In this document: piece after piece, positions 1-50,917 of the stretch
Numbering within the stretch: position 1 is the first letter of the stretch
How the letters are laid out: each line of letters opens with the position of its first letter
NCBI RefSeq assembly: GCF_015062935.1
Contig: NZ_SUTM01000020.1
Coordinates: forward strand, 1-50,917
Length of the DNA stretch: 50,917 nt
Direction of reading: 5' to 3'
From: Methanobrevibacter sp.
GTDB taxonomy: Archaea; Methanobacteriota; Methanobacteria; Methanobacteriales; Methanobacteriaceae
Notes under the pieces: generated by a model
What the model saw: only the letters and a program-made list of their open reading frames with translations
What the model was told of the DNA's origin: nothing
Database searches by the model: none
Position numbers and translations under genes: made by a program

Positions 1-158
1 GAAAAATTAGAAAAGAAAAAAATCTTGCTCCTCAAAAATTTTTTAATCCGAATCACTTAAGTTTTTGAAAGAGCCTTCAATAAATAAGAATGATATAACT
101 TATTAACACTCAAAAGATTGATGAATAATTAAAAAAAATAAAAAAGAATTCAATAAAA

Positions 159-1124
159 TTATTTCCAGAATCTCGGATAGGTATCTGGTTTCATGAAAAC
201 TTTAGACACATTAACTGCAAAACCTGAGTCAGCATCTAAAATTTCATTTGAATTTAAAAATGAATTACCTGCAGCAACAAGTTCTCCTTTAAGAGTTTCA
301 ATAGCTACAATATCATTTTTTTGAATATTGTCCGCTAGTGACACGATTCCTCCGCATGCAAGGTCTGCACCATGACATACAGCATCAACTGCAGAATCTT
401 TTATAACAATTTTTGGCAAATAATCAGCTGCCCTTTCCATTGGCATAATAGCCTGACGTAGGAATGATTCATCACCATCTTCAAGATAGAAATGATATGC
501 ATCAGTAACATCCTGCAATGTAACTAAGTTATTTTTTTCATTGAATGAACCAACCTGTGTTCTTCTAAGCTCCGCCATATGAGCCCCAACACCCAATGCC
601 TCACCGATATTGTGGCAATAAGTTCTCACATAGGTTCCTGCTTCACATCCAATTCTGAAAAGTACATCCCTGCCTTCAATTTCATAAATAGTGGAATAAT
701 AAATATTACGTGTTCTAAGTTCACGTTTTACGGCAGATTTGACTGGAGGCAACTGGAAAATTTTACCTGTAAACTCAGCAAATACTTCACGAATTTTTTC
801 TTCAGAAACATCCTGATGGAAAGTTAAAAGACAAACATATTCCTTTGGAGCGGTTAATAATAGTTGTATTGCACGAGTTGCATCATCCAAACCCACAGGC
901 AAAATTCCTGTAACTTTCGGATCTAATGTTCCGCCATGCCCTGATTTTTCCAGAGGTAAAATTCTTTTAATCCAAGAGTCTATCTCATGAGAAGTCGGAC
1001 CGGATGGTTTATCCAAGTTGATTACACCTTTAGAAATGTATTCCATTATAGGCCTGTCTTCAGGTTTGCAACCAAATTCAGAAGAAGTAAAACTTTCAGA
1101 TTTTGTAACCATATTGAATTTCAT
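159..1124 (-). CDS. cbf5: Cbf5-type tRNA/rRNA pseudouridine synthase
   Basis: Cbf5 is the catalytic subunit of archaeal H/ACA ribonucleoproteins, isomerising uridine to pseudouridine in rRNA and, without a guide, U55 in tRNA. The TruB-family motif GTLDPKVTG contains the catalytic aspartate, about residue 68. The C-terminal 80 or so residues look like a PUA RNA-binding domain. At 321 residues the length is normal for the archaeal family. It is the last gene of the long ribosomal cluster. It lies beyond a hairpin terminator that follows L14e, so it may be partly independently transcribed. The start at 1124 is preceded by a weak AAGGG; an in-frame ATG at 1112 is possible. T-rich sequence at about 123-155 probably ends the transcript. 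Confidence 0.95.
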   Translation of the reverse strand: MKFNMVTKSESFTSSEFGCKPEDRPIMEYISKGVINLDKPSGPTSHEIDSWIKRILPLEKSGHGGTLDPKVTGILPVGLDDATRAIQLLLTAPKEYVCLLTFHQDVSEEKIREVFAEFTGKIFQLPPVKSAVKRELRTRNIYYSTIYEIEGRDVLFRIGCEAGTYVRTYCHNIGEALGVGAHMAELRRTQVGSFNEKNNLVTLQDVTDAYHFYLEDGDESFLRQAIMPMERAADYLPKIVIKDSAVDAVCHGADLACGGIVSLADNIQKNDIVAIETLKGELVAAGNSFLNSNEILDADSGFAVNVSKVFMKPDTYPRFWK

Positions 1125-1149
1125 GAAAATATACCCTTAAAAAAAATAG

Positions 1150-1187
1150 TAAATAAAAAAAAGTTATGAATAATGTTAATTATTCAT
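1150..1187 (-). terminator. Hairpin plus T-tract terminator after L14e
   Basis: The palindrome at 1166-1187 has 8-bp arms, ATGAATAA/TTATTCAT, with a 6-nt loop. Read on the minus strand it is followed by a run of Ts (A-rich on the plus strand at 1150-1163). It lies directly after the L14e stop and before cbf5, so it probably ends or attenuates the ribosomal transcript. Confidence 0.6.
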
Positions 1188-1194
1188 TTAATAT

Positions 1195-1416
1195 TTATAA
1201 GTCAGCTAAAGCTGCTTTAATAGAGTCAATGTCACCAGAAACATCGATAGAATCTTCAGTTGGTTCTAAGTGAGCAATGTTACATCTTCTGTTTTTAACT
1301 GCTTCACCAACAACTTCAACATAGTTTTCATCGATAATTTCAACAATTGCGCATTTTTCGCCTGCTTCTCTACCTGCGATTTTTACACATACTCTACCTA
1401 CTTCGATTGATGCCAT
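1195..1416 (-). CDS. rpl14e: Large-subunit ribosomal protein L14e (eL14)
   Basis: A 73-residue protein with the KOW-like N-terminus (ASIEVGRVCVKIAGREAG) typical of archaeal L14e, a large-subunit protein that eukaryotes share and bacteria lack. The start is immediately downstream of the cmk stop, within one base, which indicates translational coupling. The order L34e-Cmk-L14e-Cbf5 is conserved in many euryarchaea and supports the assignment. The length is normal for archaeal L14e. Confidence 0.95.
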   Translation of the reverse strand: MASIEVGRVCVKIAGREAGEKCAIVEIIDENYVEVVGEAVKNRRCNIAHLEPTEDSIDVSGDIDSIKAALADL

Positions 1417-1938
1417 TTATATCACCTTTAATGTTTGAATAATGATTTCTGATACTTCTTCAGGATTGAATGTACCAGTATTTATAATTAAATCATAGAT
1501 ATCCATATTTGAAATGTCAATATTATGAATTTCCATGTATCTTAAGGCTTCACTCTTTTCACGAATTATAATCTCGTTTTTAGCTACATCCACAGTTTTT
1601 TCTTCTCTTTCAGCTATCCGTTTAGATCGAACATCAAATGGAGTTACTAACCAAAGTCTTAAATCCGCATTATCTACAAAATACGCAGATAACCTGCCTT
1701 CAATTATTAAATTTTCTGCTTCCTTAGCTTTTTGAGCTTGCCTTCTGTCTATCTCTTTATCAATATCATCATTACCTTCAGCAAATTCACTAAATTCAAG
1801 AACACTCATACCTCTTTCTGCAGCCATTTCCCTAAATACAAAACCTGCAGAAATATAAGGAATATCCAACTTTTCGCTGAGCAGTTCAGCAGTAGTTGTA
1901 GTTCCTGTTCCAGCTAATCCACCTAGAGTAATAATCAT
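1417..1938 (-). CDS. cmk: Cytidylate kinase, archaeal type
   Basis: Phosphorylates CMP/dCMP with ATP in pyrimidine nucleotide supply. The P-loop is at residues 6-14 (GLAGTGTTT), followed by a CMP-binding region containing SAGFVFREMA, and a lid region rich in Arg (DVRSKRIAEREEK). The 173-residue length fits the short archaeal Cmk family. The gene overlaps the L34e stop by one base and abuts L14e, so it is part of the ribosomal transcription unit. This is the usual archaeal context. Confidence 0.95.
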   Translation of the reverse strand: MIITLGGLAGTGTTTTAELLSEKLDIPYISAGFVFREMAAERGMSVLEFSEFAEGNDDIDKEIDRRQAQKAKEAENLIIEGRLSAYFVDNADLRLWLVTPFDVRSKRIAEREEKTVDVAKNEIIIREKSEALRYMEIHNIDISNMDIYDLIINTGTFNPEEVSEIIIQTLKVI

Positions 1939-2204
1939 TATTTTCTAGCCTCGTTTTTGAAATGTTTACGAGCACAACTTGAGCATAAGTACCCACCGAA
2001 AGGACGGTTAGGTCTTTTAGCTGTTTTTGATAATTTTCCAATTTCATATGGGCGTCCACGAGGAACTCCATGTAACACTTTACCACATTCAGCACATACA
2101 TGCTTAGATGGTTTTTTCTTTTTATATCTTAAAACATTTTCTCCACCAGGAGTGTTTTTATGAACTCTTTTATATGATCTTGATCTAAACCTATTTGCAG
2201 GCAT
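1938..2204 (-). CDS. rpl34e: Large-subunit ribosomal protein L34e (eL34)
   Basis: An 88-residue basic protein with two CxxC pairs (CAEC near residue 37 and CSSC near residue 76) that form a zinc-binding site, as in archaeal and eukaryotic L34e. It is preceded by an AGGTGATTAA ribosome-binding site. The intergenic stretch of about 120 bp upstream (2205-2326) is AT-rich and includes a small inverted repeat, TATTCT/AGAATA, at about 2260-2277. Confidence 0.95.
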
Positions 2205-2326
2205 TTAATCACCTATAAATTTAATTTTTAAAAAAATATTTAATAATGTGTAATAGCGTATTCTTAAAATAGAATATTATAATATATTTTTTTCATCATT
2301 AATAAATGTATAGTTTAATGGTTGAT

Positions 2327-2905
2327 TTAGAACCCTTGTTTAAATCCTAAGAATTTTCTTAATATCTGACTCATTCCAAAAGTACAAATCATATACCATA
2401 ATAACCAACCGATACCATATGGAATTGTAGCTTTACCTCCATACACAACACTACCGATAGCATGCCATAAAGGAGTTAAAGTAACCCAGTATACAGTACT
2501 TGGTAAGATTACAACTAAATTATGAATTGCAGATGATCTCATCCAAAAGAAAATCAAAATAATTGGTACGAAAGTAACAATCATTGGTTTAAACTGATTT
2601 GTCATCATTGCAGTTTGATCACCCATCATTTCAGCCTGTTGGGCTTGAAGTTTAGCAATTTCTTTTCCATCTCCTTTTTTCTGAGCTTCTCTTAATTTAC
2701 TTCGAAACTCGTTCATTTTAGCTTGTTGTTCGTTTAATTCATCTTGGTCTACTAAGTACTTATTTGCAATTGTAGTAATTAGTGATACTATAAATGCAAT
2801 GATTAAAACTGTTAAAGCAGGGTTTGTAGGATTCGGATCAATAGAAAGAATCGGATTAAAAACCGCATTCAAAGCTCCGAATACTGCATCTTGTATACCA
2901 ACCAT
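2327..2905 (-). CDS. EMC3/TMCO1 (DUF106) membrane-insertase family protein
   Basis: A 192-residue membrane protein of the archaeal DUF106 family, the archaeal branch of the YidC/Oxa1/EMC3 insertase superfamily (family knowledge). Visible features are an N-terminal hydrophobic segment at about residues 28-48, a charged Gln/Glu/Lys-rich coiled coil at about 52-95 (DQDELNEQQAKMNEFRSKL), and two or three further hydrophobic segments at about 105-185. It lies four genes downstream of secY-region ribosomal genes, after adkA. This fits a role in co-translational insertion of membrane proteins, though the function in this organism is inferred. Confidence 0.88.
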   Translation of the reverse strand: MVGIQDAVFGALNAVFNPILSIDPNPTNPALTVLIIAFIVSLITTIANKYLVDQDELNEQQAKMNEFRSKLREAQKKGDGKEIAKLQAQQAEMMGDQTAMMTNQFKPMIVTFVPIILIFFWMRSSAIHNLVVILPSTVYWVTLTPLWHAIGSVVYGGKATIPYGIGWLLWYMICTFGMSQILRKFLGFKQGF

Positions 2906-2916
2906 TTATATTGCTC

Positions 2917-3477
2917 CTATAAATTTAATACATCTACTAATTTAGAAACTGAAACATCTAAATGATTATCAGGATTTCTTAAAATTTTAACTGTAGCACC
3001 AGTCAAAGTAGCATATGCCATTGAAGTTGCCCTGTTCATTTCTTGATGTAATTGAATTTCACTTGCTTTTTGTAAATCACGTTCACGAGTATCGTCATTT
3101 AATCTTCTGTAGATAATTTCATCAGGATTTGCTTCAATCAAAATAAAAAGATCTGGTTGTAACTGTTCTAAAACCCATATTGGAAGACCCGGAAGGAATC
3201 CAGCAGGAGTATTAATAGTACAATGAGTATCTACAATAACATTATCATTTTCAGATCTTGCTTTGATTTCTTTAGCTGCCTTAGCTTGAATATCTTTTTG
3301 TGTTTCAGCCGGTAATTTCCTTAAAGAATCTCTATCTTCTACGAGACCGTCTTTAATAGCAATTTCAGTCATTATGTCGCCATAGTTTAAATGTACATAA
3401 TCAACTTTTTCAAGTGCCCTACCAAGTAAAGTTGTACTTCCAGAACCTGGAATACCTGTTAATACTACTAATTTCAA
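2917..3477 (-). CDS. adkA: Adenylate kinase, archaeal AdkA type
   Basis: Interconverts ATP + AMP and 2 ADP. The P-loop GIPGSGSTT is at residues 8-16. The 186-residue sequence lacks the long zinc lid of bacterial Adk and matches the short archaeal AdkA family. It is located directly downstream of secY, as is common in methanogens (SecY-AdkA-DUF106-L34e-Cmk-L14e-Cbf5). It is separated from the DUF106 gene by about 11 bp. Confidence 0.95.
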   Translation of the reverse strand: MKLVVLTGIPGSGSTTLLGRALEKVDYVHLNYGDIMTEIAIKDGLVEDRDSLRKLPAETQKDIQAKAAKEIKARSENDNVIVDTHCTINTPAGFLPGLPIWVLEQLQPDLFILIEANPDEIIYRRLNDDTRERDLQKASEIQLHQEMNRATSMAYATLTGATVKILRNPDNHLDVSVSKLVDVLNL

Positions 3478-3521
3478 TTTAATCCCTCACCTTTTTTTAA
3501 AAAGATAAAAAATTAGGAGAT

Positions 3522-4880
3522 TTAATCTCCTAAGAATTTTCTAAGAAGTGGATTTGAGGACATAAGTTGTTCCTCTGCCATTTCTTCATAAAGTTTATGA
3601 ATAATACCTACAGTAAGCAATACACCGGTACCTCCACCTAAAGCACCAGTTAAATCTGCAAGGAAAGCAATAAGACCTACATAAATACCACTGATAATGG
3701 TAAGTGCAGGAATATATTTTTTCAAAATTTTATATAATTGACGTTTACTACTTCTAAAACCAGGTATTTGGATACCTGAATTATAAAGTTGTTCTGAAAT
3801 CTTTTTAGCATTTAATCCACTGATTTCTACCCATAGGTAGGAGAATAACATACAAAATGCAATGAAAAAGATTGCATAGATTAAAACGTGAATCGGTTCA
3901 GTTATAAACATCTGTAAACTAGGGGTTGATAATAACCAAGCGATACCATCAACAGGTTTACCATTTTGAATATGTCCTAAAATAGGAACACCAATTTTTT
4001 GGAAAACATTTGCAAATAAAGTTACGTTTACAAGTAATGCACTTGTTAAAATAACTGGCATGTTACTGGAGTAAACGAATTTTAATGGATATTTACCAAC
4101 AGAACCTCTGATTCTACCATGACCTCTTACACTACCGTGAGAAATAGGAATTTCAACTCTCATAGATTCACCATAAAGAACTACTAAGAATACAATAATA
4201 GTAGCAATTAATGGTATTAAAATAGAGAAGTCATATACTCCAGTGGTAGCTAATTGGATGAATTTTGGAATAATACCAGCAAGTAAACCATCAGCACCAT
4301 TTAGAATACTGAATGTACCTACAACAATAGCTTGACATACACCAGCTGCAATGAATAAACCAATTCCACTACCGAATCCCCATTTAGAAACAACTTCATC
4401 AAGATAAATAATAACTAATGCACCAACTACTAATTGTAGAATTAAAAGTGCAGTATAAGAACCATCAATAGGTACTAAATTACCAGTTAAAACTAAAACA
4501 GAAGCTTCAAAAAGAGTGAACACAATTGATAAAACTTTTTGAGTAGCTTGAAAATGAGACTTATCTTTATGAGAAGATAAATCTAAATCCAAAAGATTAG
4601 AACCTACTAACAATTGAAGTACAATTGAAGCAGTAACAATAGGACCAATTCCTAAAGTAAGAATTGAACCGAAACTTCCCGCCATAACTGCTCTTAATTG
4701 AGCAAATTGATCTATAGCTCCAGGAGCTAATCCGTATAATGGAATCTGTGTTAAAAAGTAATATAATACTAAAACTAGAGCAGTCCATTTAAGTTTTTCA
4801 TTGAAGTCTTCTCTGTGAACTGGAGATTTAACTTCAGGAACAACTTTAAATATTGGCTCTAATACTTCTAGTGATGACAT
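3522..4880 (-). CDS. secY: Preprotein translocase subunit SecY
   Basis: The pore-forming alpha subunit of the Sec61/SecY translocon. The 452-residue sequence shows about ten hydrophobic segments, an early LYGLAPGAIDQFAQLRAVMAG plug/TM2a-like region, and the basic cytoplasmic loop MRVEIPISHGSVRGHGRIRG typical of archaeal SecY. It follows L15 in the spc-type part of the cluster, as in nearly all prokaryotes. It would insert or export the three signal-peptide-bearing adhesin-like proteins in this window, alongside the SRP RNA encoded at about 49.2 kb. Confidence 0.97.
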   Translation of the reverse strand: MSSLEVLEPIFKVVPEVKSPVHREDFNEKLKWTALVLVLYYFLTQIPLYGLAPGAIDQFAQLRAVMAGSFGSILTLGIGPIVTASIVLQLLVGSNLLDLDLSSHKDKSHFQATQKVLSIVFTLFEASVLVLTGNLVPIDGSYTALLILQLVVGALVIIYLDEVVSKWGFGSGIGLFIAAGVCQAIVVGTFSILNGADGLLAGIIPKFIQLATTGVYDFSILIPLIATIIVFLVVLYGESMRVEIPISHGSVRGHGRIRGSVGKYPLKFVYSSNMPVILTSALLVNVTLFANVFQKIGVPILGHIQNGKPVDGIAWLLSTPSLQMFITEPIHVLIYAIFFIAFCMLFSYLWVEISGLNAKKISEQLYNSGIQIPGFRSSKRQLYKILKKYIPALTIISGIYVGLIAFLADLTGALGGGTGVLLTVGIIHKLYEEMAEEQLMSSNPLLRKFLGD

Positions 4881-4913
4881 TTTCTTCTCCGATAATTAAA
4901 TAGATGATGGAAG

Positions 4914-5351
4914 CTATAATTCTATAGCTTCGCCTCCTAATTCTTCAATTTTTTCGATTGCACCAGCGGAAAATTGAGGTGCAGAGATTTTGAAAGCTTT
5001 AGTAATAGTTCCTTTAGCTAAAACTTTATCATAACCTAATTCAGTCACATCAATGACAATTGCATCTCCTTCTTTAGAAGCTTTTCCACTTGCAATTAAA
5101 TTGTCAGCTTGTTCTTCTAAATAACTTAAATTAACCGCATTAACTTTTTTAATCATTTTTTGAGGTCTTTTGAATCCATGTTTACCAAAGTGGTCAGGGT
5201 CGTGGATAACAGTCCAGGTCCAGTGTTGTTTACCCATACCTGCTTTACCTTTACCACCTTTGTTACCTGCACCTCTACGTTTTTTAGTACAGCCTCCACC
5301 GTTGGATCTAGAACCTCTTTGTTTGTTAATTTTACGTTTTGTTCTAATCAT
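4914..5351 (-). CDS. rpl15: Large-subunit ribosomal protein L15 (uL15)
   Basis: The Gly/Lys/Arg-rich N-terminus (MIRTKRKINKQRGSRSNGGG) and globular C-terminal domain are typical of L15. I chose the ATG at 5349-5351 because an AGGTGG ribosome-binding site (5357-5362) lies 5 nt upstream. The in-frame GTG nine bases earlier overlaps that site and is unlikely to be used. The protein is 145 residues. It sits between L30 and SecY, the canonical order. Confidence 0.96.
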   Translation of the reverse strand: MIRTKRKINKQRGSRSNGGGCTKKRRGAGNKGGKGKAGMGKQHWTWTVIHDPDHFGKHGFKRPQKMIKKVNAVNLSYLEEQADNLIASGKASKEGDAIVIDVTELGYDKVLAKGTITKAFKISAPQFSAGAIEKIEELGGEAIEL

Positions 5352-5366
5352 AATATCCACCTGAAT

Positions 5367-5825
5367 CTAAAGCATTCTTTTTGCGAGATTGTTAATTTCT
5401 TCTCCCCTGTAACCTAAGGATCCACCTTCATTTACAGATAAACGAATGTCTTCGTATCCTTTTCTAGGAGGGTGTAAACGGAATACAGGTTTAATACCTA
5501 CATCAGCTAATTTGACATCAGAATTAATTAAAGCTTTTGCTAATTCTTGAATATCGTTGTAATCAGTATTTTCTGCAACATATTCCTCAGTAACTTTAAC
5601 ATTACCTGGAAGTCTACCTCTTTTTGCAATCATAGCTGCTAAAAGTTCTTCATCGACTTCACCCCAGGTGATGTAATCCTTAGCTTTTTGAAGCATACCT
5701 TCAAAACTAGGATTTTCTTCAACTAAAACTGCATGGCTGATTCTGTTAAGTCTTAACATGTCTAAAGTGTCAGCAATATTTTTTATGACACCAGTAGTTC
5801 CTCTAACTCTAATAACTAAAAACAT
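5367..5825 (-). CDS. rpl30: Large-subunit ribosomal protein L30 (uL30)
   Basis: A 152-residue archaeal-length L30. The N-terminal ferredoxin-like fold ([20 protein letters not shown]) is followed by the archaeal C-terminal extension ending in the conserved [11 protein letters not shown] and [16 protein letters not shown]. The bacterial protein is only about 60 residues. It lies between S5 and L15 with spacings of about 10-15 bp. Confidence 0.96.
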
Positions 5826-5836
5826 ATAATCACCAA

Positions 5837-6478
5837 TTAGTAGTTAACTCCCATCTTTTTAAGGTCTTCTTGACTAGCTTTAACATTACTTAATTCTTTT
5901 AAAGCATCAAATACTGCATTAGCAAAGTTAACAGTAGTTTGGGTTTGTCCGAAAGTTTGAGACCATACATCATGGATACCAGCAAGTTTTAAGATTGTTT
6001 TACCAACGTCACCAACTACTAAACCTACACCTGCAGGAGCTGGCATTAAGGTAACACTTACACTACTGGTTTTACCTTGTACTTTGAATGGAACTGTGTG
6101 TTCTCTTCCACATACACAACCCCAATCTCCACAACCTCTTCTTACTTTAATAATGTTGTATTTAGCGTTGTCAACAGCTTTTCTGATAGCAGGACCAACT
6201 TCTTTAGCTTTACCTTGACCTAATCCTACATATCCGTCTTTGTTACCTACAGCAACAATTACTCTGAAATTAACTTTTCTACCAGATTTGTGCATCCTTT
6301 GAACTAAGTTAACATCCATTACTTCTTCTTCTAAATCTGGAATTAAGGCATCAACTATTTCTAATTCCATGATTGGAAGACCTTTTTCAAAAATTTCATC
6401 GATATCTGTAATGGTTCCATCTTTAACTAATCTTCCCATTTTAGTTTTAGGTTCCCATTCATCAATATTAAAACTCAT
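5837..6478 (-). CDS. rps5: Small-subunit ribosomal protein S5 (uS5)
   Basis: A 213-residue protein with the S5 double-stranded-RNA-binding-like N-domain ([34 protein letters not shown], described here by its ends) and a C-terminal S5 fold. S5 contributes to decoding accuracy and mRNA entry. The two cysteines in the [12 protein letters not shown] stretch are typical of archaeal S5. The gene starts within 3 bp of the L18 stop, so the two are translationally coupled. Confidence 0.96.
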
Positions 6479-6480
6479 AG

Positions 6481-7062
6481 TTATACCTCTGCCTCATCAA
6501 TATTTTTTAAAGTTTCATCAAAGTTTTCAGGTAAATCAGTTGGATTGAGACCTCTTTCTAAATATTTTGAGAATTTTGCAGCAACTTCTTCAGCGTTTAA
6601 TGATTCAGCATAATTTGCTACGTGTTCTCCTCTGATACGTTCATCTTCAGGGAAAATGAAATCACCGTGAGGTACTTCTAAACCAGCATCTACAGCACCT
6701 TTTAATGCAGCGAATATTTTAGATCCTTTAATTGGAGATTTTAAACCAATATCTAAAATTGCATATTCAACACCTTTAGCTAAAGCTCTTTTAGCACAGA
6801 GGTATCCGGTTAAGTAGAATGCGGAAATGTTTCCGGAGTGTCCTTTGTATCCGAAACCAGATAATTGTTTACTTACTGCAGAAGCAACAGTGATATCTCC
6901 TTCAGGAGCGTAATCAATAACTTGAACAGTTGCATGAGCGTTTGATACTCTAACAACTAAACGAGATTTTTCATAGTCGACTAATTTTAATCTAGCACCG
7001 TAATCAGTTTTACCTTCTCTTCTTCTTCTGAATGCAACTTTATAGTTAGTTCCTTGTGCCAT
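6481..7062 (-). CDS. rpl18: Large-subunit ribosomal protein L18 (uL18)
   Basis: A 193-residue archaeal L18 (eukaryotic L5 type) that binds 5S rRNA. Diagnostic segments are the N-terminal [20 protein letters not shown] and the central [20 protein letters not shown]. It lies between L19e and S5 with 2-bp gaps, the standard archaeal order. Confidence 0.96.
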
Positions 7063-7064
7063 GT

Positions 7065-7520
7065 TTAGTCATCTCCTTTAATTAAATCATGGTCACGGGC
7101 GTAGTTTCTCATGTAAGATTTACTTCTGAATGCGCCACCCTTAGCCATCTTGTATAATTTACGATAGGTAGTAGCATCAATTACTTCTTCTTCACGCATT
7201 TCTTTAAGATCTTTTCTTAAAGCTCTGATAGTAGTCATCCATGCTTTTTTCTTAGGTGTACGTGCTTTTTGAGCCCCTTTAATACTACCTCTACCTTTTC
7301 TTTTACCTTTTGCTTTTTGTTCTTTGATTTTTTTAGATCTGTAGCTACTAATACCTTTTTGAGGTTTTGCTTTAATAGCTCCATCATTTATTAACTGCTT
7401 TACTCCTTCTCTAGTAATCGCCATGGATACTTCTTCTAATCTTTCTGGATCAATCCATACACGATTAAGCCCTACTTTGAGTATACTAGCAGCTAATCTT
7501 CTTTGAGTTGTAAGATTCAT
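7065..7520 (-). CDS. rpl19e: Large-subunit ribosomal protein L19e (eL19)
   Basis: A 151-residue, strongly basic L19e whose N-terminus MNLTTQRRLAASILKVG is the family signature. I start it at 7520 because GGAGG lies about 9 nt upstream; the longer reading from 7562 adds an unrelated 14-residue peptide that includes the ribosome-binding site. Unlike its neighbours, it is separated from the upstream gene by 136 bp containing a candidate promoter and a hairpin (see separate entry). Confidence 0.95.
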   Translation of the reverse strand: MNLTTQRRLAASILKVGLNRVWIDPERLEEVSMAITREGVKQLINDGAIKAKPQKGISSYRSKKIKEQKAKGKRKGRGSIKGAQKARTPKKKAWMTTIRALRKDLKEMREEEVIDATTYRKLYKMAKGGAFRSKSYMRNYARDHDLIKGDD

Positions 7521-7656
7521 GTATATAATCCTCCATTCAGCATAGCTGATAAATTTAGACAATATCTAAATTCCCTTTTTTATTAAATTTAATTTAAAAA
7601 GTCAAATCAATTCAAATTAAACCCCGGAATTGACTTAACTTATAAATATGAATAAT
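7521..7656 (-). promoter_or_regulatory. Candidate internal promoter and leader hairpin before L19e
   Basis: In a cluster where gaps are usually under 20 bp, this gap is 136 bp. Read on the minus strand it holds a TATA-like CATATTTATAAGT at 7638-7650. A perfect 8-bp inverted repeat, AATTTAGA/TCTAAATT with a 5-nt loop, is at 7552-7572, about 32 nt before the L19e start. Together they could be an internal promoter with a structured leader. This is inference from motifs only. Confidence 0.45.
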
Positions 7657-7986
7657 TTATTTATTTAAAACTTTAATTCCGAGTTCTGATGCTTTTTGTA
7701 ACATCAAATCTTTTTTCCTTTTACCAATAGAAGCGCTTATTCTTGCAGCATCGGTTGCTGGGTCTAAGTCTTCTAATTCTTGTAAATTGTGAACAAGAAC
7801 ATCGTTGTACCCTGAAGGGTGTAAGTCCCTTATAGCTCTAGGGGTTCTGTAACCAATAGCTGGCATATCAGGTTTGCCTGCTTCGTATCTTCTCATTTTA
7901 CTGGTTTTACCTCTAGGGCGTCTCCATTTGATTCCAAGTTTTTTATAACGAGCATATTCTTGTCTTTTAAATCTTTTATTAGCCAT
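7657..7986 (-). CDS. rpl32e: Large-subunit ribosomal protein L32e (eL32)
   Basis: A 109-residue basic protein containing the L32e signature WRRPRGKTSKMRRYEAGKPDMP and IGYRTPRAIRDLHPSGY. It lies between L6 and L19e, as in other archaeal spc-type operons. The protein begins directly with the conserved core (MANKRFKRQEYARYKKLG) and has no long N-terminal extension. Confidence 0.95.
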   Translation of the reverse strand: MANKRFKRQEYARYKKLGIKWRRPRGKTSKMRRYEAGKPDMPAIGYRTPRAIRDLHPSGYNDVLVHNLQELEDLDPATDAARISASIGKRKKDLMLQKASELGIKVLNK

Positions 7987-8000
7987 TTAAATCACCAAAT

Positions 8001-8537
8001 CTATTCTTTGCTAGTTAAGTATATTCCGTCTTGGAATACTCTAGGATCTCTTCCTTTAATTTTAGTTGCTTGTTCTAAGTTAGCCATTGTTTGACCAACA
8101 TGTTCCTTATTAATACCTGTAATTGTTACCTCATCACCTTTAACTGCTACTTTAGCATCACCTACTATTTTAGCAGTTCTTGGGTGTCTTTCCCCGAGGA
8201 AGTTATCAATTACAACATTGTCCTTTTGAACTTTTACGTTCATTGGAAAGTGAGCGTATACAATTTTCATATGATATTCGAAACCATCAGTTACACCAGT
8301 AATCATATTGTTAATGTGTGCTCTAGTGGTTCCAATCATTGCTTTATCTTTCTTTTTAGGAAATGAAGTAGTTAAAACTACTTTGTCATCTTCTTCACTA
8401 ATATTTACATTAGGATAAGTAAATTTTCTGGAGTTTTCTCCATTAGGTCCTTTAACAGAAACCTCATTATTTTCAATTATAACTTCAACGCCTTCAGGGA
8501 TTTCAATTTCTTCCCTTATAGCTGCAGCTACTACCAT
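8001..8537 (-). CDS. rpl6: Large-subunit ribosomal protein L6 (uL6)
   Basis: A 178-residue L6 with the duplicated L6 fold: N-terminal repeat beginning [27 protein letters not shown], and a second repeat near residues 95-165. It binds 23S rRNA near the sarcin-ricin/factor-binding region. It follows S8 by 8 bp. The start ATG has AGGTGATAAA upstream. Confidence 0.96.
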
Positions 8538-8545
8538 TTTATCAC

Positions 8546-8938
8546 CTAATACATGTAAGCCAACAAACGTCCGCCAATTCCTCTTTCTTTAGCCTCATTG
8601 TGAGTCATAATTCCTTCAGGAGTAGTGACGATTAAAATACCAAAGTTTTTTGCTGGCAAATATCTTTTTTCAAATTTCTCGAATTCATCTTTTTTAACAG
8701 CGTGACGAGGTTTGATAACACCACATTTGTTAATGTTACCTAATAATTCAACAGTGAATTTACCTGCCCTGTTGTCATCAATATATTCAAAATTACCAAT
8801 ATAATTCTCTTTTTGCATTGTGCTTAAAACTTGTCCAATTAATTTGGAAGCAGGAGAAATAACACAGGAATCGTTTACTTGTAATTCGTTATTTCTAATG
8901 TTAGTTAAAGCATCAGCAAGAGGATCCATAAGACTCAT
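8546..8938 (-). CDS. rps8: Small-subunit ribosomal protein S8 (uS8)
   Basis: A 130-residue archaeal S8 (eukaryotic S15a type). The conserved start [17 protein letters not shown] and C-terminal [22 protein letters not shown] are diagnostic. It binds helix 21 of 16S rRNA. It lies immediately after the short S14 gene, with an 11-bp gap. Confidence 0.97.
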
Positions 8939-8949
8939 ATTTAATACCT

Positions 8950-9093
8950 CTAATTATATTTTTTAAATCCAATTTTAGGAGCAATTTCCCTAAAACATTG
9001 TCTGCATAAATTTAATCCATATCTACTAATCATAGCAGAGTGGTCTCCACAACGACTACATTTTTTTGCAGCTTTTCCGTATTTTCTTGGCAA
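8950..9093 (-). CDS. rps14: Small-subunit ribosomal protein S14 (uS14), zinc-binding, TTG start
   Basis: A 47-codon gene between L5 and S8, easily missed because it is short and begins with TTG. Translation gives [20 protein letters not shown]... ending [12 protein letters not shown]. It carries two CxxC pairs (residues 12/15 and 30/33) that form the S14 zinc ribbon. An AAGGTGA ribosome-binding site lies upstream of the TTG and partly overlaps the end of L5. There is no in-frame ATG before residue 21, and starting there would remove the first zinc pair. Length and position match the archaeal S14 family. Confidence 0.95.
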
Positions 9094-9102
9094 AATATCA
9101 CC

Positions 9103-9615
9103 TTATTCAGTTACATAATTAACTTTGAAGTTTTCTTCCATAAATTTCATAGTTTCTTCTTTAGAGATTCTATGTTTTTGAGGAACTTTCTTTTGTCTAA
9201 TTTTTCTTTTAGCAATTCTGTAACCTGGTTTTTCAAAAGTAACAGAAACGTTCATACCAAAGATACCGATATCTGGGTTATATCTCATACCTGGAATATC
9301 AATGTGTTCTCTGATACCGAAAGAAAGGTTTCCTTGTGCATCAAATTGAGTAGGTTTAATATTTCTACTAATACCTTCTAATACCATGTCAATAGCTTTA
9401 TCAGCTTTTTCTCCACGTAAAGTTAATTTACATGCGATTGGTTGTTTTTTCCTAATTCCCCATTCAGGGTTAGTTACTTTAGAAAAAGTTTTGACAGGAG
9501 TTTGGTCAAACATTTGTTCTAAAAGAGTGATAGCACGGGATAATTTTTCACCTGCTTCACCAACACCAATACTTACTGTAGCTTTTTCGACACGTACTTC
9601 GTTCATTGGGTTCAT
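9103..9615 (-). CDS. rpl5: Large-subunit ribosomal protein L5 (uL5)
   Basis: A 170-residue archaeal L5 (eukaryotic L11 type) that contacts 5S rRNA and the P-site tRNA. Typical segments are [17 protein letters not shown] near the start and the [22 protein letters not shown] region. The ATG overlaps the S4e TGA as ATGA, with GGAGG 7 nt upstream inside S4e, so translation is coupled. A second ATG lies three codons later. Confidence 0.96.
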
Positions 9616-10340
9616 TTATTAACCTCCAATAAAGAGATTGCTGGAGCATCGCCACCAACAACAAACGCATAATCTTTTAAAGTTAAAAATTCATCTTTAG
9701 AACTATTTTCAATAATAATAGTATTTGGGTTAGAAGATTTATTTTCAATTATTTCAGTTACAGTACCTAATTCACCAGTGTGTTTACCACCAGTAACAAG
9801 AACAGTAGCTCCTTCTTCTAAAGCGTAAACTTCTTCAATTTCTTGTTCAGGTACTTTTAATGAAATTACATCTCCAACAGAGTATGCATCTTCATCAATA
9901 ATAACATTTTTACCATCATGAAGGTTTAATTGAGTTTTTCCACCTTTGATAGTAGATTTGTTAACAATTTTTGATAATTTAGCACTATTCTCATCAATTA
10001 AATCTAATTGTAATCTGCCTTTTCTATCTAAAAGAACTCTGTAAGATTCACCAGTTTTTGGAATTTCAATGATGTCCATGAAACCTACTGGGAATTTGTA
10101 ATCTTTAACAATTCTTCCATCAACTAAAATATTACCAGAGTTAATGATCCTTTTAGCTTCTCTAGAATTGTCTGCTAATTTTAAAACATCTCTGATAATT
10201 AATGTTAATGGAACAGAACTATTAATGGAATGAGAACCTGCGGAAGGTTTTACAGTCCAGGTATCTTCTTTAGGATGAATAGGCCAAGATTTTGGTGCTT
10301 TATATCTTTTAAGATGTTTTCTAGATCCCATTTTAGCCAT
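9612..10340 (-). CDS. rps4e: Small-subunit ribosomal protein S4e (eS4)
   Basis: A 242-residue S4e, an archaeal/eukaryotic protein unrelated to bacterial S4. The N-terminal signature [22 protein letters not shown] is followed by an S4-type RNA-binding segment (about residues 42-105) and a KOW motif near residue 175 ([13 protein letters not shown]). It lies 1 bp after L24 and overlaps L5 by 4 bp. Confidence 0.96.
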
Positions 10341-10341
10341 A

Positions 10342-10692
10342 TTAATTATCTCCTTTATTTTTTAATCTTTTATCATCACTTAAATCTGCATCAATAATTA
10401 CTAAGTTAGATGGATCTACAGGGAGAAATGTAGCAGTTCCGTCAGGTTTGGATAATGTAACTTCTTCAATAGTTACTTTGTAGGAACCGTAATCCACAGT
10501 AAGGACTTCACCTTCCTGTCCGGCGAAATCTCCACGGAGAACTCTAACTTTATCTCCTGTTCTTAAAGGTAAAGATCTTTTTCCGACTTTTTCCCTTAAA
10601 TCTTTACTTAAAGAAGCACTTAAATGTTTTCCACGTGCGTGAGCAGGAGCATTATAAAGAGCTTTTCTTTGTTTTCTTGGTTGTTTTGACAT
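10342..10692 (-). CDS. rpl24: Large-subunit ribosomal protein L24 (uL24)
   Basis: A 116-residue archaeal L24 (eukaryotic L26 type), an early 23S rRNA assembly protein. The N-terminal basic arm [20 protein letters not shown] and the KOW motif around residues 44-68 ([18 protein letters not shown]) are clear. It sits between L14 and S4e in conserved order. Confidence 0.96.
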
Positions 10693-10701
10693 TTTTTCAC
10701 C

Positions 10702-11100
10702 TTATACTAAAATACTTGCTGCACTACCAACACTAGGCCATCTGTCAGCTGCTTCTTTAGCAACAGGACCCCTAATTTCAGATCCTTTTAAAATTCCTTC
10801 AGGAGTAATAATAACAGCTGCATTATCTTCAAATTTAACACGAAGACCATCAGCACGCCTATATTCCTTTTTTTGTCTAATTACAACTGCATTTACAACT
10901 TCTCTTCTCATATCTGCAGTTCCTTTTTTAACAGAAGCAACAACTAAATCTCCAACACCAGCAACGTCGAGTCTTCTTCTTACACCTTTAAATCCTTTTA
11001 CGGAAATAATTTCGATTTCACGTGCACCGGTATTATCAACACATTGGAGGGTTGCTCCAATTGGTAATGCTTTAGATACACTTGAGGTTAATGGTTTCAT
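10702..11100 (-). CDS. rpl14: Large-subunit ribosomal protein L14 (uL14)
   Basis: A 132-residue L14 (eukaryotic L23 type), part of the subunit interface. The family core [20 protein letters not shown] and the C-terminal [21 protein letters not shown] are visible. It is separated from S17 by about 6 bp and lies upstream of L24. Confidence 0.97.
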
Positions 11101-11106
11101 AATTAA

Positions 11107-11424
11107 TTACTCTCCTTTAACTTCTACTAAAACAAAATGTTTAGTTTTACTTAATGGTCTGCATTCTGCAACTTTTACAGAATCACCAACATTCACATCT
11201 AAACAATCTGGTTTGTGAACATTGATTTTAGATTTTCTTTTTTCGTATCTTTCATATTTTTTAATGAATTTATAATAACTACGTTCAACACTAATGGTCC
11301 TTTCTGCTTTGTTACTTACAACAACACCTTCAAGGACTTGACCTCTTACAGGTAAAGTACCGTGGAAAGGGCAGTTAGGATCATCACATGTAGTTTCTGG
11401 TTCTTGAACATTAAGCCCAACCAT
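11107..11424 (-). CDS. rps17: Small-subunit ribosomal protein S17 (uS17)
   Basis: A 105-residue archaeal S17 (eukaryotic S11 type) with an OB fold that binds 16S rRNA. The archaeal N-terminal extension with [10 protein letters not shown] precedes the conserved [22 protein letters not shown] and the C-terminal [19 protein letters not shown]. It follows Rnp1, an archaeal-specific gene order. Confidence 0.96.
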
Positions 11425-11435
11425 ATTATCACCAT

Positions 11436-11732
11436 TTAAATTTTTTTAAATCTTTTTTTAATTCTATCTTCAGGACGAATAGACAAGATATTACCATTAA
11501 TTTCTATTTTTTCCCCGTTAGGAAGTTCAAACAAGAAAATTGAACCCCTTTTTGGAATAATTTTTTCGCAATTATTCTCATCTTCTATTTTAATGATATT
11601 TTTTGTCTCATCAATGATAGTTCCGTTTAAATTAAGAGATTTATTCTTCAAACTTGTCGCATGAACTTTCAAACCAATGAACTCATGATGAACCAAGTTA
11701 TTTGAAGTAATCATAATCCCATCTCTTAACAT
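11436..11732 (-). CDS. rnp1: RNase P protein component 1 (Rpp29/Pop4 homologue)
   Basis: A protein subunit of archaeal RNase P, which matures tRNA 5' ends. The Sm-like core is recognisable from [19 protein letters not shown] through [20 protein letters not shown]. It is 98 residues from the ATG at 11732. An internal ATG at 11714 gives the 92-residue form beginning [14 protein letters not shown], more typical of the family and preceded by a partial GATGGG site, so the true start is uncertain. Its position between aIF1 and S17 is standard for euryarchaea. Confidence 0.92.
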
Positions 11733-11797
11733 AACATTTACAATAAATCATGCAGAAAAATTACAAAATTTTATTGAAATTTTATCGAATAGATGAA

Positions 11798-12136
11798 TTA
11801 TCTCCTTTTTTTATTATTCTTTTTAGATTCACGAATTTCGATAGTATCTGATGAGAAACCTAATTCAGACAAAACTTCTTTAACTCTGACCTTATGGTCA
11901 CCTTGAAGTTCGATTTGTCCGTTTTTAGCAGTTCCTCCACATGCACATTTTGCTTTAAGAGTTTTTGTGAGTTCTTTAATATCGATATCGTGTTCATCTA
12001 TACCTTCGATAATAGTCATGAGTTTTCCGAATCTTCTTCTAACTGTAAAAACTTTTAGAGTTTGAACTTCACGTGCAATTTCTTCACAAACACAAAGTTC
12101 TTCAGGAAGCCCACATACATCACAGATTTTTGACAT
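11798..12136 (-). CDS. Translation initiation factor aIF1 (SUI1/eIF1 homologue)
   Basis: Controls start-codon fidelity on the small subunit. The SUI1 domain lies at about residues 28-105 (KVFTVRRRFGKLMTIIEGID... KCACGGTAKNGQIELQGDHK). An N-terminal zinc-knuckle-like stretch has cysteines at residues 5, 8, 15 and 17. A lysine/arginine-rich tail ends the protein. It directly abuts the L29 stop. A 65-bp AT-rich gap separates it from Rnp1. Confidence 0.95.
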   Translation of the reverse strand: MSKICDVCGLPEELCVCEEIAREVQTLKVFTVRRRFGKLMTIIEGIDEHDIDIKELTKTLKAKCACGGTAKNGQIELQGDHKVRVKEVLSELGFSSDTIEIRESKKNNKKRR

Positions 12137-12343
12137 TTAATTCTCCTTCTGTTTTTCATTCAATATTGTAAGAACACGAGCAATTGTTCTTTTTAATTCT
12201 CTAATTTTTCCAGGATTTTCAACAACCCCGGCAGCTGCACTTTTAGAAACATTTTTGGATAATTCAGTTCTGAGTTCAACTAATTTTTCTTGAATCTCAT
12301 CAACTTCCATGTCCCAAATTTCTTTACTTCTTAAAATCGCCAT
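12137..12343 (-). CDS. rpl29: Large-subunit ribosomal protein L29 (uL29)
   Basis: A 68-residue two-helix L29 located near the exit tunnel, where SRP and the translocon dock. The family features are RSKEIWDMEVDEIQEKLVELRTELSK and the basic GKIRELKRTIARVLTILNEKQ. It lies between S3 and aIF1 in conserved order. Confidence 0.95.
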   Translation of the reverse strand: MAILRSKEIWDMEVDEIQEKLVELRTELSKNVSKSAAAGVVENPGKIRELKRTIARVLTILNEKQKEN

Positions 12344-12379
12344 TGTTCCAACTCTTTTCAGATAATTAAATTTATGTAT

Positions 12380-13135
12380 CTAACTATCATCTTCTTCTAC
12401 TTCTTCAGTAGATTCTTCTTCAACAACTTCTTCTAATTCTTCGAGATCTTCAACTTCCTCAATGATTTCTTCTTCGATGATTTCTTCAGTTTCAACATCA
12501 ATTTCTTCTTCTATTACTTCACCATCTTCTTCGATGATTACTTTTGGAGGAAGGATTTCTACAGAATCAGGTAATACAGTTTCCGGAGGCATAATTCTAA
12601 CATAGATACCTAAAACACCAGGTTTTAATTCAGCAGTAGCGAATCCTTCTTCAACAAATCTGATTGAAGGTTCACCACATTTTTTAATGTATCCTTCTAC
12701 GAATTTTGCTACAGCAGATCTAGAACCTCTGATTTTACCAGAAATAGTTACTTCTACACCTTGAGCTCCTGCTCCCATAATTCTACGAATAGTGGAGTAA
12801 GCAACTCTTCTGAAGTGCATACCTCTTTGTAACATGTTAGAAATTTTGTAAGCCATGATTTTTGGGTTGAGTTCAGGAACTTCAACTTCTTTAACTTCAA
12901 TTTGAGGATTATCTAATCCGAATTCAGTTTTAAGAGTGTTGGTAATAGTCCTTACGTTTTTTCCACCTCTACCAATTACCATACCCGGTCTTTCTGCGTA
13001 AACAATAACCATGGTACCTAAAGGTGTAATTTGAACTTCCATACCACCGTATCCGGCTCTTTCAAGTTCTTTTTCTAAGTATTCATCAATTCTAGTTCTT
13101 CTAAGGCCTTCTGAAACGAAATCTTTTTCTATCAT
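12380..13135 (-). CDS. rps3: Small-subunit ribosomal protein S3 (uS3) with acidic tail
   Basis: A 251-residue S3 that lines the mRNA entry tunnel. A KH type II domain with the RNA-binding loop VIGRGGKNVRTI is near residues 53-64. The S3 C-domain follows (SGKIRGSRSAVAKFVEGYIK). The last 52 residues (200-251) are extremely acidic, with 26 Glu and 5 Asp by my count, so the protein is chemically bipartite. The start overlaps the L22 stop as TAATG. Confidence 0.96.
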   Translation of the reverse strand: MIEKDFVSEGLRRTRIDEYLEKELERAGYGGMEVQITPLGTMVIVYAERPGMVIGRGGKNVRTITNTLKTEFGLDNPQIEVKEVEVPELNPKIMAYKISNMLQRGMHFRRVAYSTIRRIMGAGAQGVEVTISGKIRGSRSAVAKFVEGYIKKCGEPSIRFVEEGFATAELKPGVLGIYVRIMPPETVLPDSVEILPPKVIIEEDGEVIEEEIDVETEEIIEEEIIEEVEDLEELEEVVEEESTEEVEEDDS

Positions 13136-13599
13136 TAGTTAGCCTCCTGTAATACAATTTGAATATGAGTAGTCGGAGTGTTGAATGGAGTCATTCTACC
13201 AAATGCTCTTGGTATGTATCCAGGTATAACAACACCTTTGTGACTTGAGATATGTTCAATGAATAATTTTTCAGTGTCTAAACCTTTGTACTCTGCGTTA
13301 GCTTCTGCATTTTCTAAAACTTTTAAGATTTGTTCAGCAGCTTTTACAGGGTATCTTCCACTAGGCCATCCTTCTTGACCTTTTCTGTGACCAACTTTTT
13401 TGTTGTGTCTTTTGAAAGGAACTGATTTTTTCATTCCGATAACATCTTCTAAGTAAGCTTTAGCTTTAACTACTTCCATTCCTCTTATTGCTCTGCAAAT
13501 TTCAACACTGTGTTTTGGAGAAATCTTAAGAGATTTTGCCATAGCACGTGCGGTTTTTGCTTCATCAACATCATTATTATAAGCATATTTGTTAGCCAT
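13135..13599 (-). CDS. rpl22: Large-subunit ribosomal protein L22 (uL22)
   Basis: A 154-residue archaeal L22 (eukaryotic L17 type) that lines the peptide exit tunnel. Typical segments are [20 protein letters not shown] and the tunnel hairpin region [21 protein letters not shown]. It is coupled to S3 by a one-base stop/start overlap and lies 12 bp after S19. Confidence 0.97.
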
Positions 13600-13611
13600 G
13601 TTCTAATCTCC

Positions 13612-14022
13612 TTATTTAAGTGGTACAAACATGGATGATCTAGTAGCACCCATACCTGGGTCTCCGTGTTGAACTCTTTTTCTGGTTGGTGCATATTCAC
13701 CGAAGTAATGACCAATCATTTCTGGTTCAATAGTGACTTCTACAAAATTTTGACCATCATAAATACCGAAAGTGGTTCCAACCATTTCTGGTATAACAAT
13801 CATGTCTCTACAATGGGTCCTAATTACAACAGGACGACCATCTTTAGTTCCTTCTTTATTTAATTTTCTCATTTTATCCAAAACAATTTGTTGTCTTGGT
13901 AAGAATCCTCTTTTTAAAGACCTTCTTTGTCTTGCAGGTAATAATTCCATTACTTCCTCTAAAGACATGTCTTGCAATTCTTCAAGAGTATAACCTTTAT
14001 ATTTAAATATTTTTCTTGCCAA
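13612..14022 (-). CDS. rps19: Small-subunit ribosomal protein S19 (uS19)
   Basis: A 136-residue archaeal S19 (eukaryotic S15 type), which sits in the head of the small subunit. The conserved [25 protein letters not shown] and [19 protein letters not shown] are present. The N-terminal extension ([22 protein letters not shown]) is typical of archaea. It lies between L2 and L22. Confidence 0.97.
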
Positions 14023-14037
14023 TGAAACACCCTCTAT

Positions 14038-14763
14038 CTATCTTTTTAAACCTGTTCTCTTAGCTGCAATTGAACCAACTTTTCTTCCTGGTGGTGCATG
14101 TCTTGAAACAGTAGTTGGACGACCAGGATGTTGTCTGTTACCTCCCCCGTGAGGGTGATCTACAGCGTTCATAGCTACTCCTCTTACAGTCATGAATTTC
14201 TTACCTTTAGCTTTGTAAGCATGCCATTTTTTACCTGCTTTAAGGAATGGTTTATCTTTTCTTCCTCCACCAGCTACTACACCAATACTAGCACGGCAGT
14301 TAGGATTTAAGTATTTTAATTCCCCAGATGGTAATTCAACAACAGTTTGGTTAGCATCATGAGTAACAACATTAGCGTAAGTTCCGGAAGATCTTACAAA
14401 ACGACCTCCATCTCCAGGAGTGTTTTCAATATCATAGATTGGAGTACCTTCAGGAATTTCAGCAAGTGGTAATGTATTTCCAAATTTAATAGGAGCAGAG
14501 ATACCACATTCAATTTCATCATCAATTTGAATGCTTTCAGGTGCTAATATATATTTCTTTTCACCATTTTCGAATTTAACTTCTGCAATAGGAGCGGTTC
14601 TTGCTGGGTCGTGTACAATATCAATAACTTTACCTTTGATACTGCCTTCTTTTTCTAATGCATCGTAAGATCTGTATCTGATTTTATCTTTGAAACGATG
14701 AGAAGCAACACGGTGAGCAGGAGTTCCTCTACCTCTTCTTTGATGTATTAATCGTTTTCCCAT
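14038..14763 (-). CDS. rpl2: Large-subunit ribosomal protein L2 (uL2)
   Basis: A 241-residue L2 needed for subunit association and the peptidyl-transferase centre. The C-terminal signature AVDHPHGGGNRQHPG, with the conserved histidine close to the active centre, and SRHAPPGRKVGSIAAKRTG are intact. It lies between L23 and S19 with gaps of about 12-15 bp. Confidence 0.98.
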   Translation of the reverse strand: MGKRLIHQRRGRGTPAHRVASHRFKDKIRYRSYDALEKEGSIKGKVIDIVHDPARTAPIAEVKFENGEKKYILAPESIQIDDEIECGISAPIKFGNTLPLAEIPEGTPIYDIENTPGDGGRFVRSSGTYANVVTHDANQTVVELPSGELKYLNPNCRASIGVVAGGGRKDKPFLKAGKKWHAYKAKGKKFMTVRGVAMNAVDHPHGGGNRQHPGRPTTVSRHAPPGRKVGSIAAKRTGLKR

Positions 14764-14775
14764 TCAAATTCCTCC

Positions 14776-15036
14776 TTAGAATACTCCTATTCTGACAGCA
14801 AGTTCTTCTGCCATTTCTTCTTCAACGAGTTTGATGTATGCTACTTTAACCCCTTTGGTAGTGATATGAGTATTAACTTTTGCTACTTTTTCTTCGTATA
14901 ATTCTTCAAAAGCTTTTTTGATTTGGCTTTTGTTAGCTTTACGGTTTACAACAAAAGTAATTTCATTGTTCATATCGATTAAGTTCATGGTTTTTTCAGT
15001 AACATGAGGTTTAATAATAATTGAGTATGAATCCAT
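14776..15036 (-). CDS. rpl23: Large-subunit ribosomal protein L23 (uL23)
   Basis: An 86-residue L23, the main exit-tunnel docking site for SRP. Family residues include IIIKPHVTEKTMNLID and the VVNRKANKSQIKKAFEELYE block. I use the ATG at 15034-15036, which follows AGGTGA by 5 nt. The in-frame GTG at 15045 is part of that ribosome-binding site. It follows L4 closely. Confidence 0.96.
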   Translation of the reverse strand: MDSYSIIIKPHVTEKTMNLIDMNNEITFVVNRKANKSQIKKAFEELYEEKVAKVNTHITTKGVKVAYIKLVEEEMAEELAVRIGVF

Positions 15037-15057
15037 AATAATCACCTATTTTCCAAA

Positions 15058-15822
15058 TTATTGGAATAAACCTCCTAACTTTTCAACAGCTGATTTTGTG
15101 TAAACTGTGAGTCTTCCTGGGTGAGTTCCTGGTGCTAATAATTCAGCATTTAAGTTTTCAACAACCACTACATCTACACCAGCGTGGTTTCTTGCACCTA
15201 AGGAAATACCATTATCTTCACCGACAACAACGAGAGGTCCTTTTACTTTTTTGTATTTTCTTCCTCTTGTTTTTCCTCTACCAGCTCTGATTCTTTTACC
15301 TTCTTTTGCACGAATGATGTCATCGTAAACTCCTAAATTTTCGAAAATTTCACGAGTTTGTTTTGCAGTTTTTACTGCTTCGAATTCATCTTCAACAATA
15401 ATAGGAACTTGTTCTAAATCATCTACAATGTGACCTCTGTTTTCAACAATTTCTTTGTTGGTAGTTGCTGCTACAGCAGATCTGATTGCAAATCTTCTTT
15501 CTTTTACATTGATTTTTTCATGATGATTTTTTTCAGCTCTAGTAGGATGTGCTTGTCTACCGCCAATAGCCATTGGTACGAAAGCTGCTTTAGAACCATT
15601 TTTAATCCTTGGTACTCTTGCGGTACCTCTACCTGAACCCCATCCTTTAGCGGAAGTTCTTTTACCTGCCATTGGGTCATTACCCCATGGTTGTACTCTA
15701 GCAGATTGTGCAGAAAGTACAGCTCTTTTGATTAAATCTGGTCTGTATACTTCATCAAAAATAGCTGGAAGTTCAATTTCTTCTTTTACTTCCCCATTAA
15801 TAGAATAAACGTTAACTTTCAT
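15058..15822 (-). CDS. rpl4: Large-subunit ribosomal protein L4 (uL4)
   Basis: A 254-residue archaeal L4 with the long tunnel-lining loop (GNDPMAGKRTSAKGWGSGRG and following basic residues, about 45-80) and a C-terminal globular part ending LNAELLAPGTHPGRLTVYTKSAVEKL. It starts just after the L3 stop, with the ribosome-binding GGGGT inside the last codons of L3. Confidence 0.97.
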   Translation of the reverse strand: MKVNVYSINGEVKEEIELPAIFDEVYRPDLIKRAVLSAQSARVQPWGNDPMAGKRTSAKGWGSGRGTARVPRIKNGSKAAFVPMAIGGRQAHPTRAEKNHHEKINVKERRFAIRSAVAATTNKEIVENRGHIVDDLEQVPIIVEDEFEAVKTAKQTREIFENLGVYDDIIRAKEGKRIRAGRGKTRGRKYKKVKGPLVVVGEDNGISLGARNHAGVDVVVVENLNAELLAPGTHPGRLTVYTKSAVEKLGGLFQ

Positions 15823-15824
15823 GA

Positions 15825-16835
15825 TTATACCCCTTGTTTAGATTTTGTACTTATATAGTTAATTTGAGGTATATCCTCAGCTTTATTATTAGGTCTGATA
15901 GGTTGTCTTAAGATAACTAATCTTTTAGAAGGACCTGGGAGGGAACCTTTTACTAAAACATAGTCATTTTTAACGAGACCGTATTTTACAAATCCGCCAT
16001 CTGGGTTGATTTGATCAACTTCATCTGCTGATGCGATTTTTAAAATCCTTTTATTGAATTCAGTTCTTTTATGGTAACCCATTTGACCTGCTTGTGCAAC
16101 AGTCCACATAGTTCTTCTAGGTGTCCAAGGACCAATAGAACCAACGTGTCTTCCTTTACCTGCTCTCACAGCTTTACCATATTGAATTCTAATTCCCCAT
16201 CTTTTGACTACACCTTGGAATCCTTTTCCTTTTGTAGTTGCAATAGCATCAACAAATTCTCCTTCATTGAAGATTTCACTAGCTTTTACTTCGTTACCTA
16301 ATAATTCTAATGCAGTATTTAATTTTTCTTCAGGATTTGCACCTCCAATACCACATTCAAATATATCTGGTTTTTTCTTAGGTACACTAGTTACTTTTGG
16401 ATTTGTGTGTATTAATACCCTAATGTCTTCTGTGTTTTCTAATTCACCTTGTATTTTTGCAATAGCTTCAGATTTATTGTATTCTTTAGGAAGAGAAATT
16501 TTCCTTGAAAGTTCTTGATCTAAATTGTCTGCAAGTACTTCGGTGATTACTTTCAAACCACGAGAAGTTTTTTCATAAGCTCTAATTCCCATTACTACGA
16601 CCGGAGGTACTTCCAATACGGTTACTGGAGTGAAAACTTCCATACCTTGGGTTGGAGAGTTTTTATCAGTATCAGTGACTAAAGCGTGAGTCATACCGAC
16701 TTTATAACCTGCGAGGCCTAGTAATTTTGGTTCGTCCATTTGCGGCCAAGATTTTACTCTAGGGGTTTCTTTTGCTGCTCTTTTTCTTGGACTAAAAGCA
16801 ACTGACCCTTTTCTTGGCTGGTGGTGTCTAACCAT
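15825..16835 (-). CDS. rpl3: Large-subunit ribosomal protein L3 (uL3)
   Basis: First gene of the ribosomal cluster; 336 residues, the archaeal/eukaryotic long form. It has the N-terminal HHQPRKGSVAFSPRKRA extension, which reaches toward the peptidyl-transferase centre, and the core GKGRHVGSIGPWTPRRTMWTV region. A strong AGGAGGT site lies 8 nt before the ATG. A 341-bp leader region upstream has no gene and is described separately. Confidence 0.97.
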   Translation of the reverse strand: MVRHHQPRKGSVAFSPRKRAAKETPRVKSWPQMDEPKLLGLAGYKVGMTHALVTDTDKNSPTQGMEVFTPVTVLEVPPVVVMGIRAYEKTSRGLKVITEVLADNLDQELSRKISLPKEYNKSEAIAKIQGELENTEDIRVLIHTNPKVTSVPKKKPDIFECGIGGANPEEKLNTALELLGNEVKASEIFNEGEFVDAIATTKGKGFQGVVKRWGIRIQYGKAVRAGKGRHVGSIGPWTPRRTMWTVAQAGQMGYHKRTEFNKRILKIASADEVDQINPDGGFVKYGLVKNDYVLVKGSLPGPSKRLVILRQPIRPNNKAEDIPQINYISTKSKQGV

Positions 16836-17176
16836 TTATTTTAACCTCCTAATTAATATTTTTCCTTATTTTTAAATTATTTTAATTTTTTAAAGTTTAA
16901 TAGCTTAAATAAAGCTATTTTACAAGTTGATAAGAATCATACAATGTACAATCTCATCTAAATAATAAATAGCTGTAAAAACAATTACAACTAGATAAAT
17001 ATTAAATTTCAATATATTCCATTGAGTTTTTATTAATTGAAGCACAATAAAGAATATATCTAATGTATAAATCATTCTGCGCTAAGTAAATTTTTAGGAG
17101 AGCCCTAAAAACATTAATGTATAAAAAGTTGAGCAAGTTATCTATTAGCGTGATATGACTAATAAATCAAAGAGAA
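16836..17176 (-). promoter_or_regulatory. Leader and candidate tandem promoters of the ribosomal cluster
   Basis: No gene was found in this 341-bp stretch. Read on the minus strand it has two TATA-like boxes of the same sequence, TTTATACATTA, at about 17072-17082 and 17115-17125. Between them is a perfect 8-bp inverted repeat, TTTTTAGG/CCTAAAAA with a 5-nt loop (17091-17111). A second 8-bp inverted repeat, AATAGCTT/AAGCTATT (16899-16919), lies 64-84 bp before the L3 start. If the boxes are real, the leader is more than 200 nt long. The outer hairpin could alternatively be the terminator of the gene ending at 17177. Confidence 0.45.
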
Positions 17177-18004
17177 TTAAAATCTCATAAAGTTAAATAA
17201 AGAAAGTGTAGCGACAACTGCCTCTTCAGTCCTTACGGTTTCAGTTCCCTGATCTGGAATTGTATTTACCTTAAATAAATCCCAATTCGGATGAGAAACA
17301 TCTTCCTCGATTGAAGAATAAGGGCCACCAAATAAAATAGCAATACTTTTACATTCATCTACTTTATGTTTTAATTCATCAAAAATAGAATCAATATAAT
17401 CTCCATACCTTGTTGTTTCAACAACAAGATCCGGTTTAATTAATTTTAAGCTATTTTTAAGACTCTTATTAGAGGATATTACATTATACCCCCAGTAAAC
17501 GTCATCTGGTTTATCAGGTGTGACTATTACTTCTTTCTTAGCAATCTTAGTTATCTTAAAGTCAAAAATTCTTTTAACAGTAAGTTGCTCTTTACAGAAT
17601 GCAAGTTTATCCATACCTATATCAACATAAGTTCCTTTCTTATTTCTTTTAACAGTGAAACCTTGTCTATAATCGCCCACGTCTGGTTGATTATTAACAG
17701 GATGATGAGGAGTCCTTAACGGTGGAAGAATTCCAACATGCTTCAATTCTGGTCTTATAGGAAACGCTTTTTTCCTCAAGTATTGAGGAGTATTCATATA
17801 ATTCAGAATTTCAGCAATAAAATCTCCATCATGTGCTCCATCTTCATTTTTAACATGATCATCATTATAAATAACCACATTATCTGCTTGAAAAATAGCC
17901 AAAGCTCTTCCTAAAATTCCCACTTTATAAGTACGAATTTTAAGGTCTTTAGACTCAGAAAGAAATGAATTTGGAATAAATATAGATAGCTCATCTTTAT
18001 ACAT
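17177..18004 (-). CDS. SPOUT-family RNA methyltransferase (COG2106/SPOUT1 type)
   Basis: A 275-residue member of the archaeal/eukaryotic family of putative RNA uridine-N3 or related SPOUT methyltransferases (human SPOUT1/C9orf114 relatives), commonly found just upstream of L3 in archaea. Visible segments are SIFIPNSFL at the start, LRKKAFPIRPELKHVGILPPLRTPHHP, a beta-barrel insert at about 110-180, and the C-terminal knot region with AILFGGPYSSIEEDV and NTIPDQGTETVRTEEAV. The substrate in this organism is not known. A TATA box ends about 26 nt before the ATG, suggesting a leaderless transcript. Confidence 0.88.
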   Translation of the reverse strand: MYKDELSIFIPNSFLSESKDLKIRTYKVGILGRALAIFQADNVVIYNDDHVKNEDGAHDGDFIAEILNYMNTPQYLRKKAFPIRPELKHVGILPPLRTPHHPVNNQPDVGDYRQGFTVKRNKKGTYVDIGMDKLAFCKEQLTVKRIFDFKITKIAKKEVIVTPDKPDDVYWGYNVISSNKSLKNSLKLIKPDLVVETTRYGDYIDSIFDELKHKVDECKSIAILFGGPYSSIEEDVSHPNWDLFKVNTIPDQGTETVRTEEAVVATLSLFNFMRF

Positions 18005-18026
18005 TACCTTAAGTTATGTAAACTAA

Positions 18027-18036
18027 AGTATATAAA
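18027..18036 (-). promoter_or_regulatory. TATA box of the SPOUT methyltransferase gene
   Basis: TTTATATA on the minus strand (18029-18036) is centred about 27 nt upstream of the start codon at 18004. At the usual archaeal distance, transcription would start at or within a few bases of the ATG. Confidence 0.5.
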
Positions 18037-18241
18037 GATTACCCTACATTTATATAGCTATCACTAAATAGACTTACACATTTACAAAATATTATATCAA
18101 TTATAATATCCGTAGCTTCTTTTTATGCTACCAACTTTTTTATACTCAGAGAATATATTAATATAAAGTATGTAATAACCACTATATAAAGGTATTGTTT
18201 TTTGCAATGAAAAAATTAAAAAAAGCAGATTTAAATAAAAT

Positions 18242-18877
18242 TTAAAAATTTAACAATGCCCTGATTACAATAACATTGACGTTACGTTTTTCTTTAGTGT
18301 GAAACTCATAAATTTTAGGAATCGGAAAGTCATATCTGAAAATATGGGTAATTTTCAAATCATGGTCATTATAGTAATCAATTAAAAACTCTTCTGTGGA
18401 TGCCATATGAAAAGAATATATAACATTCGGTTTAAACTGACAGGCTTTATCTACAAACTTTAAATCCTGGCCCTGGTCGGCATTTTTCTGAGATCCGAAA
18501 GGAGGATTTTGAATGACCGTGTCAATTCCTGAAACATTTTCCAAATCATCAATGTCACTTAAAATGAAATTCACATTATCCAATTTTAACTTTTGTGATG
18601 TTTCAACTGCAATACTGATTGAATCCTCATCAATGTCAACACCGCATGCGGAATTTGCGCCCATCAAAGCGCAGCCCATTGCAAATATGCCGCTGCCGCA
18701 ACCCAAATCCAGAACATTATTATTATCGATATCGCCTAATGAATAGGCATTCCAAATTAAATCGGATGCAATAACAGATGGAGTGGTATACTGTTCAAGC
18801 CCCACTTTTGGTTTAGGATGTGGAGGAATAGATTGAAGTTTCATTTCCAAATGTTTTTTACGAGTAATCTTTTTCAT
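18242..18877 (-). CDS. METTL5-like SAM-dependent methyltransferase
   Basis: A 211-residue class I methyltransferase. The SAM-binding motif I is VLDLGCGSGIFAMG (about residues 55-68), the acidic motif II is GVDIDEDS, and the catalytic NPPF motif near residue 118 is typical of N6-adenine methyltransferases. N-terminal KHLEMKLQSIPPHPKPKVGLEQYTT is characteristic of the archaeal COG2263/METTL5 group, whose eukaryotic member methylates an adenosine in 18S rRNA; a small-subunit rRNA target here is inferred. It is transcribed divergently from pycA, with starts 73 bp apart. Confidence 0.9.
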   Translation of the reverse strand: MKKITRKKHLEMKLQSIPPHPKPKVGLEQYTTPSVIASDLIWNAYSLGDIDNNNVLDLGCGSGIFAMGCALMGANSACGVDIDEDSISIAVETSQKLKLDNVNFILSDIDDLENVSGIDTVIQNPPFGSQKNADQGQDLKFVDKACQFKPNVIYSFHMASTEEFLIDYYNDHDLKITHIFRYDFPIPKIYEFHTKEKRNVNVIVIRALLNF

Positions 18878-18950
18878 ATAATCAACATATTTAATAATTA
18901 TCTAATATATAATATTATATTATTAATAAAAAATTACTTTGAGGTTTCAT

Positions 18951-20435
18951 ATGTTTGAAAAAGTATTGATTGCAAATAGAGGAGAAATCGCAATAAGGGT
19001 TATGCGTGCATGTCGTGAACTGGACATTGATACCGTAGCTATTTATTCCGATGCTGATAAAACCTCTTTATATACAAAATATGCTGATGAAAGTTATCCT
19101 TTAGGTAATCCTTCACCGGCAAAATCTTATTTGAATATAGAGAAAATTTTAGGTATCGCACTTGAAGCAGGTGTTGATGCAATTCACCCAGGTTATGGAT
19201 TTTTAGCGGAAAACCCAAAATTTGGAGAAGAATGTGAAAAAAATGGAATTAAACTAATTGGACCCTCTGGAGATGTAATCCATCAAATGGGAGATAAAAT
19301 TACATCCAAAGCATTAATGAAAAAAGCGGGAGTCCCTGTTATTGAAGGAACACCTGAAGGTGTAACAGACATTGAAGAAGCAAAAGAAATTGCCCGCCAA
19401 ATCGGTTATCCTGTAATCGTTAAAGCATCTGCAGGAGGTGGTGGAATTGGTATGCGTGCAGTTTACGAAGAAGATGAACTGGTACGTGCTATCGAATCTA
19501 CCCAATCAGTTGCATCAACCAACTTCGGTGACTCAACTGTTTTTATTGAAAAATATCTTGAAAAACCTCGTCACATAGAATTCCAGCTATTGGCAGATGA
19601 ACATGGAAATGTGATTCATGTTGCAGACAGGGAATGTTCAATTCAAAGAAGACATCAAAAGCTTCTTGAAGAGGCACCTTCACCAATTATGACTGAAGAG
19701 TTAAGGGAACAAATGGGCGGAAGTGCTGTTAAAGCTGCAGAATATATAGGATATACGAGTGCGGGAACAGTTGAATTCTTATATGACAATGGAAATTACT
19801 ATTTCCTTGAAATGAACACACGTATCCAAGTAGAACACCCAATTACAGAACTTGTAACTAACACTGACTTGATTAAAGAACAGATTAGAATTGCAGCGGG
19901 TGAAGAATTATCCCTATCACAAAATGACATTCAGGTAAACGGACATGCTATTGAATGCCGTATTAATGCGGAAGACCCTCTTAATGACTTTGCACCAAAC
20001 CCTGGTAAAATTACAGGTTACAGATCCCCTGGTGGACCTGGTGTGCGTTTAGACAGTGGAGTGTATATGAATTATTCAATTCCGACATTTTATGATTCAA
20101 TGATTTCAAAATTAATCACATATGGAAGAAACAGAAATGACGCAATCAATAGAATGAAAAGGGCATTAAGTGAATATATCATTTTAGGTGTAAAAACCAC
20201 AATCCCATTCCATAAGGCTATTTTAAGAAATCCTAATTTCATTTCTGGAGATTTAAATACTCATTTCATTGATTTACATAAAAAAGGTATTGATGCGGAA
20301 ATGGTTAAAGTTATTGAAGAAGATGCAGAATATGAAAATAGATTAAAATCCACATTTATGCCTAGTAAAAAAATTGCTGCTATTTCAGCGGCCGTAGGAT
20401 CATATCAAAATGCTGCAAAGAAAATGCAAAAATAG
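18951..20435 (+). CDS. pycA: Pyruvate carboxylase subunit A (biotin carboxylase)
   Basis: The ATP-dependent biotin carboxylase half of two-subunit pyruvate carboxylase, making oxaloacetate for biosynthesis. At 494 residues it has the biotin carboxylase start [20 protein letters not shown], the ATP-grasp glycine loop [12 protein letters not shown], the [15 protein letters not shown] block and the [12 protein letters not shown] catalytic segment. I use the ATG at 18951, which follows GAGG by 6 nt. The TTG at 18939 overlaps that region. birA follows after 16 bp. The transcarboxylase/biotin-carrier subunit PycB is not in the window; pycA and pycB are likewise unlinked in Methanothermobacter. Confidence 0.94.
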
Positions 20436-20451
20436 ATTTTGGAGATAATTT

Positions 20452-21369
20452 ATGAGAAATGAAATTGTAAATTTATTAAAAAAAGAAAATAAACTTTCTG
20501 ATAACACAATTGATGAACTCAAAAATATAAATATTGATGACTTTTCAAACATTGTTAAAGAAATCGGAAAAGAAGAAACAACATACATTAAGGCAGATGA
20601 AATTTCAAAAGATTTGCAAACCGAATACATTGGTAAAGACCTGTATATTTTCAATGAAGTATCTTCAACAAACACATTAGCAAAATTTCTATCCATGAAC
20701 GGTGCTGAAAACGGAACAGTAATCATCTCTGAAAAGCAAACAAAAGCAAAAGGCAGATCCGGAAAATCCTGGGAATCCCCATTAGGAGGAGTATGGTTAT
20801 CCATCATTATTAATCCTATTGTTGATTATTCAAAATTGCCTTTAATTACATTGGCAACTGGTGTTGCAGTCGCAAAAACCATGGAAAGAATAGGTGTTGA
20901 AAATTCTGAAATCAAATGGCCTAACGACATTATGATAAATGGTAAGAAGGTTTGCGGAATTTTAACTGAAGCAGTAACCAAATTCAACACTATTGAAAGT
21001 GTTATCATAGGTGTGGGTATTGATGCTAACTTAAATGTAACTGATTTCCCTGAAGAGTTGCAAGAAGGAACAACAACCCTTAAAGAAGAACTTAAAAAAG
21101 AAGGAAACGAAAATCTTTTAATTAAAATTTTCTTAGAAGAATTTGAAAAAATTAATGAACTTTTCATTGCCAAAGAATATGAAGCCATTCTAAAAGAATG
21201 GAGAAAACGTTCATATTCAATCGGAAAAATTGTTGAAGTAAGAGAACCTTTCAACACATACTATGACGCATATGTTTTAGGAATCAGTAAGGAAGGAGCT
21301 CTTATAGTTGAAAAAATTGATGGAACCCTAGAAAAAGTAATTTCCGGAGAATGTATTATCAAAAACTAG
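20452..21369 (+). CDS. birA: Biotin-protein ligase
   Basis: Attaches biotin to the carrier lysine of PycB, the expected biotinylated protein in these methanogens. The 305-residue protein has the ligase core from NEVSSTNTLAKFL (about residue 66) through the loop TKAKGRSGKSWESPLGGVWLS, IKWPNDIMINGKKVCGILTE and VIIGVGIDANLN, and a C-terminal SH3-like cap. About 60 residues precede the core with no helix-turn-helix that I can identify. Adenylate loop GRSGKSW is less arginine-rich than the classic GRGRRGRxW. GGAG precedes the ATG by 7 nt. The stop overlaps the convergent neighbour's stop by 4 nt (CTAG). Confidence 0.93.
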   Translation: MRNEIVNLLKKENKLSDNTIDELKNINIDDFSNIVKEIGKEETTYIKADEISKDLQTEYIGKDLYIFNEVSSTNTLAKFLSMNGAENGTVIISEKQTKAKGRSGKSWESPLGGVWLSIIINPIVDYSKLPLITLATGVAVAKTMERIGVENSEIKWPNDIMINGKKVCGILTEAVTKFNTIESVIIGVGIDANLNVTDFPEELQEGTTTLKEELKKEGNENLLIKIFLEEFEKINELFIAKEYEAILKEWRKRSYSIGKIVEVREPFNTYYDAYVLGISKEGALIVEKIDGTLEKVISGECIIKN

Positions 21370-22514
21370 AATACAATCTCCCTACATTTATCTTCATTAA
21401 TAGCTACGTCTTGTAGTTTATTAATTGAAGATTCTATTTTTTTACATAAATCATTCAAATTTAGATTAAATGCATCGTTAGTTGATAAATCAAATCTTAT
21501 TGTTGCAGATGCACCCGGCATTGAAACAGCCGGAATAGTAATAATTCCATAATCATTAAGCAATATGAATGATAATACAAATGCCAAATCATTATTGGAT
21601 AAATTATGAGGAACACTAATCTCCTTTGCTAAATTTTCAGGTGAAATCATGACCCCTGTAGGAGTAGTTTCGAAATAATCAAATTTTTCATTCAATAATT
21701 TGAACAGTTCATCCTTTCTGGAAAAACTATTGATTAAATTTTCCTCATTAAAATTCTTAATGCCATTTAACATTGCTAAAACAAGAGGTGGCTGAGCTTC
21801 AAGACCGAATTGATTTACTTTAACTTTGATTTTATCTATTAGCTCTCCACGACCGGCCATAAGTCCCCCTCTAGGACCCGGCATTAATTTATCAGTACTG
21901 GTAATTGCAATATCTGCACCCAAATCACATGCCCTTTGCTGGTTAAATACAACCGTCCTGAGTCTTGCGCCAGATGCATCATCTACCATAACCGGAATGT
22001 TGTTTTCATGAGCCAAATCAATGACTTTCCTAAATTCTTCTTCATCAATGACCTTATGATCCATTGTGGAACCGGTTATTACAACTAAAGAAGTATTATC
22101 CGGAATTGAAAAATCCTCAAAAACATCAGTTTCAAAATAATTAGCACCGACTAATTTGCAACTGCGAGGAATAGATGGATGAGCTGGCAATTCAGCTAAA
22201 TAATGTACAACATTGGAATCCTTTTCAACCAGAGCAAGGATTGTAGCTAATATTCCTGAAGAAGTCCTGTTTAAGGGTAGAATTTTCTCTCCACCCATAT
22301 GCTGCCTACCTACTTTTTGAAGGTCTTCTTCAAAAATAGCCGGACCAACATAAGTTTCTAAAAGACTCAATTCTGAAGGTGAAGCTATGAAACCTCCAGA
22401 TAAACCAGTTAAGTCAAATAAGGAATCTCTGCCTTTGCTTTCAACAATATTTTTAATAATTGAAAGGGCTTTTTCTCTTTTTTTGACTTCATCCAAAGAA
22501 TTAGTAATTATCAT
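21366..22514 (-). CDS. SelA-like PLP-dependent enzyme, MJ0158 family
   Basis: A 382-residue fold-type I PLP protein. The cofactor lysine is Lys209 within ITSTDKLMPGPRGGLMAG, and the aspartate of VMVDDASGARLR would bind the pyridine nitrogen. It resembles L-seryl-tRNA(Sec) selenium transferase. However, the archaeal MJ0158 group was reported to lack SelA activity, and I see no selenocysteine genes here, so the substrate is unknown. It starts directly after the stop of the small unknown gene upstream, so the two form an operon. Confidence 0.85.
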   Translation of the reverse strand: MIITNSLDEVKKREKALSIIKNIVESKGRDSLFDLTGLSGGFIASPSELSLLETYVGPAIFEEDLQKVGRQHMGGEKILPLNRTSSGILATILALVEKDSNVVHYLAELPAHPSIPRSCKLVGANYFETDVFEDFSIPDNTSLVVITGSTMDHKVIDEEEFRKVIDLAHENNIPVMVDDASGARLRTVVFNQQRACDLGADIAITSTDKLMPGPRGGLMAGRGELIDKIKVKVNQFGLEAQPPLVLAMLNGIKNFNEENLINSFSRKDELFKLLNEKFDYFETTPTGVMISPENLAKEISVPHNLSNNDLAFVLSFILLNDYGIITIPAVSMPGASATIRFDLSTNDAFNLNLNDLCKKIESSINKLQDVAINEDKCREIVF

Positions 22515-22844
22515 TTAATCAGAATCGTCTAATTGTAGTTTATAATCTTCAAAAAATTCCAAAATGGATTTTAATTGTTTATCTGTGACTGGAACAGTAG
22601 TGTATTCTTCTTCCTCAGGAATTCCATAGAAATATTCTGCGAATAATACTTTTCCATCAGGACTAGTTATGAGAGTTATACCATCAGAAAGTTTATCAGG
22701 GTTTTTATTTTGGAATTCCATTTCTACAGAAACACCGAATTTTTCTGAGAATTTTTCTTTTTCTTCAGGTTCTCTGTTACATTTTCTGATTTTTGTCATT
22801 CTAGATTTCAATTTTTTTTCTGCCGCTTCATTAATATCAGCCAT
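22515..22844 (-). CDS. Unknown small acidic protein upstream of the SelA-like enzyme
   Basis: I do not recognise this 109-residue protein. The first 30 residues are charged and helical-looking (ADINEAAEKKLKSRMTKIRKCNREPEEKEK). The middle looks like a small beta domain (GVSVEMEFQNKNPDKLSDGITLI, then GKVLFAEYFYG), and the end is acidic (YKLQLDDSD). There is no signal peptide or membrane segment. A TATA-like CTTATATATAA at about 22908-22920 and GGAAGTG before the ATG support expression. Its stop adjoins the start of the MJ0158-type gene, suggesting a partner or regulator of that enzyme. Confidence 0.75.
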   Translation of the reverse strand: MADINEAAEKKLKSRMTKIRKCNREPEEKEKFSEKFGVSVEMEFQNKNPDKLSDGITLITSPDGKVLFAEYFYGIPEEEEYTTVPVTDKQLKSILEFFEDYKLQLDDSD

Positions 22845-22940
22845 GATTACACTTCCAATAATAATTTTTTAAAATTCATGTATAAATTAAAATATACTAT
22901 ATAATGAAATTATATATAAGTATTACTTTTAATCAAAAAC

Positions 22941-23462
22941 TCAGTCATAAAGACTGTTACCGTGACTGTCCATTGCAACTATGAGTGGTCCAAAATCTTT
23001 AACTTTTAAATTCCAAATTGCTTCAGGCATTCCTAAGTCTAACCAGTCTACACTTTCAATTTCTTCAACAGCATCAACATATAATGCTGCACATCCGCCA
23101 GTAGCTACAACATATAGAGCTTCATTTCTTTTTAACGCTTCACGCACAGTATCATCCATACCGCCTTTACCAATGACAATTTTAGGACCCATATCCAGAA
23201 CATCACTCTGGTAAGGATTCATTCTCATTGAAGTGGTAGGTCCAATAGCTACCATTTCATATCCATCATCTTTTTCAGAGATAATAGGTCCTGCATGAAA
23301 TAACACCGCACCTTCAATATCTAAAGGAGCGCCTTGTTCAAGCAACCTTTTATGCGCCTGGTCACGTGCAGTTAAAATATTACCTGTTAAATAAACTACA
23401 TCGCCTGCTTTTAATTCTGATAAATCTTCATCTTTAATTGGAACGTTCAATTTTCTTTCCAT
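22941..23462 (-). CDS. fumB: Fumarate hydratase, class I, beta subunit
   Basis: The C-terminal-domain subunit of two-subunit, iron-sulfur class I fumarase/L(+)-tartrate dehydratase. The 173-residue sequence has the family segments [65 protein letters not shown] and [21 protein letters not shown]. Fumarase interconverts malate and fumarate in the partial reductive TCA branch fed by pyruvate carboxylase. The alpha subunit is not in the window. A TATA box (about 23487-23496) and AAGGTG precede the start, so it is independently transcribed with a very short leader. Confidence 0.93.
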
Positions 23463-23588
23463 CTATTCACCTTAAATAATAAGTTTCTTTATAAAAAAAT
23501 ATGACTAAGAATATATAAAATTTTTTGATTTAATAAATTTAATGGCGAACATTATCCGATTAAAAGAATTAACAATTTAAAACCTAAC

Positions 23589-23702
23589 CACATTAACATT
23601 AACGTCAGCTATTTGTAAATTGAAATTTACTTTTAAAAAGTAGTTGATATATATGTATAATTATAAAACAACTTGATTTGTAGAATACTTGGCGTTAATG
23701 TG
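23589..23702. repeat. Copy A of a ~113-bp element with inverted ends
   Basis: The stretch begins CACATTAACATTAACG and ends GGCGTTAATGTG; the ends are imperfect inverted repeats sharing the core ACATTAAC/GTTAATGT. A second copy of almost the same length is at 29238-29349. The right-hand 40 bp (AAAACAACTTGATTTGT... GCGTTAATGT) is the best conserved part. It lies about 110 bp downstream of the first adhesin-like gene, between that gene and fumB. The other parts of the 350-bp gap (23463-23812) hold only the fumB promoter and the adhesin gene's terminator. Confidence 0.6.
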
Positions 23703-23769
23703 AAATCACATTCATTAAAATTATAGTTTGAGAGGATGTTTTAATTTAAATTGAAAGATTAAATGATTT

Positions 23770-23814
23770 AAAAAAAAGATAAAAAAAGTTAGAAGAGGAA
23801 ATATAATCCCCTCT
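23770..23814 (-). terminator. Terminator of the 1728-residue adhesin-like gene
   Basis: The hairpin at 23794-23814 has arms AGAGGGGA/TTTCCTCT (two G-T pairs) and includes the TAG stop. It is followed on the minus strand by two long T runs (plus-strand A runs at 23770-23787). Confidence 0.65.
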
Positions 23815-26800
23815 ATTTGATTGTAATTTTAACTTTTTTAGACACTGATTTATATGTATTGTCACCAGCGAATTTGATTACTGCAGTGAATATGCCTTTT
23901 TTGGTTATTTTAATACTGAAAGTAACCTGACCTTTAGCATTTGTTTTTGCAGTGTAGGTTTTACCGTTTACTTTTAAAGTAACTTTTTTGCCTTTTGCAA
24001 GGTATGTTTTTCCATCGATGGATGATCCTTTGATGGTTTTTAAGGTTACTGTGTATTTTTTGGTTTTTGCAGTAGTCTTAAATGTTTTTGCGCTTGCAGA
24101 TATTGATGTTGTTTTCTTTTCAATGGTTACTTTGTGTACAGCCATGCTTGCATTATAGTCTTCGTCACCTAGGAATACGATTACAAAGGTGTACAGGCCT
24201 GCGTTTTTGAGGTTAATCTGAACATTTGCGAAACCGTTTTCATCAGTGGTTCTGTTTAATGTTACGCCATTGTAACCGATGTAGATGGTTTTGTTTGCAA
24301 TAGGATTTCCCTCATCATCTACAAGTTGGAATGTGAAGTTTCCACCACGTTCTCCTTCGTAGAAATCACAAGCATATTGTGCAAAGTCGTTTCCTAAAAT
24401 AACAGTTGATTGTCTCATTACAGCAGGAACAGTAAGTTTGATTGAAATATTAACCGGAATATATAAATCACTTCCAGCATAATCAACAATTATTGTAGCG
24501 CCAGATTCTCCAACAATCTCAAGTGAACCGTTAGCATCACTAACAACAGTTTTAGAAACATTGTTTATAGTATATGAAATATTTGCATTAGGAATTGCAT
24601 TTCCATTAGCATCTTTCAATATCATGGAAATATTATTTCCCTCTACAACGATATCATCAAATTTTGTTGCTATAATAGTTGTGCCTGAGATAACTGTTTC
24701 AGCTTCAGTGTAATATGAATCTGCATCATGGCGAACAGTGATATAATAATCTCTTACATCTTCCAAAACAATTTTACCATCTTCATCTGTGACGTAAACA
24801 GCATCCATAGATTTACCGTTAACGAATCCTTTAACAGTTATGTTTTGACCTTCTTCCCTGTTTGATCCGGAAATATTGGAACTGATAGTTGTAACACCGT
24901 TTTTGCCCCAATAGGTTACATTGGTAAATGCCACTTCAGCATTACTGTCAGAGTAAATAGCATTTAAAAAGTTATTTTGACCAAGGAATGCAATTTCAAT
25001 ACTAGTTCCATTTACAGTTACATTAAATGGAGTTGTATCATCCGCATTTGCTCTGTTGTTTAAGAAAACGGAATTGGAAACAATATTATTTGAAGCGTCG
25101 TCACAGTAAATTGCGGAACCTCTGGTTGCATTATTGCCGATGAAATTACAATTTGCCACATTACCGCTAACAGAGATGAAAACCGCACCACCAAATTTTG
25201 CAGAGTTATTGGTGAAATTACAATCACTCACAGTACCGGTACCATTAATGTAAAGAGCACCACCAAATTCAGCATGATTACCCATAAATTCACCATTAAA
25301 TAATACATTTTCAATGCTTTCAAAGAAATTGATTGCACCACCGTATGTAGCATGATTATCAACGAAATTACCATTAAATGTAATATTAATAGGAGTTAAA
25401 CGATAATTTACTGCACCACTATGTTGAACAGCAGTGTTGTTAATGAAATCACATGTAAATACGGAATTACTTGAAACATCCCTGAAAGTAATAGCACCAC
25501 CATTACCATTCATTTCACCAGTTTGCACTCCTAAAGCAGAATTATTAATAAAACAACCAGTAAAATTATTCTTATCTGAAGTACCAAAGAATACAATCGC
25601 ACCACCGGAGGAATTAGCTAAATTAAACATGAAATCAGAATCAAATCTGTTATTGTTAGCCTTATTGTAGAAAAAGATTGCTCCACCATTAACTGCATAA
25701 TTATTTGTGAAACTGCCTTCAAAACTATTGTTCTCAGCAACATTACGGAAAAATATTGCACCCCCACTAGCAGCATTAACACGATTATTATTAAACTCGG
25801 CAGAAATTACATTATCACAAGATTTATTCTGGAAACAAATAGCTCCACCAATTCTTTCAGCCACATTACCTTCAAAATAACCATCAATCACATTACCAGA
25901 AGTTTCATCATTAAAGAATACTGCACCACCCTGATAAGCACTATTATTAATAAAAGTGGAATTGATTTTGGAATTTGAAAAAGTAGTCTGAATAAATATT
26001 GCACCACCGGTTCTAGCGGAGTTATCAGCGAAATTAGAATCTGTCACATTTCCTTTTTCATAGAAGTAAACAGCACCACCATTAAAAGCAGTGTTGCCGG
26101 AGAATTTAGAGTTTTCTACATTGGCATATCTATTGAAATAAACTGCACCTCCACGTGATTTTGCAGAGTTGCCAGTGAAATTACAGCCTGTTACATTAGC
26201 ATTAGCTTCAAATAGAATTGCACCGCCATCCCTTGAAGCAGTGTTATTAATGAAATTACAGTTTTCAACAGAACCAGTACTATTATAGTAAACTGCACCT
26301 CCAACATTTAAAGCGACATTATTAATGAAATTACAATTTTTAACAGTGCCATTAGAACCCAGTTCGAAATAGACTGCACCACCATATCTGGCGGAGTTAT
26401 TAGTAAAATTACAATTTTCAACTGAACCGGTACTGTCAAAGTAAACTGCACCGCCATCATAAATAGAAGCGGTGTTATTGACAAAATTACAGTCTGTTAC
26501 ATTACCAATACCGTAAAATAGGATTGCTCCAACTGCACTAACAGCATAGTTATTTGTAAAATTACAATCGGTTACATTACCATCACTATCTTGAAATACG
26601 ATTGCACCACCAGTATTAGCAATATTATTAATAAAATTAGATTTTTCAACAGTACCCGAACCGCTGAAGTGCATTGCACCACCATTATAAGTGGAAGCAG
26701 TGTTATTGACAAAATTACAATCTGTTACATTACCCATATCAATAAATCTAATTGCACCACCCCAATCAGCAGTGTTATTAGTAAAATTACATTTTTCAAC

Positions 26801-28999
26801 AGTACTTGAACTTCTGAAGTACAATGCACCACCCTGTACAGAAGCAAAGTTATTAACAAAATTACAATTTGTTACTTCACTATTATTTATAAAGTAAACG
26901 GCACCACCAGCTCTAGCAGAGTTATTAATAAAAATACAATTTGCTAAATAATCATTCAGTGTAAATAGAATTGCACCACCACCATACATAGCAGAGTTAT
27001 TGGTAAAAATACAATTTGTTACAGTATGAGTGGAACCTGAAATACTGAAGTAAATAGCACCACCATAGACTGCTGCTTTGTTATTGGTAAAATTACAATT
27101 TTCAACGCTACCGGAAGACATGAAGACAGCACCACCATATGAATTATCCTCTTCATTAACTTGGTTGTTGTTAAAATTACAATATGATACCCCACCAGTA
27201 CTATTAAAGTAAACAGCACCACCACGATTAGAAGCAGAGCTATTAACAAAATTACAACTTGACACAGTACCGGAATACATATAGATAGCACCACCACAAT
27301 CAACAGCATTGTTATTAGTAAAATTACAATCTGCTACTTCACCAGTACTATTAAAGTAAACAGCACCACCACAATTAGAAGCAGAGCTATTAACAAAATT
27401 ACAATTTGCTACTTCACCAGTGCCATTAAAGTAAACAGCACCACCATAATTAGAAGCAAAGTTATTGACAAAATTACAATTTGTTAGATTACTAATATCC
27501 CAAAAGAAAACTGCGCCTCCACAATCAACAGCATTGTTATTAGTAAAATTACAATTTTCAACACTGCCTGAATACATACAGACAGCACCACCATAACTAT
27601 CATCAGTGGTTGCTTTATTATTAACAAAATTACAATTTGTTACAGTACCAAAACAAATCCAGATGGCACCTCCATCACCATCAGTAGCTGTATTATTAAC
27701 AAAATTACAATTTTCAACAGTACCGGAATACATACAGACAGCACCACCATAACTATCATCAGTGGTTGCTTTATTATTAATAAAATTACAATTTATCACA
27801 TTACCTTCTGAATACTCAGCAAGATAAATAGCACCACCATTACCTGTTGCTGTGTTATTAGTAAAATTACAATTGTCAACAGAACCAGTAATATTAAAGT
27901 AAACTGCACTACCATTGGAAGCAATGTTATTAACAAAATTACAATTTGTTACAGTACCAAAACAAATCCAGATGGCACCTCCATCACCATCGGTAGCAGT
28001 GTTATTAATAAAGTTACAATTTTCAACAGTACCGGAATACATGCAGACAGCACCAGCATAACTATAATCAATGGTTCCTTTGTTATTAACAAAATTACTA
28101 TTTGTTAAAGTACCAGTATAAATCAAAACAGCACCGCCACCATAATAAGCAGAGTTATTGGTAAAATTACAATTTGTCACATCACCATTGCCATCGAAGC
28201 AAACTGCACCAACCCAACCATCAGCAGCGTTATTAACAAAATTACAATTTGTTATAATACCATTTGAATCTACAGCGAAATAAATGGCGCCACCATCACT
28301 GGTTGCTTGGTTGTTAGTGAAATTACAATCTGTCACATTACCCGTTAGATTAAAGAAAACTGATCCCCCATAATTTGCAGTGTTATCAGTAAAATTACAA
28401 TTTGACACACTACCCTCATCATAGAAGTAAACTGCACCACCATCTCCAGAAGCAGTGTTGTCAGTAAAATTACAATTTGTCACAGTACCAGTACTATCAA
28501 AGTAAATTGCTCCTCCATTACCATTATAATTAGCATTTTTAATGGTTAGGTTTTTAATTGTTACACCGGAAGCATTAATATGAAATGCCCTGATTGTTGA
28601 TCCGTTCATGTCAATGACTGCACCGTTACCATCAATGACTTTATTGTCCTCACTGATAGTAATGGTTTCACCCTTATCGTAAGTATAGTTTTTATGGGTT
28701 AAATTAATGTTTCCTGGCTGGCTAATTTCTGCAGCCAAATCAGAATATTTAGCTGAATCCACACCCAATACCTCAGTATCAGTTTGCGCAATAGCCTCAT
28801 CATTATCAGTTGAAGCCAATTCATCGTTTTCTTCACTTGTTTGCAGATTATCCTCAATAATATCCTTATCAACGGATAACCCAATAGTATTTGTATCCTC
28901 ACTTGCTAAAGTATCATCTATTTCACTTGCACTAACACAAGTTATGCTTAATAGAAAAACAGCAAGCACCAGCATGAACATTATTTTCTTGTATTTCAT
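23813..28999 (-). CDS. Adhesin-like protein with ~45 beta-helix repeats
   Basis: A 1728-residue secreted surface protein. It has a Sec signal peptide (MKYKKIMFMLVLAVFLLSIT, cleavage after VSA near residue 25) and an acidic linker to about residue 100. About 45 tandem repeats of 20-27 residues follow at roughly 155-1325, with the pattern GGAVYF-x(n)-VxNCNFxNNxA, predicting a right-handed parallel beta-helix. Ig-like domains occupy about 1360-1728, the last one Lys-rich with KVNGKTYTAKTNAKG. No membrane anchor or sortase motif is visible, so wall attachment is probably non-covalent. Adhesin-like proteins of this kind are expanded in Methanobrevibacter. The ligand is unknown. Confidence 0.9.
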   Translation of the reverse strand: MKYKKIMFMLVLAVFLLSITCVSASEIDDTLASEDTNTIGLSVDKDIIEDNLQTSEENDELASTDNDEAIAQTDTEVLGVDSAKYSDLAAEISQPGNINLTHKNYTYDKGETITISEDNKVIDGNGAVIDMNGSTIRAFHINASGVTIKNLTIKNANYNGNGGAIYFDSTGTVTNCNFTDNTASGDGGAVYFYDEGSVSNCNFTDNTANYGGSVFFNLTGNVTDCNFTNNQATSDGGAIYFAVDSNGIITNCNFVNNAADGWVGAVCFDGNGDVTNCNFTNNSAYYGGGAVLIYTGTLTNSNFVNNKGTIDYSYAGAVCMYSGTVENCNFINNTATDGDGGAIWICFGTVTNCNFVNNIASNGSAVYFNITGSVDNCNFTNNTATGNGGAIYLAEYSEGNVINCNFINNKATTDDSYGGAVCMYSGTVENCNFVNNTATDGDGGAIWICFGTVTNCNFVNNKATTDDSYGGAVCMYSGSVENCNFTNNNAVDCGGAVFFWDISNLTNCNFVNNFASNYGGAVYFNGTGEVANCNFVNSSASNCGGAVYFNSTGEVADCNFTNNNAVDCGGAIYMYSGTVSSCNFVNSSASNRGGAVYFNSTGGVSYCNFNNNQVNEEDNSYGGAVFMSSGSVENCNFTNNKAAVYGGAIYFSISGSTHTVTNCIFTNNSAMYGGGAILFTLNDYLANCIFINNSARAGGAVYFINNSEVTNCNFVNNFASVQGGALYFRSSSTVEKCNFTNNTADWGGAIRFIDMGNVTDCNFVNNTASTYNGGAMHFSGSGTVEKSNFINNIANTGGAIVFQDSDGNVTDCNFTNNYAVSAVGAILFYGIGNVTDCNFVNNTASIYDGGAVYFDSTGSVENCNFTNNSARYGGAVYFELGSNGTVKNCNFINNVALNVGGAVYYNSTGSVENCNFINNTASRDGGAILFEANANVTGCNFTGNSAKSRGGAVYFNRYANVENSKFSGNTAFNGGAVYFYEKGNVTDSNFADNSARTGGAIFIQTTFSNSKINSTFINNSAYQGGAVFFNDETSGNVIDGYFEGNVAERIGGAICFQNKSCDNVISAEFNNNRVNAASGGAIFFRNVAENNSFEGSFTNNYAVNGGAIFFYNKANNNRFDSDFMFNLANSSGGAIVFFGTSDKNNFTGCFINNSALGVQTGEMNGNGGAITFRDVSSNSVFTCDFINNTAVQHSGAVNYRLTPINITFNGNFVDNHATYGGAINFFESIENVLFNGEFMGNHAEFGGALYINGTGTVSDCNFTNNSAKFGGAVFISVSGNVANCNFIGNNATRGSAIYCDDASNNIVSNSVFLNNRANADDTTPFNVTVNGTSIEIAFLGQNNFLNAIYSDSNAEVAFTNVTYWGKNGVTTISSNISGSNREEGQNITVKGFVNGKSMDAVYVTDEDGKIVLEDVRDYYITVRHDADSYYTEAETVISGTTIIATKFDDIVVEGNNISMILKDANGNAIPNANISYTINNVSKTVVSDANGSLEIVGESGATIIVDYAGSDLYIPVNISIKLTVPAVMRQSTVILGNDFAQYACDFYEGERGGNFTFQLVDDEGNPIANKTIYIGYNGVTLNRTTDENGFANVQINLKNAGLYTFVIVFLGDEDYNASMAVHKVTIEKKTTSISASAKTFKTTAKTKKYTVTLKTIKGSSIDGKTYLAKGKKVTLKVNGKTYTAKTNAKGQVTFSIKITKKGIFTAVIKFAGDNTYKSVSKKVKITIK
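27580..28080 (-). repeat. Near-identical internal duplications within the adhesin repeats
   Basis: Two segments, about 27640-27780 and 27945-28075, are nearly identical at the DNA level. Both encode the pair of repeats around CMYSGTVENCNF and GGAIWICFGTVTNCNF. A third partial copy lies at about 27545-27640. Other repeats in the gene are much more diverged, so these are recent tandem duplications or conversions. Confidence 0.75.
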
Positions 29000-29007
29000 T
29001 TCTCCCT

Positions 29008-29170
29008 GAACTCCTGAAAATTGTATAATAAAAATGTTTTATTTCATTCAAACAATTGTAAAAATACATGACATTTGTTTAAAAACTTCTAAAACATGAC
29101 TAAAAGTCTATCCACAAATATATAAATATATAACGATTTTGAAGAACTGTGGCAGATAAACTGATATTTA
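29008..29170 (-). promoter_or_regulatory. Promoter and leader of the 1728-residue adhesin gene
   Basis: This shares most of its sequence with 32878-33037 upstream of the next adhesin gene. The TATA region is ATATATTTATATATT (29116-29134). About 25 bp downstream, at the expected transcription start, is the palindrome GACTTTTAGTC (29098-29108). A conserved AT-rich leader of about 90 nt containing TTTGAATGA and AAAACATTT leads to the AGGAG-type ribosome-binding site. Confidence 0.6.
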
Positions 29171-29237
29171 TCTGTCTATCGTTTTGATTGTGTTAGAAAG
29201 TATGGAAAGAGTTTCAAATATTTCCCTGATTATTCTT

Positions 29238-29349
29238 CACATTAACATCGGCCATTAGCTATTCAAAACCTAATTTCCGAAACCCTTTCATATATCGCAG
29301 TGGAAAACCAAATTGATTTGTGAAAACGGGAGCGTTAATGTTAATGTTA
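29238..29349. repeat. Copy B of the ~113-bp element with inverted ends
   Basis: It begins CACATTAACATCGGCC and ends AGCGTTAATGTTAATGTTA. The inverted ends match each other and those of copy A at 23589. Length (112 versus 114 bp) and internal landmarks (AGCTATT, then AAAACCAAATTGATTTGT) agree. It lies about 95 bp downstream of the peptidase-adhesin terminator and upstream of the 1728-residue adhesin gene's promoter. The rest of the 482-bp gap (29000-29481) is accounted for by that promoter and that terminator. Confidence 0.6.
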
Positions 29350-29428
29350 TTTTTCATTAAATTGAAAATAGAAAATTTCTTTTGATTTAAACACCACTAA
29401 CATTAATTATTAAATAACCATGAAAACA

Positions 29429-29465
29429 AGATAAAAAAAAGAAATAAGTGAATAAATTCACTTAT
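29429..29465 (-). terminator. Terminator of the peptidase-adhesin gene
   Basis: A perfect 9-bp stem, ATAAGTGAA/TTCACTTAT with a 4-nt loop (29444-29465), is followed on the minus strand by TTCTTTTTTTTATC. It lies about 20 bp after the stop. Confidence 0.7.
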
Positions 29466-29481
29466 AATTAATTTTTAAACA

Positions 29482-32400
29482 CTATTTGACTTTTACACTA
29501 GATTTTACAGTATCCTTAAGGTAAGTCACTTTAACTGTGTATGTTTTTCCTTTTTTGAGCTTTTTGATAACATTCCTCTTAAGTGTCTTTTGTGCAATTC
29601 CCTTGGAGTTGGTTTTGACTTTATATGTCTTGCCGTTGAACTTGAATATTATCACCTTACCTTTAACGAGTTTACCGTTGATTTTAAGGGTTGCTTTCAA
29701 GGTAAATTTCCTGGCAGTCTTTTTGACGGTGACTTTGCTAACTTTAAGCACCTGTTTTACGGTTACAGTGTTCTTATATGTTTTACCATCATATATTGTG
29801 ATTATGGTGTATTTATTGGGAACTTCTGTAATTTTGATTTTAGCCATTCCATTTTTGTCTGTCTTAACGGTTAGTGTTTTACCGTTAATTACAAATATTA
29901 CTGATTGCCCGCCAACAGCAACTTTACCATCACTGGAAACCAGTTTTGCGGTGAAGTAAGATTCTCCGGCATAATCCACTGCAATATTTTTAGAAACAAC
30001 TTTACAGTTCTGCAAATCCAACATTACACTTACATTGTTTAGATAATACTGATTATTATAGGAAGTTGCAACCACATAATTGCCTGGAACTTCATTTATT
30101 TCCAGTTTGGCAATACCCTCATTGTCAGTTGTTGCATTAATCGCCTTCCCGTTTATTGTAAACTCAACAGATGCACCCACAACAGAATGATTATTGGAAG
30201 TTACAACTTTAACACTGAAATATGATTCACTGCCGTAAACAACTGAAATATCTGTGTTGGAAGTGACTTTGGAGTCATCTTCTACAGTATAAACCTTCAG
30301 GCAGGATACATGATTTGGATATAAATCAATTACGACACCATTTTCAATTAAAAATGATTTATTTTCACTTAAATGAACTCTAATTTGACCTGAAGAAGAA
30401 ACAGGTATACAATTTGAGGTTATTTCTGCAATAAATTCATCTCCCTTTTTAACTGGAACGTATTCATTTAACTTGATGGTGTGAAAACCTCTGAACGGAG
30501 ATACGCCATCCTGCGTTAACATCAGATTGCCGTTTACATAGATTTTCACGGTGTAATTGATGCCGCTTTGATTGAAGTATGTTCCGACAGCTGCAATCAG
30601 ATCATCATCTTCAGCTTCATAGCGATTAAAACAGGTCAGATTATCCGTTTCATTAGGCATTAAGAAATCACCAACCCATACAGTATCATACCCGTAATTC
30701 TTATTGTACGGCACTTTATTTTCAAGTATTATTCCAATACCCTGATTAATAATGTAGGATGCTGCAAGAAATGTTTTGTCATAATATGAAATGTAATAGA
30801 AACCGTTGTCTCCCACTGAAGTTCCCCAACTGTTTTTAATAATCCATGCCCCGTCACCCGGCGGAGTTTTAAGGAAATTGTCCTTGGAATAATTGTCATC
30901 CCATCCAATAACAGAAACCTCATGATTCAGGCCAGGTGCATCAAATGTATATTGTGCAGATGTATTTAAATTCAAATAGCCCTCTTTTTCATCAGAAGTT
31001 GCCCAATATCCTACGCTTAATGCTCCATATTTCATGATTGCTGTTTTGATTTCTGTACCGTTTAATACTTTATCATTTGAAACAAATATTACGTCCTGAA
31101 CATGAATGACATCAGAACCTGTTGTTATATATGGTGAAAGTTTTCCAACCTCATCATATATGTCAGTTTCTTCAAAAGCAGGACCATACCATCCCACCAT
31201 ATATGATGCAGCAACCCCACCGGTACCGCCTTCATCTAAGTCGGTGCAACCGTAATTGAAGTACTTTAACATGTTATGATGGAGATTGCCTTCAGACAAA
31301 TCAAGCTCCACGCCATATGTCTTCAAAATTGCTGATTCAACAGCACTGGTTAATCCAAATGTCCAGCAGGCCCCCATTCTACCCTGATCCTTTACTGGCG
31401 TAAGCCATCCCCAATCACGCAAATCGAATCTTTCCGGAAGACCCACGACAGTTATGGTGTTGTTGACCGGTTCAAATTTCAGTGCCGGGGAATCAACACA
31501 TGCCGGATAATCTAGAGTCTGATTGGTGATGACGATTTCATTGTCAAATGTATTATTTTTCCAAATACAATTTCCAACATCATAATAAGTGAAAAGGGCA
31601 TTCGTATTGTTTTCAAAGATGGAATTGGCAATGGCATAATATGTATCAACGGCTAGTATTGCATTACCTGCACTTGCAGAGTTATTGAGGAAACTGGAGT
31701 TGTTTATCAAAATATTGTTGTAATCGGAAAATATTGCGCCTCCCAGACCTGGATAATCCTCAAAGTCTTCGACAGCATTTGAATCAAAAACACAATTGTT
31801 AATCTCAGCATTTTCCAAAAATGCCAAATACACCGCTCCACCGTTATGGACTGCACTATTGCTGGTGAAATTTGTATTGTTCATGAAAAGACTACCTCCC
31901 AGCTGAATATATGCCCCACCCATCATGGAAGATGAATTTATAAACGCACACTCAGTTACTGTAGCATTGTAGGCTTCCATTCCATAATCAACCAGTATTG
32001 CGCCGGCATTTTTAATGGATTTGGTGTTGATGAACTCACAGCCTTTGATACATGAGTTGCCTGTCCATCTTATGGCAATTGCTCCTGCGGATTTCTCGGC
32101 TGTAAGGTTAATGAATCTGGAATTAGTAATTGAACTTTCACAATATTCAAAATAGAGTGAGGATGCATAAGCAGAAGTTATGTTAATGAAATCTGAATCA
32201 TCTATGCTGACTGAGGAATGTGTGGCAAAAATTTGACCATATTTACCAGTGCTGTGTGATGTGACAGATGAGTTTGAGACCTTTAATGTGGCATTATCTA
32301 AATATATTGATGATCCCCTTTCACCATAATTGTCAATAAAGCGGGACCCTGCGCAATTTAATATACTGTCATGAATGAGAATTGCTCCGCCACGACTGGC

Positions 32401-32868
32401 ATTATTGGCGATGAAAGTCACATTGTTTAATGTAATATTGCCTGTAGCATATATTGCACCTCCTTTATTGCTATTACCGTTGATGAATATGAGATTGTTG
32501 ATTGTTATATTGCTTCCTGTAATATTGAATATTCCGGATTGCATGTTTGCATCCAGAACATGATTGTTTCCGTTTATTGTGAAATCGCTTTTATTAATAA
32601 CAACCGGACCACTGTCAGTTTCATTGCTGAAAGTGTAGTCATACTTCATTTCAAATGTGTCATGTGATACATTAATATCCTTGTCCAGTTGTGAGAATGT
32701 ATTCGGATTATCCGTTATTATTTCGTTTTCAGTTGTCTTGAGTGTTACCGGTTCCATTTGCATGATGCCCTCGCTTGTTGTATCATTCATATCCCCTGCA
32801 TTAACGGTTGCAATTGAGAATATGAAAATTGCAAGAAGCAGTAGGATCATGCTTTTTTTGTATTTCAT
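29482..32868 (-). CDS. Adhesin-like protein with papain-family (C1A) peptidase domain
   Basis: An 1128-residue secreted protein. A Sec signal peptide (MKYKKSMILLLLAIFIFSIA, cleavage after VNA) is followed by beta-helix repeats at about 90-430. A papain-like cysteine peptidase domain at about 465-710 has oxyanion Gln495 and Cys501 in PVKDQGRMGACWTFG, His649 in LNHEVSVIGW and Asn679 in WIIKNSWG; all the key residues are present. A jelly-roll/lectin-like region (about 720-870) and Ig-like repeats (about 885-1128) with KINGKTYxVKT motifs complete it. No propeptide of the classic C1A type is obvious, and the beta-helix occupies that position. Targets could be host, competitor or own surface proteins; this is inference. 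Confidence 0.9.
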   Translation of the reverse strand: MKYKKSMILLLLAIFIFSIATVNAGDMNDTTSEGIMQMEPVTLKTTENEIITDNPNTFSQLDKDINVSHDTFEMKYDYTFSNETDSGPVVINKSDFTINGNNHVLDANMQSGIFNITGSNITINNLIFINGNSNKGGAIYATGNITLNNVTFIANNASRGGAILIHDSILNCAGSRFIDNYGERGSSIYLDNATLKVSNSSVTSHSTGKYGQIFATHSSVSIDDSDFINITSAYASSLYFEYCESSITNSRFINLTAEKSAGAIAIRWTGNSCIKGCEFINTKSIKNAGAILVDYGMEAYNATVTECAFINSSSMMGGAYIQLGGSLFMNNTNFTSNSAVHNGGAVYLAFLENAEINNCVFDSNAVEDFEDYPGLGGAIFSDYNNILINNSSFLNNSASAGNAILAVDTYYAIANSIFENNTNALFTYYDVGNCIWKNNTFDNEIVITNQTLDYPACVDSPALKFEPVNNTITVVGLPERFDLRDWGWLTPVKDQGRMGACWTFGLTSAVESAILKTYGVELDLSEGNLHHNMLKYFNYGCTDLDEGGTGGVAASYMVGWYGPAFEETDIYDEVGKLSPYITTGSDVIHVQDVIFVSNDKVLNGTEIKTAIMKYGALSVGYWATSDEKEGYLNLNTSAQYTFDAPGLNHEVSVIGWDDNYSKDNFLKTPPGDGAWIIKNSWGTSVGDNGFYYISYYDKTFLAASYIINQGIGIILENKVPYNKNYGYDTVWVGDFLMPNETDNLTCFNRYEAEDDDLIAAVGTYFNQSGINYTVKIYVNGNLMLTQDGVSPFRGFHTIKLNEYVPVKKGDEFIAEITSNCIPVSSSGQIRVHLSENKSFLIENGVVIDLYPNHVSCLKVYTVEDDSKVTSNTDISVVYGSESYFSVKVVTSNNHSVVGASVEFTINGKAINATTDNEGIAKLEINEVPGNYVVATSYNNQYYLNNVSVMLDLQNCKVVSKNIAVDYAGESYFTAKLVSSDGKVAVGGQSVIFVINGKTLTVKTDKNGMAKIKITEVPNKYTIITIYDGKTYKNTVTVKQVLKVSKVTVKKTARKFTLKATLKINGKLVKGKVIIFKFNGKTYKVKTNSKGIAQKTLKRNVIKKLKKGKTYTVKVTYLKDTVKSSVKVK

Positions 32869-32877
32869 CCCTTTCCA

Positions 32878-33037
32878 AACTCCTAATAAATTTCATGATA
32901 AATGTTTTATATCATTCAAACAATCTCTGAAATAATTCCCTTTTGTTTAAAACTTATAAAACATGACTAAAAGTCTATCAACGAATATATAAATATATAA
33001 CGTATTTGGAGAACAGATGGCAGATAAACTGATATTA
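32878..33037 (-). promoter_or_regulatory. Promoter and leader of the peptidase-adhesin gene
   Basis: This is a paralogous copy of 29008-29170. The TATA region ATATATTTATATATT is at 32984-33000, the palindrome GACTTTTAGTC at 32965-32975, and the leader conserved down to AAAACATTTAT; AGGAG lies before the start. Similarity continues upstream of TATA (CAGTTTATCTGCCA on the minus strand), so a regulator site upstream is possible. The remainder of this 434-bp gap (33040-33302) is AT-rich and belongs to the DUF2070 promoter side. Confidence 0.6.
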
Positions 33038-33261
33038 ATATACCTATTGACTTATATTACTCAATGGATAATTAAATCATAATTATCAACAGTAACATTG
33101 ACAGACTTAGTATCAAACGCTTCAATATAGTATCTAAGAAAAAAATTAATCATTATATTAGTTTACATACTGTGTGACCAAATCCGATATTAATAGAAAT
33201 CTATAATTAATTATTGGAATAGGTTTCATTTGATAACTTTAATATATTTGTTATGACTAAA

Positions 33262-33274
33262 TTTTATATAATCA
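33262..33274 (+). promoter_or_regulatory. TATA box of the DUF2070 gene
   Basis: ATTTTATATAATC lies about 30 bp before the ATG at 33303. AGGAT about 10 nt before the ATG may serve as a weak ribosome-binding site. A small inverted repeat ATAAC/GTTAT (about 33233-33254) sits just upstream. Confidence 0.45.
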
Positions 33275-33302
33275 TTAGAGAAAAAGTGTAGGATAAAATA
33301 CT

Positions 33303-35123
33303 ATGTCAAGTATGAGCAGTGTTGCGGGACTTTCAAAATATATAAAAACATTGCCTAAAACTGAATACAATATTTTAGGAATGTTAATTTTTAGTTTTTT
33401 AATAGGCAGTTTATATTTTTTAATAGATTCAGTCCCTACTTACAATTTTCTAGAAGATATCGTTTTAGGAGGTCTTTTTGGACTAATATGTTTTGGAGTG
33501 ACCTCAATTATGAGCGGTGCTCTAAATCAACAGGTCATCAGTGGATTTCATGGGATAAATCTAAAAATTAAGCATTCCATGTTTTTATCCGGAGTTTCAA
33601 TGATCATTTTAGGACTTGTGTTGATTAGCGGAGGAATCATCTCCAGAATAACCAATATTGACATGTTTTTAAACTCATTATTATTTGGCTGCGTGCTGAT
33701 TTATGGATTCAATACATTAGTATTTTGGGCAACTTCAAAAGTCAGATTTATTGTTGCGGCCGGAGTAGGTTTAATTCAACCAACTCTTATATTGGCAATG
33801 TTTATTTTAATATCATTTTTTGCAATTGATACAAGTTTTTTAGGCCCGGCAATAATACAAATCATTATAAAAGCCCTGATTGCAGGCATAATATTTGTAT
33901 TGGCAATTTATGCATTTATCAAAATTATTGCATCCCCATTCCAGAAAAATCTGGGAATAGGAGTTCTGGATTTATTAAGCTTATTTATTGCACATATGAA
34001 TGAAGGATCAAACTCATTAGAAAGTTTGTTTGAAAATATGAGTGAAGCAATTGATACAGTTGTTACATTCGTTAGTTTTAAAACAGACGCCGGAATTAAA
34101 GCATTATTTATTTCACCATCAGTCCACCCCGGACCTCTAGGAGACCTGGGAGGATCCAACATGCCTACAATTCTGGCAAATAAATTTGATTATTTCACTA
34201 TGGTGGCTCATGGACCTTCAACCCATGATTTCAATCCAATTGCAGTTTCAGAAATCGATAAAATCGAAGATTCCATCAAAAAAGGTCTTGAAAAAGTGGA
34301 ATATAGTGAAACTGCCAGCAAATTCATAAGATACAAACATGAAAAGGCAAATATAGGAGTGCAGTTTTTCAATAAGGGACTAATAATCCTATCCACATTC
34401 GCTCCTGAAGCTGTTGATGATATTGAATTTGGTGTCGGATTAACAATGATGGCTCAAAGCAGAAGCAGATGCGGCGTCGAGAACTCTGTAATTGTTGATT
34501 GCCATAACTCATTTACCCCTGAAAGTGGAGAAGTTCTTCCGGGAAACTCAGAAGTGTTCCATCTCATAGAAGTTATTGATAAAATCGACCCTAATCAAGA
34601 AAAATACGAGGTTAAAATCGGTTGCTCACATGACAATATGGACACATTGGACAAACAGGAAGGAGTCGGTGAAAGCGGTGTAAAAACAATGGTTATTGAA
34701 GTTGGAGGTCAAAGAACTGCATATGTCCTTTTTGATGCCAACAATATGGAAATCGGATTCAGACAGGAAATCATTGATGCAGTAGGCAATTTAGAAATAG
34801 ATGAAATTGAAGTTATGACCACTGATACACATACAGTCAACACTCTTTCAAGAGGTTATAATCCAATTGGAATTGCAAAAAGAGCAGAAATAATAGAATA
34901 TGTTAAAACAAGTATTCAAAATGCAATAGATGATTTGGAAAAAGTTGAAGTTGGAACTGGAACCGAAAAAATAGAAAATCTTAATACTTTCGGCCCAAAA
35001 AATTCAACAGAACTGATTTCAACAATAAGTTCCGTGGTAGCCGTCAGTAAAATTATAGCTCCAGTATTATTGATTACTTCATTACTAATAGTATTTATAT
35101 GGATTTTCTTTGGGGGATTATAA
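33303..35123 (+). CDS. DUF2070 family membrane protein
   Basis: A 606-residue archaeal membrane protein of unknown function (DUF2070). About six hydrophobic segments lie in residues 20-215. A large soluble domain spans about 225-560, and one C-terminal membrane segment lies at about 578-603. The soluble domain carries the conserved, possibly metal-binding SPSVHPGPLGDLGGSNMP and HGPSTHDFNP, plus IVDCHNSF, GCSHDN and TTDTHTVN, giving histidine/aspartate-rich patches that look like an enzyme active site. It is convergent with a small membrane-protein gene, and the two coding regions overlap by 6 bp. Confidence 0.88.
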   Translation: MSSMSSVAGLSKYIKTLPKTEYNILGMLIFSFLIGSLYFLIDSVPTYNFLEDIVLGGLFGLICFGVTSIMSGALNQQVISGFHGINLKIKHSMFLSGVSMIILGLVLISGGIISRITNIDMFLNSLLFGCVLIYGFNTLVFWATSKVRFIVAAGVGLIQPTLILAMFILISFFAIDTSFLGPAIIQIIIKALIAGIIFVLAIYAFIKIIASPFQKNLGIGVLDLLSLFIAHMNEGSNSLESLFENMSEAIDTVVTFVSFKTDAGIKALFISPSVHPGPLGDLGGSNMPTILANKFDYFTMVAHGPSTHDFNPIAVSEIDKIEDSIKKGLEKVEYSETASKFIRYKHEKANIGVQFFNKGLIILSTFAPEAVDDIEFGVGLTMMAQSRSRCGVENSVIVDCHNSFTPESGEVLPGNSEVFHLIEVIDKIDPNQEKYEVKIGCSHDNMDTLDKQEGVGESGVKTMVIEVGGQRTAYVLFDANNMEIGFRQEIIDAVGNLEIDEIEVMTTDTHTVNTLSRGYNPIGIAKRAEIIEYVKTSIQNAIDDLEKVEVGTGTEKIENLNTFGPKNSTELISTISSVVAVSKIIAPVLLITSLLIVFIWIFFGGL

Positions 35124-35390
35124 ATACATCATAAATAATGTATATGCAATGACCCATGTAAAGAAGAACGGTGAAATTCCATCCCATAACCATTGAGAGA
35201 ATCCAGAAATTTCATCCCCAGCCATCTTTTGACAGAGCTGGCCTATAAAATACAAAATAATTAATGCAACAAAAGCAGCAGCAATATCATTTTTAAATCC
35301 GATCCATCCTTTTGAGAGGACTGTGGAAAGAAATGCTGCAATCAGAGCAAAAATAACATGAATACTTGTAACTTTGATAGTTGTGTCCAT
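35118..35390 (-). CDS. Small three-helix membrane protein (possible DUF5379)
   Basis: A 90-residue protein with three hydrophobic segments (about residues 8-26, 33-52 and 70-89) joined by short polar loops (KGWIGFKND; QKMAGDEISGFSQWLWDG). It resembles small conserved membrane proteins of Methanobacteriales sometimes labelled DUF5379; no function is known to me. GGAGGATATCA precedes the ATG, supporting translation. It is convergent with the DUF2070 gene, overlapping it by 6 bp, and divergent from the Rqc2 homologue. Confidence 0.8.
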   Translation of the reverse strand: MDTTIKVTSIHVIFALIAAFLSTVLSKGWIGFKNDIAAAFVALIILYFIGQLCQKMAGDEISGFSQWLWDGISPFFFTWVIAYTLFMMYL

Positions 35391-35473
35391 TGATATCCTC
35401 CATTATTAAATATATTAATATAAATTTTAGTTCTTATAATATATTAAAGTATTGATTAACAAAGGTGTTTATT

Positions 35474-37477
35474 ATGAAATCTATGTCTAACGTAGATGTT
35501 TATACAGTAAGTGATGAATTAAATAAATTATTAACAGGTGCCAGAGTAGACAAATCATTCCAACCTACAAAGGACATTGTTGTCGTGAGATTCCATGTGG
35601 CTGGAACAGGTAGAGTAGATTTAGTGATGCAATGCGGTGCTAGAATACATACAAGCCAATACCCCCTTGAAAATCCCACTACTCCTCCAAGCTTTCCAAT
35701 GCTTTTAAGAAAACGAATTAAAGGAGCTCATGTAGAATCCGTAAAACAGCATAATTTTGACCGTGTAGTTGAAATAAAAGTGAAAAAAGACAAATACTAT
35801 GCAATAATTGTTGAATTATTCGATAAAGGAAATATTATTCTTTTAGATGAAGACAACAATATCATCCAACCTCTGAAAAGAAAACTGATGAGTGACAGAG
35901 ACATCAGTTCCAAAAGGGAATACATTTTCCCTGAAGAAAGAGGAATCAATCCGATTACTGTTAGTGAAGATGAATTTCATGAACTGTTCAGCGAAGACAG
36001 TGATGTAGTCAGAACACTGGCTAGAAACGGACTGGGCAGTTTATATGCTGAAGAAATTATCCAAAGGGCAAATAAAATAGTTGAAATAGATAAAAACACC
36101 TTGAACAGTGATGTGACTGCAGAACAAATTTCCGCATTATATTCCGGACTTAAAGACCTGTTTAATAATTTAAAAGAAGATTCAATCAAACCGCAAATTG
36201 TAAAAAAAGACACCAAGGAAGACGTAGTTCCTTTGGATTTAATGAAATATGAAGACTTTGAAAAAACCACCTTTGAAACTTTCAATGAAGCATGTGACGA
36301 GTTTTATTCTAAAAAAGTTAACACAACTATAAAAAATATACAAGAATCCGCATGGACAAAAAAAGTAAACAAGTTTGAAAAACGATTACGTTTACAACAA
36401 GAAACACTTGATAATTTTAACACTACTATCAAAGAAAGCCAACATAAAGGAGAAGTAATCTATTCTAATTACCCTACCATTGAAAACATAATAAATGTTG
36501 TAAACTCAGCAAGGAGTAAGGACTACTCTTTTAGTGAAATTGGAAAAATATTAAAAAAAGCAAAAAAAGACGGAATGAAAGAAGCCCAAATTTATGAATC
36601 CATTGACAAGCTGGGTGTATTAACACTGAACATAGATGATACTTCCATAATTATCGATCCGAAATTAACAATTGCTGAAAATGCTGAAAATTACTATGAA
36701 AAAGGTAAAAAAGCCAAACGTAAAACCAAAGGGGCATTAATAGCTATTGAAAATACCAAAAAACAACTTGAAAAAATTAAAGCTAAAAAAGATATAGCAA
36801 TGGAGCATATTGCAACACCTAAAAAGAGAGTCAAGAAAAATCTCAAATGGTATGAAAAAATGAGATGGTTTGTAAGTTCACAGGGAGTTTTAGTAATAGG
36901 AGGCAGAGATGCAAACTCCAATGAAAATGTTGTGAAGAAATATTTGGAACCCCAAGACATTTATTTGCATGCAGACATACATGGTGCATCATCAACAGCA
37001 ATAAAATTAAATGGCCATGAATTAAATGACAGTATCCTTAAAGAATCAGGTGAGTTTGCCGCATCATTTTCATCTGCTTGGTCAAACGGTTTCTCATCTC
37101 AAGACGTATTTTGGGTGCATCCTGACCAAGTTTCAAAAACACCAGAATCAGGGGAGTTTCTACCAAAAGGATCATTTGTTATAAGGGGACACAGAAACTA
37201 TATTCGAGGAGCTAGAGTAAAACTTGCTATTGGAATTGTGGATTATGAAGGAAAAAGAATAATGGCAGGACCAATAGAAGCACTCGAAGCACATTGTGAA
37301 AATTTCGTTGTAATAAAACCAGGATACACTAAAAAGGAAGCTCTTGCAAAAAAGATAATTAATAAAATAAATGAAGATGACCTTCTTACATTAGATGACA
37401 TTATAAGAGTTTTACCATCTGGAAAATGCGATATTGATGAAAAATATCACGAAAGAAAAAAATATGAAAAAAATTAA
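35474..37477 (+). CDS. Rqc2/NEMF homologue (NFACT family ribosome quality-control protein)
   Basis: The archaeal member of the NFACT family, which binds the large subunit carrying an obstructed peptidyl-tRNA. The bacterial and eukaryotic relatives add C-terminal tails. The 667-residue protein has an NFACT-N domain (MSNVDVYTVSDELNKLLTGA to about 190), a middle region with coiled coil (about 275-480), and NFACT-R/DUF814 (about 455-580) with KMRWFVSSQGVLVIGGRDANSNE and DIYLHADIHGASS. I start at the ATG at 35474, 6 nt after AGGTG. The GTG at 35465 overlaps that site. Its stop overlaps the convergent UPF0173 stop by 4 nt. Confidence 0.93.
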   Translation: MKSMSNVDVYTVSDELNKLLTGARVDKSFQPTKDIVVVRFHVAGTGRVDLVMQCGARIHTSQYPLENPTTPPSFPMLLRKRIKGAHVESVKQHNFDRVVEIKVKKDKYYAIIVELFDKGNIILLDEDNNIIQPLKRKLMSDRDISSKREYIFPEERGINPITVSEDEFHELFSEDSDVVRTLARNGLGSLYAEEIIQRANKIVEIDKNTLNSDVTAEQISALYSGLKDLFNNLKEDSIKPQIVKKDTKEDVVPLDLMKYEDFEKTTFETFNEACDEFYSKKVNTTIKNIQESAWTKKVNKFEKRLRLQQETLDNFNTTIKESQHKGEVIYSNYPTIENIINVVNSARSKDYSFSEIGKILKKAKKDGMKEAQIYESIDKLGVLTLNIDDTSIIIDPKLTIAENAENYYEKGKKAKRKTKGALIAIENTKKQLEKIKAKKDIAMEHIATPKKRVKKNLKWYEKMRWFVSSQGVLVIGGRDANSNENVVKKYLEPQDIYLHADIHGASSTAIKLNGHELNDSILKESGEFAASFSSAWSNGFSSQDVFWVHPDQVSKTPESGEFLPKGSFVIRGHRNYIRGARVKLAIGIVDYEGKRIMAGPIEALEAHCENFVVIKPGYTKKEALAKKIINKINEDDLLTLDDIIRVLPSGKCDIDEKYHERKKYEKN

Positions 37478-38193
37478 TCCTGATAATCTTCAGGATTATA
37501 TTTAAAGTATTCGTCAGGATTCATTACCACTACGTCAATGTTAGGGTTAAACTGACTTACAAAATTAGCAAAAATTGCCGGGTCTTGCTCTATAGGTGGG
37601 AAAGTATTATAATGCATTGGAATAACTACTTTCGGATTTAACCACATTGAAGCAAGTGCCGCTTCAAACGGACCCATAGTAAATTTATCTCCAATCGGGA
37701 TTAAAACTACATCAGGTTTATAGATATTTCCAATAATATCTTTCATATCACCAAACAGACCAGTATCACCTGCGTGGAATATTTTTGTTCCATCTTCGAA
37801 TGTTATTAAGAAACTAGCTGCACTTCCACCTGGAACTGTTTCTTCAACTATATCTATATCAGATGAATGTTTAGCATCCAGCATAGTGAATTTTATGTTT
37901 CTGAAAATGAATGAACCGCCGATATTAACACCAATGTTTCTGATTCCCTGTTTAGCTAAAAAGAGTGAAATTTCATGAATACAAGCTATAGGTGCATTAG
38001 TATTATTGGAAATTTCTAATGCATCCCCAAAATGGTCAGAATGACCATGAGTAAGTAGGATAATATCAGGATTCAATTCCTCTACAGGAACTTGGCAGGC
38101 AGGATTATTGCTGATAAATGGGTCAATTAAGATTTTAACGTTATCATCGCTAATAATTTCAAATGCAGAATGACCCAACCATCTAATTTCCAT
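37474..38193 (-). CDS. UPF0173 metal-dependent hydrolase (metallo-beta-lactamase fold)
   Basis: A 239-residue MBL-fold protein of the UPF0173 family. The metal-binding THGHSDH motif has His49, His51, Asp53 and His54. LDAKHSSD, IFHAGDTGLFGDM and the terminal VIPMHYNTFP supply further ligands. The physiological substrate is unknown. It starts directly on the last base of the unknown membrane-protein gene upstream, so the two are cotranscribed. Confidence 0.92.
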   Translation of the reverse strand: MEIRWLGHSAFEIISDDNVKILIDPFISNNPACQVPVEELNPDIILLTHGHSDHFGDALEISNNTNAPIACIHEISLFLAKQGIRNIGVNIGGSFIFRNIKFTMLDAKHSSDIDIVEETVPGGSAASFLITFEDGTKIFHAGDTGLFGDMKDIIGNIYKPDVVLIPIGDKFTMGPFEAALASMWLNPKVVIPMHYNTFPPIEQDPAIFANFVSQFNPNIDVVVMNPDEYFKYNPEDYQD

Positions 38194-39374
38194 TAAGCAG
38201 TTCCTCCCATTGCATTAATAATAACATTTTCATCCAAATTAGATGCAATATTCCAAGTTTTTTCGAAGTCTGCTCTTATATTAGAAATGGAATTTCTATC
38301 TTCGTAGATTGCTCCATATTCAAAGTCATTTTGACTTTCTGAGATAATCATCGCATGGGAATCATCAGTGATTAAATTAACAGTATGAACTTTTGGAACT
38401 GTTTTAATATGAACTCCCTGTTTTAAAAGAGATGAAACTAAAAACATGTAAGACATATCTGAAACATCAAATTCATCAATGATAACTCTTGAATAGATTG
38501 TTGGAACATGGGATAAAAATCTGTCAGACAAATCATTCAATGATGGAATTTCAAGCATGATTTCCTTATTAACATTAACTGCTAACTGGTCAAATGCTTC
38601 TTGTGAAGACAGCAATCCTGTATCAGTAATTACATAACTTTTAAGTGATTTTGGAACTGGTAAACTTTCAGGATTATTAATATCAATTTTTATATCCCTA
38701 TTTTCAGCAACTTCCGGTGGAACTTGGGTTTGAGTATCCACAACATTATGTTCCGGAACGATAGGAACTTCAGGTTCTTCTGATAAAACTTTAATGATTT
38801 CATCAGACTTATCATTTTCATCCTGAAATCTAGGAATCTCTTCAACAAAATAGTCAGATTGACGTCTTTTAGGAGCCCTAGTTACCTTTAATGGTTTTCC
38901 ATAATGAGGAGTAAAGTTTAATTGTTTATCAAAATTAACATTCTCTTCTTCTTGTGGAACCACAGTGAAAACAGCTTTCGGATTATCCTCATAATCATCT
39001 CTGATATACTGACTTGTATCAAAATCACGATAATCGTCATCCAAAACAAGATCATTATAATCAGAATCATCATATTCATTAAAATCGTTTTGAACTCTTA
39101 ACCTAGGTTTATCATCTTTTGATTTTCGTTCAAGTTTATTAAAATTAGGAGCATTTATATTATTTGAACTTATGAAGTCTTTTATCATGTTTGTGGTCCT
39201 ATCAGCATTATATTCAACGAAATAACTGACTATTAATATTAAACCCACAATAGAAATGATAAGACCGACTATCAATAAAATGTCCAATAAGTTATAAACA
39301 CTTGTCTCATATGCTATGAGAATACCTATTACAAATAAAATAAAACCTGAAACTAATTTAATAGTATTTCCCAT
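38193..39374 (-). CDS. Unknown membrane protein with TrmB/PLD-like C-terminal domain
   Basis: I do not recognise this 393-residue protein. Two hydrophobic segments at about residues 5-24 and 29-52 form a membrane hairpin. A long acidic, low-complexity, probably disordered cytoplasmic region follows (about 60-245). The C-terminal domain (about 245-390) contains YSRVIIDEFDVSDMSYMFLV, GVHIKTVPKVHTVNLITDD and MIISESQNDFEYGAI. Its order of strand, K-x-x-x-VH, DDSHAMIIS and a final Trp-containing helix resembles phospholipase D-like ligand-binding domains such as that of TrmB, but without a clear HKD motif. It is coupled to the UPF0173 gene by a 1-bp overlap. A membrane-tethered sensor is a guess. 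Confidence 0.75.
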   Translation of the reverse strand: MGNTIKLVSGFILFVIGILIAYETSVYNLLDILLIVGLIISIVGLILIVSYFVEYNADRTTNMIKDFISSNNINAPNFNKLERKSKDDKPRLRVQNDFNEYDDSDYNDLVLDDDYRDFDTSQYIRDDYEDNPKAVFTVVPQEEENVNFDKQLNFTPHYGKPLKVTRAPKRRQSDYFVEEIPRFQDENDKSDEIIKVLSEEPEVPIVPEHNVVDTQTQVPPEVAENRDIKIDINNPESLPVPKSLKSYVITDTGLLSSQEAFDQLAVNVNKEIMLEIPSLNDLSDRFLSHVPTIYSRVIIDEFDVSDMSYMFLVSSLLKQGVHIKTVPKVHTVNLITDDSHAMIISESQNDFEYGAIYEDRNSISNIRADFEKTWNIASNLDENVIINAMGGTA

Positions 39375-39561
39375 AATGTCACTCTCATTTATAATTAATC
39401 ACTCTATTATTTTAACTAATATAGAATATCTACAACACTATTAATAAATTTAATGGAAAAAGAACAATAAAACAGAAGAAAAAAACAATACGGATAATAC
39501 TTTTTTAAAAAATAGTAATATTAATATATGAAAAAAACAAATGAAATATTGGTGAAAAACT

Positions 39562-39768
39562 ATGAAAAAAATACAACCATTCATCAATGAAAACTCAGGC
39601 CAAGGTGCCGCAGAATACATACTTCTTTTCGGAGGAGTAATAGTAATTGCTTTACTTGCACTTACCATATACAGAACATATATGGAAACAAGTGACACCA
39701 GTCTCAAAGCAAAAGACGATATCATGGATGTCAGGAACACAATTCTTGACAACAGAACCCATGTGTAA
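39562..39768 (+). CDS. Class III (DUF361) type IV pilin-like protein
   Basis: A 68-residue precursor. The archaeal class III signal sequence is NSGQGAAEYILLFGG: EppA-type peptidase would cut between Gly13 and Gln14, and Glu18 is the conserved +5 glutamate. A hydrophobic helix (about 19-40) and a short polar tail follow. These features define the short euryarchaeal pilins. GGTG lies 8 nt before the ATG. The stop overlaps the next pilin-like gene by 8 bp. No prepilin peptidase, ATPase or platform gene is nearby. Confidence 0.85.
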   Translation: MKKIQPFINENSGQGAAEYILLFGGVIVIALLALTIYRTYMETSDTSLKAKDDIMDVRNTILDNRTHV

Positions 39769-39940
39769 AAAAATAGACAGCAAAGGGCAAGGAAGCGCTG
39801 AGCTGATCCTCATCACCGGAGGATTAATAGTAATAGTACTCTTTGTTGGAAGTTATATTTCAAATATAACACAAAAAACGCAAACAAGCATACATAATTT
39901 CCTAAAAACAGAAAGAGATTATTTAATAAATAAAATTTGA
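39761..39940 (+). CDS. Second class III pilin-like protein, overlapping the first
   Basis: A 59-residue protein starting at the ATG at 39761, which overlaps the preceding gene's last codons in a different frame. SKGQGSAELILITGG is the EppA-type site, with cleavage between Gly9 and Gln10 and Glu14 as the +5 residue. A hydrophobic segment (about 15-33) and a 25-residue tail follow. The longer in-frame reading from 39647 is an artefact inside the first gene. The pair is probably translated together as components of one fibre or pseudopilus. Confidence 0.82.
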   Translation: MCKKIDSKGQGSAELILITGGLIVIVLFVGSYISNITQKTQTSIHNFLKTERDYLINKI

Positions 39941-39963
39941 AAATAGAGAGAAATCTCTATTTT
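39940..39963. terminator. Bidirectional hairpin terminator between pilin and polyferredoxin genes
   Basis: A perfect 10-bp stem AAAATAGAGA/TCTCTATTTT closes a GAAA tetraloop. It spans from the last base of the pilin stop through the polyferredoxin stop, and is flanked by T-rich sequence on one side in each direction. Confidence 0.65.
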
Positions 39964-40973
39964 CCACCTAAAATTGAATTTAAAATTTCATCCCATGACT
40001 CTGAATTAATATTAGTCAATTTCATGCCAGTTCTGGTTAAAATTCTAATATTTTGTGGACATGCTGTTACACAAGCACCACATAAATTACAGAAGTCTAA
40101 ATTAGTAACTGATTTTCCATCAACAATTTCAATTGCATTACATGGGCAGACATCTTGACAAGCATGACAAGAATCGCCTTTACAAATTTTATCTTCATCT
40201 TCAATTTCTACTAATTCAATTTTACCGTCGAAAGGTTTAGTAATTGTGATTGCATCAACTGGGCAAATTTCAGAACACCAGGAACAATTGACACATGATT
40301 CTTCAGAAATAAATGTTGAACCGGTAATTTCAGGAACTTCGATTTCTTCCCTTAACATACAGGTAGAACAAATTTGTTTAATTGCTTGTTCCGGACAGAT
40401 TCTTTTACATACACCACATTGTACGCATTTAGAAAGATCTACTTCGATAGAATTATTTAATAAATCAACACAGGATGTTGGTTTATTAGTAATAATTATT
40501 GCTTCTGCAGGACATAAATCTGCGCAAAAACCACAGTAAATACATTTATCTTTATTTATTTCAATTTCTCCTCTTATTAAAGATACTGGGTCTGGAAGAT
40601 TTCTTTCAAAAATAATTGAATCCCTAGGACATACTGAATAACATCGACCGCAATAAATACACTCTTCATCATCAACTTTTGATTCGGTTTCCCAAATCGG
40701 ATAATTGTCCATTTTACTGATTGCTTCATCATTGATTTCTAATGATAGTGCATCGAACGGACAAGCAACAGAACATAAACCACAGAATATACAAGAATCT
40801 GCGTTAACTGAAACTAAATCCATTTCAATTAATCCTCTAACAATAGGTACAACAGGACCTAATCTTAAAGAGGATGTAGGACAAACATCAACACAAATCC
40901 CACAACCAACACAATTTACATCTTTGTAGGACAATTTACGGTGTTCTTCTCCATCTCTCTCAATACTAAACAT
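39957..40973 (-). CDS. fwdF: Polyferredoxin with eight [4Fe-4S] motifs, FwdF-like
   Basis: A 338-residue electron-transfer protein. I count eight [4Fe-4S] cysteine motifs, from CVGCGICVDVCP (residues 21-32) to the C-terminal CNLCGACVTACP. Motif seven is atypical (CxxxxCxxCxxxC), and an additional isolated CSTC pair is present. Number of clusters and length fit FwdF, the polyferredoxin subunit of tungsten formylmethanofuran dehydrogenase, better than MvhB (12 clusters) or EhbK; the assignment remains provisional because no fwdA-D genes are here. The ATG at 40973 follows GAGGTGG by 5 nt; a longer upstream reading runs through the small ferredoxin gene. It follows that gene by 10 bp. Confidence 0.85.
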   Translation of the reverse strand: MFSIERDGEEHRKLSYKDVNCVGCGICVDVCPTSSLRLGPVVPIVRGLIEMDLVSVNADSCIFCGLCSVACPFDALSLEINDEAISKMDNYPIWETESKVDDEECIYCGRCYSVCPRDSIIFERNLPDPVSLIRGEIEINKDKCIYCGFCADLCPAEAIIITNKPTSCVDLLNNSIEVDLSKCVQCGVCKRICPEQAIKQICSTCMLREEIEVPEITGSTFISEESCVNCSWCSEICPVDAITITKPFDGKIELVEIEDEDKICKGDSCHACQDVCPCNAIEIVDGKSVTNLDFCNLCGACVTACPQNIRILTRTGMKLTNINSESWDEILNSILGGK

Positions 40974-40983
40974 AGTAACCACC

Positions 40984-41175
40984 TCAAGCTTTAGAGATGG
41001 CCTGATTTGGACAATTTTGGATACATAAGTCACAGTCGTCACAATTTTCAGGAACGATAGCAACGTCTCCATTTTCTTCGACAATTGCGCCTTGTTCGCA
41101 GAGTTTTATGCATAACCCTTGAACAGGACAATTATCAATGTGTCCACACAAATTTGAATCAATTTTTACTGCCAT
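40984..41175 (-). CDS. Small ferredoxin, two [4Fe-4S] sites (possible FwdH/FwdG partner)
   Basis: A 63-residue protein. The second half has a standard motif, CDDCDLCIQNCP. The first half has the expanded CGHIDNCPVQGLCIKLC (C-x5-C-x5-C-x3-C), which probably still ligates a cluster but with a longer loop. The ATG follows AGGTGG by 4 nt. It is the first gene of a two-gene operon with the polyferredoxin, to which it probably passes electrons. Assignment to a specific Fwd subunit is inference only. Confidence 0.83.
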   Translation of the reverse strand: MAVKIDSNLCGHIDNCPVQGLCIKLCEQGAIVEENGDVAIVPENCDDCDLCIQNCPNQAISKA

Positions 41176-41220
41176 ATAACCACCTCATAAATGTACAAAA
41201 ATCATAATAGAACATAATTT

Positions 41221-41269
41221 TATATACATTATTATTTAATATATCGAAATGAACATATAAACATATCGA
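41221..41269 (-). promoter_or_regulatory. Promoter of the ferredoxin operon with 22-bp-spaced direct repeats
   Basis: A TATA-like GTATATAAAA (minus strand, about 41219-41228) lies about 50 bp before the ferredoxin ATG. Upstream of it the heptamer ATATCGA occurs twice on the plus strand, at 41241-41247 and 41263-41269, exactly 22 bp apart (two helical turns), as expected for a regulator binding one face of the DNA. Confidence 0.35.
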
Positions 41270-41282
41270 TTATTTTCTAAGT

Positions 41283-41741
41283 TTAGTTGACAATATCCCC
41301 ATTTTTATTAATTTCACCACTGCGAATTCTAGTGGATGAAATAGGAATACCATCATAGGCCAAAACAAAACTAACAACAACAATATCAATAGGATCCATA
41401 CCTTTAGAAACTCTTATTTCATTAATTTTAACAGCAGTTGGCTCTGTTTCCTCACTAACCACTATGGCATCAAAATCAACGTCATAAATGGTGGTTCCAT
41501 AAGGATCATCCAAAGGAACTATAATAAAATTAGATTTATCTTTAAAAAAAGATTTAAGATTACTCATCCTCTCTTCACAAGAATCTATATCCCCTTTTAA
41601 ACCGCCGAAAGCATCAGAGGTCACTCCAATTTCGACAGTGTCTGCAATCTCAAAAGCAGTAGATAATAATTTTTTATGACCGTCATGAAATTTATCAAAA
41701 GTTCCACCTACAGCCACTTTACTATATTTCTTCGAATTCAT
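41283..41741 (-). CDS. coaD: Phosphopantetheine adenylyltransferase, archaeal type
   Basis: Transfers AMP to 4'-phosphopantetheine, making dephospho-CoA. The 152-residue nucleotidyltransferase has VAVGGTFDKFHDGHKKLL with the HxGH motif, an ISSTRIRSGEI ATP-binding motif near the C-terminus, and the archaeal spacing between them (family unlike bacterial CoaD). It is a stand-alone gene with a TATA-like box about 35 bp upstream. Confidence 0.94.
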   Translation of the reverse strand: MNSKKYSKVAVGGTFDKFHDGHKKLLSTAFEIADTVEIGVTSDAFGGLKGDIDSCEERMSNLKSFFKDKSNFIIVPLDDPYGTTIYDVDFDAIVVSEETEPTAVKINEIRVSKGMDPIDIVVVSFVLAYDGIPISSTRIRSGEINKNGDIVN

Positions 41742-41845
41742 AATATTGTCCTAGATTAGTTTCTGTTTAAAACTATATAAGAACTATTATAAATTATTAG
41801 CTATATAAAAAAAGAAAAAATTGAAAAAAAAATAAAAATAGTAAA

Positions 41846-44740
41846 TTAAAATGCAATACTTGCATAGTAACCTTTTAGACTATAGGAATTAGCATTCCAA
41901 TTTACTACGTTTCCAAACGAGTTTCTAGCACTTGTAGCGTCACAGACAGTCCAAGTATTACCTATCAACACCTGGGTCCAAACATGACCGTAGGTACCGC
42001 TTGTAAAAGTACATGTACCATGAGCATATCTGGCAGCTAAACCTGCTGTTCTAAACATTGCTACAAGCAGATGTGAATGATCTACACAGTTTCCTTTTTT
42101 AGCATCCAATGTACCGACAGCACCATACTTAGTATTATAGTAGAAACTGTATGATACGGTATCACGTACATAGTTATATATTGCTGTAGCTTTTGCTTTA
42201 TCAGTTGTTAGACCCTTAGTCAACTTAGTAACTAACTGCTTAATTTTAGTGTTGTTAACTTGACAATTAGTAGAAGCCGCCAAGTACGCCGCTAAATTAC
42301 TTATAGTATTTTTAGAGTTTAGTTTACTTGTAGTTGAAGTTGTATCATCTAATGTTTTGATTACAACATATGCAGGCATGATTCCATTATCATCATAAAA
42401 TGCAACCACACGAGCAAATGCATAAACCAATCCTTTATAACCAATATTACCTAATGCTGAACTTACAGAATTTGGCATTTGCCCTTTGGAGTCAGCAGTT
42501 TTTACAATATTTTTAGCTACAGTAAGATAATCATTCAAATTACCCATATCAGAAGCAGCCCCTGCTTTAGATGGGTTTTTGATTGTTTTTAAACCAATGC
42601 TTGCTGTTTTTCCAGATTTTAAATTTATAATAGCTTTAGAAGCCAAATATAAATAATCTGCAATGGAAATTTTAAGATTTCCAATTTTAACAGTTGTTGG
42701 CAATTTATTATTACTTATAATATAATTTTTTACAGTTTTGGAAGCGGAAATAACCTGTTTTAAAGTGACCTTATCAATTACATGAATAGTTTTTGTACCG
42801 GATCGGGAGTTATGTGTATATTGTATTTTATAATCTCCTCCAGTCAGTTTTCCCAAACTAACTTTAGCCATACCGTTTGAATCAGTTTTTTTAGTATAGG
42901 TTTTACCGTTGAATTTGAATTTAACAGATGCACTTTTTATTGGGTTTTTCTTTGCATCCATTACTTTCACTGAATAAGTAACGCTTTCACCAGTTGAAAC
43001 ATAGACATTAGTAGCTTCGAACATTGTTCCATTTACTAAGACATGTTTAGATACAGCATCTGATTTATAATAAGCACTTGAAACAACAGATTTAATAGTG
43101 TAATAACCGACAGGACATGTTATTGTTAATTTAGCAACACCCTTGGAGTCAGTTTTCTGACTGTAAGTCTTTCCGTTGATGGTGAATTTGACTACAATAT
43201 TTTTAAGTGCATTGCCGTTTGAATCTTTAACAGTGGCTTTATATGATGAACCATCTTTGTATTTCATCACTAAATTACTTGCACTTAATTTAGCAGTCAA
43301 TTTGCTGATAATAACATTTTTATATTCATAATTATAATCACTAGCTCCCAATTTTGAAAATAAATACTTAATTTTATAAGTACCTGGTTTTAAATCACCA
43401 ATATCCAGTTTAGCGATACCTTTTGAATCTGTTTTAGCAGAATAAGTTTTATTATTCAAAATAAATTTAATTGTTTTACCGGATAAAACCTTATTTTTAT
43501 TATCTGTGAATTTTACAGAAAACTTTGATCCATCTTTATAGGCCATCTTTAAATCGGAAGCGATTAATTTATTACTTGCAGATTTAATGACTATTGTTCC
43601 TGATGAAGATGAAGAGTATAAACCACTATTTCCTTTAAACGTATAGGTTATTTTGTAAGTACCTTTTGCAAGAAGAGGAATAACAGTTGATGCTTTCCCT
43701 TTTGAGTCTGTTGTAGCGGTAACGTTTTTACCGTCATAAGAGAAGTATACTTTACTATTTTTTACCGGACTTCCATGAGCAGTAGTTAAACTGACATGAT
43801 AAGTATAATAGTTATAAGGAAGAATATATGTTTTTGAATTACCAGTTATGGTGGTTTTATCTTTTTTAACAACTAAATTATTACTTAATTTTTCATTTGA
43901 AGCAGGATTAGTTGCGGTTATAGTATATTTTCCAGGTTTAAGTCCTACTTTTACAGTTGCAACCCCATTCTTATTGGTAGTATATGTATATTTTTTACCG
44001 CCAATATAAAATGCAACTTTAGTATTTGCCAATACGGAGTTATCCTTCCAGAAAGTTGCAGTGTAATAAGTAGATGAACCGTAATACTTAGTTAAATCTT
44101 TTCCACTTACTGAAGATAAAACTTTAACACTTTTTGAAAGAGATTTGGAGCTGTAATTACCATTTCCGGAATAGGTAACAGTAACATCATAAGTTCCAAT
44201 AGCCAAGGCAGCTGTTTTGACAGCTGCTATTCCATTTTTATCAGTGGTGGCTGAATAAGTTTTACTTTTAACTTTCAAAGAAATTTTTTGATTGCTTAAA
44301 GCTTTACCTGTACTGTCCTGCAAAGTTACTTTGAAATATGTAGCTGCTTTATCATAATGTGTATTGGACACAGATATAGTAGTTGATATTTTAGAAGCAC
44401 CGAGTATGTCATCCTGAGCTGAACTTGCTATAACAGATTCATTTTCTGAAATAGAAACGGTGTCTTCAATATTTTCATTTGCAAGACTTAATTTTTGTTC
44501 CCCATTATCCTCATAATAAGAATCATCGCTAAGTTTTAGAGCATCATCTTCAGGATAATCTTTTAAATTATCATCATGAGAATTAACTATATTAGTTTCT
44601 GAGATAGAAACCTCGTTAGAAACTTCTAATTTTTCTTGAGATAATGCGATAACATTATCATTAGTTAAATTTGAATCTTCTGTATTTGAAACATTATCAA
44701 TTTCTGCTGCTGATGCCGCTGATAAAACAACAAAAAACAT
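41846..44740 (-). CDS. Surface protein with Ig-like, pseudomurein-binding and transglutaminase-like domains
   Basis: A 964-residue protein when read from the ATG at 44740. However, it probably starts at ATT 44782, adding 14 residues that supply the basic n-region of the signal peptide. Cleavage would follow SAASA. An acidic Ser/Asn linker leads to six Ig-like repeats (about 115-655), each with KxNGKTYxxKTDSKGxA. Pseudomurein-binding repeats follow at about 658-845 (VKNYIISNNKLPTTVKIGNL... IADYLYLASKAI). A transglutaminase-like peptidase domain at about 850-960 has Cys885 (GNCVDHSHLL), His919 (YGHVWTQV) and Asp934 (CDATS). The layout recalls pseudomurein endoisopeptidases of the PeiW/PeiP kind, so a wall-remodelling or wall-bound peptidase role is likely. 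T-rich sequence follows the stop. Confidence 0.88.
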   Translation of the reverse strand: MFFVVLSAASAAEIDNVSNTEDSNLTNDNVIALSQEKLEVSNEVSISETNIVNSHDDNLKDYPEDDALKLSDDSYYEDNGEQKLSLANENIEDTVSISENESVIASSAQDDILGASKISTTISVSNTHYDKAATYFKVTLQDSTGKALSNQKISLKVKSKTYSATTDKNGIAAVKTAALAIGTYDVTVTYSGNGNYSSKSLSKSVKVLSSVSGKDLTKYYGSSTYYTATFWKDNSVLANTKVAFYIGGKKYTYTTNKNGVATVKVGLKPGKYTITATNPASNEKLSNNLVVKKDKTTITGNSKTYILPYNYYTYHVSLTTAHGSPVKNSKVYFSYDGKNVTATTDSKGKASTVIPLLAKGTYKITYTFKGNSGLYSSSSSGTIVIKSASNKLIASDLKMAYKDGSKFSVKFTDNKNKVLSGKTIKFILNNKTYSAKTDSKGIAKLDIGDLKPGTYKIKYLFSKLGASDYNYEYKNVIISKLTAKLSASNLVMKYKDGSSYKATVKDSNGNALKNIVVKFTINGKTYSQKTDSKGVAKLTITCPVGYYTIKSVVSSAYYKSDAVSKHVLVNGTMFEATNVYVSTGESVTYSVKVMDAKKNPIKSASVKFKFNGKTYTKKTDSNGMAKVSLGKLTGGDYKIQYTHNSRSGTKTIHVIDKVTLKQVISASKTVKNYIISNNKLPTTVKIGNLKISIADYLYLASKAIINLKSGKTASIGLKTIKNPSKAGAASDMGNLNDYLTVAKNIVKTADSKGQMPNSVSSALGNIGYKGLVYAFARVVAFYDDNGIMPAYVVIKTLDDTTSTTSKLNSKNTISNLAAYLAASTNCQVNNTKIKQLVTKLTKGLTTDKAKATAIYNYVRDTVSYSFYYNTKYGAVGTLDAKKGNCVDHSHLLVAMFRTAGLAARYAHGTCTFTSGTYGHVWTQVLIGNTWTVCDATSARNSFGNVVNWNANSYSLKGYYASIAF

Positions 44741-44786
44741 GAGAACAACAGTAACGATAAATGCTCTATTTTTTATCGAAATTTTT

Positions 44787-44878
44787 CCACCTCTTGGTTC
44801 TCATTACGAAAATTTTATAGTAAAATATGATTATACTAACATATAGTATTTCATAATGAGTGGATAAAGATATATTTT
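44787..44878 (-). promoter_or_regulatory. Ribosome-binding site, leader inverted repeat and TATA region of the PMBR protein
   Basis: GAGGTGG (44787-44793) is the only strong ribosome-binding site here, four bases before an ATT codon at 44780-44782. Upstream, imperfect inverted arms CTCATTACGAAAAT (44800-44813) and ATTTCATAATGAG (44848-44860) could fold a leader hairpin. An AT-rich AAATATATC at about 44869-44877 is a possible TATA box. The rest of the 44741-45217 gap is AT-rich with no gene. Confidence 0.5.
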
Positions 44879-45082
44879 AATATTATTTAAATGTTTTTAA
44901 AACTTAAAAAAATGAAAAACCATTTAAAATTAAGAATATTCTAAAAAAAAGATAGAAAACATATATAAAATTAAAATAAAAGAACATTCATAGTGAAATA
45001 AAGTTAGATAAGATTATATAGCTCGAATTTTAATTAAAATTTTTTATGAACGATGAAACATGAAATTTTCATATTATATTCA

Positions 45083-45093
45083 CTTATATAAAA
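45083..45093 (+). promoter_or_regulatory. Candidate TATA box for the radical SAM gene
   Basis: CTTATATAAAA stands out in the AT-rich region upstream of the radical SAM gene. If used, the 5' leader would be about 100 nt. Support is motif only. Confidence 0.3.
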
Positions 45094-45217
45094 AAACATT
45101 CAATATTAATAATGTATAATAAAAATTAGCAAAATATTGTTGATAATGGAAAAAATGATTTAAAATAAAATAATTATATCAAAAAATAAAGAATTTTTTA
45201 AAAAAAAAGATGATTGT

Positions 45218-46765
45218 ATGATTTATGAAAAAAACACCTACATTAAACATCATAAAAGTGTGGATATTCGTTTTGGATTAGCTTATCCCAACGTTTATAA
45301 AACAGCCATGTCATCTTTAGGATATAATATTTTATACAACCAAATCAATGAACGTGAAGACACATGGTGTGAGAGAATCATATATCCAGATATTAAATCC
45401 ATTGAATCAAACACACCCTCCAGATACTTTAACATAATAAGTTTCACACTCCAATTTGAAGAGGATTATGTAAACGTGCTGGACATTCTCAAGAAATCTG
45501 AAATTCCACTTAAAAGGACTGAAAGAACCCCTGATGATCCGTTGATTATTGCAGGAGGACCTTGCCCTACAGCAAATCCAATGCCCTTATCCGATTATAT
45601 CGATCTTTTCATTATTGGCGAAGGAGAAAATACAATCAATAAAGTTTTAGACAGATATAAAACTTCTAAGAAAAATTTAAAAGAATATCTGGACATAACT
45701 GGAGTATATATTCCAGAGCTCAACAACAAGACCAATATTGACATTATATGTGACATGGACAATGCTTATCATATAACTCAGCCAGTATTAAGTAAAAGCA
45801 ACGATGAGGATTATCAGACAATATTCAATAACACAATAATGTTAAACGTTTCAAGGGGATGCACCAGAGGATGCAGATTCTGCATGGCAGGTTATCTCTA
45901 CAGACCAATGCGACAGACAAACTATGAAAAACTGATTGATGTGGCTGTTGAAAATCGGGAAAAAACAGGTCTGAATAAAATTACATTGATTGGTGCGGCT
46001 GTTTCAGATTACAGTGATTTAGAAAAATTAACTGATGGTCTTGAAAAGGAAGGTTTTCAAATTTCCACCCCTTCCCTTAGAATAGAATCCATCACAAGAA
46101 AAACATTGGAAACCCTGAAAAGAAGCGGACTGAAAACCATTACATTAGCTCCCGAGTCAATTGGAAGATTAAGAAAAGTAATCAATAAAGACATTCCTGA
46201 TGAGAAAATTTTTTCAGTCATTGAAGATGCAGTTGAATTGGATTTTAAAATTAAGCTGTACTTTTTAATTGGAATACCTACTGAAACAATGGATGACATT
46301 GAGGAACTGATTTCATACATGAAAAAGATTGCGAAAATGCACAGCAATCCAAAAAATGTGAAATTCAGTATCAATCCCGTTATTCCCAAACCCCAAACTC
46401 CACTGCAATGGGAGGCCTATGATTTCAAGGATATAAAAAATAAAACCAGGTTAATTAAAAAGGAAATGAAAAGATATAATGTCAAATGTGAAAGTCCTAA
46501 AAAAGGATTGATTCAATATATACTATCCTGTGGAAATAGTGATGTCGGAGAACTTATTGAAAAATCATTAACAAAAAAACCAACATTGAAAGAATGGAAG
46601 GAACTGACTCCAAATTATAGTATTGAAGACGAATTGCCTTGGAAAAATATAAATGTTGGCGTGAATGAGAATTTTTTAAAAACAGAGCATAGGAGACTGA
46701 CAACACTTAAACAGACACCATGGTGTGAAACATCAGTATGCTATAATTGCGGTTCCTGTAAATAA
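45218..46765 (+). CDS. Radical SAM protein, B12-binding-type (COG1032-like)
   Basis: A 515-residue protein. The N-terminal part (about 1-165) has a cobalamin-binding-like Rossmann region (RFGLAYPNVYKTAMSSLGYN... LIIAGGPCPTANPMPLSDYID). The radical SAM core carries CTRGCRFC, with Cys215, Cys219 and Cys222 holding the 4Fe-4S cluster, then ISTPSLRIESITRKTLETLKRSG and LIGIPTETMDDIEEL. The C-terminus ends in a second cysteine group (C-x4-C-x2-C-x2-C in CETSVCYNCGSCK). The family resembles TIGR03960-type enzymes; the substrate is unknown. An upstream GATGATT is a weak ribosome-binding site. Confidence 0.87.
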   Translation: MIYEKNTYIKHHKSVDIRFGLAYPNVYKTAMSSLGYNILYNQINEREDTWCERIIYPDIKSIESNTPSRYFNIISFTLQFEEDYVNVLDILKKSEIPLKRTERTPDDPLIIAGGPCPTANPMPLSDYIDLFIIGEGENTINKVLDRYKTSKKNLKEYLDITGVYIPELNNKTNIDIICDMDNAYHITQPVLSKSNDEDYQTIFNNTIMLNVSRGCTRGCRFCMAGYLYRPMRQTNYEKLIDVAVENREKTGLNKITLIGAAVSDYSDLEKLTDGLEKEGFQISTPSLRIESITRKTLETLKRSGLKTITLAPESIGRLRKVINKDIPDEKIFSVIEDAVELDFKIKLYFLIGIPTETMDDIEELISYMKKIAKMHSNPKNVKFSINPVIPKPQTPLQWEAYDFKDIKNKTRLIKKEMKRYNVKCESPKKGLIQYILSCGNSDVGELIEKSLTKKPTLKEWKELTPNYSIEDELPWKNINVGVNENFLKTEHRRLTTLKQTPWCETSVCYNCGSCK

Positions 46766-46824
46766 TTACTGGAAAAAATAATTTTTACTATAATAATATA
46801 TAATATAATAAGTGAGGTAAATTT

Positions 46825-47943
46825 ATGATAAATCCTGCAAAAAGAACAAAATCAATTGAATTGTCACAAGTGAGAAAAATGTTTGAAATAACAAATCCCG
46901 ATGCAATTAACTTAGGTATCGGTGAACCTGATTTTGATGTTCCTGAAAATATCAAACAGGCCATGAAAGATTCCATTGACGACAACGAAACTCATTATAC
47001 TCCTAATAAAGGATATATTGAACTAAGGGAAGAAATAGTAAAAAAATTCAAAAATGACAATGGAATAAAAACAAATACTGACAACATTATTGTTACTGTG
47101 GGTGCCAGTGAAGCTTTATTTATGTGTGCACAGGCATTTATTGACAAAGGCGATGAAGTAATACTCCCAAATCCTAGTTTTTTATCATATGAAGCATGCA
47201 TAAACCTGGCGGGAGGAACAATTGTGCCTGTGGATTGTAAAATGGAAAATGAATTTAAATTGAAAGCTGATGATGTGGCTGAAAAAATTACCAAAGATAC
47301 TAAAGCAATCATGCTAAATTCACCTTCAAACCCTACAGGAGCAGTTATGGAAAAAGAGGACATTAAAGCGATTGCAGATTTATCAAATGATAATGATATT
47401 TTAGTTATTTCAGATGAAATTTACGAAAAAATAATCTATAACAAAAAACATTACTCCCCTGGAAAATACAGCGATAATGTAATTACACTAAACGGTTTTT
47501 CTAAAGCATATGCAATGACCGGACTTAGAATCGGATATTTGAATGCAAATGAAACATTTAATGAAGAACTGCTTAAAATACATCAATATAATTCAGCCTG
47601 TGCAAGTTCTACCTCACAAAGGGGGGCGTATGCCGCATTATCCGGACCACAGGATGAAGTAACAAAGATGGTTGCGGAATTTGAAAAAAGAAGAGATTTG
47701 ATTGTTTCAAGACTTAATGAAATGGGATATGAAACCGTCAATGCAGAAGGCGCATTTTATGTATTCCCTAAAATAGAAGATAAAGATTTTGTAACTAAAG
47801 CAGCAAAAGCAGGAGTAATAACAGTACCTGGTGAAGCGTTTGGATCAAATGGAATTGGACATGTAAGAATGTCTTATGCAAATTCCTACGAAAACATTGA
47901 AAAAGCAATGAACATCTTAGAAGAGCGTGTTGTTAATGGATGA
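46825..47943 (+). CDS. Class I/II PLP-dependent aminotransferase (AspC-like)
   Basis: A 372-residue fold-type I aminotransferase. PLP lysine is Lys227 in LNGFSKAYAMTGLRIGY. NSPSNPTGAVM and the conserved VRMSYANSYENIEKA arginine, which binds the substrate carboxylate, are also present. Likely substrates are aspartate, alanine or aromatic amino acids; the sequence alone does not decide. GTGAGGT lies 6 nt before the ATG. Its end overlaps the following CDF transporter gene by 8 bp. Confidence 0.92.
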   Translation: MINPAKRTKSIELSQVRKMFEITNPDAINLGIGEPDFDVPENIKQAMKDSIDDNETHYTPNKGYIELREEIVKKFKNDNGIKTNTDNIIVTVGASEALFMCAQAFIDKGDEVILPNPSFLSYEACINLAGGTIVPVDCKMENEFKLKADDVAEKITKDTKAIMLNSPSNPTGAVMEKEDIKAIADLSNDNDILVISDEIYEKIIYNKKHYSPGKYSDNVITLNGFSKAYAMTGLRIGYLNANETFNEELLKIHQYNSACASSTSQRGAYAALSGPQDEVTKMVAEFEKRRDLIVSRLNEMGYETVNAEGAFYVFPKIEDKDFVTKAAKAGVITVPGEAFGSNGIGHVRMSYANSYENIEKAMNILEERVVNG

Positions 47944-48841
47944 AATTCGCCTGAAAGGCGCTAAAAAAGCGGTGATTGTAGCAATAGTGGCAAATTGCGT
48001 TATGACTTTGCTGAATATTATTGTAGGATACCTTTCTGGAAGTTATGCATTAGTCTCTGAGGGAGCACATACATTTTCAGATGTTGCAACATCAATTATC
48101 GCTTATTTAGGATTTTATACCGGTCAAAAACCAGCCGATAAAGAACATCCCTTCGGTCATGGCCGTGCAGAGGCAATTAGCGGATTGATTATTGTAATAT
48201 TTTTGGTTATTGTAGCTTGGGAAATTATGGAAGGAGCAGTAGATAAACTACTGAATCCAAGTTTAATAACAATACCTGATGTTTTTGCCGCTGTAATGGC
48301 TGTAGTAGGAATAATTGTTAATTTGGCAGTTAGTGACCGCATTATCCAAATAGGTAAAGAAATCAAAAGCCCTGCTATTGTGGCCGATGGAAAGCATCAA
48401 AGAACAGATATTTTCTCTTCACTTGCAATATTATTTGGAGTAATAGTTTCAAATATGGGCTATCCGATTTTAGATCCAATTATAGGATTCATCATAGGCA
48501 TTCTAATTTTAAAAACAGCCGGAGAAATACTGATAGAAAATGTTAATAATATTATGGGAAAAATTCCATCAGAGGATTTGATTAAAAAGATAAAAAAGAT
48601 TGCGGACAGCACTCCTCATGCCCAAAATGCACATAACATTAGAGTTGATTACTTGGGAGCATATGCTACAGTAATTTTACATGTCGAACTTGATGGAAAC
48701 ATGATTTTAAATGATTCACATCAAATTGCCCATGATGTTGAAAACAGAATCGTTAAAGAAATTCCAGAAATTAAATATGCACTGGTTCATACATGCCCTA
48801 TAGGTTCAGAATATGAACACAGCCAAGAAATAGATAAATAA
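47936..48841 (+). CDS. Cation diffusion facilitator transporter, zinc-type metal site
   Basis: A 301-residue CDF antiporter exporting divalent metal in exchange for protons. It has about six membrane helices in residues 10-200 and a cytoplasmic metallochaperone-like domain from about 205. The transport site can be read as His45/Asp49 (EGAHTFSDV) in helix 2 and His154/Asp158 (DGKHQRTDI) in helix 5; two His plus two Asp is the arrangement usual for zinc exporters. EHPFGHGRAEAI is the conserved loop. I start at the ATG at 47936, which overlaps the aminotransferase stop by 8 bp, rather than at the upstream GTG. Confidence 0.92.
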   Translation: MDEIRLKGAKKAVIVAIVANCVMTLLNIIVGYLSGSYALVSEGAHTFSDVATSIIAYLGFYTGQKPADKEHPFGHGRAEAISGLIIVIFLVIVAWEIMEGAVDKLLNPSLITIPDVFAAVMAVVGIIVNLAVSDRIIQIGKEIKSPAIVADGKHQRTDIFSSLAILFGVIVSNMGYPILDPIIGFIIGILILKTAGEILIENVNNIMGKIPSEDLIKKIKKIADSTPHAQNAHNIRVDYLGAYATVILHVELDGNMILNDSHQIAHDVENRIVKEIPEIKYALVHTCPIGSEYEHSQEIDK

Positions 48842-48858
48842 TAAACAATAAATAAAAG

Positions 48859-48942
48859 CGCCGGGACGGGGATTTGAACCCCGGAGGTCATATGACCATC
48901 GGATTAGCAGTCCGACGCCGTACCAGGCTGGGCCATCCCGAC
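48859..48942 (-). tRNA. tRNA-Ser (anticodon GCT)
   Basis: An 84-nt class II tRNA. The acceptor stem GTCGGGA/TCCCGGC has one G-T pair and discriminator G. The anticodon loop is CTGCTAA, and a long variable arm GGTCA-TA-TGACC is present. The T arm CCGGGGTTCAAATCCCCG is standard. CCA is not encoded and there is no intron. It reads AGC/AGT serine codons. T-rich sequence follows its 3' end, and TATA-like CATATAATG lies about 25 bp upstream. Confidence 0.95.
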
Positions 48943-49042
48943 ATATAAAAAACAGTATATTACATTATATGTTAAAACTTATTTATAAAGTTAATCATTT
49001 ATTTAAATGGCATGTGAAGGAGTGGACTAATCTCAAAAATAT

Positions 49043-49316
49043 AAGTGATCTAAAAATCCAACTCCACCCCGGGATTCTACAAGCATTGAATGTTAACAGT
49101 AAAGCTGCTCCCTTCCGGGCCTGACCCATTTCCATACTAAAGATGACTAATTTTTACCCTCCAGTAAAAATCTCACCACCACCAATCCTGTAGGACGAGG
49201 TTTCTATGTTGTTTTTTTAGGCTCATATTCTCTTGAAAAGCCGCCTTTTGAACTTCGACCGCACCAAAGGGGGTGTGTGCTTACAGAGGACCCCTAACCC
49301 TCCGGTCTAGCCACTA
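49043..49316 (-). ncRNA. Archaeal signal recognition particle RNA (7S RNA)
   Basis: Recognised by the helix 8 signature GGGTCAGGCCCGGAAGG followed by GAGCAGC, where SRP54 binds (minus strand, about 49100-49131). The 5' part, GGCTAGACCGGAGGGTTAGG and GTCCTCTGTAAGC, matches the Alu-domain start of euryarchaeal SRP RNAs. The helix 6 GGTGGTGGTG-type region lies between. Ends are approximate: AGTG at the 5' end can pair with CACT near 49044. A TATA box sits 20-25 bp upstream of the 5' end. The RNA directs signal-peptide proteins to the SecY translocon. Confidence 0.92.
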
Positions 49317-49325
49317 ATATATATG

Positions 49326-49367
49326 CCAGTAATATTATATAAATGTTATCAAAAAATTAATTACTGG
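49326..49367 (-). promoter_or_regulatory. SRP RNA promoter flanked by inverted repeats
   Basis: TATA box TTTATATAAT (minus strand, 49334-49343) lies at the usual distance before the SRP RNA. It sits between perfect 8-bp inverted arms CCAGTAAT (49326-49333) and ATTACTGG (49360-49367), a possible operator. The remainder up to 49492 is AT-rich without a gene. Confidence 0.5.
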
Positions 49368-49492
49368 AAATAAAAATTATTACTGAAAATTAGAAAAACA
49401 ACAGAAAACAACAGTTTCTAGAAAAAAATAAAATTATAGTAAATCAATAAAAACAGATAAAAATAAAAAATAAAAAAGTTAAAGATTTAAAA

Positions 49493-49882
49493 TTAAAATA
49501 TTTCCTGAATAATATCACCATCAGAAATAATACCCACTAATTTGCCATCTTCAACAACCGGAAGTTGATTTAATATGCCTGATGAAGAAACACCAGTTTT
49601 CATGATGTTGATTGCATCTTCAAGAGTGTCTTCAGGAGAAACTGTGATTACTGATTTAATCATTATCTCTTCAACAGAAGTCCCTAATTCATATTTATCT
49701 AAAATTAAATTATGGCCAACATCAGTTGCAGTTATAATCCCTATTAGTTTATCATCTTCAACAACAGGAAGAGAACTAATTTTATGTTTCATTAACTTCT
49801 CAAATGCATACACAACATCTATATCTGAAGTTGTTGTAATTACATCTTTAGTCATTATTTCTTTAACCTTTTTATTCATCAT
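49493..49882 (-). CDS. CBS-domain protein
   Basis: A 129-residue protein made of two CBS motifs (about residues 2-55 and 63-128), which together form a Bateman module that usually binds adenosine nucleotides or SAM. The repeated signatures are MTKDVITTTSDIDVVYAFEKL... SSLPVVEDDKLIGIITATDVG and VSPEDTLEDAI... NQLPVVEDGKLVGIISDGDI. GGAGGTGA lies 5 nt before the ATG at 49882 and within the end of the upstream 2-phosphoglycerate kinase gene, with which it overlaps by 11 bp. Function is probably regulatory; the partner is unknown. Confidence 0.9.
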   Translation of the reverse strand: MMNKKVKEIMTKDVITTTSDIDVVYAFEKLMKHKISSLPVVEDDKLIGIITATDVGHNLILDKYELGTSVEEIMIKSVITVSPEDTLEDAINIMKTGVSSSGILNQLPVVEDGKLVGIISDGDIIQEIF

Positions 49883-50774
49883 TGTCTTCACCTCCAAATT
49901 CTTCTAATATATCATTCACCATAATATCAATGGTTTGATTAATATCAACATTGTTAATTATGCGGGAATCATGAATTTTTGCCTGTTCCATCAAAAACTT
50001 TTGAGTTTTTCTGATTGTGTCAAAATTTTCCATATATCTTTCAAGAGACCTTTTTACCCATGGCTGCCTACATCTAGAATAGAATCTTTGCTTATGGGAC
50101 TCTTCATCATCAACAGTTAATGTGAAAATGATAATATTATTATTTTCCATTAAATCTTTCCTTATAAATCCCGGAACTATATGGACCCCTTCAATAATAG
50201 TACTGATACCCTCCTTAACTGAACGTTCTATAATAGCCTCAATACCTACATTGACAACATCAACATGACTGATGAATCCTTCAATAACATTATCAATACG
50301 AATAGAAGGAGTTCTTATGCTTTCATAAGCATCAAAACTGGATTTATGAATAACAGGACTCAGTTCCTTAGAAACAATTTTACGCATTACCTCACGAATC
50401 ATATCAGTACTTATCAGATTTTTTAATCTAAGTCTATTTGCAAGTTCAAATGCCATAGATGAAGTACCAACTCCAGAAGCACCACCAATTAAAATAATTA
50501 ATGGTTTTTTGGAATTTCTAAGTGACCTCCAGTTTTTATATTTTCTTGCAATGACCGGATCAATACGTTTAAGGTGTTGTAAAATAACTTCAGCCAACTC
50601 ATAACTAGGAATTTCAGATATTTTTCTTTCGATTAACTCATCTTCTATATCACTAGCTATTTTATGAGCTCTATCAAAACCTATATCCGCAATATTAAGT
50701 GATCTTGACAAAATTCCTTTAGAAAACGGCTCTTTATACACATCACCATCAACTTCACTTGTAATCCAAATCAT
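49872..50774 (-). CDS. pgk2: 2-phosphoglycerate kinase (cyclic 2,3-diphosphoglycerate synthesis)
   Basis: Phosphorylates 2-phosphoglycerate to 2,3-bisphosphoglycerate, the precursor of cyclic 2,3-diphosphoglycerate, a compatible solute and phosphate store of Methanobacteriales. The 300-residue protein has an N-terminal ATP-cone-like domain (about 1-90, GILSRSLNIADIGFDRAHKIA) and a P-loop kinase domain with GGASGVGTSS near residue 97 and STDMIREVMR after it. Length matches the Methanothermus enzyme. AGGTG lies just before the ATG. The last 11 bp overlap the CBS-protein gene. Confidence 0.92.
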   Translation of the reverse strand: MIWITSEVDGDVYKEPFSKGILSRSLNIADIGFDRAHKIASDIEDELIERKISEIPSYELAEVILQHLKRIDPVIARKYKNWRSLRNSKKPLIILIGGASGVGTSSMAFELANRLRLKNLISTDMIREVMRKIVSKELSPVIHKSSFDAYESIRTPSIRIDNVIEGFISHVDVVNVGIEAIIERSVKEGISTIIEGVHIVPGFIRKDLMENNNIIIFTLTVDDEESHKQRFYSRCRQPWVKRSLERYMENFDTIRKTQKFLMEQAKIHDSRIINNVDINQTIDIMVNDILEEFGGEDNDE

Positions 50775-50846
50775 GATAACACCTATAAAATATGATAAAA
50801 TATTTTAAAATAATATTAAATAAAATTTGTTATTTGATTTTGAGGA

Positions 50847-50873
50847 TGTGACACGAAGTCACAATTTTTTCTA
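50847..50873 (+). terminator. Orphan hairpin/T-tract at the right edge
   Basis: TGTGAC-ACGAA-GTCACA forms a 6-bp stem with a 5-nt loop and is followed on the plus strand by ATTTTTTCT, as in a terminator. The nearest coding gene runs the other way, so it may belong to a plus-strand transcript not identified or to a gene outside the window. Confidence 0.3.
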
Positions 50874-50917
50874 ATTTTAATTGTTTTATTTTTCTTTAAT
50901 TTTATATACTATGAAGT

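Follow-up and report, generated by a model that had tools for sequence, protein, structure and literature searches.

Putative attachment sites of a gene-cassette recombination system in Methanobrevibacter and its proviruses

The window, a 50,917-nt stretch of Methanobrevibacter sp. contig NZ_SUTM01000020.1, contains two copies of a repeated element. These copies are interpreted, with a probability of roughly 85%, as attachment sites at which gene cassettes would be inserted and removed by site-specific recombination. Comparison of the sequences points to a family of sites with a characteristic geometry, to the switching of site halves, to empty and occupied loci, and to the linkage of some members with an integrase; from these patterns we infer an enzyme, a circular intermediate and present-day activity. 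A site consists of two arms, 51 or 55 bp in length and tipped by ACATTAAC, that meet at a central ATATATAT. In the proposed mechanism, a tyrosine recombinase would bring two sites together and exchange strands within their common central 8 bp, so that every product site combines halves of both partners. Insertion would leave a cassette flanked by two directly repeated sites, n cassettes giving n+1 sites, and the likely recombinase would be a provirus-linked integrase of ∼375 aa whose stop codon is followed, 114-127 bp further on, by a site of its own.

Anatomy and distribution of the sites

The two copies placed by the earlier note at 23589-23702 and 29238-29349 are both present, at 23590-23701 (site 1) and 29239-29347 (site 2); neither is assigned a strand. 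Site 1 has a left arm of 55 bp and a right arm of 51 bp. It carries an outer ACATTAAC at 23590-23597, which is part of the left-end doublet ACATTAACATTAAC, an inner ACATTAAC at 23596-23603, a centre GATATATATG whose crossover centre falls between 23650 and 23651, and GTTAATGT at 23694-23701. Site 2, with arms of 55 bp (left) and 54 bp (right), begins with ACATTAAC at 29239-29246, has its centre (..CATATATC..) near 29293 and ends in the right-end doublet GTTAATGTTAATGT at 29334-29347.

Across the family, the layout is ACATTAAC - ∼43 bp - ATATATAT - ∼43 bp - GTTAATGT, with the end consensus (A)CATTAAC / GTTAATG(T) and a central block of consensus GGATATATATCC and core ATATATAT. The internal landmark AGCTATT, described in the earlier note, belongs to the longer, 55-bp arm type; the third block ATATATAT, exactly at the midpoint, had been overlooked. 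The modal site lengths are 102 and 106 bp, and the arms, taken as the distance between the centre and the outer edge of ACATTAAC, are mostly 51 or 55 bp long; an arm length of 45 is only apparent and results from measuring to the inner copy of the ACATTAACATTAAC doublet. Of the 176 distinct sites, both arms are short in 87 and both long in 2, and 81 combine a short with a long arm; the 55-bp arm consensus is better conserved than the 51-bp arm consensus. The core ATATATAT is present in 141 of the 176 sites, and it lies within 12 bp of the midpoint in 26 of 36 sites located by their ends only, so the centre is no artefact of the search. Blocks aside, the arms of different sites share a mean identity of ∼42%.

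The element is a real repeat and far more frequent than chance would allow: the ends-only pattern CATTAACN{75,105}GTTAATG gave 44 matches in the 2.5-Mb genome of the window (G000), as against 1 for the reversed-pattern control. With a sequence profile derived from 24 copies, the number in this genome rose to ∼50. Further copies in related genomes proved numerous, and the 176 distinct copies collected come nearly all from ruminant-gut Methanobrevibacter. Of 40 relatives, only certain congeneric genomes had the ends pattern in abundance, and a scan of 84,980 prokaryote genomes for ends plus centre returned 83 stretches, almost all in Methanobrevibacter MAGs, many of them labelled as rumen or other ruminant gut. 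Typical sites were also present in at least two wrongly labelled bins; two short contigs in bacterial MAGs, L319 (labelled Erysipelotrichaceae) and L371 (labelled Bacilli), carry such sites and are most likely misbinned Methanobrevibacter or virus contigs. No earlier description of this element was found in the literature.

The exact pattern matched only twice in viral contigs. Proviruses with sites, marked by terminase, portal and pseudomurein endoisopeptidase genes, were found on contigs C24, C16 and C30. One of the two matching viral contigs, the 34-kb IMGVR_UViG_3300021541_000001 (L382), carries at least three sites, so viruses of these archaea, free or integrated, bear them.

Occupied and empty loci, and exchange of halves at the centre

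In 16 relatives, the genes for a fumarase C-terminal domain protein and a DUF2070 membrane protein are divergent neighbours, mostly ∼70-120 bp apart. In the window, these left and right ancestral neighbours (22941-23462, minus strand; 33303-35123, plus strand) are separated by 9.8 kb that contain both sites and a pair of adhesin genes, all of which the relatives lack at this locus. The first gene encodes an adhesin-like protein of 1728 aa (23813-28999, minus strand) with Chlam_PMP repeats and a right-handed beta helix, a Big_1 match falling below the cut-off. It lies between both sites and ends, on its 3′ side, 112 bp from site 1; from centre to centre the putative gene cassette of this one adhesin-like gene spans 5643 bp (23651-29293, minus strand). 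The second encodes an adhesin-like protein of 1128 aa (29482-32868, minus strand) with papain-family Peptidase_C1 and Lectin_like domains, and site 2 lies past its 3′ end. No third site was found to the right of this gene, and the 9.8-kb insertion as a whole therefore departs from the n+1 count. The 1728-aa adhesin gene is regarded as a putative mobile cassette by analogy with occupied and empty loci elsewhere.

The evidence throughout is comparative and derives largely from MAGs. In the interval between the PAN ATPase and ThiC-like genes, genome G003 has a single site without a cassette. G016 carries one PIN-like cassette bounded by two sites, and in G000 there are three sites around two cassettes, 1521 and 1500 bp long; the sequences on either side of the lone G003 site correspond to the two outermost flanks in G000. 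This locus follows the rule of n cassettes and n+1 sites. On contig C24 of the window genome, 4856 bp with two adhesin genes (600 and 827 aa) lie between two sites, and Methanobrevibacter sp. Tb.RUG.508 (JAEEWY010000036.1) has one site in place of this pair. The left flank of the latter site is that of the first C24 site, and its right half plus the next 60 bases are identical to the second. Similarly, in an interval between an integrase gene and a winged-helix (wHTH) gene, G000 and G067 have one site each, and G063 has two sites around a 1077-bp defence cassette for a UzuA-like GIY-YIG protein. Many sites, such as that at argS, are solitary and without a cassette. Presence/absence patterns at argS and at aromatic-amino-acid loci had been read as insertions of the element only, a reading that was dropped after the switching at the centre was recognized.

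This switching is seen when contig C30 of the window genome is compared with genome G018. A 2.2-kb block, 96-100% identical and comprising a pseudomurein endoisopeptidase region and a CPBP-type protein, enters the site from the left in both genomes; the likeness ends just after the central ATATAT, and the right halves are unrelated. When all sites were screened for blocks of at least 85% identity that run through one half up to the centre, the other half being unrelated, 25 such pairs (∼10 of them independent) were obtained, with an identity of 0.23-0.58 in the other arm vs. a background of 0.42. Hybrid sites with halves from two parents, like the att products of tyrosine integrases, were thus found. 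The halves appear to be the units of exchange, and they switch in the way expected if two sites recombine reciprocally within a short overlap at their centres; such switching would not arise from homologous recombination between arms that are ∼42% identical. Moreover, adjacent polar site pairs were in direct orientation in 13 of 13 cases, which is what excision requires.

Thirty cassettes of 0.9-5.6 kb were recognized, usually with one to three genes and with a site just past the 3′ end of a gene. Their cargo includes adhesins, PIN-like proteins (our own reading, with no Pfam match), a large DUF4062/NWD1-like protein, transporters, reductases, a MutH-like restriction enzyme with a C5 methylase, GmrSD, a Schlafen group 3 helicase, UzuA and pseudomurein endoisopeptidase. 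Adhesins are one cargo class among several. The link to adhesins drawn in the earlier note holds for the window, where both copies lie past adhesin 3′ ends, but elsewhere copies are found beside metK, argS, the PAN ATPase gene, transporters and provirus genes, and an adhesin-specific element was ruled out by this survey of neighbours. Of the three functions that had been suggested for the element, sites that shuffle adhesin cassettes is the one best supported, by the occupied and empty loci and the half-site switching, with cassettes general in content. In a separate observation, five sites surround a gene for a 1231-aa DUF4062 protein, followed by a possible McrBC-like gene pair, on contig C1 of genome G019 (L140:6592-16887), a region that resembles a defence island assembled from cassettes.

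The candidate recombinase and competing explanations

The genus commonly carries two families of tyrosine recombinase, a single-copy XerA-like enzyme of ∼360 aa and a diverse family of ∼375 aa. The latter matches Pfam Phage_integrase (PF00589) and, in its catalytic domain, is weakly similar to XerA. Of the 30 best loci of this family, 7 have a site, full or half, that begins 114-127 bp past the stop codon of the ∼375-aa gene, and none has one on the 5′ side of the gene; integrases that are almost the same in four species do not count as independent evidence. The site-linked integrases adjoin provirus-like genes. They fall in two clusters of the tree, which does not support them as one clade, and most near relatives of the integrase have no adjacent site. 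On this linkage, the ∼375-aa provirus-linked integrase is likely the recombinase and is the leading candidate. A conserved winged-helix-like protein of 164-170 aa was also observed facing the integrase across the site in four loci (L085:4525-5037; L419:2692-3186; L420:6562-7056; L422:2946-3452). It is possibly a directionality factor or regulator, and its copy in G000 has no Pfam match.

The cassette model would stand equally if the recombinase were the XerA-like enzyme of the host and the sites dif-like modules, an assignment that concerns the enzyme only and that we consider rather unlikely. The XerA-like enzyme (80-94% identical) occurs in most genus genomes searched, and the dif modules of Acinetobacter operate comparably (PMC13141974). 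However, genomes that have few sites, or none, possess this enzyme as well, and no site lies within 1.5 kb of its gene in the loci examined, while some provirus integrases have one; furthermore, the site, at 102-106 bp, has a centre unlike that of the 11-6-11 archaeal dif (PMC8371274). A further alternative is that the sites are relic attachment sites of temperate viruses, the supposed cassettes being remnants of decayed proviruses that repeatedly integrated at the same sequence. Proviruses do carry sites, the site-linked integrases stand beside provirus-like genes, and the att chemistry would be identical. Nevertheless, this explanation seems improbable given compact cassettes whose cargo is intact and non-viral and in which a site lies just 3′ of a gene, a PIN-like cassette present in zero, one or two copies at one locus across species, and a UzuA cassette at an integrase-linked site itself.

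The two other functions suggested in the earlier note fared worse than cassette shuffling. A regulatory role, as a 3′ RNA, a terminator hairpin or a protein-binding element, would fit the bias of the sites toward gene 3′ ends (45 convergent and 16 divergent contexts vs. 52 and 96 in control intergenic regions) and the finding that single copies fold better than shuffled sequences. However, complementarity between the arms of one element does not extend past the ends and centre, the identity being 0.41 within the same element vs. 0.46 between different elements. Arms are thus as poorly complementary within a site as between sites, which rules out a conserved hairpin or cruciform, and no compensatory changes were seen between the arms of orthologous copies. 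As the 3′ bias is accounted for by the cassette structure and the neighbouring genes have no common function, a regulatory role is very improbable. A bidirectional promoter with a TATA-like central block, also considered, was ruled out because the sites avoid divergent intergenic regions. The notion of decayed miniature inverted-repeat transposable elements with ACATTAAC termini agrees with scattered intergenic copies that have inverted ends and differ in presence between species, but it is scarcely credible: no transposase with such ends was found beside the copies, the arm lengths are fixed though the arm sequence has diverged to ∼42% identity, the copies are mosaics joined at the centre, and the DNA gained or lost is the stretch between copies. 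Fixed arm lengths, switching at the centre and the linked integrase would all be left unexplained.

Relation to known systems

Methanobrevibacter has large, strain-variable sets of adhesins, which are thought to govern the choice of partners in the rumen and gut, and the papers retrieved describe no mechanism for this variation. A site-specific cassette system would provide such a mechanism and tie it to archaeal virus defence. It would also make gene exchange among these methanogens directly testable, perhaps yield a genetic tool, and mean that the problem solved by integrons has been solved a second time, by way of different sites. A broader proposal, on which our judgement is evenly balanced, is that an integron-like cassette economy, evolved apart from integrons, is common to rumen Methanobrevibacter and their proviruses. 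In it, a provirus-linked tyrosine recombinase with a two-armed site of its own, ∼100 bp long, would capture single genes (adhesins, PIN-like, restriction, UzuA, GmrSD, Schlafen-like helicase) and deposit them at dozens of like sites scattered over the chromosome, so that surface and defence repertoires could be exchanged across species.

With integrons, the system has in common small cassette arrays, sites at 3′ ends, an integrase with its own site, varied cargo including defence genes, and arrays without an adjacent integrase. The end boxes of integron attC sites are RYYYAAC and GTTRRRY; the ends described here keep AAC/GTT but miss the R and Y at the first two box positions. In addition, attC is a single imperfect hairpin, whereas the arms here form no conserved hairpin, and the attC crossover is at the terminal R′ box instead of at a palindromic centre between two double-sided half-sites. 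The site-linked integrase also differs in being weakly XerA-like and provirus-linked, and the sites in being scattered over the chromosome. IntI-type integrases have an extra domain; the matches seen for the integrase here were Phage_integrase and, weakly, XerA. Archaeal integrons have been reported in 75 MAGs, in a paper whose main text does not mention Methanobrevibacter (PMC9668308).

In the dif modules of Acinetobacter plasmids, which often carry toxin-antitoxin or resistance genes, gene modules are likewise bounded by tyrosine-recombinase sites and shuffled site-specifically (PMC13141974, PMC6449649). The pdif sites are, however, 28-bp XerC/XerD sites (two 11-bp arms and a 6-bp spacer) that bound modules in alternating orientation (PMC13141974, PMC6449649), as compared with sites of ∼100 bp, on the chromosome and in proviruses, and the direct orientation found here. 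Such modules depend on the Xer recombinase of their host; a XerA-like gene is present here too, unlinked to the sites in the loci examined. The att sites of temperate viruses, for example the intergenic AT-rich site of prophage psiM100 (cited in PMC8371274), share an integrase beside the site, a short identical core and an AT-rich intergenic target; the difference lies in the ∼50 sites per genome here, which are used by cassettes without virus genes. The chemistry of the sites resembles that of tyrosine-integrase att sites with an identical short overlap and hybrid products, and the linked integrase would be the catalyst.

A recurrent arrangement was also observed in which two or three sites lie ∼200 bp apart, with no intervening gene, upstream of a provirus gene of ∼396 aa (L076:9680-10190 on contig C24 of the window genome; L078:4377-4680 on C16; L138:6837-7345 in G016), and the same ∼200-bp spacing recurs at further loci.
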